This document shows, in pieces, positions 1 to 35,968 of a DNA stretch of 35,968 nucleotides (positions are counted from its first letter, which is position 1; every line of letters begins with the position of its first letter). Both the position numbers and the translations under genes were made by a program. The notes under the pieces are model-generated. The model ran no database searches. It saw nothing but the letters and a program-made list of their open reading frames with translations, and was not told where the DNA came from. Location of the stretch: assembly GCA_944385435.1 (NCBI GenBank), contig CALWXG010000023.1, forward strand, positions 1 to 35,968. Direction: 5' to 3'. The DNA is from an uncultured Oscillospiraceae bacterium (GTDB lineage: Bacteria > Bacillota > Clostridia > Oscillospirales > Oscillospiraceae).

Positions 1-596
1 CCCACGTGGTCGCACACATCCTCCAGCTCCCGCAGGTTGTGGGAGGACACCACCACCGTGGTGCCGTGCTCCGCCACGTCCCCCATGAGCAGGGACCAAA
101 CCTGCCGGCGCATCACCGGGTCCAGTCCGTCCACCGGCTCGTCCAGCAGCAGGTAGTCCGGCCGGCAGCACAGCACCAGCCAGAAGGCCGCCTGCTTCTG
201 CATGCCCTTGGACATGCGCCGGATGGCCTGTTTTTCGTTCACCGCCGGGAAGGCCTCCTTCAGCTTCTCGTACCGCTCCAGATCGAACCGGGGATAGATG
301 CTCCGGTAAAAGCGCATCATCTCCCGCACATTGGCCGAGCCGAAATAGTACAGCTCATCCGGAATGCCGCAGATCCGGATCTTGGCGGCGGGATTTTCAT
401 AGATGGGCTTCCCCTCCAGCAGAATCTCCCCCGAGTCCTGCCGGTACGCCCCGGACAGGTGGCGCAGAATGGTGGATTTGCCTGCGCCGTTGGGCCCCAC
501 CAGGCCGTAGATGGCCCCCCGGGGCACCGTCATATCCAGCCCGTCCAGGGCGTGAAAGCCGTCAAAACTTTTGACCACATGTCTGAGCTCTATCAT
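1..596 (-). CDS. ABC transporter ATP-binding protein (C-terminal part outside window)
   Basis: Reading leftwards from ATG at 596, the frame stays open to the window edge. The protein begins MIELRHVVKSFDGFHALDG and carries Walker A (GPNGAGKST), a signature-like RMSKGM, Walker B followed by the D-loop (LLLDEPVDGLDP) and the H-loop (VVVSSHN). It is therefore a cytoplasmic nucleotide-binding subunit that would energise a membrane permease. Its ATG overlaps the stop of the upstream GntR gene by four bases (ATGA, 593-596), so the two are translationally coupled. GntR regulators of the YtrA type usually sit beside such drug/peptide-type ABC ATPases. The permease should lie just left of the window. 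Substrate unknown. Confidence 0.93.
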   Translation of the reverse strand, partial: MIELRHVVKSFDGFHALDGLDMTVPRGAIYGLVGPNGAGKSTILRHLSGAYRQDSGEILLEGKPIYENPAAKIRICGIPDELYYFGSANVREMMRFYRSIYPRFDLERYEKLKEAFPAVNEKQAIRRMSKGMQKQAAFWLVLCCRPDYLLLDEPVDGLDPVMRRQVWSLLMGDVAEHGTTVVVSSHNLRELEDVCDHV

Positions 597-994
597 CGCT
601 GACTCCCCCCTTGGTTTCCTTTCAGCTTTTTGCCCGCCTGAGCCACCCGCTGGCAGCGCTGGGCGATCTCCTCCGGGGTCACCCCCAGGTAGATCAGCTC
701 CTCCGCCAGTTCATCCAGCCGGGTGAGCAGCTCCTCCCGGCGGGTATCGTCGATCTCCTCCCGGCGGGCGGCAAAGCTGCCCTTCCCCGGCACAGAGTAG
801 ACATATCCCTCCTGCTCCAGCGCCTCGTAGGCCCGCTGGATGGTGTTGGGGTTGATGGCCAGCTGGGCCGCCATGCTGCGCACAGAGGGCAGCTTATCCC
901 CCGGCTGGATGGCGCCCACCACCAGCAGCTGACGCAGTCCGTCCCGCACCTGTTCGTAGATGGGCCGCCCATCCCGGTAATTCAGCTGGATCAT
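593..994 (-). CDS. GntR-family transcriptional regulator, YtrA subfamily
   Basis: A 133-residue protein with an N-terminal winged helix (residues about 10-75; motifs PIYEQVRDGLRQ, GDKLPSVRSMA, NPNTIQRAYEALEQEGYV, PGKGSF) followed by only about 55 residues of mostly helical sequence. That short C-terminal part is the YtrA hallmark, too small for a ligand-binding FadR/HutC domain. AAGGAGGG lies eight bases before the ATG. It is first in a two-gene operon with the ABC ATPase. The promoter at 1037-1065 has an inverted repeat at the predicted transcription start, which fits an autorepressor that releases its own ABC transporter on induction. The inducing signal is unknown. Confidence 0.92.
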   Translation of the reverse strand: MIQLNYRDGRPIYEQVRDGLRQLLVVGAIQPGDKLPSVRSMAAQLAINPNTIQRAYEALEQEGYVYSVPGKGSFAARREEIDDTRREELLTRLDELAEELIYLGVTPEEIAQRCQRVAQAGKKLKGNQGGSQR

Positions 995-1020
995 ACGGCC
1001 TTGCCCTCCTTCCGTATTAT

Positions 1021-1034
1021 CTGTATTAGTACAG
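1021..1034. promoter_or_regulatory. Candidate GntR operator
   Basis: CTGTATTAGTACAG is an inverted repeat (CTGTA-N4-TACAG) two bases downstream of the -10 element, over the expected transcription start. Position and symmetry suit autorepression by the YtrA-type regulator. The operator assignment is inferred. Confidence 0.55.
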
Positions 1035-1036
1035 TA

Positions 1037-1065
1037 ATCCTATCATAACCCCGGCCAGCTGTCAA
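1037..1065 (-). promoter_or_regulatory. Sigma-A promoter of the GntR/ABC operon
   Basis: On the minus strand TTGACA (1065-1060) and TAGGAT (1042-1037) are separated by 17 bp, pointing at the GntR gene. The -35 is a perfect consensus. Confidence 0.8.
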
Positions 1066-1169
1066 TATGTTTTACTGCGGGCCCGGTTCTTTTTGCGTTC
1101 AGCGGCCGCTACTGTGCATTTCGCTGTGGAAACCGGGAAAAATTCCCGGCGAAAAGTTACAAAAGACAA

Positions 1170-1198
1170 CTGACAACCCGGCCTTCATCTGCTATACT
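1170..1198 (+). promoter_or_regulatory. Sigma-A promoter of the HD-domain gene
   Basis: CTGACA (1170-1175) and TATACT (1193-1198) with a 17-bp spacer, about 70 bp before the HD-domain start codon. The remaining bases between the divergent promoters show nothing else I recognise. Confidence 0.7.
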
Positions 1199-1267
1199 GA
1201 TTGTAATATTACCCGCCGGCGCGCCGAGGGCCGGCGAATTCTATGAATAAAGGAGCCGCTGAAGCCC

Positions 1268-1765
1268 ATGCCTCGAAACGATCTCGCCCTGGTGAACGCC
1301 GCGTTTCTGGACCAAGTCTCCCCGCTGCTGGACAGCCGGGAAGTCAACGAGATGAAGCGGTGGCGCCGCCATTTCACCGTCACCTGCTATGAGCACTCCC
1401 TGTTCGTCTCCTACGTGGCCTTCCGCATTGCCCGGCGCATGGGCTGGGACTGCCGGGCCGCCGCCCGGGCGGGACTGCTCCACGACCTGTATCTCTACGA
1501 TCCCGCCGACCGCACCGCCCATCCCGGCAGCCAGTGCCTGGACCACCCGGTGGCCGCCCTGCGCAATGCCCGGGAGCTGTGCCCCGACCTGGATTCCAAG
1601 GAGGCCAACGCCATTCTCACCCACATGTGGCCCCTGGCGGTGCACATGCCCCGGTCCCGGGAGGCCATCGCCGTCAATCTGGCCGACAAGCTGTGCGCCA
1701 TCCTGGAAGTGGCCTGCATCTACCGCACCCGCCGGGTCCAGCGCTGGCTGCCCCAGCCCTGCTGA
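1268..1765 (+). CDS. HD-domain phosphohydrolase-like protein
   Basis: A 165-residue soluble protein with the ordered metal ligands of the HD superfamily: His43 (YEHSLFVS), the H72-D73 pair in LLHDLYLYD, later His residues in the LDHPVAALRNARELCP segment and in ILTHMWPL, and a C-terminal NLADKLCAI helix. It is likely a metal-dependent phosphohydrolase acting on a nucleotide or other phosphoester, but the substrate cannot be read from sequence. AAAGGAG lies 12 bp before the ATG, slightly far. The in-frame GTG at 1292 has no better site, so 1268 was kept. It has its own promoter and is followed by the prs promoter, so it is probably monocistronic. Confidence 0.8.
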   Translation: MPRNDLALVNAAFLDQVSPLLDSREVNEMKRWRRHFTVTCYEHSLFVSYVAFRIARRMGWDCRAAARAGLLHDLYLYDPADRTAHPGSQCLDHPVAALRNARELCPDLDSKEANAILTHMWPLAVHMPRSREAIAVNLADKLCAILEVACIYRTRRVQRWLPQPC

Positions 1766-1831
1766 GGCCGGTTCTTGTCACCTCTCTCCAAAAAGGTTTT
1801 GAAAAGAAATTGAAAAAAAGTCGAAAAAACT

Positions 1832-1860
1832 CTTCAAAAAAATTTCCGGTCTGTTATAAT
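1832..1860 (+). promoter_or_regulatory. Extended -10 promoter of prs
   Basis: TATAAT at 1855-1860 is preceded by TG one base upstream (extended -10). The -35 (around 1831-1837) is poor. The start site would leave an untranslated leader of about 230 nt before prs. Confidence 0.7.
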
Positions 1861-1959
1861 GATAGTGGAGTTTTCTGGCCTCCCTCCATTTTTTACTGAA
1901 AGGATGGCGCTTCCCTTGCAGCTCACAGACTCTGACGTCAACGCAATACATGCCGGATC

Positions 1960-2040
1960 CCAGCCTTGTCCTGCGCCGGTCCGGACTGGTTGTCTGACAG
2001 GGCTGGAAGAGAAAACGGAACTGAGCTTTTCCTGCTCAGA
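1960..2040 (+). promoter_or_regulatory. Structured prs leader (function unknown)
   Basis: Within the roughly 330-base gap 1766-2095, the leader has an 11-bp stem pairing 1960-1970 with 1996-2006 (one G-U). It encloses a second near-palindrome, CCGGTCCGGACTGG. A separate CTGAGC/GCTCAG hairpin lies near 2023-2041. No U-tract follows, so it is not a simple terminator. It does not match a riboswitch class I know. A short reading frame at 1859-2092 crosses the region but looks spurious. Confidence 0.4.
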
Positions 2041-2095
2041 CAGGAACAGAGATAGGCCGTCATCATTTACCCACAGAGAGAGGAAGTATTAAATT

Positions 2096-3061
2096 ATGAT
2101 TTCACACGGCAAAGACCTGAAGATTTTCTCCGGCAGCTCCAACAAAGCCCTGGCAGAGGCCATCTGTGAAGACATCAGCATCCCCCTGGGCAACGCCGAG
2201 GTGGGCGCGTTCTCCGACGGTGAGAATTTTGTCTCCATCTATGAGACCGTCCGCGGCTCCGACGTGTTTGTGGTCCAGTCCACCAGCAGTCCCGTCAACG
2301 ACAATCTGATGGAAATGCTCATTATGATCGACGCCCTCAAGCGGGCCTCCGCCGGCCGCATCACCGCGGTGATCCCCTATTTCGGCTATGCCCGCCAGGA
2401 CCGCAAGGCCAAGCCCCGGGACCCCATCTCCGCCAAGCTTGTGGCCAACCTGATCACCCGTGCCGGCGCGGACCGGGTGCTGACCATGGACCTCCACGCC
2501 GATCAGATCCAGGGCTTTTTCGACATCCCCGTGGACAATCTCCGGGGCTCCCCCGTATTTGTGGACTATTTCCTGCGCCGTTACGCCGCCTGTCATGACG
2601 AGACCATGGTGGTCTCCCCCGACGTGGGCAGCGTGGCCCGGGCCCGGGCCTTTGCCCAGAAGCTGGATATGCCCATGGCCATTGTGGATAAGCGCCGTCA
2701 GAAGGCCAACTCCTCCGAGGTTATGAACATCATCGGCGATGTGCGGGACAAACACGTCATCCTGCTGGACGACATGGTGGACACCGGCGGATCCCTGTGC
2801 CATGCCGCCAAGGCCCTGGTGGAACTGGGCGGCGCCAAATCCGTCACCGCCTGCGCCTCCCACGGCGTCCTCTCCGGCCCCGCCTACGACCGCATCAACG
2901 ACTCCGCCCTGGATGAGGTGCTCTTCCTGGACACCATCCGTCCCCGGGAAGATGTGGCCACCATCTGCCCCAAGATCAAATATCTGTCCGTGGCCCATAT
3001 CTTTGCCGAGGCCATTGAGCGCATTTACGAGGAGCGCTCTGTCTCCAAGCTCTTCAACTGA
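2096..3061 (+). CDS. prs: Ribose-phosphate pyrophosphokinase (PRPP synthetase)
   Basis: A 321-residue cytoplasmic enzyme that transfers pyrophosphate from ATP to ribose 5-phosphate. The product, PRPP, feeds purine, pyrimidine, NAD, His and Trp synthesis. Visible family features are GNAEVGAFSDGENFVSI near residue 35, the ATP-loop stretch PYFGYARQDRKAKPRDPIS (about 98-116), TMDLHADQIQGFF, and the PRPP-binding loop ILLDDMVDTGGSLCHAA (about 222-238). Length matches bacterial PrsA (about 315). GAGAGGAAG precedes the ATG. The PRPP made here is the co-substrate of Xpt, encoded at 25988-26560. Confidence 0.97.
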   Translation: MISHGKDLKIFSGSSNKALAEAICEDISIPLGNAEVGAFSDGENFVSIYETVRGSDVFVVQSTSSPVNDNLMEMLIMIDALKRASAGRITAVIPYFGYARQDRKAKPRDPISAKLVANLITRAGADRVLTMDLHADQIQGFFDIPVDNLRGSPVFVDYFLRRYAACHDETMVVSPDVGSVARARAFAQKLDMPMAIVDKRRQKANSSEVMNIIGDVRDKHVILLDDMVDTGGSLCHAAKALVELGGAKSVTACASHGVLSGPAYDRINDSALDEVLFLDTIRPREDVATICPKIKYLSVAHIFAEAIERIYEERSVSKLFN

Positions 3062-3077
3062 GCCTGCAAAGTATTCC

Positions 3078-3106
3078 TTTACCTGAAAGATTTTCTCTGC
3101 TATCAT
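3078..3106 (+). promoter_or_regulatory. Promoter of pth, fused to the prs terminator
   Basis: TTTACC (3078-3083), 17-bp spacer, TATCAT (3101-3106), with TG one base before the -10. The predicted start lies inside the hairpin that begins at the next base. Confidence 0.55.
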
Positions 3107-3140
3107 AGTGGGGCGAGAGGTTCTCTCGCCCCACTTTCTT
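3107..3140 (+). terminator. Rho-independent terminator after prs
   Basis: A perfect 13-bp GC-rich stem (3107-3119 with 3123-3135), 3-nt loop, then TTTCTTT. Confidence 0.85.
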
Positions 3141-3163
3141 TCCCATTTTCCGAGGTGTCTGTT

Positions 3164-3751
3164 ATGCTTTTTCAGAGAAAAGTGCCGGTGACCTGGCTGA
3201 TTGCAGGCCTGGGCAATCCCGGCGATCCCTATGAAAATACCCGGCACAACGCCGGCTTCCGGGTGATCGACGAGCTGGCCGAACGGGGAAACTTCCCGGT
3301 CCAGAAGCTGAAGTTCCACGCCCTGACCAACACGGCGGTCATCGGCGGCCAGGGCGTGCTGGTGATGAAACCGGTGACGTTCATGAATCTGTCCGGCGAG
3401 GCGGTGGGCGAGGCGGCCCGGTTTTACAAAATCCCCCCGGATCATGTGCTGGTTGTCTCCGATGATGTGGATCTGCCCCTGGGCAAGCTGCGCATCCGCA
3501 AGAGCGGCTCCGCCGGCGGCCACAACGGGCTGAAGAGCATCATTCAGCACCTGGGCACCGACCAGTTCCCCCGGTTGAAGGTGGGGGTGGGCCACAAGCC
3601 CCACCCGGACTATGACATGGCCGACTGGGTGCTGGGCAAGCTCCAGGGCGAGGACAAAAAGGCGATGGACCAGGCCGCCCAGCGGGCCGCCCAGGCGGTG
3701 GAATGCCTGCTGGCCCACGGCATCGACAAGGCCATGAATCAGTACAACTGA
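3164..3751 (+). CDS. pth: Peptidyl-tRNA hydrolase
   Basis: A 195-residue Pth1-type esterase that frees tRNA from peptidyl-tRNA dropped by the ribosome. Diagnostic motifs are AGLGNPGDPYENTRHNAG, with the catalytic His in TRHN, KPVTFMNLSGEAV, VVSDDVDLPLGKLRIR and GSAGGHNGLKSI. The ATG at 3164 was chosen over an upstream in-frame GTG at 3155 because GAGGTG (3152-3157) is then correctly spaced and the GTG would overlap it. The family length is about 190. The gene precedes mfd, an arrangement also seen in Bacillus. Confidence 0.96.
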   Translation: MLFQRKVPVTWLIAGLGNPGDPYENTRHNAGFRVIDELAERGNFPVQKLKFHALTNTAVIGGQGVLVMKPVTFMNLSGEAVGEAARFYKIPPDHVLVVSDDVDLPLGKLRIRKSGSAGGHNGLKSIIQHLGTDQFPRLKVGVGHKPHPDYDMADWVLGKLQGEDKKAMDQAAQRAAQAVECLLAHGIDKAMNQYN

Positions 3752-3808
3752 GTTCAGGCCGCCGGCGTTCTCCGCCCCCCCTATTTTGCGTCTCAACGAG
3801 GTTACGGA

Positions 3809-6800
3809 ATGAAAGCATTGCTTCACATTTTAAACCAGGTTCCCGAATTTCAGCAGCTGCTCACCGCTCTGGATGCCGGCGCCTCTCCCGCGGCCGTCAC
3901 CGGCCTGGCTCCGGTCCACCGGGCCCACTTTGCCGCCGGCCTGCACTGCCGGCTGCACTGTCCGGTGGTGATGGTGTGCGCCCAGGAAGAAGAGGCCCGC
4001 CGGCTGGCCGGCGATCTGGCCGCCTTTACCGGGGAGGAGGTCACGCTGCTGCCTGCCCGGGAATTCTTTTTTCACGACGGCGCGGTGGCCTCCCGGCAGT
4101 GGGAACACCAGCGCCTGAGCGTCTTTTCCCGCATGGCCCGGGGGGAGACACCCCTGGTGGTGACCACGGTGGAGGCGCTGCTGCAGCGCACCCTCTCCCC
4201 GGAGGAGCTGACCGGCCACACCGTGTGCGTGGAGACCGGGAAGCAGTACGACCTGGAGTCCCTGGCCGATCAGCTCTCCGCCCTGGGCTATGCCCGCTGC
4301 GACCAGGTGGAGGGCGTCGGCCAGTTCGCCCTGCGGGGCGGCATTCTGGATGTGTATTCCCCCGCCCAGGACCACCCGGTGCGGATTGAATTCTGGGACA
4401 CCGACGTGGACTCCATGGGGCTGTTCGACGTCTCCAGCCAGCGGCGGATCGCCCGGCTGGAGCGGGCGGTCTTCCTCCCCGCCGCCGAGGCGCTCCCCAC
4501 CCGGGACATGGAGGGCCGCTGGCAGCCCACTCCGGATCGGCTGATCCCCGTCCGCTACCCCAAGCTGACCACCGCCGCTCACCATCTGCCCGCAGGGGCC
4601 CTGGTCTGCTTTTCCGAGTCCGCCCGGGTGGCGGAGCGGGCGAAAAACTGGCTGTGGCAGCTGGGAGAAGATGTGCAGGCGCTCCTGGAACAGGGGGTCA
4701 TCACCGGAAAGCAGGCAATCTTTGCCGCCGGCATGGGGGATCTGATGGCCGCCCTTTCCGACGCGCACTGCCTGTGCTTTTTCGACTCGTTCACCACCTC
4801 CTCTTACCCCCTGCCCCCGAAGACGCTGCTGGCGGCCAGGGGCCGGCAGCTGTCCACCTTCGGTGTCAATCTGGACACTGCGGTGGCCGACCTGACCCAG
4901 TTTCAGAGCTCCGGCGCCGCCACGGTGGTGCTGCTGGGCAGTGAACAGCGCTCGCTGAACCTTCAGGCCCTGCTCCGGGAGCGGAAGATCCGCTCCGCCG
5001 TGGACTTCCAGCTCCACGATCTGCCCTCCCCCGGCGGCATCACCATTGCCGTGGGCGCCCTGTCCTCCGGCTTCGACTACGTGGGCAGCGGCTGGGCGGT
5101 GCTGGCGGAGGGCCAGGGGCAGGCGCGCCGGAAGGGAAAGCGCCTGAAGCGGGCGGAGGACCGGCGGAAGGTGGACTCCTTCACCGATCTCTCCCCCGGC
5201 GACCTGGTGGTCCACGAGCACCACGGCATCGGCCGGTTTGTGGGTCTGGTGAAGATGCAGGTGGACGGGGTCCAGAAGGACTACATCAAGCTGGCCTACG
5301 CCGGCAGCGACACCCTGTATCTGCCGGCCACCCAACTGGACGCCATCTCCAAATACATCGGCGGAGGCGACGACCCGGAGAAAAAGAAGCTCTCCAGGCT
5401 GGGGGGCACCGAGTGGGCCCGGGCCAAGAGCAGGACCCGGGCCGCCGTCAAGGATCTGGCCAAAGGGCTCATCCAGCTCTACGCCCAGCGCCAGCGCCAG
5501 CCGGGCTTCGCCTTCTCCCCGGACTCCCCCTGGCAGCGGGAATTCGAAGAGGAGTTCCCCTATGAGGAGACCGAGGACCAGCTGCGGTGCGTCCAGGAGA
5601 TCAAGCGGGACATGGAGGCGCCCCGGCCCATGGACCGGCTGCTGTGCGGCGATGTGGGCTACGGAAAAACCGAGGTGGCCCTGCGGGCGGTGATGAAATG
5701 CGTGCTGGACGGCAAGCAGGCCGCCATTCTGGTACCCACCACCGTGCTGGCCCGGCAGCACTATCTCACCGCAAAGAGCCGGTTTGCAAAGTTCCCGGTG
5801 GAGGTGGACGTGGTCAACCGCTTCCGCACCGCCGCACAGATGAAGCGGGTGCTGGCCGGCGTGTCCGACGGCTCCGTGGACGTGCTCATCGGCACCCACC
5901 GGCTGCTGCAGAAGGACGTGCAGTTCAAGGACCTGGGTCTGCTGGTGGTGGATGAAGAGCAGCGCTTCGGCGTCACCCACAAAGAGCGGCTGAAGGAGCT
6001 GTCCAAACAGGTGGACGTCCTCACCCTGTCCGCCACCCCCATCCCCCGCACCCTGAACATGTCCCTGAGCGGGATCCGGGATATGTCCGTCATTGAGGAG
6101 CCCCCCTCCAACCGCCAGCCGGTGCAGACCTACGTGCTGGAGCACGACTGGTCCGTGCTGGCCGACGCCATCCGGCGGGAACTGGAGCGGGGCGGCCAGG
6201 TGTACTACCTCCACAACCGGGTGGACACCATTGAACGCACCGGCGCCCAGCTGCGGGCCCTGCTGGGGGACAAGGTGGAAATCGCCACCGCCCACGGCAA
6301 AATGAGCCCGGAGGAGCTGGGCGACGTGATGACCCGCATGAGCGACGGGGACGTGGATGTGCTGGTGTGCACCACCATCATCGAGACCGGCATCGACATC
6401 GCCAACGTGAACACCCTGATCATCGAGGACGCCGACCGGCTGGGCCTGGCCCAGCTCCACCAGATCCGGGGCCGGGTGGGCCGCTCTCCCCGGCGGGCCT
6501 ACGCCTACCTCACCTACCGCCCCGGCAAGGCGCTGAGTGAAATTGCCGCCAAGCGGCTGAGCGCCATCCGGGAATACGCCGAATTCGGCTCCGGCTTCAA
6601 AATCGCCATGCGGGATCTGGAGATCCGGGGAGCAGGCAACCTGCTGGGCCCGGAGCAGTCCGGATTCCTCATGAGCGTGGGCTATGACCTGTACCTGAAG
6701 CTGCTGGAGGAGGCGGTGCTGGAGGAGAAGGGCGAGACGCCGCCGCCCCGTCTGGAGTGTCTGGTGGACCTGACGGTGTCCGCCGCCATTCCCGACCGGT

Positions 6801-7210
6801 ATGTCCCCTCCTCCGAACAGCGCATGGACCTCTACCGGCGCATTGCCCGCATCCGCACCCAGGAGGACGCCGACGATATGACCGATGAGCTCATCGACCG
6901 GTTCGGCGATCCGCCCCGGCCGGTGAACAACCTGATCGCCATCGCCCAGCTCCGGGAGGAGGCCGCCGCCTGCCTGATCACAGAGATCACCCAGAAGGGG
7001 GACCGGATTGTCTGCACCCTGGCCCGCTTCCGCCTGGAGGCGGTCTCCGCCCTGGCCAACGCCTTTTCCGGCCGGCTGCTCTTCTCCCCCGGGGACAGGG
7101 CGTCCCTCACCCTGAAGCTCCGGAAGGGAGACGATCCCCTGCGCCAGTGCACCGCCCTGGTCCATCAGTACGCCGGACTGCTCCACGCCCCGGAAGAAAA
7201 CAAATCGTGA
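3809..7210 (+). CDS. mfd: Transcription-repair coupling factor
   Basis: An 1133-residue ATP-dependent DNA translocase that removes RNA polymerase stalled at lesions and recruits UvrA. In order I see the UvrB-like N-terminal module, the RNA-polymerase-interacting CarD-like domain (GDLVVHEHHGIGRFVGL, about 470), Walker A GDVGYGKTE (614-622), DEEQ box (715-718), SATPIPRTLNMSLSG, helicase motif VI region (QIRGRVGRS), and the C-terminal TRCF domain. Full family length, no frameshift. It starts 57 bp after pth and probably shares its transcript. Long antisense reading frames over this gene are GC-driven artefacts. Confidence 0.97.
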   Translation: MKALLHILNQVPEFQQLLTALDAGASPAAVTGLAPVHRAHFAAGLHCRLHCPVVMVCAQEEEARRLAGDLAAFTGEEVTLLPAREFFFHDGAVASRQWEHQRLSVFSRMARGETPLVVTTVEALLQRTLSPEELTGHTVCVETGKQYDLESLADQLSALGYARCDQVEGVGQFALRGGILDVYSPAQDHPVRIEFWDTDVDSMGLFDVSSQRRIARLERAVFLPAAEALPTRDMEGRWQPTPDRLIPVRYPKLTTAAHHLPAGALVCFSESARVAERAKNWLWQLGEDVQALLEQGVITGKQAIFAAGMGDLMAALSDAHCLCFFDSFTTSSYPLPPKTLLAARGRQLSTFGVNLDTAVADLTQFQSSGAATVVLLGSEQRSLNLQALLRERKIRSAVDFQLHDLPSPGGITIAVGALSSGFDYVGSGWAVLAEGQGQARRKGKRLKRAEDRRKVDSFTDLSPGDLVVHEHHGIGRFVGLVKMQVDGVQKDYIKLAYAGSDTLYLPATQLDAISKYIGGGDDPEKKKLSRLGGTEWARAKSRTRAAVKDLAKGLIQLYAQRQRQPGFAFSPDSPWQREFEEEFPYEETEDQLRCVQEIKRDMEAPRPMDRLLCGDVGYGKTEVALRAVMKCVLDGKQAAILVPTTVLARQHYLTAKSRFAKFPVEVDVVNRFRTAAQMKRVLAGVSDGSVDVLIGTHRLLQKDVQFKDLGLLVVDEEQRFGVTHKERLKELSKQVDVLTLSATPIPRTLNMSLSGIRDMSVIEEPPSNRQPVQTYVLEHDWSVLADAIRRELERGGQVYYLHNRVDTIERTGAQLRALLGDKVEIATAHGKMSPEELGDVMTRMSDGDVDVLVCTTIIETGIDIANVNTLIIEDADRLGLAQLHQIRGRVGRSPRRAYAYLTYRPGKALSEIAAKRLSAIREYAEFGSGFKIAMRDLEIRGAGNLLGPEQSGFLMSVGYDLYLKLLEEAVLEEKGETPPPRLECLVDLTVSAAIPDRYVPSSEQRMDLYRRIARIRTQEDADDMTDELIDRFGDPPRPVNNLIAIAQLREEAAACLITEITQKGDRIVCTLARFRLEAVSALANAFSGRLLFSPGDRASLTLKLRKGDDPLRQCTALVHQYAGLLHAPEENKS

Positions 7211-7227
7211 ACCTTTCCCCGCCCCCA

Positions 7228-7256
7228 TTGTCTTTTCCCGCCGGCGGTGATACAAT
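7228..7256 (+). promoter_or_regulatory. Promoter of the foldase lipoprotein gene
   Basis: TTGTCT (7228-7233), 17 bp, TACAAT (7251-7256), with an extended TGA just before the -10. Confidence 0.65.
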
Positions 7257-7316
7257 GTCCCTCGTCCGCCGGGCGGCGCGCCCGGCAACCCTTGAAGAAG
7301 ATAGGAGAATTTGAAT

Positions 7317-8507
7317 ATGAAACATCGCTTGCTCGCCCTGCTGCTGGCTGCGGGCCTGACGCTGTCCCTGTGCGCCTGCGGCGATCCCGCCGCCGGCGGC
7401 AGCGCGGATCCCTCCGCCAGTCCCTCCTCCGGGACGGACGCCTCCGCCGCGCCCTCTTCGGAGATCCAGGTGGATCTCACCCAGGCCCTGCTCCCCTTTG
7501 CCGCCGGGCTGGAGTCCGATGAGACTGCCCTCACCGTCAACGGCCAGGAGGTACCCGCCGACCTGTTCCTGTACTGGCTGGCCCTGAACTGCACCAGCTT
7601 CCAGCAGTACTACGGCATGCCTGTGGACCTCTACGCCGACGCCCTGCTCCAGGACAGTCTGAACATGACGGCCTACTACGTTCTGATGGAGCAGAAAGCC
7701 CTGGAGGAGGGCTGCCCCCTCACCGATGAGCAGAACGCGGAGATCCAGGAGCAGATGCTGGCCAACGGCGAGCAGACCTACGAAAACCAGAAGCTGCTCT
7801 TCGGCCTCACCGACGAGACCATGGAGTTCATTTTTGCCGTGGACAGCTACTACAACAACCTGCTGCAGGCGCTGACCGGGGACCCCACCCAGGAGGACCT
7901 GGACGCCTACCTCTCCGACAACGGTATTTTTTCCGTCAAGCACATCCTGCTCATGACCGTGGACCCCGCGGGCACTCCCGAGGCCCAGGAGGACGGCTCC
8001 TACGCCTATCCCTCCCTGGACGAGGAGACGGTGGCGGAGAAAAAGGCCCTGGCGGAGGATCTGCTGGCCCAGCTCCAGGCCAGCGATGACCAGGAAACCC
8101 TCTTCGACGAGCTGATGAACGAGTACAGCGAAGACACCGGCCTGGCCTACTACCCGGACGGCTACACCTATGACAACACCACCTCCCTGGTGGACGGCTT
8201 CCGGGAGGCCGCCCTGGCTCTGGAGCCGGGCGAGCTGTCCGGCATCGTGGAAACCGACTACGGCTACCACATCATGCTCCGCCTGCCGGTGGACCCGGAG
8301 GACTACCGGGACGCCTGCCGCCAGAGCGGGCTGAACGATCAGATCAATCAGTGGCTGGAAGACGCGGAGATCACCCCGGTGGCGGCGGTGGAAGCGCTGG
8401 ATGTGTCCGATTTCTTTGACCGCTACAATGCCTGGCAGACCGCCATGGCCCAGCAGCTGGACGCCCAGAGCGGCGACGCCTCCCCCGCCCCCTCGTCTGA
8501 TGCGTAA
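7317..8507 (+). CDS. PrsA/SurA-like peptidyl-prolyl isomerase lipoprotein
   Basis: A 396-residue protein exported as a lipoprotein: MKHR, a hydrophobic stretch, then a lipobox ending at Cys21 (LCAC). Next comes a Gly/Ser/Ala-rich linker, then an N-terminal SurA_N-like helical segment (LTVNGQEVPADLFLYWLAL). A parvulin (PpiC) domain lies at roughly 200-330 (VKHILLM, FDELMNEYSEDTG, LEPGELSGIVETDYGYHIM). It should help fold secreted proteins at the outer face of the membrane. The ATG at 7317 was preferred to the TTG at 7311 because AGGAG lies nine bases before it. The last 25 residues are low complexity (Ser/Ala/Pro). Confidence 0.9.
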   Translation: MKHRLLALLLAAGLTLSLCACGDPAAGGSADPSASPSSGTDASAAPSSEIQVDLTQALLPFAAGLESDETALTVNGQEVPADLFLYWLALNCTSFQQYYGMPVDLYADALLQDSLNMTAYYVLMEQKALEEGCPLTDEQNAEIQEQMLANGEQTYENQKLLFGLTDETMEFIFAVDSYYNNLLQALTGDPTQEDLDAYLSDNGIFSVKHILLMTVDPAGTPEAQEDGSYAYPSLDEETVAEKKALAEDLLAQLQASDDQETLFDELMNEYSEDTGLAYYPDGYTYDNTTSLVDGFREAALALEPGELSGIVETDYGYHIMLRLPVDPEDYRDACRQSGLNDQINQWLEDAEITPVAAVEALDVSDFFDRYNAWQTAMAQQLDAQSGDASPAPSSDA

Positions 8508-8549
8508 CAGCCTTTTGCGATTTGTCAAGGATTTTTGGTTAACTCCCCC

Positions 8550-8579
8550 TTGACATCGGCCATGTCCTGCTGATACAAT
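8550..8579 (+). promoter_or_regulatory. Promoter of the riboswitch-controlled P-type ATPase
   Basis: TTGACA (8550-8555, perfect), 18-bp spacer, TACAAT (8574-8579) with an extended TGA. The start falls just before the riboswitch. Confidence 0.85.
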
Positions 8580-8588
8580 ACTTCAAGC

Positions 8589-8681
8589 ATAAGGGAGTAG
8601 TCAGCAGAGTCTTTTCTCTGTGACAAGCGCCAACAGCATGGCGGTACGCCGCCTGGCCTTGTATGAAATGATGAGACTTAT
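8589..8681 (+). promoter_or_regulatory. yybP-ykoY-like Mn2+ riboswitch
   Basis: The RNA carries the two conserved loop segments of this class: GGGAGTAG at 8593-8600 on the 5' arm and GAGAC at 8673-8677 on the 3' arm. Outer helix P1 pairs ATAAG (8589-8593) with CTTAT (8677-8681). Between them lie a CAGAG/CTCTG arm and a GC-rich arm. The 3' arm of P1 is also part of the terminator that follows, so metal-stabilised P1 should block termination (an ON switch). Known yybP-ykoY RNAs sense Mn2+ and often precede P-type ATPases. The class call rests on motif and context, without a covariance search. Confidence 0.82.
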
Positions 8682-8718
8682 CCGCGGCAACTCTGCCGCG
8701 GGTAAGTCTTTTCTTTCT
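8675..8718 (+). terminator. Riboswitch expression-platform terminator
   Basis: A 14-bp stem (8675-8688 with 8695-8708, one G-U), loop AACTCT, then TTTTCTTT. It competes with riboswitch P1 for bases 8677-8681. Confidence 0.88.
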
Positions 8719-8812
8719 GCCCTGGCCCGACGGACAGCACTTCCCTATGTTTCGACCCAAGTCCCTGATATAGTTACACTGTGAAAGGTTATGGAAAAGG
8801 AGTGTTGTCATT

Positions 8813-11452
8813 GTGAGCCAATGGTTCACCAAAACCCCTGACCAGGTCATGTCCGAGCTGGAGTCCGACCAGCAGAAGGGCCTGAGTACCAGCCAGGCGG
8901 AACAGCGCCTGACTCAGTACGGCCCCAACCGTCTGGAGGGCGCAAAAAAGGAAAGCCTGGCGGTGCGGTTCCTCAACCAGATGAAGGACCCCATGATCAT
9001 CGTGCTGCTCATCGCGGCCGTCCTCTCCCTCATCTCCACCGGCGGTGAGGACTGGATCGAGGCGGTAATCATTCTGATCATCGTCATCGTCAACGCCATC
9101 ATCTCCATCTCCCAGGAGAACAGCGCGGAAAAGGCCCTGGAGGCCCTGCAAAAAATGTCGGCGCCCCTGGCAAAGGTGATCCGCAACGGCGAGATGGTCC
9201 GCCTGGACACCGATCTGCTGGTGCCCGGCGACATCATCGTGCTGGAGGCCGGCGACCTGGTCCCCGCCGACGCCCGCATTCTGGAGTGCGCCAATCTGAA
9301 GGCGGACGAGTCCGCCATGACCGGTGAGTCCGTCCCTGTGAGCAAGCAGGCCATTGCCTCCCTGCCGGAAGAGACCGCCCTGGGCGACCGGAAGAACATG
9401 GTGGTCTCCTCCACCGTCATCACCAACGGCCGGGCCGTGTGCGTGGTCACCGCCACTGGCATGGAGACCGAGGTGGGCCGCATCGCCAAGATGCTCACCA
9501 GCGAAGACGATACCACCACCCCGCTCCAGCGGAAGATGGCGGAGATCTCCAAGACCCTGTCCTTCGTCTGCCTGGGCGTGTGCGCCGTCATGTTCGGCGT
9601 GGGCCTGCTCTACGGCAAGGAACTGCTGGACATGTTCATGTCCGCCGTGGCCCTGGCGGTGGCCGCCATCCCCGAGGGTCTGCCCGCCATAGTCACCATC
9701 GTGCTGGCCCTGGGCGTACAGCGCATGGTCAAGCACAACGCCATTGTAAAGAAGCTGCCCGCGGTGGAGACCCTGGGCTGTGCCGGCGTGATCTGCTCGG
9801 ATAAGACCGGCACTCTGACCATGAACAAGATGACCGTGGTGGAGGTGTGGTCCGAAGGGAACCAGCACCGCAAGGAGGCCCTGGTCATCGGCTCCATGTG
9901 CAACGACACCGTGCTCACCTACAACGAGGACGGCTCCCCCAAGACCGCCGGCGACCCCACTGAGACCGCCTTTGTGGACGCCGCCTTCCAGGACGGTATG
10001 GACAAGAACGTGCTGGAAAAGGAGATGCCCCGGGTGGCCGAGCTGCCCTTTGACTCCGACCGGAAACTGATGAGCACCATCCATCCTCTGAACGGCAAGC
10101 TGCGGGTAATGGTGAAGGGCGCCCCCGACATTCTGCTCTCCCGGTGCACCCACATCCTCAGCGGCTCCCCCATCCCCGTCACCCCCGCCCTGGCCAAGGA
10201 CGTGGAGAACGCCAACGCCGACATGGCCGGACGGGCCCTGCGGGTGCTGGGCTGTGCCTACAAGGACATTGACGCGCTGCCTCAGGGCGAGCTCACCTCG
10301 GAGGAACTGGAGAGCGGCCTGACCTTCGCCGGTCTGGTGGGCATGATTGACCCGCCCCGGATGGAGGTCAAGCAGGCGGTGGCCGAGTGCTACGGCGCCG
10401 GCATCCGCCCGGTGATGATCACCGGCGACCACAAGCTCACCGCCGTGGCCATCGCCAAGGATCTGGACATCTTCCGGGACGGCGATCTGGCCATCACCGG
10501 CGAGGACCTGGACTTCATGAGCCAGGAGATGCTGGAGCAGGACGTGGATAAGTTCTCCGTCTACGCTCGGGTCTCTCCGGAGCATAAGATGCGCATCGTC
10601 AAGGCCTGGCAGAAGAAGGGCATGGTGGTGGCCATGACCGGCGACGGCGTCAACGACGCCCCCGCCCTGAAGGTGGCCGACATCGGCTGCGCCATGGGCA
10701 TCACCGGCACCGACGTGGCCAAAGGCGCCGCCGACATGATCCTCACCGACGACAATTTCGCCACCATCGTTCACGCGGTGGAGCAGGGCCGGGGCATCTA
10801 CTCCAACATCAAAAAGGCCATCCATTATCTGCTCTCCTGCAATATCGGCGAAATCGTCACCCTGTTCCTGGCCACCGCCTTCAACTTCCATCAGGATCCC
10901 CTGATTGCGGTGCAGCTGCTGTGGCTGAACCTGGTCACGGACTCCCTCCCCGCCCTGGCCCTGGGCATGGAGCCGGTGGAACACTCCGTCATGAACGAAA
11001 AGCCCCGCTCCGCCAAGGAATCCCTGTTCACCCGGGGCTTCTCCATCCGGCTGGCCTGGCAGGGCGCTATGGTGGGCCTGCTCACCCTCACCGCCTACTG
11101 GCTGGGCGAGTACGTACTCACTTCTCCCGAGCTGGCGGACGCCACCGCCAACACCATGGCCTTCGCCACCCTGACCTTCTGCCAGCTGTTCCACGCCTTT
11201 GACGTGCGCAGCGAGGATCAGTCCATCTTCAAGATCGGCATCCTGTCCAACCCCGCCATGAACAAGGCCTTCCTGGTGGGCATGGTGCTCCAGCTGGCCG
11301 TACTGCTGGTGCCCCCTCTGATGGGTATCTTCGAGGTGTGCCCGCTGAACCTGGCTGAATGGCTGTGCGTTCTGGGTCTGGCCATCGTTCCCGTGGTGAT
11401 CTGCGAGATCGAAAAGGCCGTGCGCCGCGCCCTCAAGAAGCGCAGCGTCTGA
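8813..11452 (+). CDS. SERCA-type cation-transporting P-type ATPase (Ca2+ and/or Mn2+ efflux)
   Basis: An 879-residue membrane pump. It shows TGES (170-173), PEGLP in M4 (287-291), the phosphorylated Asp330 in CSDKTGTLT, KGAPDILL, MITGDHKLTA, and GDGVNDAPA near 612. Ion-site residues typical of SERCA are kept: N and E in SCNIGE (M5), and N, T and D in NLVTDSLPA (M6). The N-terminal cation-ATPase domain and about ten membrane spans are evident. The start is GTG at 8813 with AAAAGGAG ten bases upstream. Residues suggest Ca2+-type chemistry, whereas the riboswitch argues for Mn2+ detoxification. A pump for both is possible. Confidence 0.93.
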   Translation: MSQWFTKTPDQVMSELESDQQKGLSTSQAEQRLTQYGPNRLEGAKKESLAVRFLNQMKDPMIIVLLIAAVLSLISTGGEDWIEAVIILIIVIVNAIISISQENSAEKALEALQKMSAPLAKVIRNGEMVRLDTDLLVPGDIIVLEAGDLVPADARILECANLKADESAMTGESVPVSKQAIASLPEETALGDRKNMVVSSTVITNGRAVCVVTATGMETEVGRIAKMLTSEDDTTTPLQRKMAEISKTLSFVCLGVCAVMFGVGLLYGKELLDMFMSAVALAVAAIPEGLPAIVTIVLALGVQRMVKHNAIVKKLPAVETLGCAGVICSDKTGTLTMNKMTVVEVWSEGNQHRKEALVIGSMCNDTVLTYNEDGSPKTAGDPTETAFVDAAFQDGMDKNVLEKEMPRVAELPFDSDRKLMSTIHPLNGKLRVMVKGAPDILLSRCTHILSGSPIPVTPALAKDVENANADMAGRALRVLGCAYKDIDALPQGELTSEELESGLTFAGLVGMIDPPRMEVKQAVAECYGAGIRPVMITGDHKLTAVAIAKDLDIFRDGDLAITGEDLDFMSQEMLEQDVDKFSVYARVSPEHKMRIVKAWQKKGMVVAMTGDGVNDAPALKVADIGCAMGITGTDVAKGAADMILTDDNFATIVHAVEQGRGIYSNIKKAIHYLLSCNIGEIVTLFLATAFNFHQDPLIAVQLLWLNLVTDSLPALALGMEPVEHSVMNEKPRSAKESLFTRGFSIRLAWQGAMVGLLTLTAYWLGEYVLTSPELADATANTMAFATLTFCQLFHAFDVRSEDQSIFKIGILSNPAMNKAFLVGMVLQLAVLLVPPLMGIFEVCPLNLAEWLCVLGLAIVPVVICEIEKAVRRALKKRSV

Positions 11453-11461
11453 GTTTTCCAA

Positions 11462-11490
11462 AGAGCCTCCGCCCGGCGGAGGCTCTTTTT
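11462..11490 (+). terminator. Terminator after the P-type ATPase gene
   Basis: Inverted repeat AGAGCCTCCGCC/GGCGGAGGCTCT around a single central base (the innermost pairs must open to form a loop), followed by TTTTT. Confidence 0.9.
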
Positions 11491-11619
11491 CGTTTCCCGG
11501 GTCCAGGTCCCGCCTGTTTGCCGTCATACTTACCAAAAGGGAAGTGCATTTTCTCCTCTGCGCCCGAAAAGTTTTATAAAAAAACACCCTTTTCTTTTCC
11601 ATTTGTTTCTCTGTCCCTG

Positions 11620-11648
11620 TTGATTTTTCCGTCAGCCCGGTATATAAT
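11620..11648 (+). promoter_or_regulatory. Promoter of the thiolase/CoA-transferase genes
   Basis: TTGATT (11620-11625), 17 bp, TATAAT (11643-11648). TTTTTTTGGAGG and the ATG follow about 50 bp later. Confidence 0.8.
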
Positions 11649-11702
11649 TTTGTCAGATGCGATCCCCATTGTGAACAACAATTTTTTTGGAGGTTATGTG
11701 TC

Positions 11703-12962
11703 ATGAGAGATGTCTATGTTGTCAACTGCTGCCGTACCGCCGTGGGCTCCTTTGGCGGCTCCCTGAAGGACACCCCCGCTGCCGATATGGGCGCAGTGGT
11801 TGTCAAGGAAGCCCTGAACCGCGCCGGCGTGAAGCCCGAGCAGGTGGATGAACTGATGTTCGGCTGCATCCTCACTTCCGCTCTGGGCCAGAACCCCGCC
11901 CGTCAGGTGGGCGTGAAGGCCGGCCTGCCCTACTCTGTCCCCGCCTACACCGTGGGCATGGTGTGCGGCTCCGGCATGAAGTCCGTCATCGAGGGCGCCC
12001 GCGCCATCCTCGCCGGCGATGCTGATATCATTGTGGCCGGCGGCACCGAGAACATGTCCGCCGCTCCCTTCGCCCTGCCCAACGAGCGCTGGGGCGCCCG
12101 CATGGGCGACAAGAAGGTCGTGGACACCATGATCAAGGACGGCCTGTGGGACGCTTACAACAACTACCACATGGGCACCACCGCCGAGAACATCGCCGAC
12201 GTGTGGGGCATCACCCGTCAGGAGATGGACGAGTTCGCCGCCTCTTCCCAGCAGAAGACTGAGGCCGCCCAGAAGGCCGGCAAATTCGACGACGAGATCG
12301 TTCCCATCATGGTGAAGAAGAAGAAGGAAATGGTGGAGTTCAAGGTGGACGAGTTCCCCCGCGCCGGCGTCACCACCGAGAGCATTGCCAAGCTGAAGGG
12401 TGCTTTCCCCGTGGGTCCCGAGGGCGTGGAGGACGAGATTGTCCACACCTTTGATGTGACCCAGGTCCATGAGGACGACGCCCGCAAGCACGTGCAGCGC
12501 GTCACCGCCGCCAACGCCTCCGGCATCAATGACGGCGCCGCCGCCATCGTGCTGGCCTCCGGCGAGGCTGTGGAGAAGTACGGCCTGAAGCCCATGGCCA
12601 AGCTGGTGAGCTGGGGCCAGGGCGGCGTGGATCCCAAGATCATGGGCGTGGGCCCCGTGCCCGCCTCCCGTCAGGCCATGGAGAAGGCCGGCCTGAAGAT
12701 CGAGGACATCGACCTGGTGGAGGCCAACGAGGCCTTTGCCGCCCAGTCCATCGCCGTGGCCCGGGAGCTGGGCTTCGACATGAGCAAGGTCAACGTGAAC
12801 GGCGGCGCCATCGCCCTGGGCCACCCCGTGGGCGCCTCCGGCGCGCGCATCATCGTCACCCTGCTCCACGAGATGCAGAAGCGGCCCGAGGCCAAGAAGG
12901 GCCTGGCCACCCTGTGCATCGGCGGCGGCATGGGCGTTGCCACCATCTTCGAGAAGTGCTGA
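11703..12962 (+). CDS. Acetyl-CoA C-acetyltransferase (thiolase)
   Basis: A 419-residue biosynthetic thiolase that condenses two acetyl-CoA to acetoacetyl-CoA, or runs in reverse. Catalytic residues are visible: Cys88 in VCGSG, His374 in [14 protein letters not shown], and Cys405 in CIGGGMG. The usual length is about 393. The excess is explained by one insertion of roughly 26 residues at about 236-264 (rich in Asp, Glu, Val, His), just before the conserved [12 protein letters not shown] segment. GGAGG precedes the ATG. The CoA-transferase genes follow in the same direction. Together they fit acetoacetyl-CoA metabolism in butyrate-type fermentation. The symbol thlA or atoB would be reasonable. 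Confidence 0.95.
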
Positions 12963-13070
12963 TCAGAAGCGTCTGAGCCGTCGTGAGCAGTCTCTTTCGT
13001 CTGCTCCCCGGCAATCCTCCCCGCTGTCCTCTCCGGCAGCGCGGGATATGTACACAGTACACGACCCGAA

Positions 13071-13107
13071 GGGGGCGGGTCCTTATGGAGCCGTCCCCTT
13101 TGCTTTT
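13071..13107 (+). terminator. Attenuator-like hairpin between thiolase and CoA-transferase genes
   Basis: GGGGGCGG (13071-13078) pairs with CCGTCCCC (13091-13098, one G-U) around a 12-nt loop, followed by TTTGCTTTT. It sits only about 30 bp before the subunit A start, so it may set the expression ratio. No clear promoter follows it. Confidence 0.5.
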
Positions 13108-13133
13108 ACAAACCTTTGAGGAGGTCAAATCAA

Positions 13134-13823
13134 ATGCCCAAATTCGTATCCATCGAAGAGGCGGTCAAACTGATCCCCGATGGCGCCACCGTGATGTTCG
13201 GCGGCTTCATGGGGTGCGGCAACGCCCATAAGTTCATTGACGCGCTGAGCAAGAGCGGCGTCAAGGATCTGACCATGATCTGCAACGATGCCTCTATGCC
13301 CGGCGGCCCCATGGGCGAGGACTACTACGGCGTGGCCAAGCTGGTGCACAACCACCAGATCAAGAAGCTCATCGCCACTCACGTGGGCCTGAACCCCGAA
13401 GTCGCCCAGCAGTCCATGCAGGAGTGCACCCTGGAAGTCATCCTGATCCCCCAGGGCTCTCTGGCTGAGATGATCCGGGCCGACGGTGCCGGTCTGGGCG
13501 GCGTGCTCACCCCCACCGGCGTGGGCACCATCGTGGAGGACAACCCCTACTGCCTGGGCAAGCAGACCATCAACGGCAAGGACTACCTGCTGATGGCCCC
13601 CATTCACGCCGACTTCGCCGTCATCGCCGGCTACAAGATCGACAAGGCCGGCAACGTCTGGTACAAGGGCGACACCAGCAACTTCAACATCGTCATGGCC
13701 ACCGCCGCCGACACCGTCATCGCTGAGGCGGAGCAGGTGGTGGAGATCGGCGACATCGCCCCCGAGGATGTGCGCACCTCCGGCGTGTTTGTGGATTATG
13801 TGGTTGAGGGAGGTCTCTACTAA
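13134..13823 (+). CDS. 3-oxoacid/acetoacetate CoA-transferase subunit A
   Basis: A 229-residue alpha subunit of a class I CoA-transferase: MPKFVSIEEAVKLIPDGATV, the GGFMGCGNAH glycine loop, NDASMPGGPMG, and the LIPQGSLAEMIRADGAGLGGVLTPTG segment typical of AtoD/ScoA. It moves CoA between acyl-CoA and a free acid together with subunit B. The ATG at 13134 has GAGGAGG nine bases upstream. An earlier in-frame TTG overlaps that ribosome site and was rejected. It shares one base with the start of subunit B (TAATG), so the subunits are coupled. The gene name atoD/ctfA is plausible, but substrate range is not readable. Confidence 0.93.
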   Translation: MPKFVSIEEAVKLIPDGATVMFGGFMGCGNAHKFIDALSKSGVKDLTMICNDASMPGGPMGEDYYGVAKLVHNHQIKKLIATHVGLNPEVAQQSMQECTLEVILIPQGSLAEMIRADGAGLGGVLTPTGVGTIVEDNPYCLGKQTINGKDYLLMAPIHADFAVIAGYKIDKAGNVWYKGDTSNFNIVMATAADTVIAEAEQVVEIGDIAPEDVRTSGVFVDYVVEGGLY

Positions 13824-14479
13824 TGGATAAGTCTCAGATCAAAGCGTTCATCGCCGCCCGCGTGGCCAAGGAGCTGAAGGACGGCGACGTGGTCAACCTG
13901 GGCATCGGCCTGCCCACCCTGGTCCCCAACTATCTGCCCGAGGGCGTGCACGTCACTCTCCAGAGCGAGAACGGCATCATCGGCACTGGCTCCGTCACCG
14001 ACGAGAACAAGGATCCCATCCATGTGGTGGACGCCGGCGGTTCTCCCTCCGCTGTGGGCCACGGCGGCAGCTTCATTGACTCCTCCGTCTCCTTCGGCCT
14101 GATCCGCGGCGGCCATGTGGACGCCACCGTGCTGGGCGGCCTGGAAGTGGACGAGGAGGGCTCCCTGTCCAACTGGATCATCCCCGGCAAGAAGATGCCC
14201 GGCATGGGCGGCGCCATGGACCTGCTGGTGGGCGCCAAGAACGTGATCGTGGCCATGGAGCACACCGCCAAGGGCAACCCCAAGATCCTGAAGAAGTGCA
14301 AGCTGCCCTATACCGCCGTGAAGTGCATCACCAAGATCATCACCGAGATGTGCGTGCTGGAGGTCACTGACAAGGGCCTCTACATGACCGAGATCAACCC
14401 CGAGTTCACTGTGGAGCAGGTTCAGGCCGCCACCGAGGCCGAGCTGATCATCAGCCCCGACCTGAAACCCATGGTGTAA
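13823..14479 (+). CDS. 3-oxoacid/acetoacetate CoA-transferase subunit B
   Basis: A 218-residue beta subunit: AARVAKELKDGDVVNLGIGLPTLV at the start, and the catalytic glutamate in QSENGIIG, which forms the glutamyl-CoA thioester in this family. GGSPSAVGHGGSFIDSS and GGHVDATVLGGLEVDEEG follow. It pairs with the preceding subunit A, with which it overlaps by one base. With the thiolase upstream, a likely role is acetate/butyrate:acetoacetate CoA exchange in fermentation or amino-acid degradation. The lysine-fermentation genes that often accompany it in gut butyrate producers are not in this window. Confidence 0.93.
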   Translation: MDKSQIKAFIAARVAKELKDGDVVNLGIGLPTLVPNYLPEGVHVTLQSENGIIGTGSVTDENKDPIHVVDAGGSPSAVGHGGSFIDSSVSFGLIRGGHVDATVLGGLEVDEEGSLSNWIIPGKKMPGMGGAMDLLVGAKNVIVAMEHTAKGNPKILKKCKLPYTAVKCITKIITEMCVLEVTDKGLYMTEINPEFTVEQVQAATEAELIISPDLKPMV

Positions 14480-14509
14480 TCAGAGGCACCCAGCATCCTG
14501 TCATAGATA

Positions 14510-14550
14510 AAAATCCGTGTGTTTCCCGTGAAACACACGGATTTTTTCTC
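14510..14550 (+). terminator. Terminator after the CoA-transferase genes, with a near-parS core
   Basis: A perfect 16-bp stem (14510-14525 with 14530-14545), loop CCGT, then TTTTTT. Its centre, TGTTTCCCGTGAAACA (14520-14535), differs from the parS consensus at one position. Confidence 0.92.
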
Positions 14551-14553
14551 TGT

Positions 14554-14568
14554 GCAACCGTCAGTTGC
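14554..14568. promoter_or_regulatory. Candidate operator of XRE-membrane regulator 1
   Basis: GCAACCGTCAGTTGC: inverted repeat GCAAC-N5-GTTGC, 20 bp upstream of the -35 of the following XRE gene. A matching element stands 21 bp upstream of the -35 of the paralogue (19508-19522). Confidence 0.5.
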
Positions 14569-14588
14569 GTCCTGCCAAGCCGCCTTGG

Positions 14589-14618
14589 TTGACAAATTCC
14601 CGCCGCCGCCCTTACAAT
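14589..14618 (+). promoter_or_regulatory. Promoter of XRE-membrane regulator 1
   Basis: TTGACA (14589-14594, perfect), 18 bp, TACAAT (14613-14618). Confidence 0.82.
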
Positions 14619-14649
14619 AGGGTCAGAATCCCATGGAGGAGGAGTTGCG

Positions 14650-15579
14650 ATGACTCTCGGCCAAACCATTCACCGCCTGCGCCTGGAGCACGGCCTGTCC
14701 CAGGCCGACCTTGCCGACCGCCTGGAGGTCTCCTGGCAGTCTATCTCAAAGTGGGAGACGGACTCCTCAGTGCCCGAGCTGGACAAATTGATCGCCCTGA
14801 GCCGGATCTTCGGCGTCACCTTGGACGAGCTGGTGGGGCACACCCCGGACATGCCCGCGTCACCGGCCCCAGAGGCGGCTTCCGATTCCACCCCGGATCC
14901 CGCAAAATCTGCACCCACCACACTTCCCCTGCGCAAGCTGATGGGCATCTTGCTGCTCTTCTTCGGGGGCACGGTCTTTTTGTTCTTCGCTCTACCGGGG
15001 CGCTCCTTGGCCAACGGCCTGGTCTACTGCGCCCCGCTGGCGGTCAGCGGCGTCCTGTGCCTGGCCTGCCGCCGGCCGGGGCTGTGGTGCGCCTGGATCT
15101 GGCTGTTCTACGGGTGCTTCTACCTGCGCTTCGCCTCGGGCGTCCTGTCTACCCTGATGTTCCATTGGACCCTGCCCTTCCGCACCGCCACCGCCCTCTC
15201 CTCCGGCTCCCCCAGCTGGATCTTCTGGATGGCCATCGCCTGGGCCTTCGTCCTCCTGGCCGGCCTGCTACTGGCGCTCACCGTCCGCCGCTTCCGCCAT
15301 GGGGTCTTCCGCTTCACCCGGCGGACCGTCCCCACCCTGGCGGCCGAGTGGGCGCTGTTCCTGGCCCTCCCCTTTCTGGCGGATCAGATCAGCCTGGCGC
15401 TACTCCCCCTCATCCAGGGGGATCCAGTCGGCCGCATGTATACCTATCTGGACCTTCTCCACGAGCTGCTCATGACCGCCCTGGACTTCAGCCGGCTGGC
15501 CCTGCTGGCCGTCCTGCTGGTCTGCCTGATCCGAGGAATCCGCACCCACTGCCTGCGCAAAAAGGCGGGCTTGCTCTGA
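14650..15579 (+). CDS. XRE-family DNA-binding protein fused to a multi-span membrane domain
   Basis: A 309-residue protein. Residues 1-65 form a Cro/C1-type helix-turn-helix (LSQADLADRLEVSWQSISKWE, then VPELDKLIALSRIFGVTLDELV). A Pro/Ser/Ala-rich linker (about 68-95) leads to roughly six hydrophobic segments between 98 and 300. The regulator is thus tethered to the membrane, and its membrane part probably senses something or responds to a partner. The first 65 residues closely resemble the N-terminus of the minus-strand gene at 18221-19426, but the membrane/extracellular parts are unrelated in layout. GGAGGAG lies seven bases before the ATG. No function is known. Confidence 0.85.
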   Translation: MTLGQTIHRLRLEHGLSQADLADRLEVSWQSISKWETDSSVPELDKLIALSRIFGVTLDELVGHTPDMPASPAPEAASDSTPDPAKSAPTTLPLRKLMGILLLFFGGTVFLFFALPGRSLANGLVYCAPLAVSGVLCLACRRPGLWCAWIWLFYGCFYLRFASGVLSTLMFHWTLPFRTATALSSGSPSWIFWMAIAWAFVLLAGLLLALTVRRFRHGVFRFTRRTVPTLAAEWALFLALPFLADQISLALLPLIQGDPVGRMYTYLDLLHELLMTALDFSRLALLAVLLVCLIRGIRTHCLRKKAGLL

Positions 15580-15602
15580 TGTTCCGGTACTCCGTTCCTT
15601 CC

Positions 15603-15630
15603 GGCCGCCCGTTTCCCGGGTGGCCTTTTT
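15603..15630 (+). terminator. Terminator after XRE-membrane regulator 1
   Basis: Nine-bp stem GGCCGCCCG/CGGGTGGCC (one G-U), loop TTTCC, then TTTTT. The rest of the 185-base gap up to 15764 is AT-rich. It has several possible -10 hexamers but no promoter I would commit to. Confidence 0.85.
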
Positions 15631-15764
15631 CTTGTCTTCCCGGCGGGGATATGATAGGATAGAACAGAAGGCAGCCGTCTTTTCCCCCTCCGTTTTCATT
15701 CCAAATCGTATTATTCCCTGTATATATTTCATTTCGGAGTCTATATTCTGAAGGGAGGACCGCT

Positions 15765-16892
15765 ATGAGCCAGCGCACCCGACTGTTCCACCGGAAAGAT
15801 CCCTATGACCTGCCCGCCAGCGACCAGCAGTTCCTCCGGGCCGTCCGGGAGAACTGCGCCTTCCACTACGCCCACTGCCCGGAATACCGGGCGGTGCTGG
15901 ACAGCTTCTCCTTCCGGCCGGAGGATTTGAAGGAATATGGCGACCTGGAGAAACTCCCCTTCCTGCCCACACTGACCTTCAAACAGCACCGGCTGTTCTC
16001 CCTGCCCCGGTGGAAGATGGCGGCGGTGTCCACCTCCTCGGGCACCTCGGGGCAATTCAGCGAGGTGGGCTTTGACTTCCCCGCCCTGTGGTGCGACTGG
16101 AACATGCTGTGGAAGGTGGGCCGGCCCCGGGGCTTCTTCTCCTCCAGACCCACACACTATGTGATCCTGGGCTACAAGCCCCGGCGGGACAACCGCACCT
16201 CGGTGGCCCGCACCGCCTTTGGCGCCACCCTGCTGGCCCCCGCTCTGAGCCGGACCTATGCCTTGAAGTACGAAAACGGTAGCTACACCCCCGACCTGGA
16301 CGGGGTGGCGGACGCCCTGGTCCGCTGCGGCAAATCCCGTTTCCCCACCCGGCTGGTGGGCTTTCCCTCCTATACCTATTTCCTGCTGCGGCTGCTGGAG
16401 AGCCGGGGCGTCCGGCTGTCCCTGCCTCCCGGCTCCAAAATCCTGCTGGGGGGCGGCTGGAAGCAGTTTTACACCCAGCAGGTGGAAAAGCCCGTCCTCT
16501 ATGATCTGGCCCAGCGGGTGCTGGGCATCCCGGAGGAGCGCATCATCGAAGTGTTCAGCGCCGTGGAGCATCCCATTCTCTACGCCGACTGCGTGCACCA
16601 CCATTTCCACGTGCCCATCTACAGCCGGGTCATCATCCGGGACCCGGAGACGCTGGCCCCCCTGCTCCCCGGCCAGCCGGGGCTGGTGGAGTTTCTCACT
16701 CCGCTGCTCACCGCCACCCCCATTCTGGCGGTAATGACCGATGACCTGGGCATCCTCCACCCCGCCGGCTCCTGTCCCTGCGGCAACCCGGCCCCCTGGC
16801 TGGAGATCCTGGGCCGGGTGGGGCTGAAGGACATCAAGACCTGTGCGGCGGGAGCCGCGGAACTGCTGGGAAAAGGAGGGGATGTCCTGTGA
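15765..16892 (+). CDS. LuxE-like acyl-protein synthetase / acyl-activating enzyme
   Basis: A 375-residue member of the LuxE family of adenylating enzymes. It has the AMP-binding loop STSSGTSG (89-96), the LuxE-type GGGWK motif (229-233), the TDDLGIL adenylate-binding region (about 325-331), and a Cys at 360. That is close to the C-terminal Cys that accepts the acyl group in luminous-bacteria LuxE (about 362-364). Family knowledge: LuxE activates a fatty acid with ATP and passes it to the LuxC reductase. GAAGGGAGG precedes the ATG. Its stop overlaps the LuxC start by four bases. No luciferase (LuxAB) or thioesterase (LuxD) is near. The acyl substrate is unknown. Confidence 0.85.
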   Translation: MSQRTRLFHRKDPYDLPASDQQFLRAVRENCAFHYAHCPEYRAVLDSFSFRPEDLKEYGDLEKLPFLPTLTFKQHRLFSLPRWKMAAVSTSSGTSGQFSEVGFDFPALWCDWNMLWKVGRPRGFFSSRPTHYVILGYKPRRDNRTSVARTAFGATLLAPALSRTYALKYENGSYTPDLDGVADALVRCGKSRFPTRLVGFPSYTYFLLRLLESRGVRLSLPPGSKILLGGGWKQFYTQQVEKPVLYDLAQRVLGIPEERIIEVFSAVEHPILYADCVHHHFHVPIYSRVIIRDPETLAPLLPGQPGLVEFLTPLLTATPILAVMTDDLGILHPAGSCPCGNPAPWLEILGRVGLKDIKTCAAGAAELLGKGGDVL

Positions 16893-18175
16893 TTCTCGCC
16901 AACGGAACCCTCTACGACACCAGCCGCCAGGACGAGCTTCTGGACGGGCTGGAGGAGCGGCTCAACCGCACTCTGGCGGAGCAGACCCTGGCCCCGGAGC
17001 AGGTCATCTCCGCCATTGACCGGCTGGGTCAGCGGCTGGACCGGGGGGAATTTGACGCCCTGCTCTCCCAGGTGGAACTGGCGGACCGGTATCTGGCCCA
17101 GATCCGCCCCCACCTCACCCGGGAGGCTCTGGAGTACAAGCTCCGGGTGGAGCTGGGGACGGACACCGCCCCCTTTGTCACCCGGCCGCCGGAGGAACTG
17201 TCCCCCATCACGGTCCGTCCCGCGCCCCTGGGGGTACTGCTCCACATCGCCGCCGGCAATGTGGACGGCCTGCCCGCCTACAGCGTGGTGGAGGGACTGC
17301 TCACCGGCAACATCAACATCCTGAAGCTGCCCCAGGCGGACAACGGCCTGTCCGTGGAGATCCTGCGCCAGCTCATCCGGGAGGAGCCCGCCCTCACCGA
17401 TTTCATCTACGCCTTTGACACCCCTTCCGAGGACGTGGACGCCCTGCTGCGCATGGCCCAGCTCAGTGACGGCGTGGTGGTCTGGGGCGGAGACGGGGCG
17501 GTGTCCGCCGTGCGCCGGTTCGCCCCCGTAGGGGTGAAGCTGATGGAATGGGGCCACCGGCTGAGTTTTGCCTACCTGTCCGGGGCCCAAGACCGGGCGC
17601 GGGACTGGCCCGCCCTGGCCCGGCACATCGTGGAGACCCGCCAGCTGCTGTGCTCCTCCTGCCAGGTCATCTATCTGGACACGGAGCGTCCGGAGGACGT
17701 CCACACCTTCTGCCGGGACTTCCTCCCCCTGCTGGAGCAGGCCGCCGCCAGCGGCCCCGCCCGGAGCCTGGGGGCGGTGTCGGAGCTCACTCTGCGGCGG
17801 TATCAGGAGCGGGTGGAGCGGGCCATCTCCGGCGACGCCAGACAGTCGGACCGCCGGGTCTACCACGGCCGGGGCTGCTCCCTCACCGCCTGCGCAGACC
17901 GGGAACTGGAGCTGTCCCACCTATTCGGCAATCCGCTGGTGAAGGCCCTGCCCCGGAGGGAACTGCTGCCCACCCTGCGGCGGCAGAAGGGCCGGCTGCA
18001 GACCGCCGGTCTGCTGTGCCCGGAGGCGGACCGGGCTGCCCTCACCGACCTGCTGGTGCGCTCCGGTGTGACCCGGGTGCTCCCGGCCGGAGAGATGTCG
18101 GACACCTTTTCCGGGGAGGCCCATGACGGAGAGTACCCCCTGCGGCGGTACACCCGGATGGTGAACGTGAGATAG
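16889..18175 (+). CDS. LuxC-like acyl-CoA/acyl-protein reductase
   Basis: A 428-residue protein of the LuxC family, an aldehyde-dehydrogenase-fold NADPH-dependent reductase. The cofactor-side segment PLGVLLHIAAGNVDGLPA (113-130), NINILKLPQADNG, the VWGGDGAV stretch and the putative catalytic Cys255 in QLLCSSCQV (compare CSSPQ of LuxC) are visible. It starts at GTG 16889, overlapping the LuxE-like gene by GTGA. The two are certainly co-translated and by family knowledge would form a fatty-acid reductase yielding aldehydes. The physiological product here could be a fatty aldehyde for lipid or signal synthesis (inference). Confidence 0.86.
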   Translation: MILANGTLYDTSRQDELLDGLEERLNRTLAEQTLAPEQVISAIDRLGQRLDRGEFDALLSQVELADRYLAQIRPHLTREALEYKLRVELGTDTAPFVTRPPEELSPITVRPAPLGVLLHIAAGNVDGLPAYSVVEGLLTGNINILKLPQADNGLSVEILRQLIREEPALTDFIYAFDTPSEDVDALLRMAQLSDGVVVWGGDGAVSAVRRFAPVGVKLMEWGHRLSFAYLSGAQDRARDWPALARHIVETRQLLCSSCQVIYLDTERPEDVHTFCRDFLPLLEQAAASGPARSLGAVSELTLRRYQERVERAISGDARQSDRRVYHGRGCSLTACADRELELSHLFGNPLVKALPRRELLPTLRRQKGRLQTAGLLCPEADRAALTDLLVRSGVTRVLPAGEMSDTFSGEAHDGEYPLRRYTRMVNVR

Positions 18176-18180
18176 AAGAA

Positions 18181-18219
18181 GGCCGCCGGTCCTTGATCTG
18201 ACCGGCGGCCCGCTTTTTT
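18181..18219. terminator. Bidirectional terminator between LuxC and XRE regulator 2
   Basis: Eleven-bp stem GGCCGCCGGTC/GACCGGCGGCC with an 8-nt loop, TTTTTT on the plus side. On the minus strand it is followed by TTCTTCT. It separates two convergent genes. Confidence 0.9.
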
Positions 18220-18220
18220 G

Positions 18221-19426
18221 CTATCCTCTGCCGGAGGTGTCCAGAACCGGCGGCGACTCCACCGGACCGTCCTCCCCGGCGGTCATGGACCATATCTCCA
18301 CCGTCTCCCGGCCCAGGCTGTCCCCCATGGTCAGGGAGAATTCCACCACGACCCCCACGTTCAGCCGCAGTTGGCGCACCCCCTGGTCATCCCGGCCGTA
18401 CCAGAGATCATCCCCCTCCTGCGTCAGGGTCAGAGAAACGCTCTCCAGCTCCTGGCCGTTCAGTGTGACAGTGAGCCGGGCCCAGGCGGGCTGGAACAGC
18501 TGGGGATAGGGGGAGTAGATCCGCACCGCCGGGTCCTCCGCCGTGACCGTGGCGCTGCTGCCCACGGAGATGGCATAGAAGGCGGCCAGGCTGTCCGCCC
18601 GCAGTTGGAACTGCTCCGGCCCCAGGGAGCTGATGGGCTCCAGCTCCATCTCCCGGACGTTTCCTTCCTCCTCCACCCGGAGGGCGCAGATATACCCCCA
18701 GTCTGACATGGGGATCCCCGCAAGGCTGCCGGTAAAGTCCGGGGCCTGTGCCCACTGGCTCACGTATTGCTCCCCATCGGTCCCCGTGAGCATCAGCTGC
18801 ACCTGGGCGCCCATGCTGTACTCCTTCAGGGAGATCTGCCAGGCCAGGTCTGCCGTCTCCCCCTCCGGGTCAAAGGACAGCACCTCCCAGGTAAACTGGC
18901 TGACGGGATCCGCCATCTCTTGCTGGATGTCTTGCAGCTGCCCATAGAGCCGGTTTATCTCATTCTGCTGCTGCACATGATCCCAGGACAAACTGGAAAA
19001 TTGATTTCGAATACTACTGACCGTATTGAGCAAATAGAACATCAGCATGAACAAAGCCGCCACCACCGCCGCCGCCAGGGCAATCACCGCCCGCTGCCAG
19101 CCGTGCCTGCCTGGGGCGGCGGCAGGCTGCTGCCGGCGGGTCTGCTCCGCATACCGGCGGAGAATGGCCTCCACCCGGGCGTCGGTGTCATCCCCGTCCC
19201 GGCTCGGGCCGCCCTGCTCTCTCCCGGGTTCCTCCACCCCCAGCAGCTGGCCCACGGTGACGCCGAACAGCCGGCTCATGGCGATGAGGGTGTCCAGCTC
19301 CGGCACGCCGTTGTCGCTCTCCCATTTGCTCACCGCCTGCCGGGTCACCCCCAGCCGCTCCGCCAGCTGCTCCTGGGTGTACCCCGCCTGTTTTCGCAGC
19401 TCCTGGATCCTCTGTCCCAGCGTCAT
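18221..19426 (-). CDS. XRE-family regulator with one membrane span and an extracytoplasmic domain
   Basis: A 401-residue protein. Its N-terminal helix-turn-helix (YTQEQLAERLGVTRQAVSKWE, then VPELDTLIAMSRLFGVTVGQLL) is a close paralogue of the gene at 14650-15579. After a charged/Pro-rich linker comes a single transmembrane helix (about residues 110-130). A short coiled-coil-like segment (QQQNEINRLYGQLQDIQQEM) and an approximately 230-residue beta-rich region outside the membrane follow. This looks like a one-component signal transducer. The start at 19426 has GGGAGG upstream. An upstream in-frame ATG would start inside the promoter, so it was rejected. Convergent with the LuxE/C operon. Confidence 0.83.
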   Translation of the reverse strand: MTLGQRIQELRKQAGYTQEQLAERLGVTRQAVSKWESDNGVPELDTLIAMSRLFGVTVGQLLGVEEPGREQGGPSRDGDDTDARVEAILRRYAEQTRRQQPAAAPGRHGWQRAVIALAAAVVAALFMLMFYLLNTVSSIRNQFSSLSWDHVQQQNEINRLYGQLQDIQQEMADPVSQFTWEVLSFDPEGETADLAWQISLKEYSMGAQVQLMLTGTDGEQYVSQWAQAPDFTGSLAGIPMSDWGYICALRVEEEGNVREMELEPISSLGPEQFQLRADSLAAFYAISVGSSATVTAEDPAVRIYSPYPQLFQPAWARLTVTLNGQELESVSLTLTQEGDDLWYGRDDQGVRQLRLNVGVVVEFSLTMGDSLGRETVEIWSMTAGEDGPVESPPVLDTSGRG

Positions 19427-19457
19427 CCGCCCCGCCTCCCTCTGTCTTTGTGCCTTC

Positions 19458-19486
19458 AGCATAGCAGACCGGATCCAATCCGACAA
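19458..19486 (-). promoter_or_regulatory. Promoter of XRE-membrane regulator 2
   Basis: Minus strand: TTGTCG (19486-19481), 17 bp, TATGCT (19463-19458), with TGC forming an extended -10. Confidence 0.6.
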
Positions 19487-19507
19487 CCGCCCCGGCGTTT
19501 CTTTTTG

Positions 19508-19522
19508 TCAACGCTCCGTTGC
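19508..19522. promoter_or_regulatory. Candidate operator of XRE-membrane regulator 2
   Basis: On the minus strand GCAACGGAGCGTTGA: GCAAC-N5-GTTG, 21 bp upstream of the -35. It has the same spacing and nearly the same position as the element at 14554-14568. Confidence 0.5.
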
Positions 19523-19543
19523 ACCCCTTGGGGCACAGGGGTT

Positions 19544-19810
19544 TCAGTCCTCCCGGGCCGCAATGCGCCAGACCCGCTCCACATCCTCCGGCTCAGCGTG
19601 GCCCTCAAACACCTTCTCCCCGCCCACATACCAGGTGGGGACATAATAGTAGTCATGGGCGTCGGCAAAGGCCCGCTCTCTGCCCTCATCCACAATCCGC
19701 AGCGGAATCTCCCGCCACTCCGGATGGGCCTCCAGCAGCGCCTGCTGGGCCCCCAGGGCGTACCGGCAGTGGGGGCAGCCGGGCAGAATAAACATCAGTA
19801 CGTCTTTCAT
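19544..19810 (-). CDS. Small glutaredoxin/thioredoxin-fold protein (CPHC)
   Basis: An 88-residue soluble protein starting MKDVLMFILPGCPHCRYA, with the redox motif Cys-Pro-His-Cys at residues 12-15. The cis-proline element (VPTWYVGGEKVFEG) comes later, as in glutaredoxin-like proteins. It probably reduces or forms disulfides in the cytoplasm. The partner is not evident. The start at 19810 follows AGGAGGG at good distance. An upstream in-frame ATG at 19894 would overlap the divergent tadA gene and was rejected. The gene is divergent from tadA. Confidence 0.85.
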   Translation of the reverse strand: MKDVLMFILPGCPHCRYALGAQQALLEAHPEWREIPLRIVDEGRERAFADAHDYYYVPTWYVGGEKVFEGHAEPEDVERVWRIAARED

Positions 19811-19892
19811 GGGAATCCCTCCTGAAAAAGATCTTTTGTTTCCCGCAGATCTATGATACCATGTTTCAGAGAATGAGGACAGGGGGAATTCC

Positions 19893-20348
19893 ATGACTCA
19901 CGAGGACTATATGCGCCAGGCCCTGGAGCTGGCCCGGGCCTGCATCCCCGACGGGGATGTGCCTGTGGGCTGCGTCATCGCCGACGCCCGGGGACGGATC
20001 ATCGGCCGGGGCCGGAACCGCCGGGAGGCGGATCACAGCGCCGTGGCCCACGCGGAGATCGAGGCCATCACCCAGGCCTGCCGGGCGGTGGGCAGCTGGC
20101 GGCTGGAGGGCTGCACCCTGTACGTCACCCTGGAACCCTGCCCCATGTGCGCCGGCGCCATCCTGAACGCCCGCATCCGGGCGGTGCGCTACGGCGCCCG
20201 GGAGGACAAATCCGGCTGCTGCGGCTCGGTGCTCAACCTCTTTGAGGAGCGCTTTAACCACCACCCCCGGATCTACGGCGGGCTGCTGGAGGAGGAGTGC
20301 CGGAGCGTTTTGGAGGAGTTTTTCGCCGGGCTGCGGAAAAACACCTGA
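19893..20348 (+). CDS. tadA: tRNA-specific adenosine deaminase
   Basis: A 151-residue zinc deaminase converting A34 to inosine in the tRNA-Arg(ACG) anticodon. It has HAEIEAI (His-Ala-Glu with the catalytic Glu), PCPMCAGAI (the two zinc Cys) and the TadA C-terminal signature (KSGCCGSVLNL). AGGGGG precedes the ATG. It is followed by the duplicated sRNA-like modules, whose first hairpin may also end the tadA transcript. Confidence 0.95.
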   Translation: MTHEDYMRQALELARACIPDGDVPVGCVIADARGRIIGRGRNRREADHSAVAHAEIEAITQACRAVGSWRLEGCTLYVTLEPCPMCAGAILNARIRAVRYGAREDKSGCCGSVLNLFEERFNHHPRIYGGLLEEECRSVLEEFFAGLRKNT

Positions 20349-20356
20349 GCGCCCTT

Positions 20357-20495
20357 CGATTTAATACTTTCGTAATATCTTTGCTCGAACTTTTGTAACG
20401 ATTCTCCGCTATCTTAGTAATTGCAAGAGATATCCTTTCTTTTTCATTCTATCCTCCATCCTTCTGGAACCGGGGCATGCAAGCTGCCTCGGTTC
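20357..20495 (+). repeat. Tandem module copy 1 (201-bp offset)
   Basis: Copy 1 of a duplicated intergenic module in the 419-base gap between tadA and the transporter block. Bases 20403-20495 match 20604-20696 with three differences. Upstream parts (from CGATTTAAT) are similar but more diverged. Confidence 0.95.
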
Positions 20496-20502
20496 CTTTC
20501 AT
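20422..20502 (+). ncRNA. Candidate small RNA A
   Basis: Predicted from promoter-like GAACTT-N17-TATCTT (20387-20415) and an 11-bp hairpin with one G-U (20467-20477 with 20485-20495) followed by CTTTCATCTT. The putative RNA (about 80 nt) has a long pyrimidine-rich single-stranded stretch containing CCTCC (20453-20457). That is complementary to Shine-Dalgarno sequences, as in several Gram-positive regulatory RNAs. No reading frame is conserved. Ends are estimates. Confidence 0.5.
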
Positions 20503-20557
20503 CTTCCGGCCCTCCCTTGTCCGGGGGATCTCTCCGGCACAGCGGAATTTTGTCGTG

Positions 20558-20696
20558 CGATTTAATCGAACTGTAACATTTTCCTTCGAACTTTTGTAAT
20601 GAATCTCCGCTATCTTAGTAGTTGTAAGAGATATCCTTTCTTTTTCATTCTATCCTCCATCCTTCTGGAACCGGGGCATGCAAGCTGCCCCGGTTC
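20558..20696 (+). repeat. Tandem module copy 2
   Basis: Second copy, exactly 201 bp downstream of the first with no length change. The terminator change T20489 to C20690 turns a G-U pair into G-C, so pairing is preserved. The 62 bases between the copies are not repeated. Confidence 0.95.
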
Positions 20697-20707
20697 TCTC
20701 TTTTTCT
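20623..20707 (+). ncRNA. Candidate small RNA B
   Basis: Copy B of the module: GAACTT-N17-TATCTT at 20588-20616, the same CCTCC stretch (20654-20658), and a perfect 11-bp terminator stem (20668-20678 with 20686-20696) followed by TCTCTTTTTCT, stronger than copy A. Confidence 0.52.
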
Positions 20708-20715
20708 CTCTGCAG

Positions 20716-20752
20716 AAAACAGCGGGCAAGGGAATCCCTTGCCCGCTGTTTT
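20716..20752. terminator. Terminator of the purine transporter operon (bidirectional)
   Basis: A perfect 17-bp stem, AAAACAGCGGGCAAGGG with its complement, loop AAT. A-runs on one side and T-runs on the other serve both strands. It lies 15 bp past the last minus-strand permease gene. Confidence 0.9.
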
Positions 20753-20767
20753 CTGACATTGCCGTGT

Positions 20768-21766
20768 TTACCGGTCTTCCCGGAAATAGTTGGTGCCCAG
20801 GGCGGAGGGCTGCCCGGAGCTCTCCCGCTTGTTGCGGATGGAGGATACCACCAGAACAATGGCGGTGATCAGGAAGGGCAGCGCCATATACAGGTGGGGA
20901 GGCACCGCACTCAGCCAGCCCAGGCCCTCGGGGAAGGCGCTGGCCAGGGAACCGGAATAGACCTGGAGGGTGTTGAAAAATCCGAACACCAGGGTGCCCA
21001 GAATAGCGGCCACCGCATTCCAGTTGGCGAAGATCACCAGAGCCACCGCGATCCAGCCGTAGCCGTTGACCCAGCAGTTGGAGCCCTCGAAGGATCCCCC
21101 CATGTTCAGTGCCATATAGAATCCGCCCAGGCCCATGATGGCGGAGCCCGCAATCAGGTGGATGTATTTGTAGAGCACGATGTTGACGCCCACGGAGTCG
21201 GCGGCGCCGGGATTTTCCCCGATGGCCCGCAGCCGCAGGCCCACCTTGGTGTACTTCAGATACCACCACACCGCCACCGCAATGACGATGGCCAGATAGA
21301 CCATCCCGCTGTGGGAGAACAGCGCCTTGCCCACCACGGGGATGGCGGACAGGCCGGGGATCTCCACCGGGGCGAAGCCGTTCACCAGACTGGGGCTGTC
21401 CTGCATGGCAGGCCAATTTGCCCCCATGCCCTTGCCGATGAAGAAGTACAGGCCCAGACCGAAGGTGGTGATGGTCAGGCCGGTGACGTTCTGGTTGGCC
21501 TGGAGGGTCACGGTGAGTACGGAGAACAGCAGACCGCACAGGCCCGCCGCCACCATGGAGACCAGCAGGCCCAGAAGCATGCTGTTGCTGAGGCTGCCGG
21601 CCAGATAGCCGAACATGGCCCCCACGGCCATGGTGCCCTCCACACCCAGGTTCAGGCTGCCGGACTTCTCCGTCAGGATCTCTCCCACCGTGCCGTACAG
21701 CAGAGGAATGTTGTACACGATGATATTGAACAGAAACAGGGTCAGAACACTGATGGGGTCTGTCAT
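20768..21766 (-). CDS. Nucleoside ABC transporter permease 2 (NupQ-like)
   Basis: A 332-residue integral membrane protein with about eight to ten hydrophobic spans, of the BPD_transp_2 type used with BMP-family binding proteins. Features include GEILTEKSGSLNLGVEGTMAVGA near the N-terminus, the cytoplasmic EAA-like region KVGLRLRAIGENPGAADSVG, and GFYMALNMGGSF. It forms the channel with permease 1. Its ATG overlaps the permease 1 stop by four bases. It ends the operon before the bidirectional terminator. Substrate inferred from the family and from xpt upstream. Confidence 0.92.
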   Translation of the reverse strand: MTDPISVLTLFLFNIIVYNIPLLYGTVGEILTEKSGSLNLGVEGTMAVGAMFGYLAGSLSNSMLLGLLVSMVAAGLCGLLFSVLTVTLQANQNVTGLTITTFGLGLYFFIGKGMGANWPAMQDSPSLVNGFAPVEIPGLSAIPVVGKALFSHSGMVYLAIVIAVAVWWYLKYTKVGLRLRAIGENPGAADSVGVNIVLYKYIHLIAGSAIMGLGGFYMALNMGGSFEGSNCWVNGYGWIAVALVIFANWNAVAAILGTLVFGFFNTLQVYSGSLASAFPEGLGWLSAVPPHLYMALPFLITAIVLVVSSIRNKRESSGQPSALGTNYFREDR

Positions 21767-22881
21767 TTTACCGCCTCCTTCCCGCGGATCACCACCCGGA
21801 AGCGGATGAAGAAGTCCGCTGCCAGCACTACAAACAGAATGATACCCTGGAGCATATCCGCGAAATTCGCGTCAATGCTGGGATAGGCGGTTCCCGCCGC
21901 CTGGCATCCGTACTGAAGCACGGTGATGAGCAGGGAGACAATCAGAATGCCCACCGTATTCAGCTTGGCCAGCCAGGCCACCACGATGCCGGTCCAGCCC
22001 ACGTCGTTGGTCACTGAGGTGGACAGGGTTCCGGCGGAGGACACATAAAACGCCCCAGCCAGGCCGATGAGGGCCGCGGACAGGAAGATGGTGCGGATCA
22101 CCACCCGGCCCACTTTGATGCCCGCATAGTGGGCGGTGTTGGGACTGTCTCCCACCACGGCGATCTCATAGCCCTGTTTGGTGTATTTCAGATAGACAAA
22201 GACCAGCACGCACAGGACCAGGGCGATGATCAGACTGAGATTCAGCTGGAAGGGGCCGATGGTAAAGAGGATCATGTCCGCCGCCTCCGGGAACTGGGCA
22301 AACACCGGCCGGGCGGACTGTTCAGAGAGCATGAAGTTCCAGTCCGCCTTGGTCTCCCCCAGGAACTCCAGCAAATACAGGGCGATGTAGTTGAGCATCA
22401 GGGTAAGCAGTGTCTCATTGGTGCCGAAACGCACCTTCAGCGCCGCCACAATCAGGCCGTATGCCCCGCCGCCCAAAATGCCGCAGGCCGCGATCACCAG
22501 CAGCATCACAGGCTGGGGCAGGGTGTTCCCCAGCTGGAAGGCGGCGATGCCGGCGCAGATGGCGCCCATGATGAACTGCCCCTCCCCGCCGATGTTCCAG
22601 AAGCGCATCCGGAAGGCCAGAGACAGGGCCATGGAGGTGATGAGCAGGGGGACAAACAGCCGGATAAAGCCCTCCAGCACCCGGAAGGGGTACCGGCTTC
22701 CCACCATACCCATGGTGAACATGTCCTGATAAAACTGCATCACCGGCACGCCCTGCATGGCCAGCAGCAGCGCCCCGATGCACAGGGCCAGCACCACTGC
22801 CACCACATAGGAGAGGGCCAGGCGAACCGGGCTGCCGCCCTCCCGCTTTACCACACGGAACAGAGGTTCTTTTCGCTTCAT
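21763..22881 (-). CDS. Nucleoside ABC transporter permease 1 (NupP-like)
   Basis: A 372-residue membrane protein with about nine spans of the same permease family: FRMRFWNIGGEGQFIMGAI, TNETLLTLMLNYIALYL, and the coupling region KQGYEIAVVGDSPNTAHYAG. It is slightly longer at the N-terminus than permease 2. The start overlaps the ATPase stop by four bases and its own stop overlaps permease 2, so the three are tightly co-translated. Confidence 0.92.
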   Translation of the reverse strand: MKRKEPLFRVVKREGGSPVRLALSYVVAVVLALCIGALLLAMQGVPVMQFYQDMFTMGMVGSRYPFRVLEGFIRLFVPLLITSMALSLAFRMRFWNIGGEGQFIMGAICAGIAAFQLGNTLPQPVMLLVIAACGILGGGAYGLIVAALKVRFGTNETLLTLMLNYIALYLLEFLGETKADWNFMLSEQSARPVFAQFPEAADMILFTIGPFQLNLSLIIALVLCVLVFVYLKYTKQGYEIAVVGDSPNTAHYAGIKVGRVVIRTIFLSAALIGLAGAFYVSSAGTLSTSVTNDVGWTGIVVAWLAKLNTVGILIVSLLITVLQYGCQAAGTAYPSIDANFADMLQGIILFVVLAADFFIRFRVVIRGKEAVK

Positions 22882-24452
22882 TGTTCCGCCTCCTTAAACA
22901 GGGTATCCCGGGCAATGCCCGCGGGTTTGTCCTCATATTTATGGCTCAGGTCCAGGGAGCCGGTCATCATCAGGCCCAGCTCCTCCTTGGTGGTCTTGTC
23001 CGCGTGGACCACGCCCATCATCTTTCCGTGACACAGCACCATGATCTTGTCACACAGCGCCATCATCACGTCCAGATCTTCGCCTACAAACAGAATGCCC
23101 ACGCCGGACTGTTTCTGCTGGTTCAGAATGTCATAGATGGCGTAGGAGGAGTTGATGTCCAGTCCCCGCACCGGGTAGGCGGTGACGATCACGTTGGGGC
23201 CGGCCTTGATCTCCCGGCCCAGCAGCACCTTCTGTACGTTGCCGCCGGACAGACGGCGCACCGGGGTCTCAGTGGATGGTGTGACAATCTCCAGCTCCTC
23301 GATCACCCGCCGGGCCTCTTCCCTGCCCCGTTTCCGGTCCACGAAGGGACCATTGGACTGGCGGTAGCTCTTGAGCAGCATGTTGTCCGTGATGGACAGG
23401 GAGGGCGCCAGACCCATGCCCAACCGGTCCTCCGGGATAAAGGACATGGAAATGCCCTTATCCAGAATTTCCTTGGGGGAAAGCCCCACGATGTTGTCCC
23501 CCTTGTGGATCATCTGGCCCTGTTCAATGGGCCGCAGCCCCGCAATGGCCTCACACAGTTCCTTCTGTCCACAGCCGGCAATGCCGGCCACGCCCAGGAT
23601 CTCCCCGCCCCGGATGTAAAAGCTCACATGGTCGATGGCCACAGCTCCCTCGTCGCTGCGGATGGTGAGGTCCCGGATCTCCAGCAGCGGCCGGGTCTTC
23701 TCCACCACAGGCCGCTGGATGTTCAGATCCACCTTCCGGCCCACCATCCACTCGGTGAGCTCCTGCTCATTGGTGGAGGCGGTGTCCACGGTGGTGATAT
23801 ACTCCCCTTTCCGGAGAATGGTCACCCGGTCGGAGATCTCCAGCACTTCATTGAGTTTGTGGGTGATGATGATGATGGAGTGGCCCTCCGCCTTCATCTT
23901 CCGCAACACGGAGAACAGCTTCTCCGTCTCCTGCACCGTGAGCACGGCGGTGGGCTCGTCCAGAATGATAATCCTGGCCCCGTAGCACAGCACCTTCACA
24001 ATCTCCAGGGTCTGCTTTTCCGAAACGGCCATATTATAGACCCTTTTCCGGCTGTCGATCTCAAAGCCGAACTTCCTGGCCATCTCATCAATCCGGTCAT
24101 AGCGGCTGCGGCGCAGCACCGGGCCGCCCTCTTTTTCCCCCAGCCAGATGTTGTCCGCAGCCGTAAAGTTGTCCACCAGTTTGAAGTGCTGGTGCACCAT
24201 ACCGATCCCCAGCCGCTTGGCGTCCTCCGGCGCGTGAATGGACACCTGCTGGCCGTTCACATAGATGGATCCGCTGTCAGGGCGGTAAATGCCGGACAAC
24301 ATGTTCATCAGCGTGGTTTTGCCGGAACCATTCTCCCCCAGCAGGGCCAGGATTTCGCCCTCCCGCACATTCAGGGAGACATTGGAATTGGCTTTTACGC
24401 TGCCGAAGCTCTTACAGATGTCCTGCATCTCTACCGCATAGGTTGAAGCCAT
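22878..24452 (-). CDS. Nucleoside ABC transporter ATPase, two NBDs (NupO-like)
   Basis: A 524-residue protein made of two fused ABC domains in the RbsA/NupO arrangement. Domain 1 has a full Walker A (GENGSGKTT), Walker B with ILDEPTAVLT and H-loop IITHK. Domain 2 has a degenerate Walker A (GIAGCGQKEL), signature LSGGNVQK and a TAYPVRGLD segment in place of a normal Walker B/D-loop. One competent site plus one degenerate site is usual for this family. It would power uptake of purine nucleosides delivered by the lipoprotein at 24637-25908. GGAGG precedes the ATG. Confidence 0.94.
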   Translation of the reverse strand: MASTYAVEMQDICKSFGSVKANSNVSLNVREGEILALLGENGSGKTTLMNMLSGIYRPDSGSIYVNGQQVSIHAPEDAKRLGIGMVHQHFKLVDNFTAADNIWLGEKEGGPVLRRSRYDRIDEMARKFGFEIDSRKRVYNMAVSEKQTLEIVKVLCYGARIIILDEPTAVLTVQETEKLFSVLRKMKAEGHSIIIITHKLNEVLEISDRVTILRKGEYITTVDTASTNEQELTEWMVGRKVDLNIQRPVVEKTRPLLEIRDLTIRSDEGAVAIDHVSFYIRGGEILGVAGIAGCGQKELCEAIAGLRPIEQGQMIHKGDNIVGLSPKEILDKGISMSFIPEDRLGMGLAPSLSITDNMLLKSYRQSNGPFVDRKRGREEARRVIEELEIVTPSTETPVRRLSGGNVQKVLLGREIKAGPNVIVTAYPVRGLDINSSYAIYDILNQQKQSGVGILFVGEDLDVMMALCDKIMVLCHGKMMGVVHADKTTKEELGLMMTGSLDLSHKYEDKPAGIARDTLFKEAEQ

Positions 24453-24569
24453 GGCAAAGCCTCCTCTTCCTCTGTTTTATCTCTCTTTTCCCTGCCAGCT
24501 CATCCGGCCAACGGCGCTCTGCGCCGGGCATGGGCTGCCGCCAGACACTCTTTTCCCCGGGAAAAGCAG

Positions 24570-24599
24570 ACCCGGGCCGGCCGGCTGGCCGGCCCGGGT
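24570..24599 (-). promoter_or_regulatory. Strong intercistronic hairpin between binding protein and ATPase genes
   Basis: A perfect 13-bp stem, ACCCGGGCCGGCC with its complement, loop 4 nt, in the 184-base gap between the two genes. A second smaller hairpin (CTTTTCCC/GGGAAAAG type, about 24550-24566) follows on the minus strand with a short T-run between. Probably a partial terminator or 3' stabiliser that keeps the binding protein more abundant than the ATPase. Confidence 0.65.
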
Positions 24600-24636
24600 A
24601 TTGGGGCTGGTACTTAATTCAAAGGGGTGTCCTGCC

Positions 24637-25908
24637 TTAGTGGGCAATCACGCCCTCCACGTTGTAGTTCATCTCGCTCTTGATCACGCTGTCGGTGACG
24701 CTCTCGCCGCCAGCGGCCACGATCTCCGTGCCGTCGTTGGTCACCAGGGGGGCCTCGGTCTGGTTGATGGTGACGGTGCCGTCCTCGGCCACGTCATAGC
24801 TCAGCTTCACACCGGAGAAGACATCCCAGTCACCGGAGACAATGAGCTCCCGCACGGCGTCGATGATGGCCTGGGTGTTCTCCGCGCAATTCTCAGACAG
24901 GGGGCTGATGTCCACCAAGCCCTCGGCCAGGCCGGCGTAATAGGCGTTGGTGCCCAGGGCGCCCACGAAGTCACCGGCGGCGCCGCAGCTCATGGCAGTC
25001 TCCATGGCGGTCTTGTAGAACACATCCCAGTTCCAGATGGCGGCGGTGAGGTGGGCGGTGGGAGCCTGCGCGGTCATGTCGGAGTTGTAGCCGCAGCCGA
25101 ACACTTCCCGGTCAGCGGCCACCAGCTGAGGCTGGGCGGAGTCGCAGTGCTGGGCGATGACGCAGCAGTCATAGGTGTCCACCAGGGCCTCGGCAGCCTG
25201 GCGCTCCAGGGTCTCGTCGCCCCAGGTGTCAATCTGGTTCACATGGACCACCACGTCCGGGTTGACGGACTGGGCGCCCAGGGTGAAGGCGTTGATGCCG
25301 GAGCAGGTCTCGGCGTACTCGGTGTTGTAGGCGGCCACATAGCCCAGGTTATTATTGCCCAGTTCCAGGCTCTTCAGACCGGCGGCGATGCCGGTGAGGT
25401 AGCGGGCCTGATAGATGCGGCCGAAGTAGTTGACGAAGTTGGTCTCATTGCCCAGGTAGCCGGTGCCGTGGCAGAAGACGATGTCGGGGTACTCCTCCGC
25501 CTTCTGGGCCATGGCGTCGATGTAGCCGAAGGAGATGCCGAAGATGATGTTGGCGCCCTGGTTGGCCAGCTGGTCAATGGCATTGGACACCTGGGTCAGA
25601 TCCTCCGGCACGTTGTCCACGATGAGCAGCTGGGTGGCGGGGTCCAGGCCCAGCTCCTCCATGGCGGCAGTGATGCCCTTGTGGTGCTGGTAGGTGTAGC
25701 CGGCGGTGTCATTCTGGCCGTTGATATAGATGGCGCCCACCAGGAAATCGCCGGTGGCGCCGCCCTGGGGTTCCTCGCCCTGGGGCTCGTCGGGCTGCTG
25801 GGAGGTGCCTCCCTCGGGAGCCTGGCTCTCGTTTCCGGCAGGCTGTCCGCAGGCAGCCAGGCCCAGAACCAGCGCCAGAGCCATGATCAGTGCAAGCAGT
25901 TTTTTCAT
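24637..25908 (-). CDS. BMP-family substrate-binding lipoprotein (nucleoside type)
   Basis: A 423-residue lipoprotein: a hydrophobic signal with lipobox LAAC (Cys20), then a Pro/Glu/Gln/Gly linker. A PnrA/BMP periplasmic-binding fold follows (FLVGAIYINGQNDTAGYTYQHHKGI, NIIFGISFGYIDAMAQKAEEYPDI, GYVAAYNTEYAETCSGINAFTLG). Members of this family bind purine nucleosides, which suits the neighbours. AAGGAGG lies ten bases before the ATG. It follows xpt by 79 bp without a clear terminator. Confidence 0.93.
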   Translation of the reverse strand: MKKLLALIMALALVLGLAACGQPAGNESQAPEGGTSQQPDEPQGEEPQGGATGDFLVGAIYINGQNDTAGYTYQHHKGITAAMEELGLDPATQLLIVDNVPEDLTQVSNAIDQLANQGANIIFGISFGYIDAMAQKAEEYPDIVFCHGTGYLGNETNFVNYFGRIYQARYLTGIAAGLKSLELGNNNLGYVAAYNTEYAETCSGINAFTLGAQSVNPDVVVHVNQIDTWGDETLERQAAEALVDTYDCCVIAQHCDSAQPQLVAADREVFGCGYNSDMTAQAPTAHLTAAIWNWDVFYKTAMETAMSCGAAGDFVGALGTNAYYAGLAEGLVDISPLSENCAENTQAIIDAVRELIVSGDWDVFSGVKLSYDVAEDGTVTINQTEAPLVTNDGTEIVAAGGESVTDSVIKSEMNYNVEGVIAH

Positions 25909-25987
25909 GAAGATGATCCTCCTTACAAATGATTGCGTTTTCTTCTTTCATCTATCCCACTCGGCCCATGGGGCCGTTTGTGGCAAA

Positions 25988-26560
25988 TCAGCAGAACTCG
26001 ATTCCCTGTTCCGGGCTCATGGATTTCACCCGGGCCAGCGACTCCACCCGGATGCCCATGGACCGGATCAGATCCCCGCCGGGCTGGAACGCCTTTTCCA
26101 CTGCGATCCCGGCGCCGACCACGGTGGCCCCCGCCTGGCGGACCAGTTCGATCAGCCCTTTCAGCGCAGCGCCATTGGCCAGAAAGTCATCCAGGATGAG
26201 GACCCGGTCGGTGGGCCGCAGGAAACGCTTGGACACCATGATATCATAGACCTTTCCGTGGGTGAAGGACTCCACCTTGGCGGTGTACACATCTCCGGCG
26301 ATGTTTTTGCTCTTGCTCTTCTTTGCAAATACCACCGGCACATGGAAGGACTGGGCTGCAATGCAGGCGATGCCGATTCCGGAGGCCTCAATGGTCAGGA
26401 TCTTGTTGATGTCCTCGCCCTGATAGAGGCGGGCCCACTCTTCTCCCATCCTGGCAAACAGCTCCACATCCATCTGGTGGTTCAAAAAGCTGTCCACCTT
26501 GAGCACGTCGCCATCTTCTATAATGCCATCCTGTCGAATCCGGTCCTCCAGCAGCTTCAC
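25988..26560 (-). CDS. xpt: Xanthine phosphoribosyltransferase
   Basis: A 190-residue purine salvage enzyme converting xanthine plus PRPP to XMP. N-terminal EDRIRQDG...[15 protein letters not shown] is typical of Xpt, and the PRPP loop is [17 protein letters not shown] (about 125-141). It starts with GTG at 26560, with GAGGGG upstream. It is followed by the BMP lipoprotein gene in the same direction. The pair links uptake with base salvage. No purine (guanine) riboswitch signature was found upstream, unlike Bacillus xpt. Confidence 0.93.
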
Positions 26561-26587
26561 CGCAATCCCCTCTTTTATCTCAAGTTT

Positions 26588-26656
26588 GCCTGGACGGGAG
26601 AAGTCTGCCGCTCCGTCCCCCCAGGCCTGTCCGTTTCCGGAGTCCTTTCTGACTCC
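26588..26656 (-). promoter_or_regulatory. Structured xpt leader
   Basis: Minus-strand leader with two hairpins: GGAGTC/GACTCC (26639-26656) and a longer arm closing with GCCTGG/CCAGGC (26588-26626), with an inner ACGGGAG/CTCCGT stem. No U-tract follows. Function unknown. It lacks the conserved loop sequences of the purine riboswitch. Confidence 0.35.
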
Positions 26657-26667
26657 CTTTGGAATAG

Positions 26668-26695
26668 ATTATTATTGTAACAAAAATCGAGGCAA
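26668..26695 (-). promoter_or_regulatory. Possible promoter of xpt
   Basis: Minus strand TTGCCT (26695-26690), 16 bp, AATAAT (26673-26668). The rest of the 336-base gap to noc, apart from the noc promoter, shows nothing I recognise. Confidence 0.45.
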
Positions 26696-26855
26696 TTTAC
26701 CACACTTATTTTTCACATATCTGCCACAACAATTCTGTATTCTCTGGTCAGAATTTCTTTTCCCCCCGTTGCGTCCCCGTCGCCGGCTCACCAGAGACCA
26801 AATTGGTTTTCCCGACCCGCCCCTCCTCACTTCGACGGGATACGCTTCTTCCCTA

Positions 26856-26864
26856 TGGTATAAT
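26856..26864 (+). promoter_or_regulatory. Extended -10 promoter of noc
   Basis: TGGTATAAT: perfect -10 with an upstream TG. No good -35 at the right distance. It lies 33 bp before the noc ATG. Confidence 0.6.
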
Positions 26865-26896
26865 TTTGGAAGATTCTAACACAAGGTGGCGTTTTT

Positions 26897-27685
26897 ATGG
26901 CCCTGTTTTTAAAATCCCCGAGGCGTCAGATCATGGAGCTCCCCATTGCCTCCATCTCTCCCAATCCGCATCAGCCCCGGAAGGTGTTCCGGGATGAGGA
27001 GTTGTCAGAATTGGCCCGTTCCATCGCCCAGCTTGGCATTCTCCAGCCGCTCTCCGTCCGCCGCGTCTCCACCGGCTGGGAATTGATCGCCGGCGAGCGC
27101 AGGCTGCGTGCCGCTCAGCTGGCCGGACTGACCACAGTCCCCTGCCTGGTGGTGGATGCGGATCCGGATACCTCTGCCCTTCTGGCTCTGGTGGAGAATA
27201 TCCAGCGGAAGGATCTCTCTGTCTGGGAGGAGGCACAGGCTCTGAAACAACTGATTGATCAATTTCATCTCTCCCAGGAGGAAGCTGCTCAACGGGTGGG
27301 AAAAAGCCAGTCGGCCGTGGCCAACAAACTGCGGCTGCTGAAGCTGCCTGCGGATGTGATCTCCTCGCTGCAGCAGGCCCAGCTGACTGAACGCCACGCC
27401 CGTGCCCTTCTGCGGCTGGAGTCCGCTGACCAGCAGAGGACCGCCGCACAGCACATCATCCGAAACCATCTGAATGTGGCGCAGACAGAACATTATGTGG
27501 ACAAGCTCTGTCAGAAGCCCTCTTCCCGGAAGGCGATTCCCATTTACCGCACCCGGGACGTACGTCTCTTTCTGAATACCGTCCAGCATGGCTTGGCACT
27601 GATGCAGTCCTCCGGCGTCGATGCCCACTGCGGCCGGGAGGAAACGGAGCACGAAATTACCCTTACCATACGAATTGCAAAATAA
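26897..27685 (+). CDS. noc: Nucleoid occlusion protein (ParB paralogue)
   Basis: A 262-residue ParB-family CTPase. It has the CTP-binding motifs GERRLRAA (67-74) and ENIQRKDL (100-107), then a helix-turn-helix at about 125-150. There it carries Gln138 and Lys144 in KSQSAVANKLRLLKLP. These match the residues that give Bacillus Noc its own binding-site specificity, whereas the second ParB here has Arg and Ala. The N-terminal MALFLKSPRR may act as the short membrane-targeting helix of Noc. Noc keeps the division ring off the nucleoid. AAGGTGG lies seven bases before the ATG. It is separated from parA by a terminator and three parS sites. Confidence 0.85.
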   Translation: MALFLKSPRRQIMELPIASISPNPHQPRKVFRDEELSELARSIAQLGILQPLSVRRVSTGWELIAGERRLRAAQLAGLTTVPCLVVDADPDTSALLALVENIQRKDLSVWEEAQALKQLIDQFHLSQEEAAQRVGKSQSAVANKLRLLKLPADVISSLQQAQLTERHARALLRLESADQQRTAAQHIIRNHLNVAQTEHYVDKLCQKPSSRKAIPIYRTRDVRLFLNTVQHGLALMQSSGVDAHCGREETEHEITLTIRIAK

Positions 27686-27692
27686 GGAATGT

Positions 27693-27725
27693 ACGCGGGT
27701 TTCCATCCGGAAGCCCGCGTTTCTT
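27693..27725 (+). terminator. Terminator after noc
   Basis: Twelve-bp stem 27693-27704 with 27709-27720 (one G-U), loop ATCC, then TTTCTT. It abuts the first parS site. Confidence 0.8.
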
Positions 27726-27740
27726 GTTTCACGTGAAACG
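27725..27740. promoter_or_regulatory. parS site 1
   Basis: TGTTTCACGTGAAACG: 15 of 16 bases of the parS consensus TGTTTCACGTGAAACA, the ParB centromere. Confidence 0.95.
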
Positions 27741-27761
27741 GTCCCTTCCCTCCCAAAAGGA

Positions 27762-27777
27762 TGTTTCACGTGAAACA
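27762..27777. promoter_or_regulatory. parS site 2
   Basis: TGTTTCACGTGAAACA: perfect palindromic parS. Confidence 0.97.
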
Positions 27778-27795
27778 CCCTTTTTTATTGCACAA

Positions 27796-27811
27796 CGTTT
27801 CACGTGAAACA
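27796..27811. promoter_or_regulatory. parS site 3
   Basis: CGTTTCACGTGAAACA: one mismatch, at the outer base. Sites 1, 2 and 3 are 37 and 34 bp apart. Confidence 0.95.
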
Positions 27812-27847
27812 ATGCGGTTTTTCTCTCATTCCCGCTCCGGAAAGTGG

Positions 27848-27876
27848 TTGCAATATACTTCAGAAATGGATATAAT
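27848..27876 (+). promoter_or_regulatory. Promoter of the parAB operon
   Basis: TTGCAA (27848-27853), 17 bp, TATAAT (27871-27876), 37 bp after the last parS, so bound ParB could affect it. Confidence 0.8.
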
Positions 27877-27942
27877 GAATACTGCGCAGCAAAGAGAAAC
27901 GTGATTCGCACGATGCGGTCTGAGAAAGGCGGGATTCTCCCC

Positions 27943-28710
27943 ATGGGCAAAACCATTGCGATTGTCAACCAAAAAGGCGGTGTGGGCAAGACCACAACCT
28001 GCGTGAACCTGGCTGCTGCCCTCACCGGGCTGGGTGCAAAGGTTCTTGTCTGCGACTTTGACCCCCAGGGAAACGCCACGTCTGGTTTTGGCATTGATAA
28101 AGCCCATTCTCCCAACATTTATGATGTAATCATGGGTCTGATTCCCCTTTCAAGATCCATTGTGGCAACAAAATGGGCCGATGTGGTCCCCTCCAACAAG
28201 TCTCTGTCCGGCGCCACCGTGGAGCTGATCTCCCTGGATCGCCGGGAATACCGTCTTCGGGATGCCATTGAGGAAGTGAAGGGCCGATACGATTTTGTAT
28301 TTATTGACTGCCCTCCCTCCCTGGAACTGCTCACGCTGGATGCGCTGTGTGCTGCGGATACCCTCCTGGTTCCGGTACAGTGTGAATACTATGCACTGGA
28401 GGGGCTCAGCGATCTGTTGTATACCGTCCGGCTGGCAAAGCGTTCCCTCAATCCCGCCCTGGAGCTGGAGGGCGTGCTCCTCACCATGTACGATGGGCGC
28501 ACAAACCTCTCCATGCAGGTGGCGGAGGAAGTCAAGCGCTATTTTCCCGGAAAGGTATATGCCTCTGTCATTCCCCGCAATGTCCGTCTCTCTGAAGCAC
28601 CCAGCCATGGAAAACCGGTGTCGGCCTACGACCGGCTCTCCCGGGGTGCGGATGCCTATGAGGCGATGGCCCGGGAATTCTATCGAAAGAACGGAGGAAA
28701 ATCCTTATAA
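27943..28710 (+). CDS. parA: Chromosome partitioning ATPase ParA (Soj)
   Basis: A 255-residue Walker-type ATPase with the deviant Walker A KGGVGKTT, VCDFDPQGNATSGFG, VFIDCPPSLELLTLDAL and the DNA-binding-side C-terminus (PRNVRLSEAPSHGKP). It moves ParB-parS complexes to segregate origins. In Bacillus it also affects DnaA. The ATG at 27943 (MGKTIAIVNQKGG) was chosen because it matches family N-termini. An earlier in-frame ATG at 27844 overlaps the promoter. The ribosome site is weak (AAAGGCGG). parB follows after 26 bp. Confidence 0.95.
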   Translation: MGKTIAIVNQKGGVGKTTTCVNLAAALTGLGAKVLVCDFDPQGNATSGFGIDKAHSPNIYDVIMGLIPLSRSIVATKWADVVPSNKSLSGATVELISLDRREYRLRDAIEEVKGRYDFVFIDCPPSLELLTLDALCAADTLLVPVQCEYYALEGLSDLLYTVRLAKRSLNPALELEGVLLTMYDGRTNLSMQVAEEVKRYFPGKVYASVIPRNVRLSEAPSHGKPVSAYDRLSRGADAYEAMAREFYRKNGGKSL

Positions 28711-28736
28711 ATATCAGAAAGGCAGGTTCTTAGTTC

Positions 28737-29630
28737 ATGGCAAAAGCCAAAGGTCTGGGCCGTGGTTTGGGTGCACTGATGGGCGACGCAGCACTTCAAA
28801 CCCAGGAATCCGGTTCTGTTTTTCTGCCGATATCGCAGGTGGAACCGGGATTGAATCAGCCCAGAAAGAGATTCGATGACCAGTCACTTTCCGATCTGGC
28901 TGACTCCATACGGGAACACGGCATTATTCAGCCGCTGACCGTCCGGCGCCTGTCCACCGGTTATTATCAGATCATTGCAGGTGAGCGGCGCTGGCGGGCG
29001 GCAAAGCTGGCCGGTTTGGCCGAGGTTCCCGCTGTCATCATCGAGGCGGATGACAAGAAGGTCATGGAGCTGGGTCTGATCGAAAATCTCCAGCGGGAGG
29101 ATCTAAACCCCATGGAGGAGGCCGAAGGCTATCTCCTGCTGCTGACCGATTACGGCATGACTCAGGAGGAAGTGGCCAAGCGGATGGGCAAATCCAGGCC
29201 CGCCATTGCCAACGCCCTGCGCCTCACCGCCCTCCCCCCTGCAGTGCGGGAGATGCTGGTGGAGGGCTCCCTCACTGCCGGGCACGGCCGAGCCGTGCTT
29301 ATGGTGGAGGGTGACACCGCCCAGGAGGCCTTTGCCCAGGAAATTGTCCGGCAGGGCCTCAGCGTCCGACAGGCTGAAGCTGCGGCGAAGAAATTCACGC
29401 TGGCCGCCCCTGCTCCCAAGAAGGCGCCGGCGGAGGACCCCAACCGGATCTACGTCCAGGCCGCAGAGCAATCCCTCTCAGGCAGGCTGGGCAGAAAAGT
29501 GACCATTTCAACGGGCAGAAAGAAAGGCCGGCTGGAGCTGGAGTTCTACAATATGGATGACCTGAATGCCCTTCTTGACCTTCTGAACACCCTCACACCT
29601 AAGAGCGAGGAGGGCGATTCAAATGGATGA
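28737..29630 (+). CDS. parB: Chromosome partitioning protein ParB (Spo0J)
   Basis: A 297-residue CTP-dependent clamp protein that loads at parS. MAKAKGLGRGLGAL, the ParA-contact start, is followed by GERRWRAA (82-89) and ENLQREDLNPMEEA (116-129). The helix-turn-helix is TQEEVAKRMGKSRPAIANAL, with Arg154 where Noc has Gln. A linker then leads to the C-terminal dimerisation domain, whose GRLELEFYNMDDLNALLDLL is typical. Its stop overlaps the next gene by eight bases. Four nearby parS sites are its expected targets. Confidence 0.95.
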   Translation: MAKAKGLGRGLGALMGDAALQTQESGSVFLPISQVEPGLNQPRKRFDDQSLSDLADSIREHGIIQPLTVRRLSTGYYQIIAGERRWRAAKLAGLAEVPAVIIEADDKKVMELGLIENLQREDLNPMEEAEGYLLLLTDYGMTQEEVAKRMGKSRPAIANALRLTALPPAVREMLVEGSLTAGHGRAVLMVEGDTAQEAFAQEIVRQGLSVRQAEAAAKKFTLAAPAPKKAPAEDPNRIYVQAAEQSLSGRLGRKVTISTGRKKGRLELEFYNMDDLNALLDLLNTLTPKSEEGDSNG

Positions 29631-30225
29631 TGAGAAAAAGCCGTCCAAACCGGACCAGGACTCCGGCAAAAATGATCCCCCGATCCAGCCTCAGAAGCGG
29701 CAGCAGTCCGTGATCATCTATCTGATCATACTCTTTGCCGCAGCCTTTCTTCTGCTGCTGATGGCCTACTTCATGCAGCAGCGCAATAACAACGCAATCA
29801 TCGGAAACCTGAAAGACTCCCTCACATCCTTCCAAACCATGGAGGAGCTGAGAGAGGAAAACCTGGCACTCCAGGAACGTCTGCAGGATGCACAGGAAGA
29901 GGCAACCGGACTTCAGGAGGAATATGAGGCTCTGATTCAGCAGTACGTCAATTCCAGCAATGAAGCAGAGCAGGCACAAACTCAAGTCGAGCTGAGCCAC
30001 GCTCTGTACAGCGCGGAATATCTCTTCCAACAGGAAGAGTTCCACCAGGCGGCGGAACAGATAGCCGCACTTCAGAGTCAGGATCTGACTCTGCTCAGCA
30101 CTGTCTCGGAAAACGGAGTGCCCTCTGAGGCCCAGCGCTATGAGACCCTGGCGGCGGAGCTGACGGAAGCCGGCTACCTGATCGATCAGGGAGGCCAGCT
30201 TCTGGTGGCGGAACCGGAAGAATAA
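29623..30225 (+). CDS. Membrane-anchored coiled-coil protein in the par operon, unknown function
   Basis: A 200-residue protein I cannot assign to a family. The first 27 residues are hydrophilic and charged (Lys, Asp, Pro, Gln). One transmembrane helix follows at about 29-50 (VIIYLIILFAAAFLLLLMAY). Then comes a long Glu/Gln-rich, heptad-like coiled coil (about 60-115) and a helical, TPR-like stretch (ALYSAEYLFQQEEFHQAAEQIAAL) outside the membrane. The start has AGGAGG upstream and overlaps the parB stop by eight bases, so it is translated with ParB. The context suggests a link with the membrane, division or the envelope, but this is inference. Confidence 0.8.
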   Translation: MDDEKKPSKPDQDSGKNDPPIQPQKRQQSVIIYLIILFAAAFLLLLMAYFMQQRNNNAIIGNLKDSLTSFQTMEELREENLALQERLQDAQEEATGLQEEYEALIQQYVNSSNEAEQAQTQVELSHALYSAEYLFQQEEFHQAAEQIAALQSQDLTLLSTVSENGVPSEAQRYETLAAELTEAGYLIDQGGQLLVAEPEE

Positions 30226-30232
30226 CCGTCTG

Positions 30233-30248
30233 TGTTTCACGTGAAACA
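30233..30248. promoter_or_regulatory. parS site 4
   Basis: TGTTTCACGTGAAACA, perfect parS, in the 61-bp gap before serS. ParB spreading here would cover parB and serS. Confidence 0.97.
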
Positions 30249-30286
30249 AGTCGAACGAAACTAAATTGTAAAGGTGAGAAACTGTC

Positions 30287-31588
30287 ATGTTGGATATCAG
30301 ATTTATCCGGGAAAACCCGGAGGCCGTGAAGGAAAACATCAAAAAGAAATTTCAGGACGAAAAGCTCCCCCTGGTGGACCAGGTCATTGAGCTGGACAGG
30401 CGCAACCGGGATGCCATGACCGAGGCAAACAACCTCAGAGCCGCCCGAAACAGCCTTTCCAAGCATGTGGGCGTCCTCATGGGCCAGGCAAAAAAAGACC
30501 CCTCCAAACTGGAGGAGGCAGAGGCGGCCAAAGCCCAGGTGAAGGCAAATGCGGAGCGGCTGGCCGAGCTGGAAAAGCTGGAGACGGAACTGGCCGCGGA
30601 GATCCACAAGATTCTGCTGGTGATCCCCCAGATGATCGATCCCTCCGTTCCCATCGGTCCTGACGACTCCGCCAACGTGGAGGTGGAGCGCTTCGGCGAG
30701 CCTGTGGTGCCCGACTACGAAATTCCCTACCACACGGACATCATGGACCGCTTTGACGGCATCGACCTGGACGCGGCCGGCCGGGTGTCCGGCGCGGGCT
30801 TCTACTATCTCATGGGGGACATCGCCCGGCTCCACGAGGCGGTGCTGGCCTATGCCAGGGACTTTATGATCGGCAAGGGCTTCACCTTCTGCATCCCCCC
30901 CTTCATGATTCACGGCAACGTGGTGGAGGGCGTCATGAGCCAGACGGATATGGACGCCATGATGTACAAGATCGAAGGGGAGGATCTCTACCTCATCGGA
31001 ACCAGCGAGCACTCCATGATCGGTAAATTCATCGACCAGATCATTCCCGAGGACAAGCTGCCCCAGACCCTCACCTCCTACTCCCCCTGCTTCCGGAAAG
31101 AGAAGGGCTCCCACGGCATTGAGGAGCGGGGCGTCTACCGCATCCACCAGTTTGAGAAGCAGGAGATGATCGTGGTCTGCAAGCCCGAGGAGTCCATGGA
31201 CTGGTACGAGAAGATGTGGCGCTGGTCTGTGGAGCTGTTCCGCTCCATGGACATCCCCGTGCGGCAGCTGGAGTGCTGCTCCGGCGATCTGGCCGACCTG
31301 AAGGTGAAGAGCTGCGACATCGAGGCCTGGTCTCCCCGTCAGAAGAAATATTTTGAGGTTTGCTCCTGCTCCAACCTGGGAGACGCCCAGGCCCGCCGTC
31401 TAAAAATGCGGGTGAAGGGGGAAAACGGAACCTATCTGCCCCACACCCTGAACAACACCGTGGTGGCTCCCCCCCGGATGCTCATCGCCTTCCTGGAGAA
31501 CAATCTCCAGGCCGACGGCACCGTGAAGATCCCCCAGGTGCTCTGGCCCTATATGGGCGGCACCCAGGTGCTGGTACCCAAGCATTGA
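30287..31588 (+). CDS. serS: Seryl-tRNA synthetase
   Basis: A 433-residue class II aminoacyl-tRNA synthetase: MLDIRFIRENPEAVKENIKKK, N-terminal antiparallel coiled coil (about 30-110), TSEHSMIGKF, motif 2 CFRKEKGSHGIEERG, and motif 3 with APPRMLIAFLENN. Around motif 2 it differs from the Bacillus form (SHGIEERGVYRIHQFEKQE in place of the usual AGRDTRGLIRQHQFxKVE). The region before motif 3 carries CCSGDLADLKVKSCDIEAW, suggesting a distinct SerRS clade. AAAGGTGAG precedes the ATG. No T-box leads it. It is probably co-transcribed from the par operon. Confidence 0.95.
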   Translation: MLDIRFIRENPEAVKENIKKKFQDEKLPLVDQVIELDRRNRDAMTEANNLRAARNSLSKHVGVLMGQAKKDPSKLEEAEAAKAQVKANAERLAELEKLETELAAEIHKILLVIPQMIDPSVPIGPDDSANVEVERFGEPVVPDYEIPYHTDIMDRFDGIDLDAAGRVSGAGFYYLMGDIARLHEAVLAYARDFMIGKGFTFCIPPFMIHGNVVEGVMSQTDMDAMMYKIEGEDLYLIGTSEHSMIGKFIDQIIPEDKLPQTLTSYSPCFRKEKGSHGIEERGVYRIHQFEKQEMIVVCKPEESMDWYEKMWRWSVELFRSMDIPVRQLECCSGDLADLKVKSCDIEAWSPRQKKYFEVCSCSNLGDAQARRLKMRVKGENGTYLPHTLNNTVVAPPRMLIAFLENNLQADGTVKIPQVLWPYMGGTQVLVPKH

Positions 31589-31596
31589 CTGGCAGC

Positions 31597-31875
31597 TCAG
31601 CTGTGCGCAGACAGCCCCAGCTGAAGGCCCATGGCCAATCCCTGGCAAAACAGCATGTAGTTTCTCATGGACCAATGCTCCTCAATATTCCCCATGTACT
31701 TTTCAAATAAGGTGCGCTCTTCTCCCGTCAAGCAGTTCATAAGCTGACTGGCCTGCTCCTGCGCAAATTTTCCGCTATCCGCATAATCCCGCAAAGTATC
31801 TTCATCCCGCAGCCATCTGTTGAGATCGGGACTATTGGAAGCGTAGTTGTAAAGCACCTCGAAAAGTGTTATCAT
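31597..31875 (-). CDS. Small acidic protein, possibly DUF6809-like
   Basis: A 92-residue helical soluble protein (MITLFEVLYNYASNSPDLNRW, then LTGEERTLFEKYMGNIEEHWS and a C-terminal FCQGLAMGLQLGLSA). The C-terminal glycine/leucine helix resembles small DUF6809-type proteins often found near gut-clostridial regulators. That family call is tentative. AAAGGGG precedes the ATG at 31875. Its promoter is a perfect TTGACA-17-TATAAT with a palindrome in the spacer, divergent from an XRE gene. This suggests tight repression by that regulator. Confidence 0.75.
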   Translation of the reverse strand: MITLFEVLYNYASNSPDLNRWLRDEDTLRDYADSGKFAQEQASQLMNCLTGEERTLFEKYMGNIEEHWSMRNYMLFCQGLAMGLQLGLSAHS

Positions 31876-31923
31876 GAGACAAAATCCCCTTTCTTTCTAT
31901 GTCTACAATTGAGCGTTTCCTAA

Positions 31924-31952
31924 ATTATATCTGCTCAGTTTTGAGCTGTCAA
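31924..31952 (-). promoter_or_regulatory. Perfect sigma-A promoter with internal operator
   Basis: Minus strand TTGACA (31952-31947), 17 bp, TATAAT (31929-31924). The spacer holds GCTCA-N4-TGAGC (31933-31946). A further TTGAGC half-site is at 31909-31914, in the transcribed leader. Confidence 0.88.
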
Positions 31953-31970
31953 GAGAAAAGAGGCTAAATT

Positions 31971-32189
31971 ATGGCAAAAGTAAACGAAAGATTGAAGGAA
32001 TGCCGGAAAAGAGCAAATCTTCGCCAATCCGACGTAGTGGAAAACACAGGCATCACCTACTCCACCTACCGCCGCTATGAGCGGGGTGGATCGGAGCCAA
32101 CCCTGTCCGATGCCGCCCGCATCGCAGATCTGTTCAAAGTCTCTCTGGATTATCTCGCGGGCAGAACTGATGAGCCCCCCGAACTGTAA
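31971..32189 (+). CDS. Small XRE-family repressor
   Basis: A 72-residue protein that is almost entirely a Cro/C1-type helix-turn-helix (LRQSDVVENTGITYSTYRRYERGG, then PTLSDAARIADLFKVSLDYLAGRTDEPP). No extra domain. Divergent from the small acidic protein, with the likely operator lying in the shared 95-bp gap. GAGG precedes the ATG by about eight bases. Its own promoter is not clear. It may read through the same region from the opposite side. Confidence 0.9.
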   Translation: MAKVNERLKECRKRANLRQSDVVENTGITYSTYRRYERGGSEPTLSDAARIADLFKVSLDYLAGRTDEPPEL

Positions 32190-32257
32190 AGCCGGGCACC
32201 CGGCTTCACGAAAACCGATTCCGGATTTTTGAATAAAAAGAAAAAGTTGGTCGTACT

Positions 32258-32689
32258 ATGAAAAAGTTTCTCCAGGAATTCAAGGCCTTTGCCATGCGGG
32301 GCAACGTGCTGGATATGGCCGTCGGCGTTGTCATCGGCGGCGCGTTCGGTAAAATCTCCACTTCCCTGGTCAATGACATCATCATGCCCATCATCAGCCG
32401 GATCACCGGCGGAATTGATTTTACCGCCTGGAAGATCGTCCTGGCCCAGGCGGTGCTGGACGCGCAGGGGGCTGAAATCAGCCCTGAGGTGGCCATCAAC
32501 TTCGGCAACCTGATCTCCGTGGTGCTGGACTTCATCATCATCGCCTTTGTTATCTTCTGCGTCATCAAGGCCATCAACCGCCTCCACAAGAAGCCGGAGG
32601 AGGCGCCCCCCGCGCCGCCCGAGCCCTCCGCAGAAGAAAAGCTGCTCACCGAAATCCGGGATCTGCTGAAGGAGCAGACCAAGGGCTGA
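32258..32689 (+). CDS. mscL: Large-conductance mechanosensitive channel
   Basis: A 143-residue inner-membrane channel that opens on hypo-osmotic shock. [33 protein letters not shown] covers the N-terminal amphipathic helix and the constriction of TM1. TM2 is [20 protein letters not shown], and the C-terminal bundle follows after a Pro/Glu linker. Length fits the family (about 136). No good Shine-Dalgarno sequence precedes the ATG, which is unusual here and suggests modest translation. A short GC hairpin without a U-run (32190-32208) separates it from the XRE gene. Confidence 0.96.
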
Positions 32690-32713
32690 GCATACACATG
32701 TTAGGAGGATATT

Positions 32714-33073
32714 ATGGCAGAGTCTGAGCGCAGACCGGAACCGCAGGAAGAGAGCTCATCCGCTTATACCCCGGCCTCGTTTGAAAAAAGAACTGCGGCC
32801 TGGATGGGCATCGCCTACATGCTGATGCTACTCTTTCTGGTCACCTTTACTATCTTTACCGGAAAGCAGATGCCGGGGACCTTTCCCCTCTTTCTGATTC
32901 CTGTGGCCGGAGCCGGACTTGTCATCGCCATTTACCGGCAAAAGAAAGGAACAGCCCCGGGCGGAATCGTACTCACGGTACTGATCATTCTCCTGTGCAT
33001 CGCAGCCATTGTCTTTGCACTTCTGGCCGGAGGTCCCGCCCTGGTGCACGCCATTCAGAACGCCTATGACTGA
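32714..33073 (+). CDS. Small three-span membrane protein, unknown function
   Basis: A 119-residue protein: a hydrophilic N-terminal tail of about 25 residues (Glu/Ser/Pro-rich), then three hydrophobic segments (about 30-48, 57-73, 84-108). GGAGG is eight bases before the ATG. Its final eight bases overlap the start of rsmG (ATGACTGA), so expression is coupled. I do not recognise the family. Confidence 0.8.
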   Translation: MAESERRPEPQEESSSAYTPASFEKRTAAWMGIAYMLMLLFLVTFTIFTGKQMPGTFPLFLIPVAGAGLVIAIYRQKKGTAPGGIVLTVLIILLCIAAIVFALLAGGPALVHAIQNAYD

Positions 33074-33791
33074 TACCAAACACATGGAATCCATCATCGC
33101 CTCCGGGCTGGCCCAGCTGCTTTCCCGGAACTGCGGGGAAGCTGCCCCTGCCCTTCTGGCGGAATATGGACAAGCATTGCTGGAAAAAAATCAGGTGATG
33201 GACCTGACCGCCATCACCGATCCCACCGACGTGGCAACCCTGCATATGCTGGATTGCGCGGCCTTGTTGAACTGCGGGGATTTTTCCGAAAAAAACCTGA
33301 TTGACGTGGGCTCCGGAGCGGGATTTCCCGGAATGGTGCTTCAGCTGCTGGTTCCCTCCCTGTCTGTCACCGTGCTGGACAGCCTGCAAAAACGGCTGAC
33401 CTGGCTGGACGAGCTGGCCGGAAACTTCGGACTGCCCCTCCGGACTGTGCACGGCCGGGCGGAAGAAGCCGGACAGGACCCTGCCTACCGGGAGCAATTT
33501 GACCTGGCCACAGCCCGGGCAGTGGCAGACCTGCGCCTGCTCAGCGAACTGTGCCTGCCCTTTGTCCGGGTGGGCGGACAGTTTCTTGCCATGAAAAGCG
33601 CAGACAGCGCCGCGGAACTGGATGCGGCCCAAACTGCAATCCAAACGCTCGGCGGTGAGGTGACGCACCTCTATGATTACACGATTCCCCACACCCAGGT
33701 GACGCACCGCATCATTGTGATCGAAAAACGCCGGCCGACCCCGGCAGTTTACCCACGCCGATGGGCAAAGATGCAGAAAAAACCCCTTTGA
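33066..33791 (+). CDS. rsmG: 16S rRNA (guanine-527 N7)-methyltransferase
   Basis: A 241-residue SAM-dependent methyltransferase modifying G527 of 16S rRNA. The SAM site is LIDVGSGAGFPGMVLQL (about 77-93), then VTVLDSLQKRLTWLDEL, and ATARAVADLRLLSELCLP in the catalytic half. The ATG at 33066 overlaps the preceding stop. It has no ribosome site of its own and relies on coupling. In many Firmicutes rsmG adjoins noc. Here five genes of unrelated function lie between, so the locus is rearranged. Length about 239 is normal. Confidence 0.95.
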   Translation: MTDTKHMESIIASGLAQLLSRNCGEAAPALLAEYGQALLEKNQVMDLTAITDPTDVATLHMLDCAALLNCGDFSEKNLIDVGSGAGFPGMVLQLLVPSLSVTVLDSLQKRLTWLDELAGNFGLPLRTVHGRAEEAGQDPAYREQFDLATARAVADLRLLSELCLPFVRVGGQFLAMKSADSAAELDAAQTAIQTLGGEVTHLYDYTIPHTQVTHRIIVIEKRRPTPAVYPRRWAKMQKKPL

Positions 33792-33887
33792 AGCGGATTT
33801 CCCCCCGACTCCAGCAAGGAAAACCGGGCTGCACTTGAACAAAGAGGTTCCTTTCGTATCTTTTGGATAATTTTAATCATTTTTCTG

Positions 33888-33916
33888 TTGCTAACTTTGT
33901 CTATTCATGATATGAT
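33888..33916 (+). promoter_or_regulatory. Promoter of the MinD-like/MgsA-like pair
   Basis: TTGCTA (33888-33893), 17 bp, TATGAT (33911-33916) with extended TGA. Confidence 0.7.
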
Positions 33917-33943
33917 TTCAGATGAGTGGGAAGGAGGCCCCTT

Positions 33944-34681
33944 ATGGGAACCGCCATCATGGTAACATCGGGAAAAGGCGGCACCGGCAAAACGTCCCTG
34001 ACGGCTGGAGTCGCTTCCTGCCTGGCCGCGCTGGGCCACAGAGTTCTGTGCATCGACCTTGACATCGGTCTGCGCAATCTGGACATCGCCTTAGGGCTGG
34101 CCGACCGGGCTGTTATGGATTTCAGCGACGTCATGGAACTGCGCTGTCCCCTTCTCACTGCATCCATTGAACACCCGGATATCCGGGGGCTCTATTTATT
34201 GACCGCACCGCTCTCTTTGGACCACCTGGACCAGGAGTCATTCAATCGCCTGGTTGCCGATGCCAAGGATTGTTTCGATTTTGTTTTCATGGACTCCCCT
34301 GCCGGTTTGGGAGACGGCTTTCAGCTGGCGATGGGGGCAGCGGACCGGGCCATTGTGGTCTCTGCCACCGACCCCGCAGCGCTCCGGGATGCCCAGATGG
34401 CGGTATCTCAGCTCATCGGGCAAATCCATCAGCTGCACCTGGTTATGAACCGGGTACAGCCGAAGCTGATCAGCAAGCTGCGTACCTCCATTGACAGCGC
34501 CATGGATACCGCTGGCCTGCCCTTGCTGGGCGTCGTTCCAGAGGACCAGACGGTGACCATGGCAGCCGCGTCCGGCGTTCCATTGGTGCTCATGACTTAC
34601 AAGGGTGCGGCGCCCGCATACCTGAACATTGCGCGGCGTCTTCTGGGCAGGAAAGTTCCCTTGCTGCGCATCCGCTCATGA
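33944..34681 (+). CDS. MinD-like ATPase
   Basis: A 245-residue MinD/ParA-family ATPase with the deviant Walker A SGKGGTGKTS, the MinD-type LDIGLRNLDIALGL, VFMDSPAGLG, and VVSATDPAALRDA. The C-terminus (NIARRLLGRKVPLLRIRS) is basic and hydrophobic and could serve as a weak membrane anchor, as in MinD. Family knowledge points to cell-division site placement, but no minC, minE or divIVA gene lies in the window. The ATG at 33944 has AAGGAGG upstream. An in-frame start 18 bases earlier was rejected. The methylglyoxal-synthase-like gene follows by 33 bp and is probably co-transcribed. Confidence 0.85.
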   Translation: MGTAIMVTSGKGGTGKTSLTAGVASCLAALGHRVLCIDLDIGLRNLDIALGLADRAVMDFSDVMELRCPLLTASIEHPDIRGLYLLTAPLSLDHLDQESFNRLVADAKDCFDFVFMDSPAGLGDGFQLAMGAADRAIVVSATDPAALRDAQMAVSQLIGQIHQLHLVMNRVQPKLISKLRTSIDSAMDTAGLPLLGVVPEDQTVTMAAASGVPLVLMTYKGAAPAYLNIARRLLGRKVPLLRIRS

Positions 34682-34714
34682 ATTCAGACCAGAACAGAAA
34701 GGATGAGTTTCCTC

Positions 34715-35128
34715 GTGAATATCGCATTGATGAGCCATGACAATAAAAAGGAACTGATGGTGCAGTTCTGCATTGCATACTGCGGCATTCTCTCCAAACA
34801 TACCGTGTGCTCTACCAACCGAACCGGTCGTCTTGTGGCGGAAGCCACCGGACTGCCCGTCCAGCTGTTCTTATCCCACGCCCACGGCGGCAGCCAGCAG
34901 ATCGGCGCCCGCATCGCCTACGATGAAATTGACATGGTGCTGTTCTTCAATGACCCCAACTCGGATGAACTGGATCAGGATATGCGCTATATCACCAATC
35001 TGTGCGATCAGCACAATGTGCCCTTCGCCACCAATGCGGCCACAGCAGAAATGCTGATCCACGGTCTGGCCAGAGGAGATTTGGACTGGCGCGAACTGAT
35101 CCGGCCCACCACTCCCCTGAAGGTCTGA
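34715..35128 (+). CDS. Methylglyoxal-synthase-like protein lacking the catalytic Asp
   Basis: A 137-residue MgsA-fold protein (MNIALMSHDNKKELMVQF, RLVAEATGLPV, GGSQQIGARI, FFNDP, PFATNAATAEMLIHGL). MgsA turns dihydroxyacetone phosphate into methylglyoxal. The normal motif GGDQQ, holding the catalytic Asp (Asp71 in E. coli), reads GGSQQ here (Ser60). The phosphate-loop TGTTG reads TNRTG. Other Asp residues (Asp9, and the one in FFNDP) are kept. The start was set at GTG 34715 because AAAGGATG is then eight bases away and the N-terminus matches the family. An ATG at 34703 overlaps the ribosome site. Activity is doubtful. Confidence 0.85.
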   Translation: MNIALMSHDNKKELMVQFCIAYCGILSKHTVCSTNRTGRLVAEATGLPVQLFLSHAHGGSQQIGARIAYDEIDMVLFFNDPNSDELDQDMRYITNLCDQHNVPFATNAATAEMLIHGLARGDLDWRELIRPTTPLKV

Positions 35129-35139
35129 TCGGAAAGACA

Positions 35140-35460
35140 ACTACCGCGCAGAATCCGGATGAGTAGCGTTTACACCGCCGGACAGAGAGGGTGCGGGTGC
35201 GGAGCCGTCGTGAGCAGCGAGCATAAACCAAAGCGAGCGTTGCGAACAGGCGGAGCCCAACGCCATGCTGAGAGCGCCTACGGCAAGGAAAACGGGAAAG
35301 ACACCGGAGGAGCGGACCCGGAGACGGGTGCGGTCCCCTTCCCGCAACAGAAGGTTGAGGGCGCGCGCTGCGCGCTGAATGTGGGTGGCACCACGAAGTA
35401 TTGCATGGCAATGCTCTCGTCCCATGAACCGATCGCTCATGGGATGAGAGCATTGTTTTC
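35140..35460 (+). promoter_or_regulatory. T-box leader of hisS with terminator
   Basis: The 400-base gap before hisS contains a stem I start with GATGAGTAG and ACAGAGAGG, a long GC-rich middle with several stems, and the T-box GGGTGGCACCACG (35383-35395). A terminator closes it, pairing 35409-35427 with 35437-35455 (19 bp, one G-U), followed by TTTT. It should let hisS be transcribed when tRNA-His is uncharged. A CAT at 35222-35224 is a possible His specifier, but I could not prove the loop. No promoter was identified. Confidence 0.85.
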
Positions 35461-35528
35461 CCGTTTGACATCGGTTATTTACAGACAATTTGTAATTTAT
35501 CATCTATAGTCTACAAGGAGTAATCAAT

Positions 35529-35968
35529 ATGGCAAAACAAAAGCCCCGCACCCTCTCCGGTTTTATGGAACTGCTGCCGGAGCGGCAGGTGCAGTTTGAC
35601 CGGATGATGGAGTTGCTGCGCCGCAGTTATTCCCTCTACGGCTTCACCCCCCTGGACACCCCGGTGATCGAAGCCAGCGAAGTGCTGCTGGCCAAGGCCG
35701 GCGGCGAGACGGAAAAGCAGATCTACCGCTTCACCAAGGGGGACACCGACCTGTCCCTGCGCTTTGACCTGACTGTCCCTCTGGCCAAATATGTGGCCCT
35801 GCACTATTCACAGCTCTCCTTCCCCTTCCGCCGGTTCCAGATCGGCAAAGTGTACCGGGGGGAGCGGGCCCAGCGGGGACGGTTCCGGGAGTTCTATCAG
35901 GCGGACATCGACATCATCGGGGACGGCAAGCTGGACATTGTCAACGAGGCGGAAATCCCCTCCATTAT
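35529..35968 (+). CDS. hisS: Histidyl-tRNA synthetase (N-terminal part, runs past window end)
   Basis: About 147 residues of a class II aminoacyl-tRNA synthetase: [15 protein letters not shown] (motif 1 region), [14 protein letters not shown], and motif 2 [19 protein letters not shown] followed by [18 protein letters not shown] lies seven bases before the ATG. The reading frame is open to the window end. Control by the T-box just upstream supports HisS rather than the HisZ regulatory paralogue, though the two share this region. Confidence 0.9.

Follow-up and report, generated by a model that had tools for sequence, protein, structure and literature searches.

The window analyzed here, a 35,968-nucleotide stretch of DNA from an uncultured Oscillospiraceae bacterium, encodes a LuxE-type acyl-protein synthetase followed by a LuxC-type acyl reductase, with genes for HTH-domain proteins on either side. 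The features of the locus are as follows:

15603..15625, + strand: terminator-like hairpin in the gap between the upstream HTH gene and luxE (9 pairs, T-rich tail)
15632..15660, + strand: putative promoter, TTGTCT-17 nt-TAGGAT, proposed from the sequence
15751..15758, + strand: AAGGGAGG, ribosome-binding site of luxE, from the sequence
15765..16892, + strand: LuxE-type acyl-protein synthetase, 375 aa (PF04443, 7xc6_E alignment)
16873..16879, + strand: AAGGAGG, ribosome-binding site of luxC, located within luxE, from the sequence
16889..16892, + strand: GTGA, overlap of the luxE stop with the luxC start, from the sequence; translational coupling
16889..18175, + strand: LuxC-type acyl reductase, 428 aa, catalytic Cys255 (PF05893, 7xc6_A alignment)
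18181..18210, both strands scored: terminator-like hairpin in the gap between luxC and the convergent HTH gene (11 and 12 pairs)

With hairpins on either side, luxE-luxC looks like a transcription unit of its own, a prediction made in a region where 5 terminator-like sites were observed against 2.5 expected. The promoter is designated putative because a consensus scan did not report it; by eye, the same stretch is identical in locus L003, and a similar element, TTGCCA-17-TAGAAT, is present upstream in L005. No operator was evident upstream of luxE from an 8-mer count across 77 loci, in which the commonest 8-mers, each found in 13 loci at most, mostly resembled promoters or ribosome-binding sites. 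The four-base overlap of the two genes, pointed out in an earlier note made from the sequence of this DNA, recurs at exactly this length in 67 of the 77 complete pairs, and LuxE is encoded upstream of LuxC on the same strand in 79 of 80 loci, the contig of the 80th starting within LuxC.

The family assignments of the earlier note were borne out for both proteins. LuxE matches PF04443 in Pfam (E = 1.5e-35; 123 bits against a curated cut-off of 24.9) and PDB chain 7xc6_E (E = 2e-18), and LuxC matches PF05893 (E = 3e-49; 168 bits against a cut-off of 21) and 7xc6_A (E = 5.5e-11), each Pfam family having a single match in the genome. The adenylation loop (SSGTSG, residues 91-96) and the acyl-carrier Cys360 of LuxE, which the note had described as retained, both occupy matched positions in the solved LuxE (7xc6_E), and S91, G93, T94 and G96 of the loop are invariant in all 56 relatives, as are Cys360 and the columns of a further conserved set, C276/H282/C337/C339. 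Cys255 in the CSSC motif of LuxC, likewise proposed in the note to be catalytic, lines up with Cys288 in a luminous LuxC as well as with a cysteine in the solved LuxC, and all 56 relatives have it; Cys258, the second cysteine of the motif, is not invariant in this set. Taken together, the two families, with their catalytic residues intact, predict that an acid is activated at the expense of ATP and then converted to an aldehyde in a nucleotide-dependent reduction step, in agreement with the acid-to-aldehyde route that had been suggested.

The best solved fold matches of the AlphaFold2 model of LuxE (pLDDT 87.3) are PaaK-type acyl-CoA ligases (ANL; 2y27, 2y4n), with which it has the SSGT loop in common and of which the LuxE N-terminus gives a partial NCBIfam match; the LuxE chain of 7xc6 is not among the best 50 fold matches listed. 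The difference from these ligases appears to lie in the Cys360 tail and the paired reductase, which would take the place of transfer to coenzyme A. In the LuxE model, pLDDT falls below 50 for most of residues 354-375, so that Cys360 probably resides on a floppy C-terminal tail. Among solved structures, the LuxC model (pLDDT 86.6) is matched best by 7xc6_A, the LuxC chain from the complex with LuxE, and the folds ranked below it are of the aldehyde dehydrogenase kind. Single-chain carboxylic acid reductases (CARs) consist of one polypeptide with an adenylation-carrier-reductase arrangement and a phosphopantetheine carrier domain; the window, by contrast, encodes two separate proteins with one Pfam family each and no carrier domain.

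Both subunits are homologous to those of the luminous LuxC-LuxE system of Photobacterium phosphoreum (7xc6), and the loop, the acyl-carrier cysteine and the reductase cysteine all align. As stated in the earlier note, however, there is no LuxAB, the bacterial luciferase family PF00296 having no match in the entire genome (94% complete), and no LuxD within the window, where nothing scored better than E = 0.2. The E-C gene order with the GTGA overlap also differs from the luminous system; C276, C337 and C339 of LuxE are missing from 7xc6_E and from the luminous LuxE of L158, and Glu220 of LuxC is replaced by Lys in the luminous LuxC compared. The two proteins reach only 82 of 550 bits and 47 of 750 bits relative to the NCBIfam cut-offs for the luminous enzymes, and with scores this far below, the fatty acid specificity of the latter cannot be transferred. 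LuxE/LuxC genes also occur in surface-glycan/flagellin-glycosylation islands of non-luminous bacteria, such as the Aeromonas FGI, according to one report (PMC7874193). These are the same two families, and a similar island exists in Clostridia (L205); on this clostridial locus, rather than on the Aeromonas proteins themselves, the contrast with the window rests: L205 belongs to another clade and is embedded among glycosyltransferase, SDR and AMP-ligase-like ORFs (by eye), whereas the window pair is not. No glycosyltransferase or sugar-modification neighbours were found among the window genes or among the 25 commonest families listed in the first-neighbor scans described below. A "LuxC/LuxE two-component system" is mentioned for gut biofilm in another source (PMC11857192), which is of no help here.

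Free-standing, translationally coupled luxE-luxC units recur across anaerobic gut and rumen bacteria of the Clostridia; Eisenbergiella tayi (L017) is one carrier of luxE and luxC. In the family of the window organism, the pair is accessory, being encoded in 16 of the 250 genomes sampled (within the genus, in 1 of 5), and it is common in a second family, f46 (68 of 115 genomes). In the LuxE tree, as the phylogenetic check proposed in the earlier note showed, the window's type of pair forms a clade of its own, which includes a pair from a Chloroflexota plasmid (CP069395, L094). The latter is nested within this clade, next to a genome from the window's family, and, like the window, has the 4-nt overlap and no evident annotated partner, although it comes from another phylum and is 45% and 41% identical. 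The only match in the phage collection searched, MT835565, reads like a contig of a bacterial chromosome, and phage carriage was discounted on that basis. The two genes are inherited together, with LuxE and LuxC distances correlated at r = 0.88 over 2926 pairs of the 77 loci, a value that common descent alone would also give. Judging from dN/dS of 0.08-0.16 against three relatives, both are under purifying selection, which speaks against a chance observation.

We searched for partner genes by clustering neighbors by sequence up to 10 kb on either side in 80 loci and the window, by Pfam scans of the first neighbors (67 of 71 upstream and 70 of 73 downstream, with L023, L032, L070 and L077 upstream and L015, L023 and L052 downstream left out because they were near-duplicates, fragments or doubtful ORFs), by a re-run with codon scoring (105 loci, 6 of them skipped or uncalled), and by a further survey of 52 loci, mainly from the second family. 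The counts are not fully independent because some contigs are present twice, under a record name and a G handle. The conserved-neighborhood survey yielded no general partner of luxE-luxC in the loci examined, only group-local blocks; apart from LuxE and LuxC themselves, the largest neighbor cluster among the 80 loci and the window comprised 17 loci at scattered positions. A gene called between luxE and luxC in L049 was a calling artefact. The regulators with membrane domains that were noted to flank the pair are indeed predicted from hydropathy to contain membrane segments (5 and 1) but are not conserved partners: HTH_3 was found in 2 of 67 upstream neighbors, those of L003 and the window, and hairpins separate both genes from the pair. 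Alcohol dehydrogenases were considered as well. A Zn-ADH gene lies 9 bp downstream of luxC in L140, the one case among 151 sequences, and Fe-ADH gave matches on the same strand, no more than 5.3 kb away, in 14 of the 151 and at no other locus. All 14 come from f46 or from L076, which equals an f46 contig in length and looks identical to it; one (L203) is weak, several represent a single syntenic block, and f46 genomes carry 1-4 Fe-ADH genes anyway. Given that this association involves one family, partly one block, and different paralogs, Fe-ADH was not accepted as a partner and is regarded as suggestive.

We consider it probable, at roughly 0.6, that LuxE and LuxC together constitute a self-sufficient two-subunit carboxylic acid reductase that acts on a common free acid and delivers the aldehyde to general metabolism. 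LuxE would adenylate the free carboxylic acid with ATP and bind its acyl moiety to Cys360 in thioester linkage; the acyl group would then pass to Cys255 of LuxC and be reduced with NAD(P)H to the aldehyde, which household enzymes, most simply an alcohol dehydrogenase, could use. The LuxE-LuxC complex, the direction of the reaction, the cofactor and the substrate are all inferred. Since the unit turns up in many unrelated genomic contexts with no partner genes at its side, its acid is expected to be one that gut Clostridia commonly encounter or produce. We would guess first at a free fatty acid, at somewhat less than even odds, and next at a short, branched or aromatic acid.

The leading idea of the earlier note, that fatty aldehyde made by the pair goes into plasmalogens or other ether lipids, appears unlikely. 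Some loci do point in this direction. L093 has a YhhN gene that shares 4 nt with luxC, and a PLD-domain protein that reads like a cardiolipin synthase lies between luxE and luxC in L138. YhhN proteins are described as lysoplasmalogenases in PMC9052158, and bacteria used long-chain aldehydes, not alcohols, for plasmalogens according to a review (PMC9702350), which speaks for an ether-lipid role. The clostridial plasmalogen route known from the same source, in which an intact diacyl lipid is reduced via plsA/plsR, counts against it. YhhN was found in 9 of 16 LuxEC genomes compared to 51 of 234 others in the window's family (p = 0.004), but the link disappeared when counted by genus (4 of 10 vs 28 of 96, p = 0.49) and in the second family (3 of 68 vs 5 of 47, p = 0.27), and a single-sequence search of 100 sequences recovered only the L093 gene; the lysoplasmalogenase, suggested as a partner by L093 and the first family, was not retained after the second. 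PF09989, which we take to be a plasmalogen-synthase-type family, was rejected as a partner. All 5 genomes sampled from the genus carry it, compared to 1 of 5 for LuxEC; it is unlinked to LuxEC both in the window's family (14 of 16 carriers vs 168 of 234 others, p = 0.25) and in the second family (63 of 68 vs 42 of 47, p = 0.74), and it was not found in two LuxEC genomes, G164 and G173, that are 96-98% complete. With flanking regulators that are not conserved and a PF09989-type gene that does not track the pair, neither a plasmalogen synthase partner nor a lipid role is supported.

Reduction of the carboxylate of a specialized metabolite or peptide, with the remaining pathway encoded elsewhere, is unlikely as well, although part of the sister clade seems to act in this way. 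The neighboring LuxE group (10 rows, support 86) includes L098, whose cluster also contains YcaO, an MNIO-type protein and a 51-aa ORF, and the plasmid locus L095, with a peptidase-domain ABC transporter; R196 (70 of 70 rows) and H269 (68 of 70) of LuxE are common to this group and the window's clade and missing from the luminous LuxE row. The L095-L099 pairs, from Streptomyces-type plasmids and a Salmonella plasmid, fall in the neighboring group of the LuxE tree and carry the same LuxE Cys/His set as the window, with C337 gapped in L098. Unlike the window, however, the three annotated ones (L095, L097 and L098) are multi-gene clusters, and the LuxC of L095 and L097 forms a fusion with an AMP-binding domain; the loci examined show no conserved biosynthetic partner beside the pair. 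Distinctly improbable is a mainly reversed reaction, namely, oxidation of toxic aldehydes with LuxC as an acylating dehydrogenase and LuxE releasing the free acid, possibly regenerating ATP from AMP and pyrophosphate. Glu220, at a position that we take to be that of the aldehyde dehydrogenase general base, is invariant across all 56 relatives, which, along with the aldehyde dehydrogenase-like folds ranked after 7xc6_A, favors such a direction. Yet E220 is replaced in L107, L133 and L134, all of the same clade, adenylate-forming enzymes normally run forward, and no conserved aldehyde-producing enzyme is encoded nearby. A role in anti-phage or other defense on an accessory island would fit the patchy distribution, varying position and one plasmid location of the pair, but it is highly improbable: PADLOC models at E <= 0.001 match neither LuxE nor LuxC, and the pair is common in another family. 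At E <= 1e-10, 4 PADLOC models gave 6 matches in the 67 upstream first neighbors and 8 models gave 9 matches in the 70 downstream ones, including the TadA neighbor of L003 and the window's HTH neighbor.

Returning to the reductase reading, we can only tentatively extend it to a broader picture, itself rather doubtful, in which free-standing LuxE-LuxC is older and more widespread than bioluminescence. Gut and rumen Clostridia would use it to reduce a common acid (fatty, branched or aromatic) to the aldehyde and on to the alcohol; the two-gene unit would move between families and even phyla, and it would represent the kind of pair on which luminous bacteria drew, with a putative metal site of LuxE lost. 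No description of such acid-to-aldehyde/alcohol activity in gut or rumen bacteria was found in the literature searched. If the pair works as predicted, many of these bacteria would be capable of energy-costly production of aldehydes or alcohols from free acids, which could matter for the gut chemistry of fatty, bile-acid-like or aromatic acids. It would also provide a natural acid reductase from anaerobes as a candidate biocatalyst and recast the luminous LuxC-LuxE system as one offshoot of a wider family.

The two genes that an earlier note had described lie exactly at the positions it gave, in the following arrangement:

15603-15625, terminator-like hairpin separating luxE from the upstream HTH gene
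15632-15660, promoter-like pair upstream of luxE
15765-16892, + strand, luxE
16889-18175, + strand, luxC
18181-18210, terminator-like hairpin in the gap from luxC to the convergent HTH gene, scored on both strands

The first gene encodes a LuxE-type acyl-protein synthetase (PF04443, E=1.5e-35) and the second a LuxC-type reductase (PF05893, E=3e-49); in a genome-wide search, each family has one match, and, for both proteins, the top sequence matches among solved structures are chains of 7xc6, the LuxC-LuxE complex of Photobacterium phosphoreum. Both score well below the NCBIfam cut-offs of the luminous enzymes and are, therefore, distant relatives rather than the luminous enzymes themselves. 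The claimed four-base overlap is present as GTGA, where the luxE stop and the luxC start share bases, and AAGGAGG lies 9 nt ahead of the luxC GTG start. Given the hairpins on both sides and the promoter-like pair, which is identical in the locus L003 and has a counterpart in L005, luxE and luxC most likely form their own two-gene transcript. In this region, 5 terminator-like sites were found against 2.5 expected, and a consensus promoter scan did not report the 15632-15660 pair.

A pattern-based scan of 84,980 species, with one genome per species, yielded 204 stretches encoding a LuxC relative, of which the best 80 were retained. Most of these 80 loci have record titles that name Clostridia or one of its subgroups, many of them of gut or rumen origin, with a few titled otherwise (e.g. 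L012, Actinomycetota). In 79 of these best 80 of 204 loci, LuxE is encoded ahead of LuxC on the same strand; in the 80th, L065, the contig starts inside LuxC. With the window counted in, both genes are full length in 77 of 81 loci, and 67 of the 77 full-length pairs show the exact 4-nt overlap. Three loci have an extra gene between luxE and luxC, namely, a metallo-beta-lactamase-like ORF (assigned by eye; L028), a tyrosine phosphatase (L036) and a PLD-domain protein (L138). The conserved-neighbourhood survey proposed in the earlier note revealed no constant partner: in a Pfam scan of first neighbours, no family exceeds 5 of 67 upstream and 5 of 70 downstream positions. The strongest new fact is that the pair is a free-standing module, the same two genes, mostly with the same overlap, in many contexts and with no partner. 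The membrane-domain regulators that flank it in the window are local neighbours, because an HTH_3 protein is the upstream neighbour in just 2 of 67 loci.

L003 lacks the convergent HTH-membrane gene that lies 3' of luxC in the window (18221-19486); at that site, the small ORF and TadA come immediately after luxC. A small membrane protein of ~150 aa with a HEYGH motif, encoded 3' of luxC at L149 (7502-7960), follows luxC in 8 of 52 loci (L149, L008, L076, L079, L152, L199, L201, L202) and has no Pfam match.

The LuxE and LuxC distances are correlated (r=0.88), as expected of genes inherited together, and comparison of the window with three relatives gives dN/dS values of 0.08-0.16. The pair is a genuine unit that recurs and is under selection. 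A LuxE tree of 94 rows, built by a quick method and with outgroups on long branches, groups the unit as a clade of 60 rows (support 95), the Chloroflexota plasmid L094 among them. The neighbouring group of 10 rows (support 86) is half clostridial, with five rows of which L113 is on a long branch; its other five rows come from plasmids, four of Streptomyces type and one from Salmonella. Luminous LuxE and clostridial glycan-island LuxE fall outside these groups. In a second tree, for which the LuxE and LuxC of 40 loci were joined, the pair mostly tracks family. The starred branches of this tree force at least 3 changes for f46, a second family in which the pair is common, and monophyly of f46 is rejected (p 6e-28, f46 having been named as a group after the LuxE tree was seen); L094 groups with G173, a genome of the window's family (SH-aLRT 100).

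The Streptomyces europaeiscabiei plasmid L098 (2880-11338) encodes YcaO, a metallo-beta-lactamase fold, a 51-aa ORF, an MNIO-type protein (MbnB/TglH/ChrH), LuxE and LuxC, which, from these genes, looks like a cluster for a peptide natural product in which a carboxylate is reduced. The Salmonella enterica plasmid L095 (2148-13749) encodes HlyD, a peptidase-domain ABC transporter, LuxE, a LuxC-AMP-binding fusion and a PaaK-type ligase. L205 (6905-19874), a clostridial glycan-type island, carries two LuxE/LuxC sets, one of them a 780-aa LuxE-LuxC fusion, together with GT2, ThDP-enzyme, SDR, aldolase-like and AMP-ligase-like ORFs (by eye).

Strong LuxE matches (E<=2.4e-28) occur in 22 of 250 sampled genomes of the window's family, two of them cut by contig ends; 16, in 10 genera, are of the window's type and 6 are divergent. 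Within the window's genus, the pair is present in 1 of 5 sampled genomes. A class-wide sample of 391 genomes gave 25 LuxE matches at E<=1e-20 and 14 at E<=2.3e-71, 9 of the latter in the window's clade (one omitted from the LuxE tree as a near-duplicate), and 68 of 115 f46 genomes carry the pair; in four of these it is a fragment at a contig end, and in one it has an internal stop. The sister genomes G066 and G202 retain the order Ca-ATPase, thiolase, TadA without the pair or its CoA-transferase neighbours, and the close relatives L004 and L005 (LuxE 84% and 80% identical to the window) carry the pair without any other of 17 window genes compared; thus, the unit is gained, lost or moved over short times, although its GC3 (0.87-0.89) now equals that of its neighbours (0.82-0.90). 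G247 retains Ca-ATPase and TadA, and the G145 stretch stops at a contig end.

The segment from thiolase to TadA (window 11703-20348) is a variable spot: the window and L003 have the CoA-transferase pair, an HTH-membrane gene and luxEC here, and G066 and G202 lack all of them. At 26897-29630, two ParB-family genes lie close together, followed by seryl-tRNA synthetase and MscL; this may be close to the chromosome origin.

In alignments of 56 sequences, with relatives 47-97% identical to the window proteins, the LuxE adenylation loop and C360 are kept, as the earlier reading would have it, with S91, G93, T94, G96 and C360 invariant; of the CSSC it pointed to in LuxC, Cys255 is invariant and the second cysteine, Cys258, varies. 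AlphaFold2 models are confident overall (pLDDT 87.3 for LuxE, 86.6 for LuxC). The best fold match of LuxC is 7xc6_A (E=5.5e-20); those of LuxE are PaaK-type ligases, and 7xc6_E is absent among the 50 fold matches listed. Most of LuxE residues 354-375, around Cys360, are modelled at pLDDT <50, as would suit a mobile tail that carries the acyl group, the usual model for luminous LuxE. The proposed chemistry, from acid to aldehyde, is sound as a prediction.

LuxE C276, H282, C337 and C339 are also invariant in the 56-sequence alignment, and the full set occurs in 91 of the 94 tree rows; the exceptions are luminous L158, Pantoea L160 and L098, which has a gap at C337. At these positions, the luminous LuxE of L158 has D, H, K and P, and luminous 7xc6_E likewise lacks the three cysteines. 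This set looks like a metal site, for which we infer metal binding, that comes from PaaK-like ancestors and was lost in luminous LuxE. E220 of LuxC is invariant in the 56 sequences, whereas the luminous LuxC compared has Lys; in the further clade members L107, L133 and L134, other residues replace it. The LuxE proteins of L114-L118, from the low-GC clostridial family f44, have an altered adenylation loop (SSATTT, SSSTTT and similar), possibly with changed chemistry.

The reported lack of luciferase was borne out: PF00296 has no match in the window's genome, and the control search matched in 10 of 14 genomes. An ether lipid or plasmalogen role, the leading suggestion of the earlier note, found no support. 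PF09989, which we take to be a plasmalogen-synthase-type family linked to plsA/plsR, is present in 14 of 16 carriers and 168 of 234 non-carriers of the window's family, and in 63 of 68 versus 42 of 47 in f46, where its near universality limits the comparison; given these similar counts, it was rejected as a partner, being unlinked to the pair in both families. YhhN occurs in 9 of 16 carriers versus 51 of 234 others in the window's family, but in 4 of 10 versus 28 of 96 when counted by genus, and in 3 of 68 versus 5 of 47 in f46. In L093 (MT835565.1), LuxE, LuxC and YhhN are successive genes, each joined by a 4-nt overlap; filed as 'Bacteriophage sp.' (UNVERIFIED), this record reads as a bacterial chromosome contig, with topoisomerase, formate-tetrahydrofolate ligase and TsaB/TsaE-like ORFs (by eye). 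In 14 of 151 sequences, from f46 and L076, an Fe-ADH match is found no more than 5.3 kb from the pair and on its strand, and 111 of 115 f46 genomes have at least one Fe-ADH gene; a Zn-ADH lies 9 bp 3' of luxC in L140 only. None of these results names the substrate.

No published work on LuxE-LuxC without luciferase in Clostridia was found in the available portions of the literature searched. The portions available describe non-luminous LuxE/LuxC in Aeromonas flagellar glycan islands (PMC7874193) and, in the Mycobacterium marinum mel2 locus, a LuxC-like protein with no clear LuxE (PMC1793995).

We tentatively favour a free fatty acid as the substrate (probability of about 0.4). That the module stands free, in many contexts and with no partner, argues that its substrate and product are ones that general metabolism handles.
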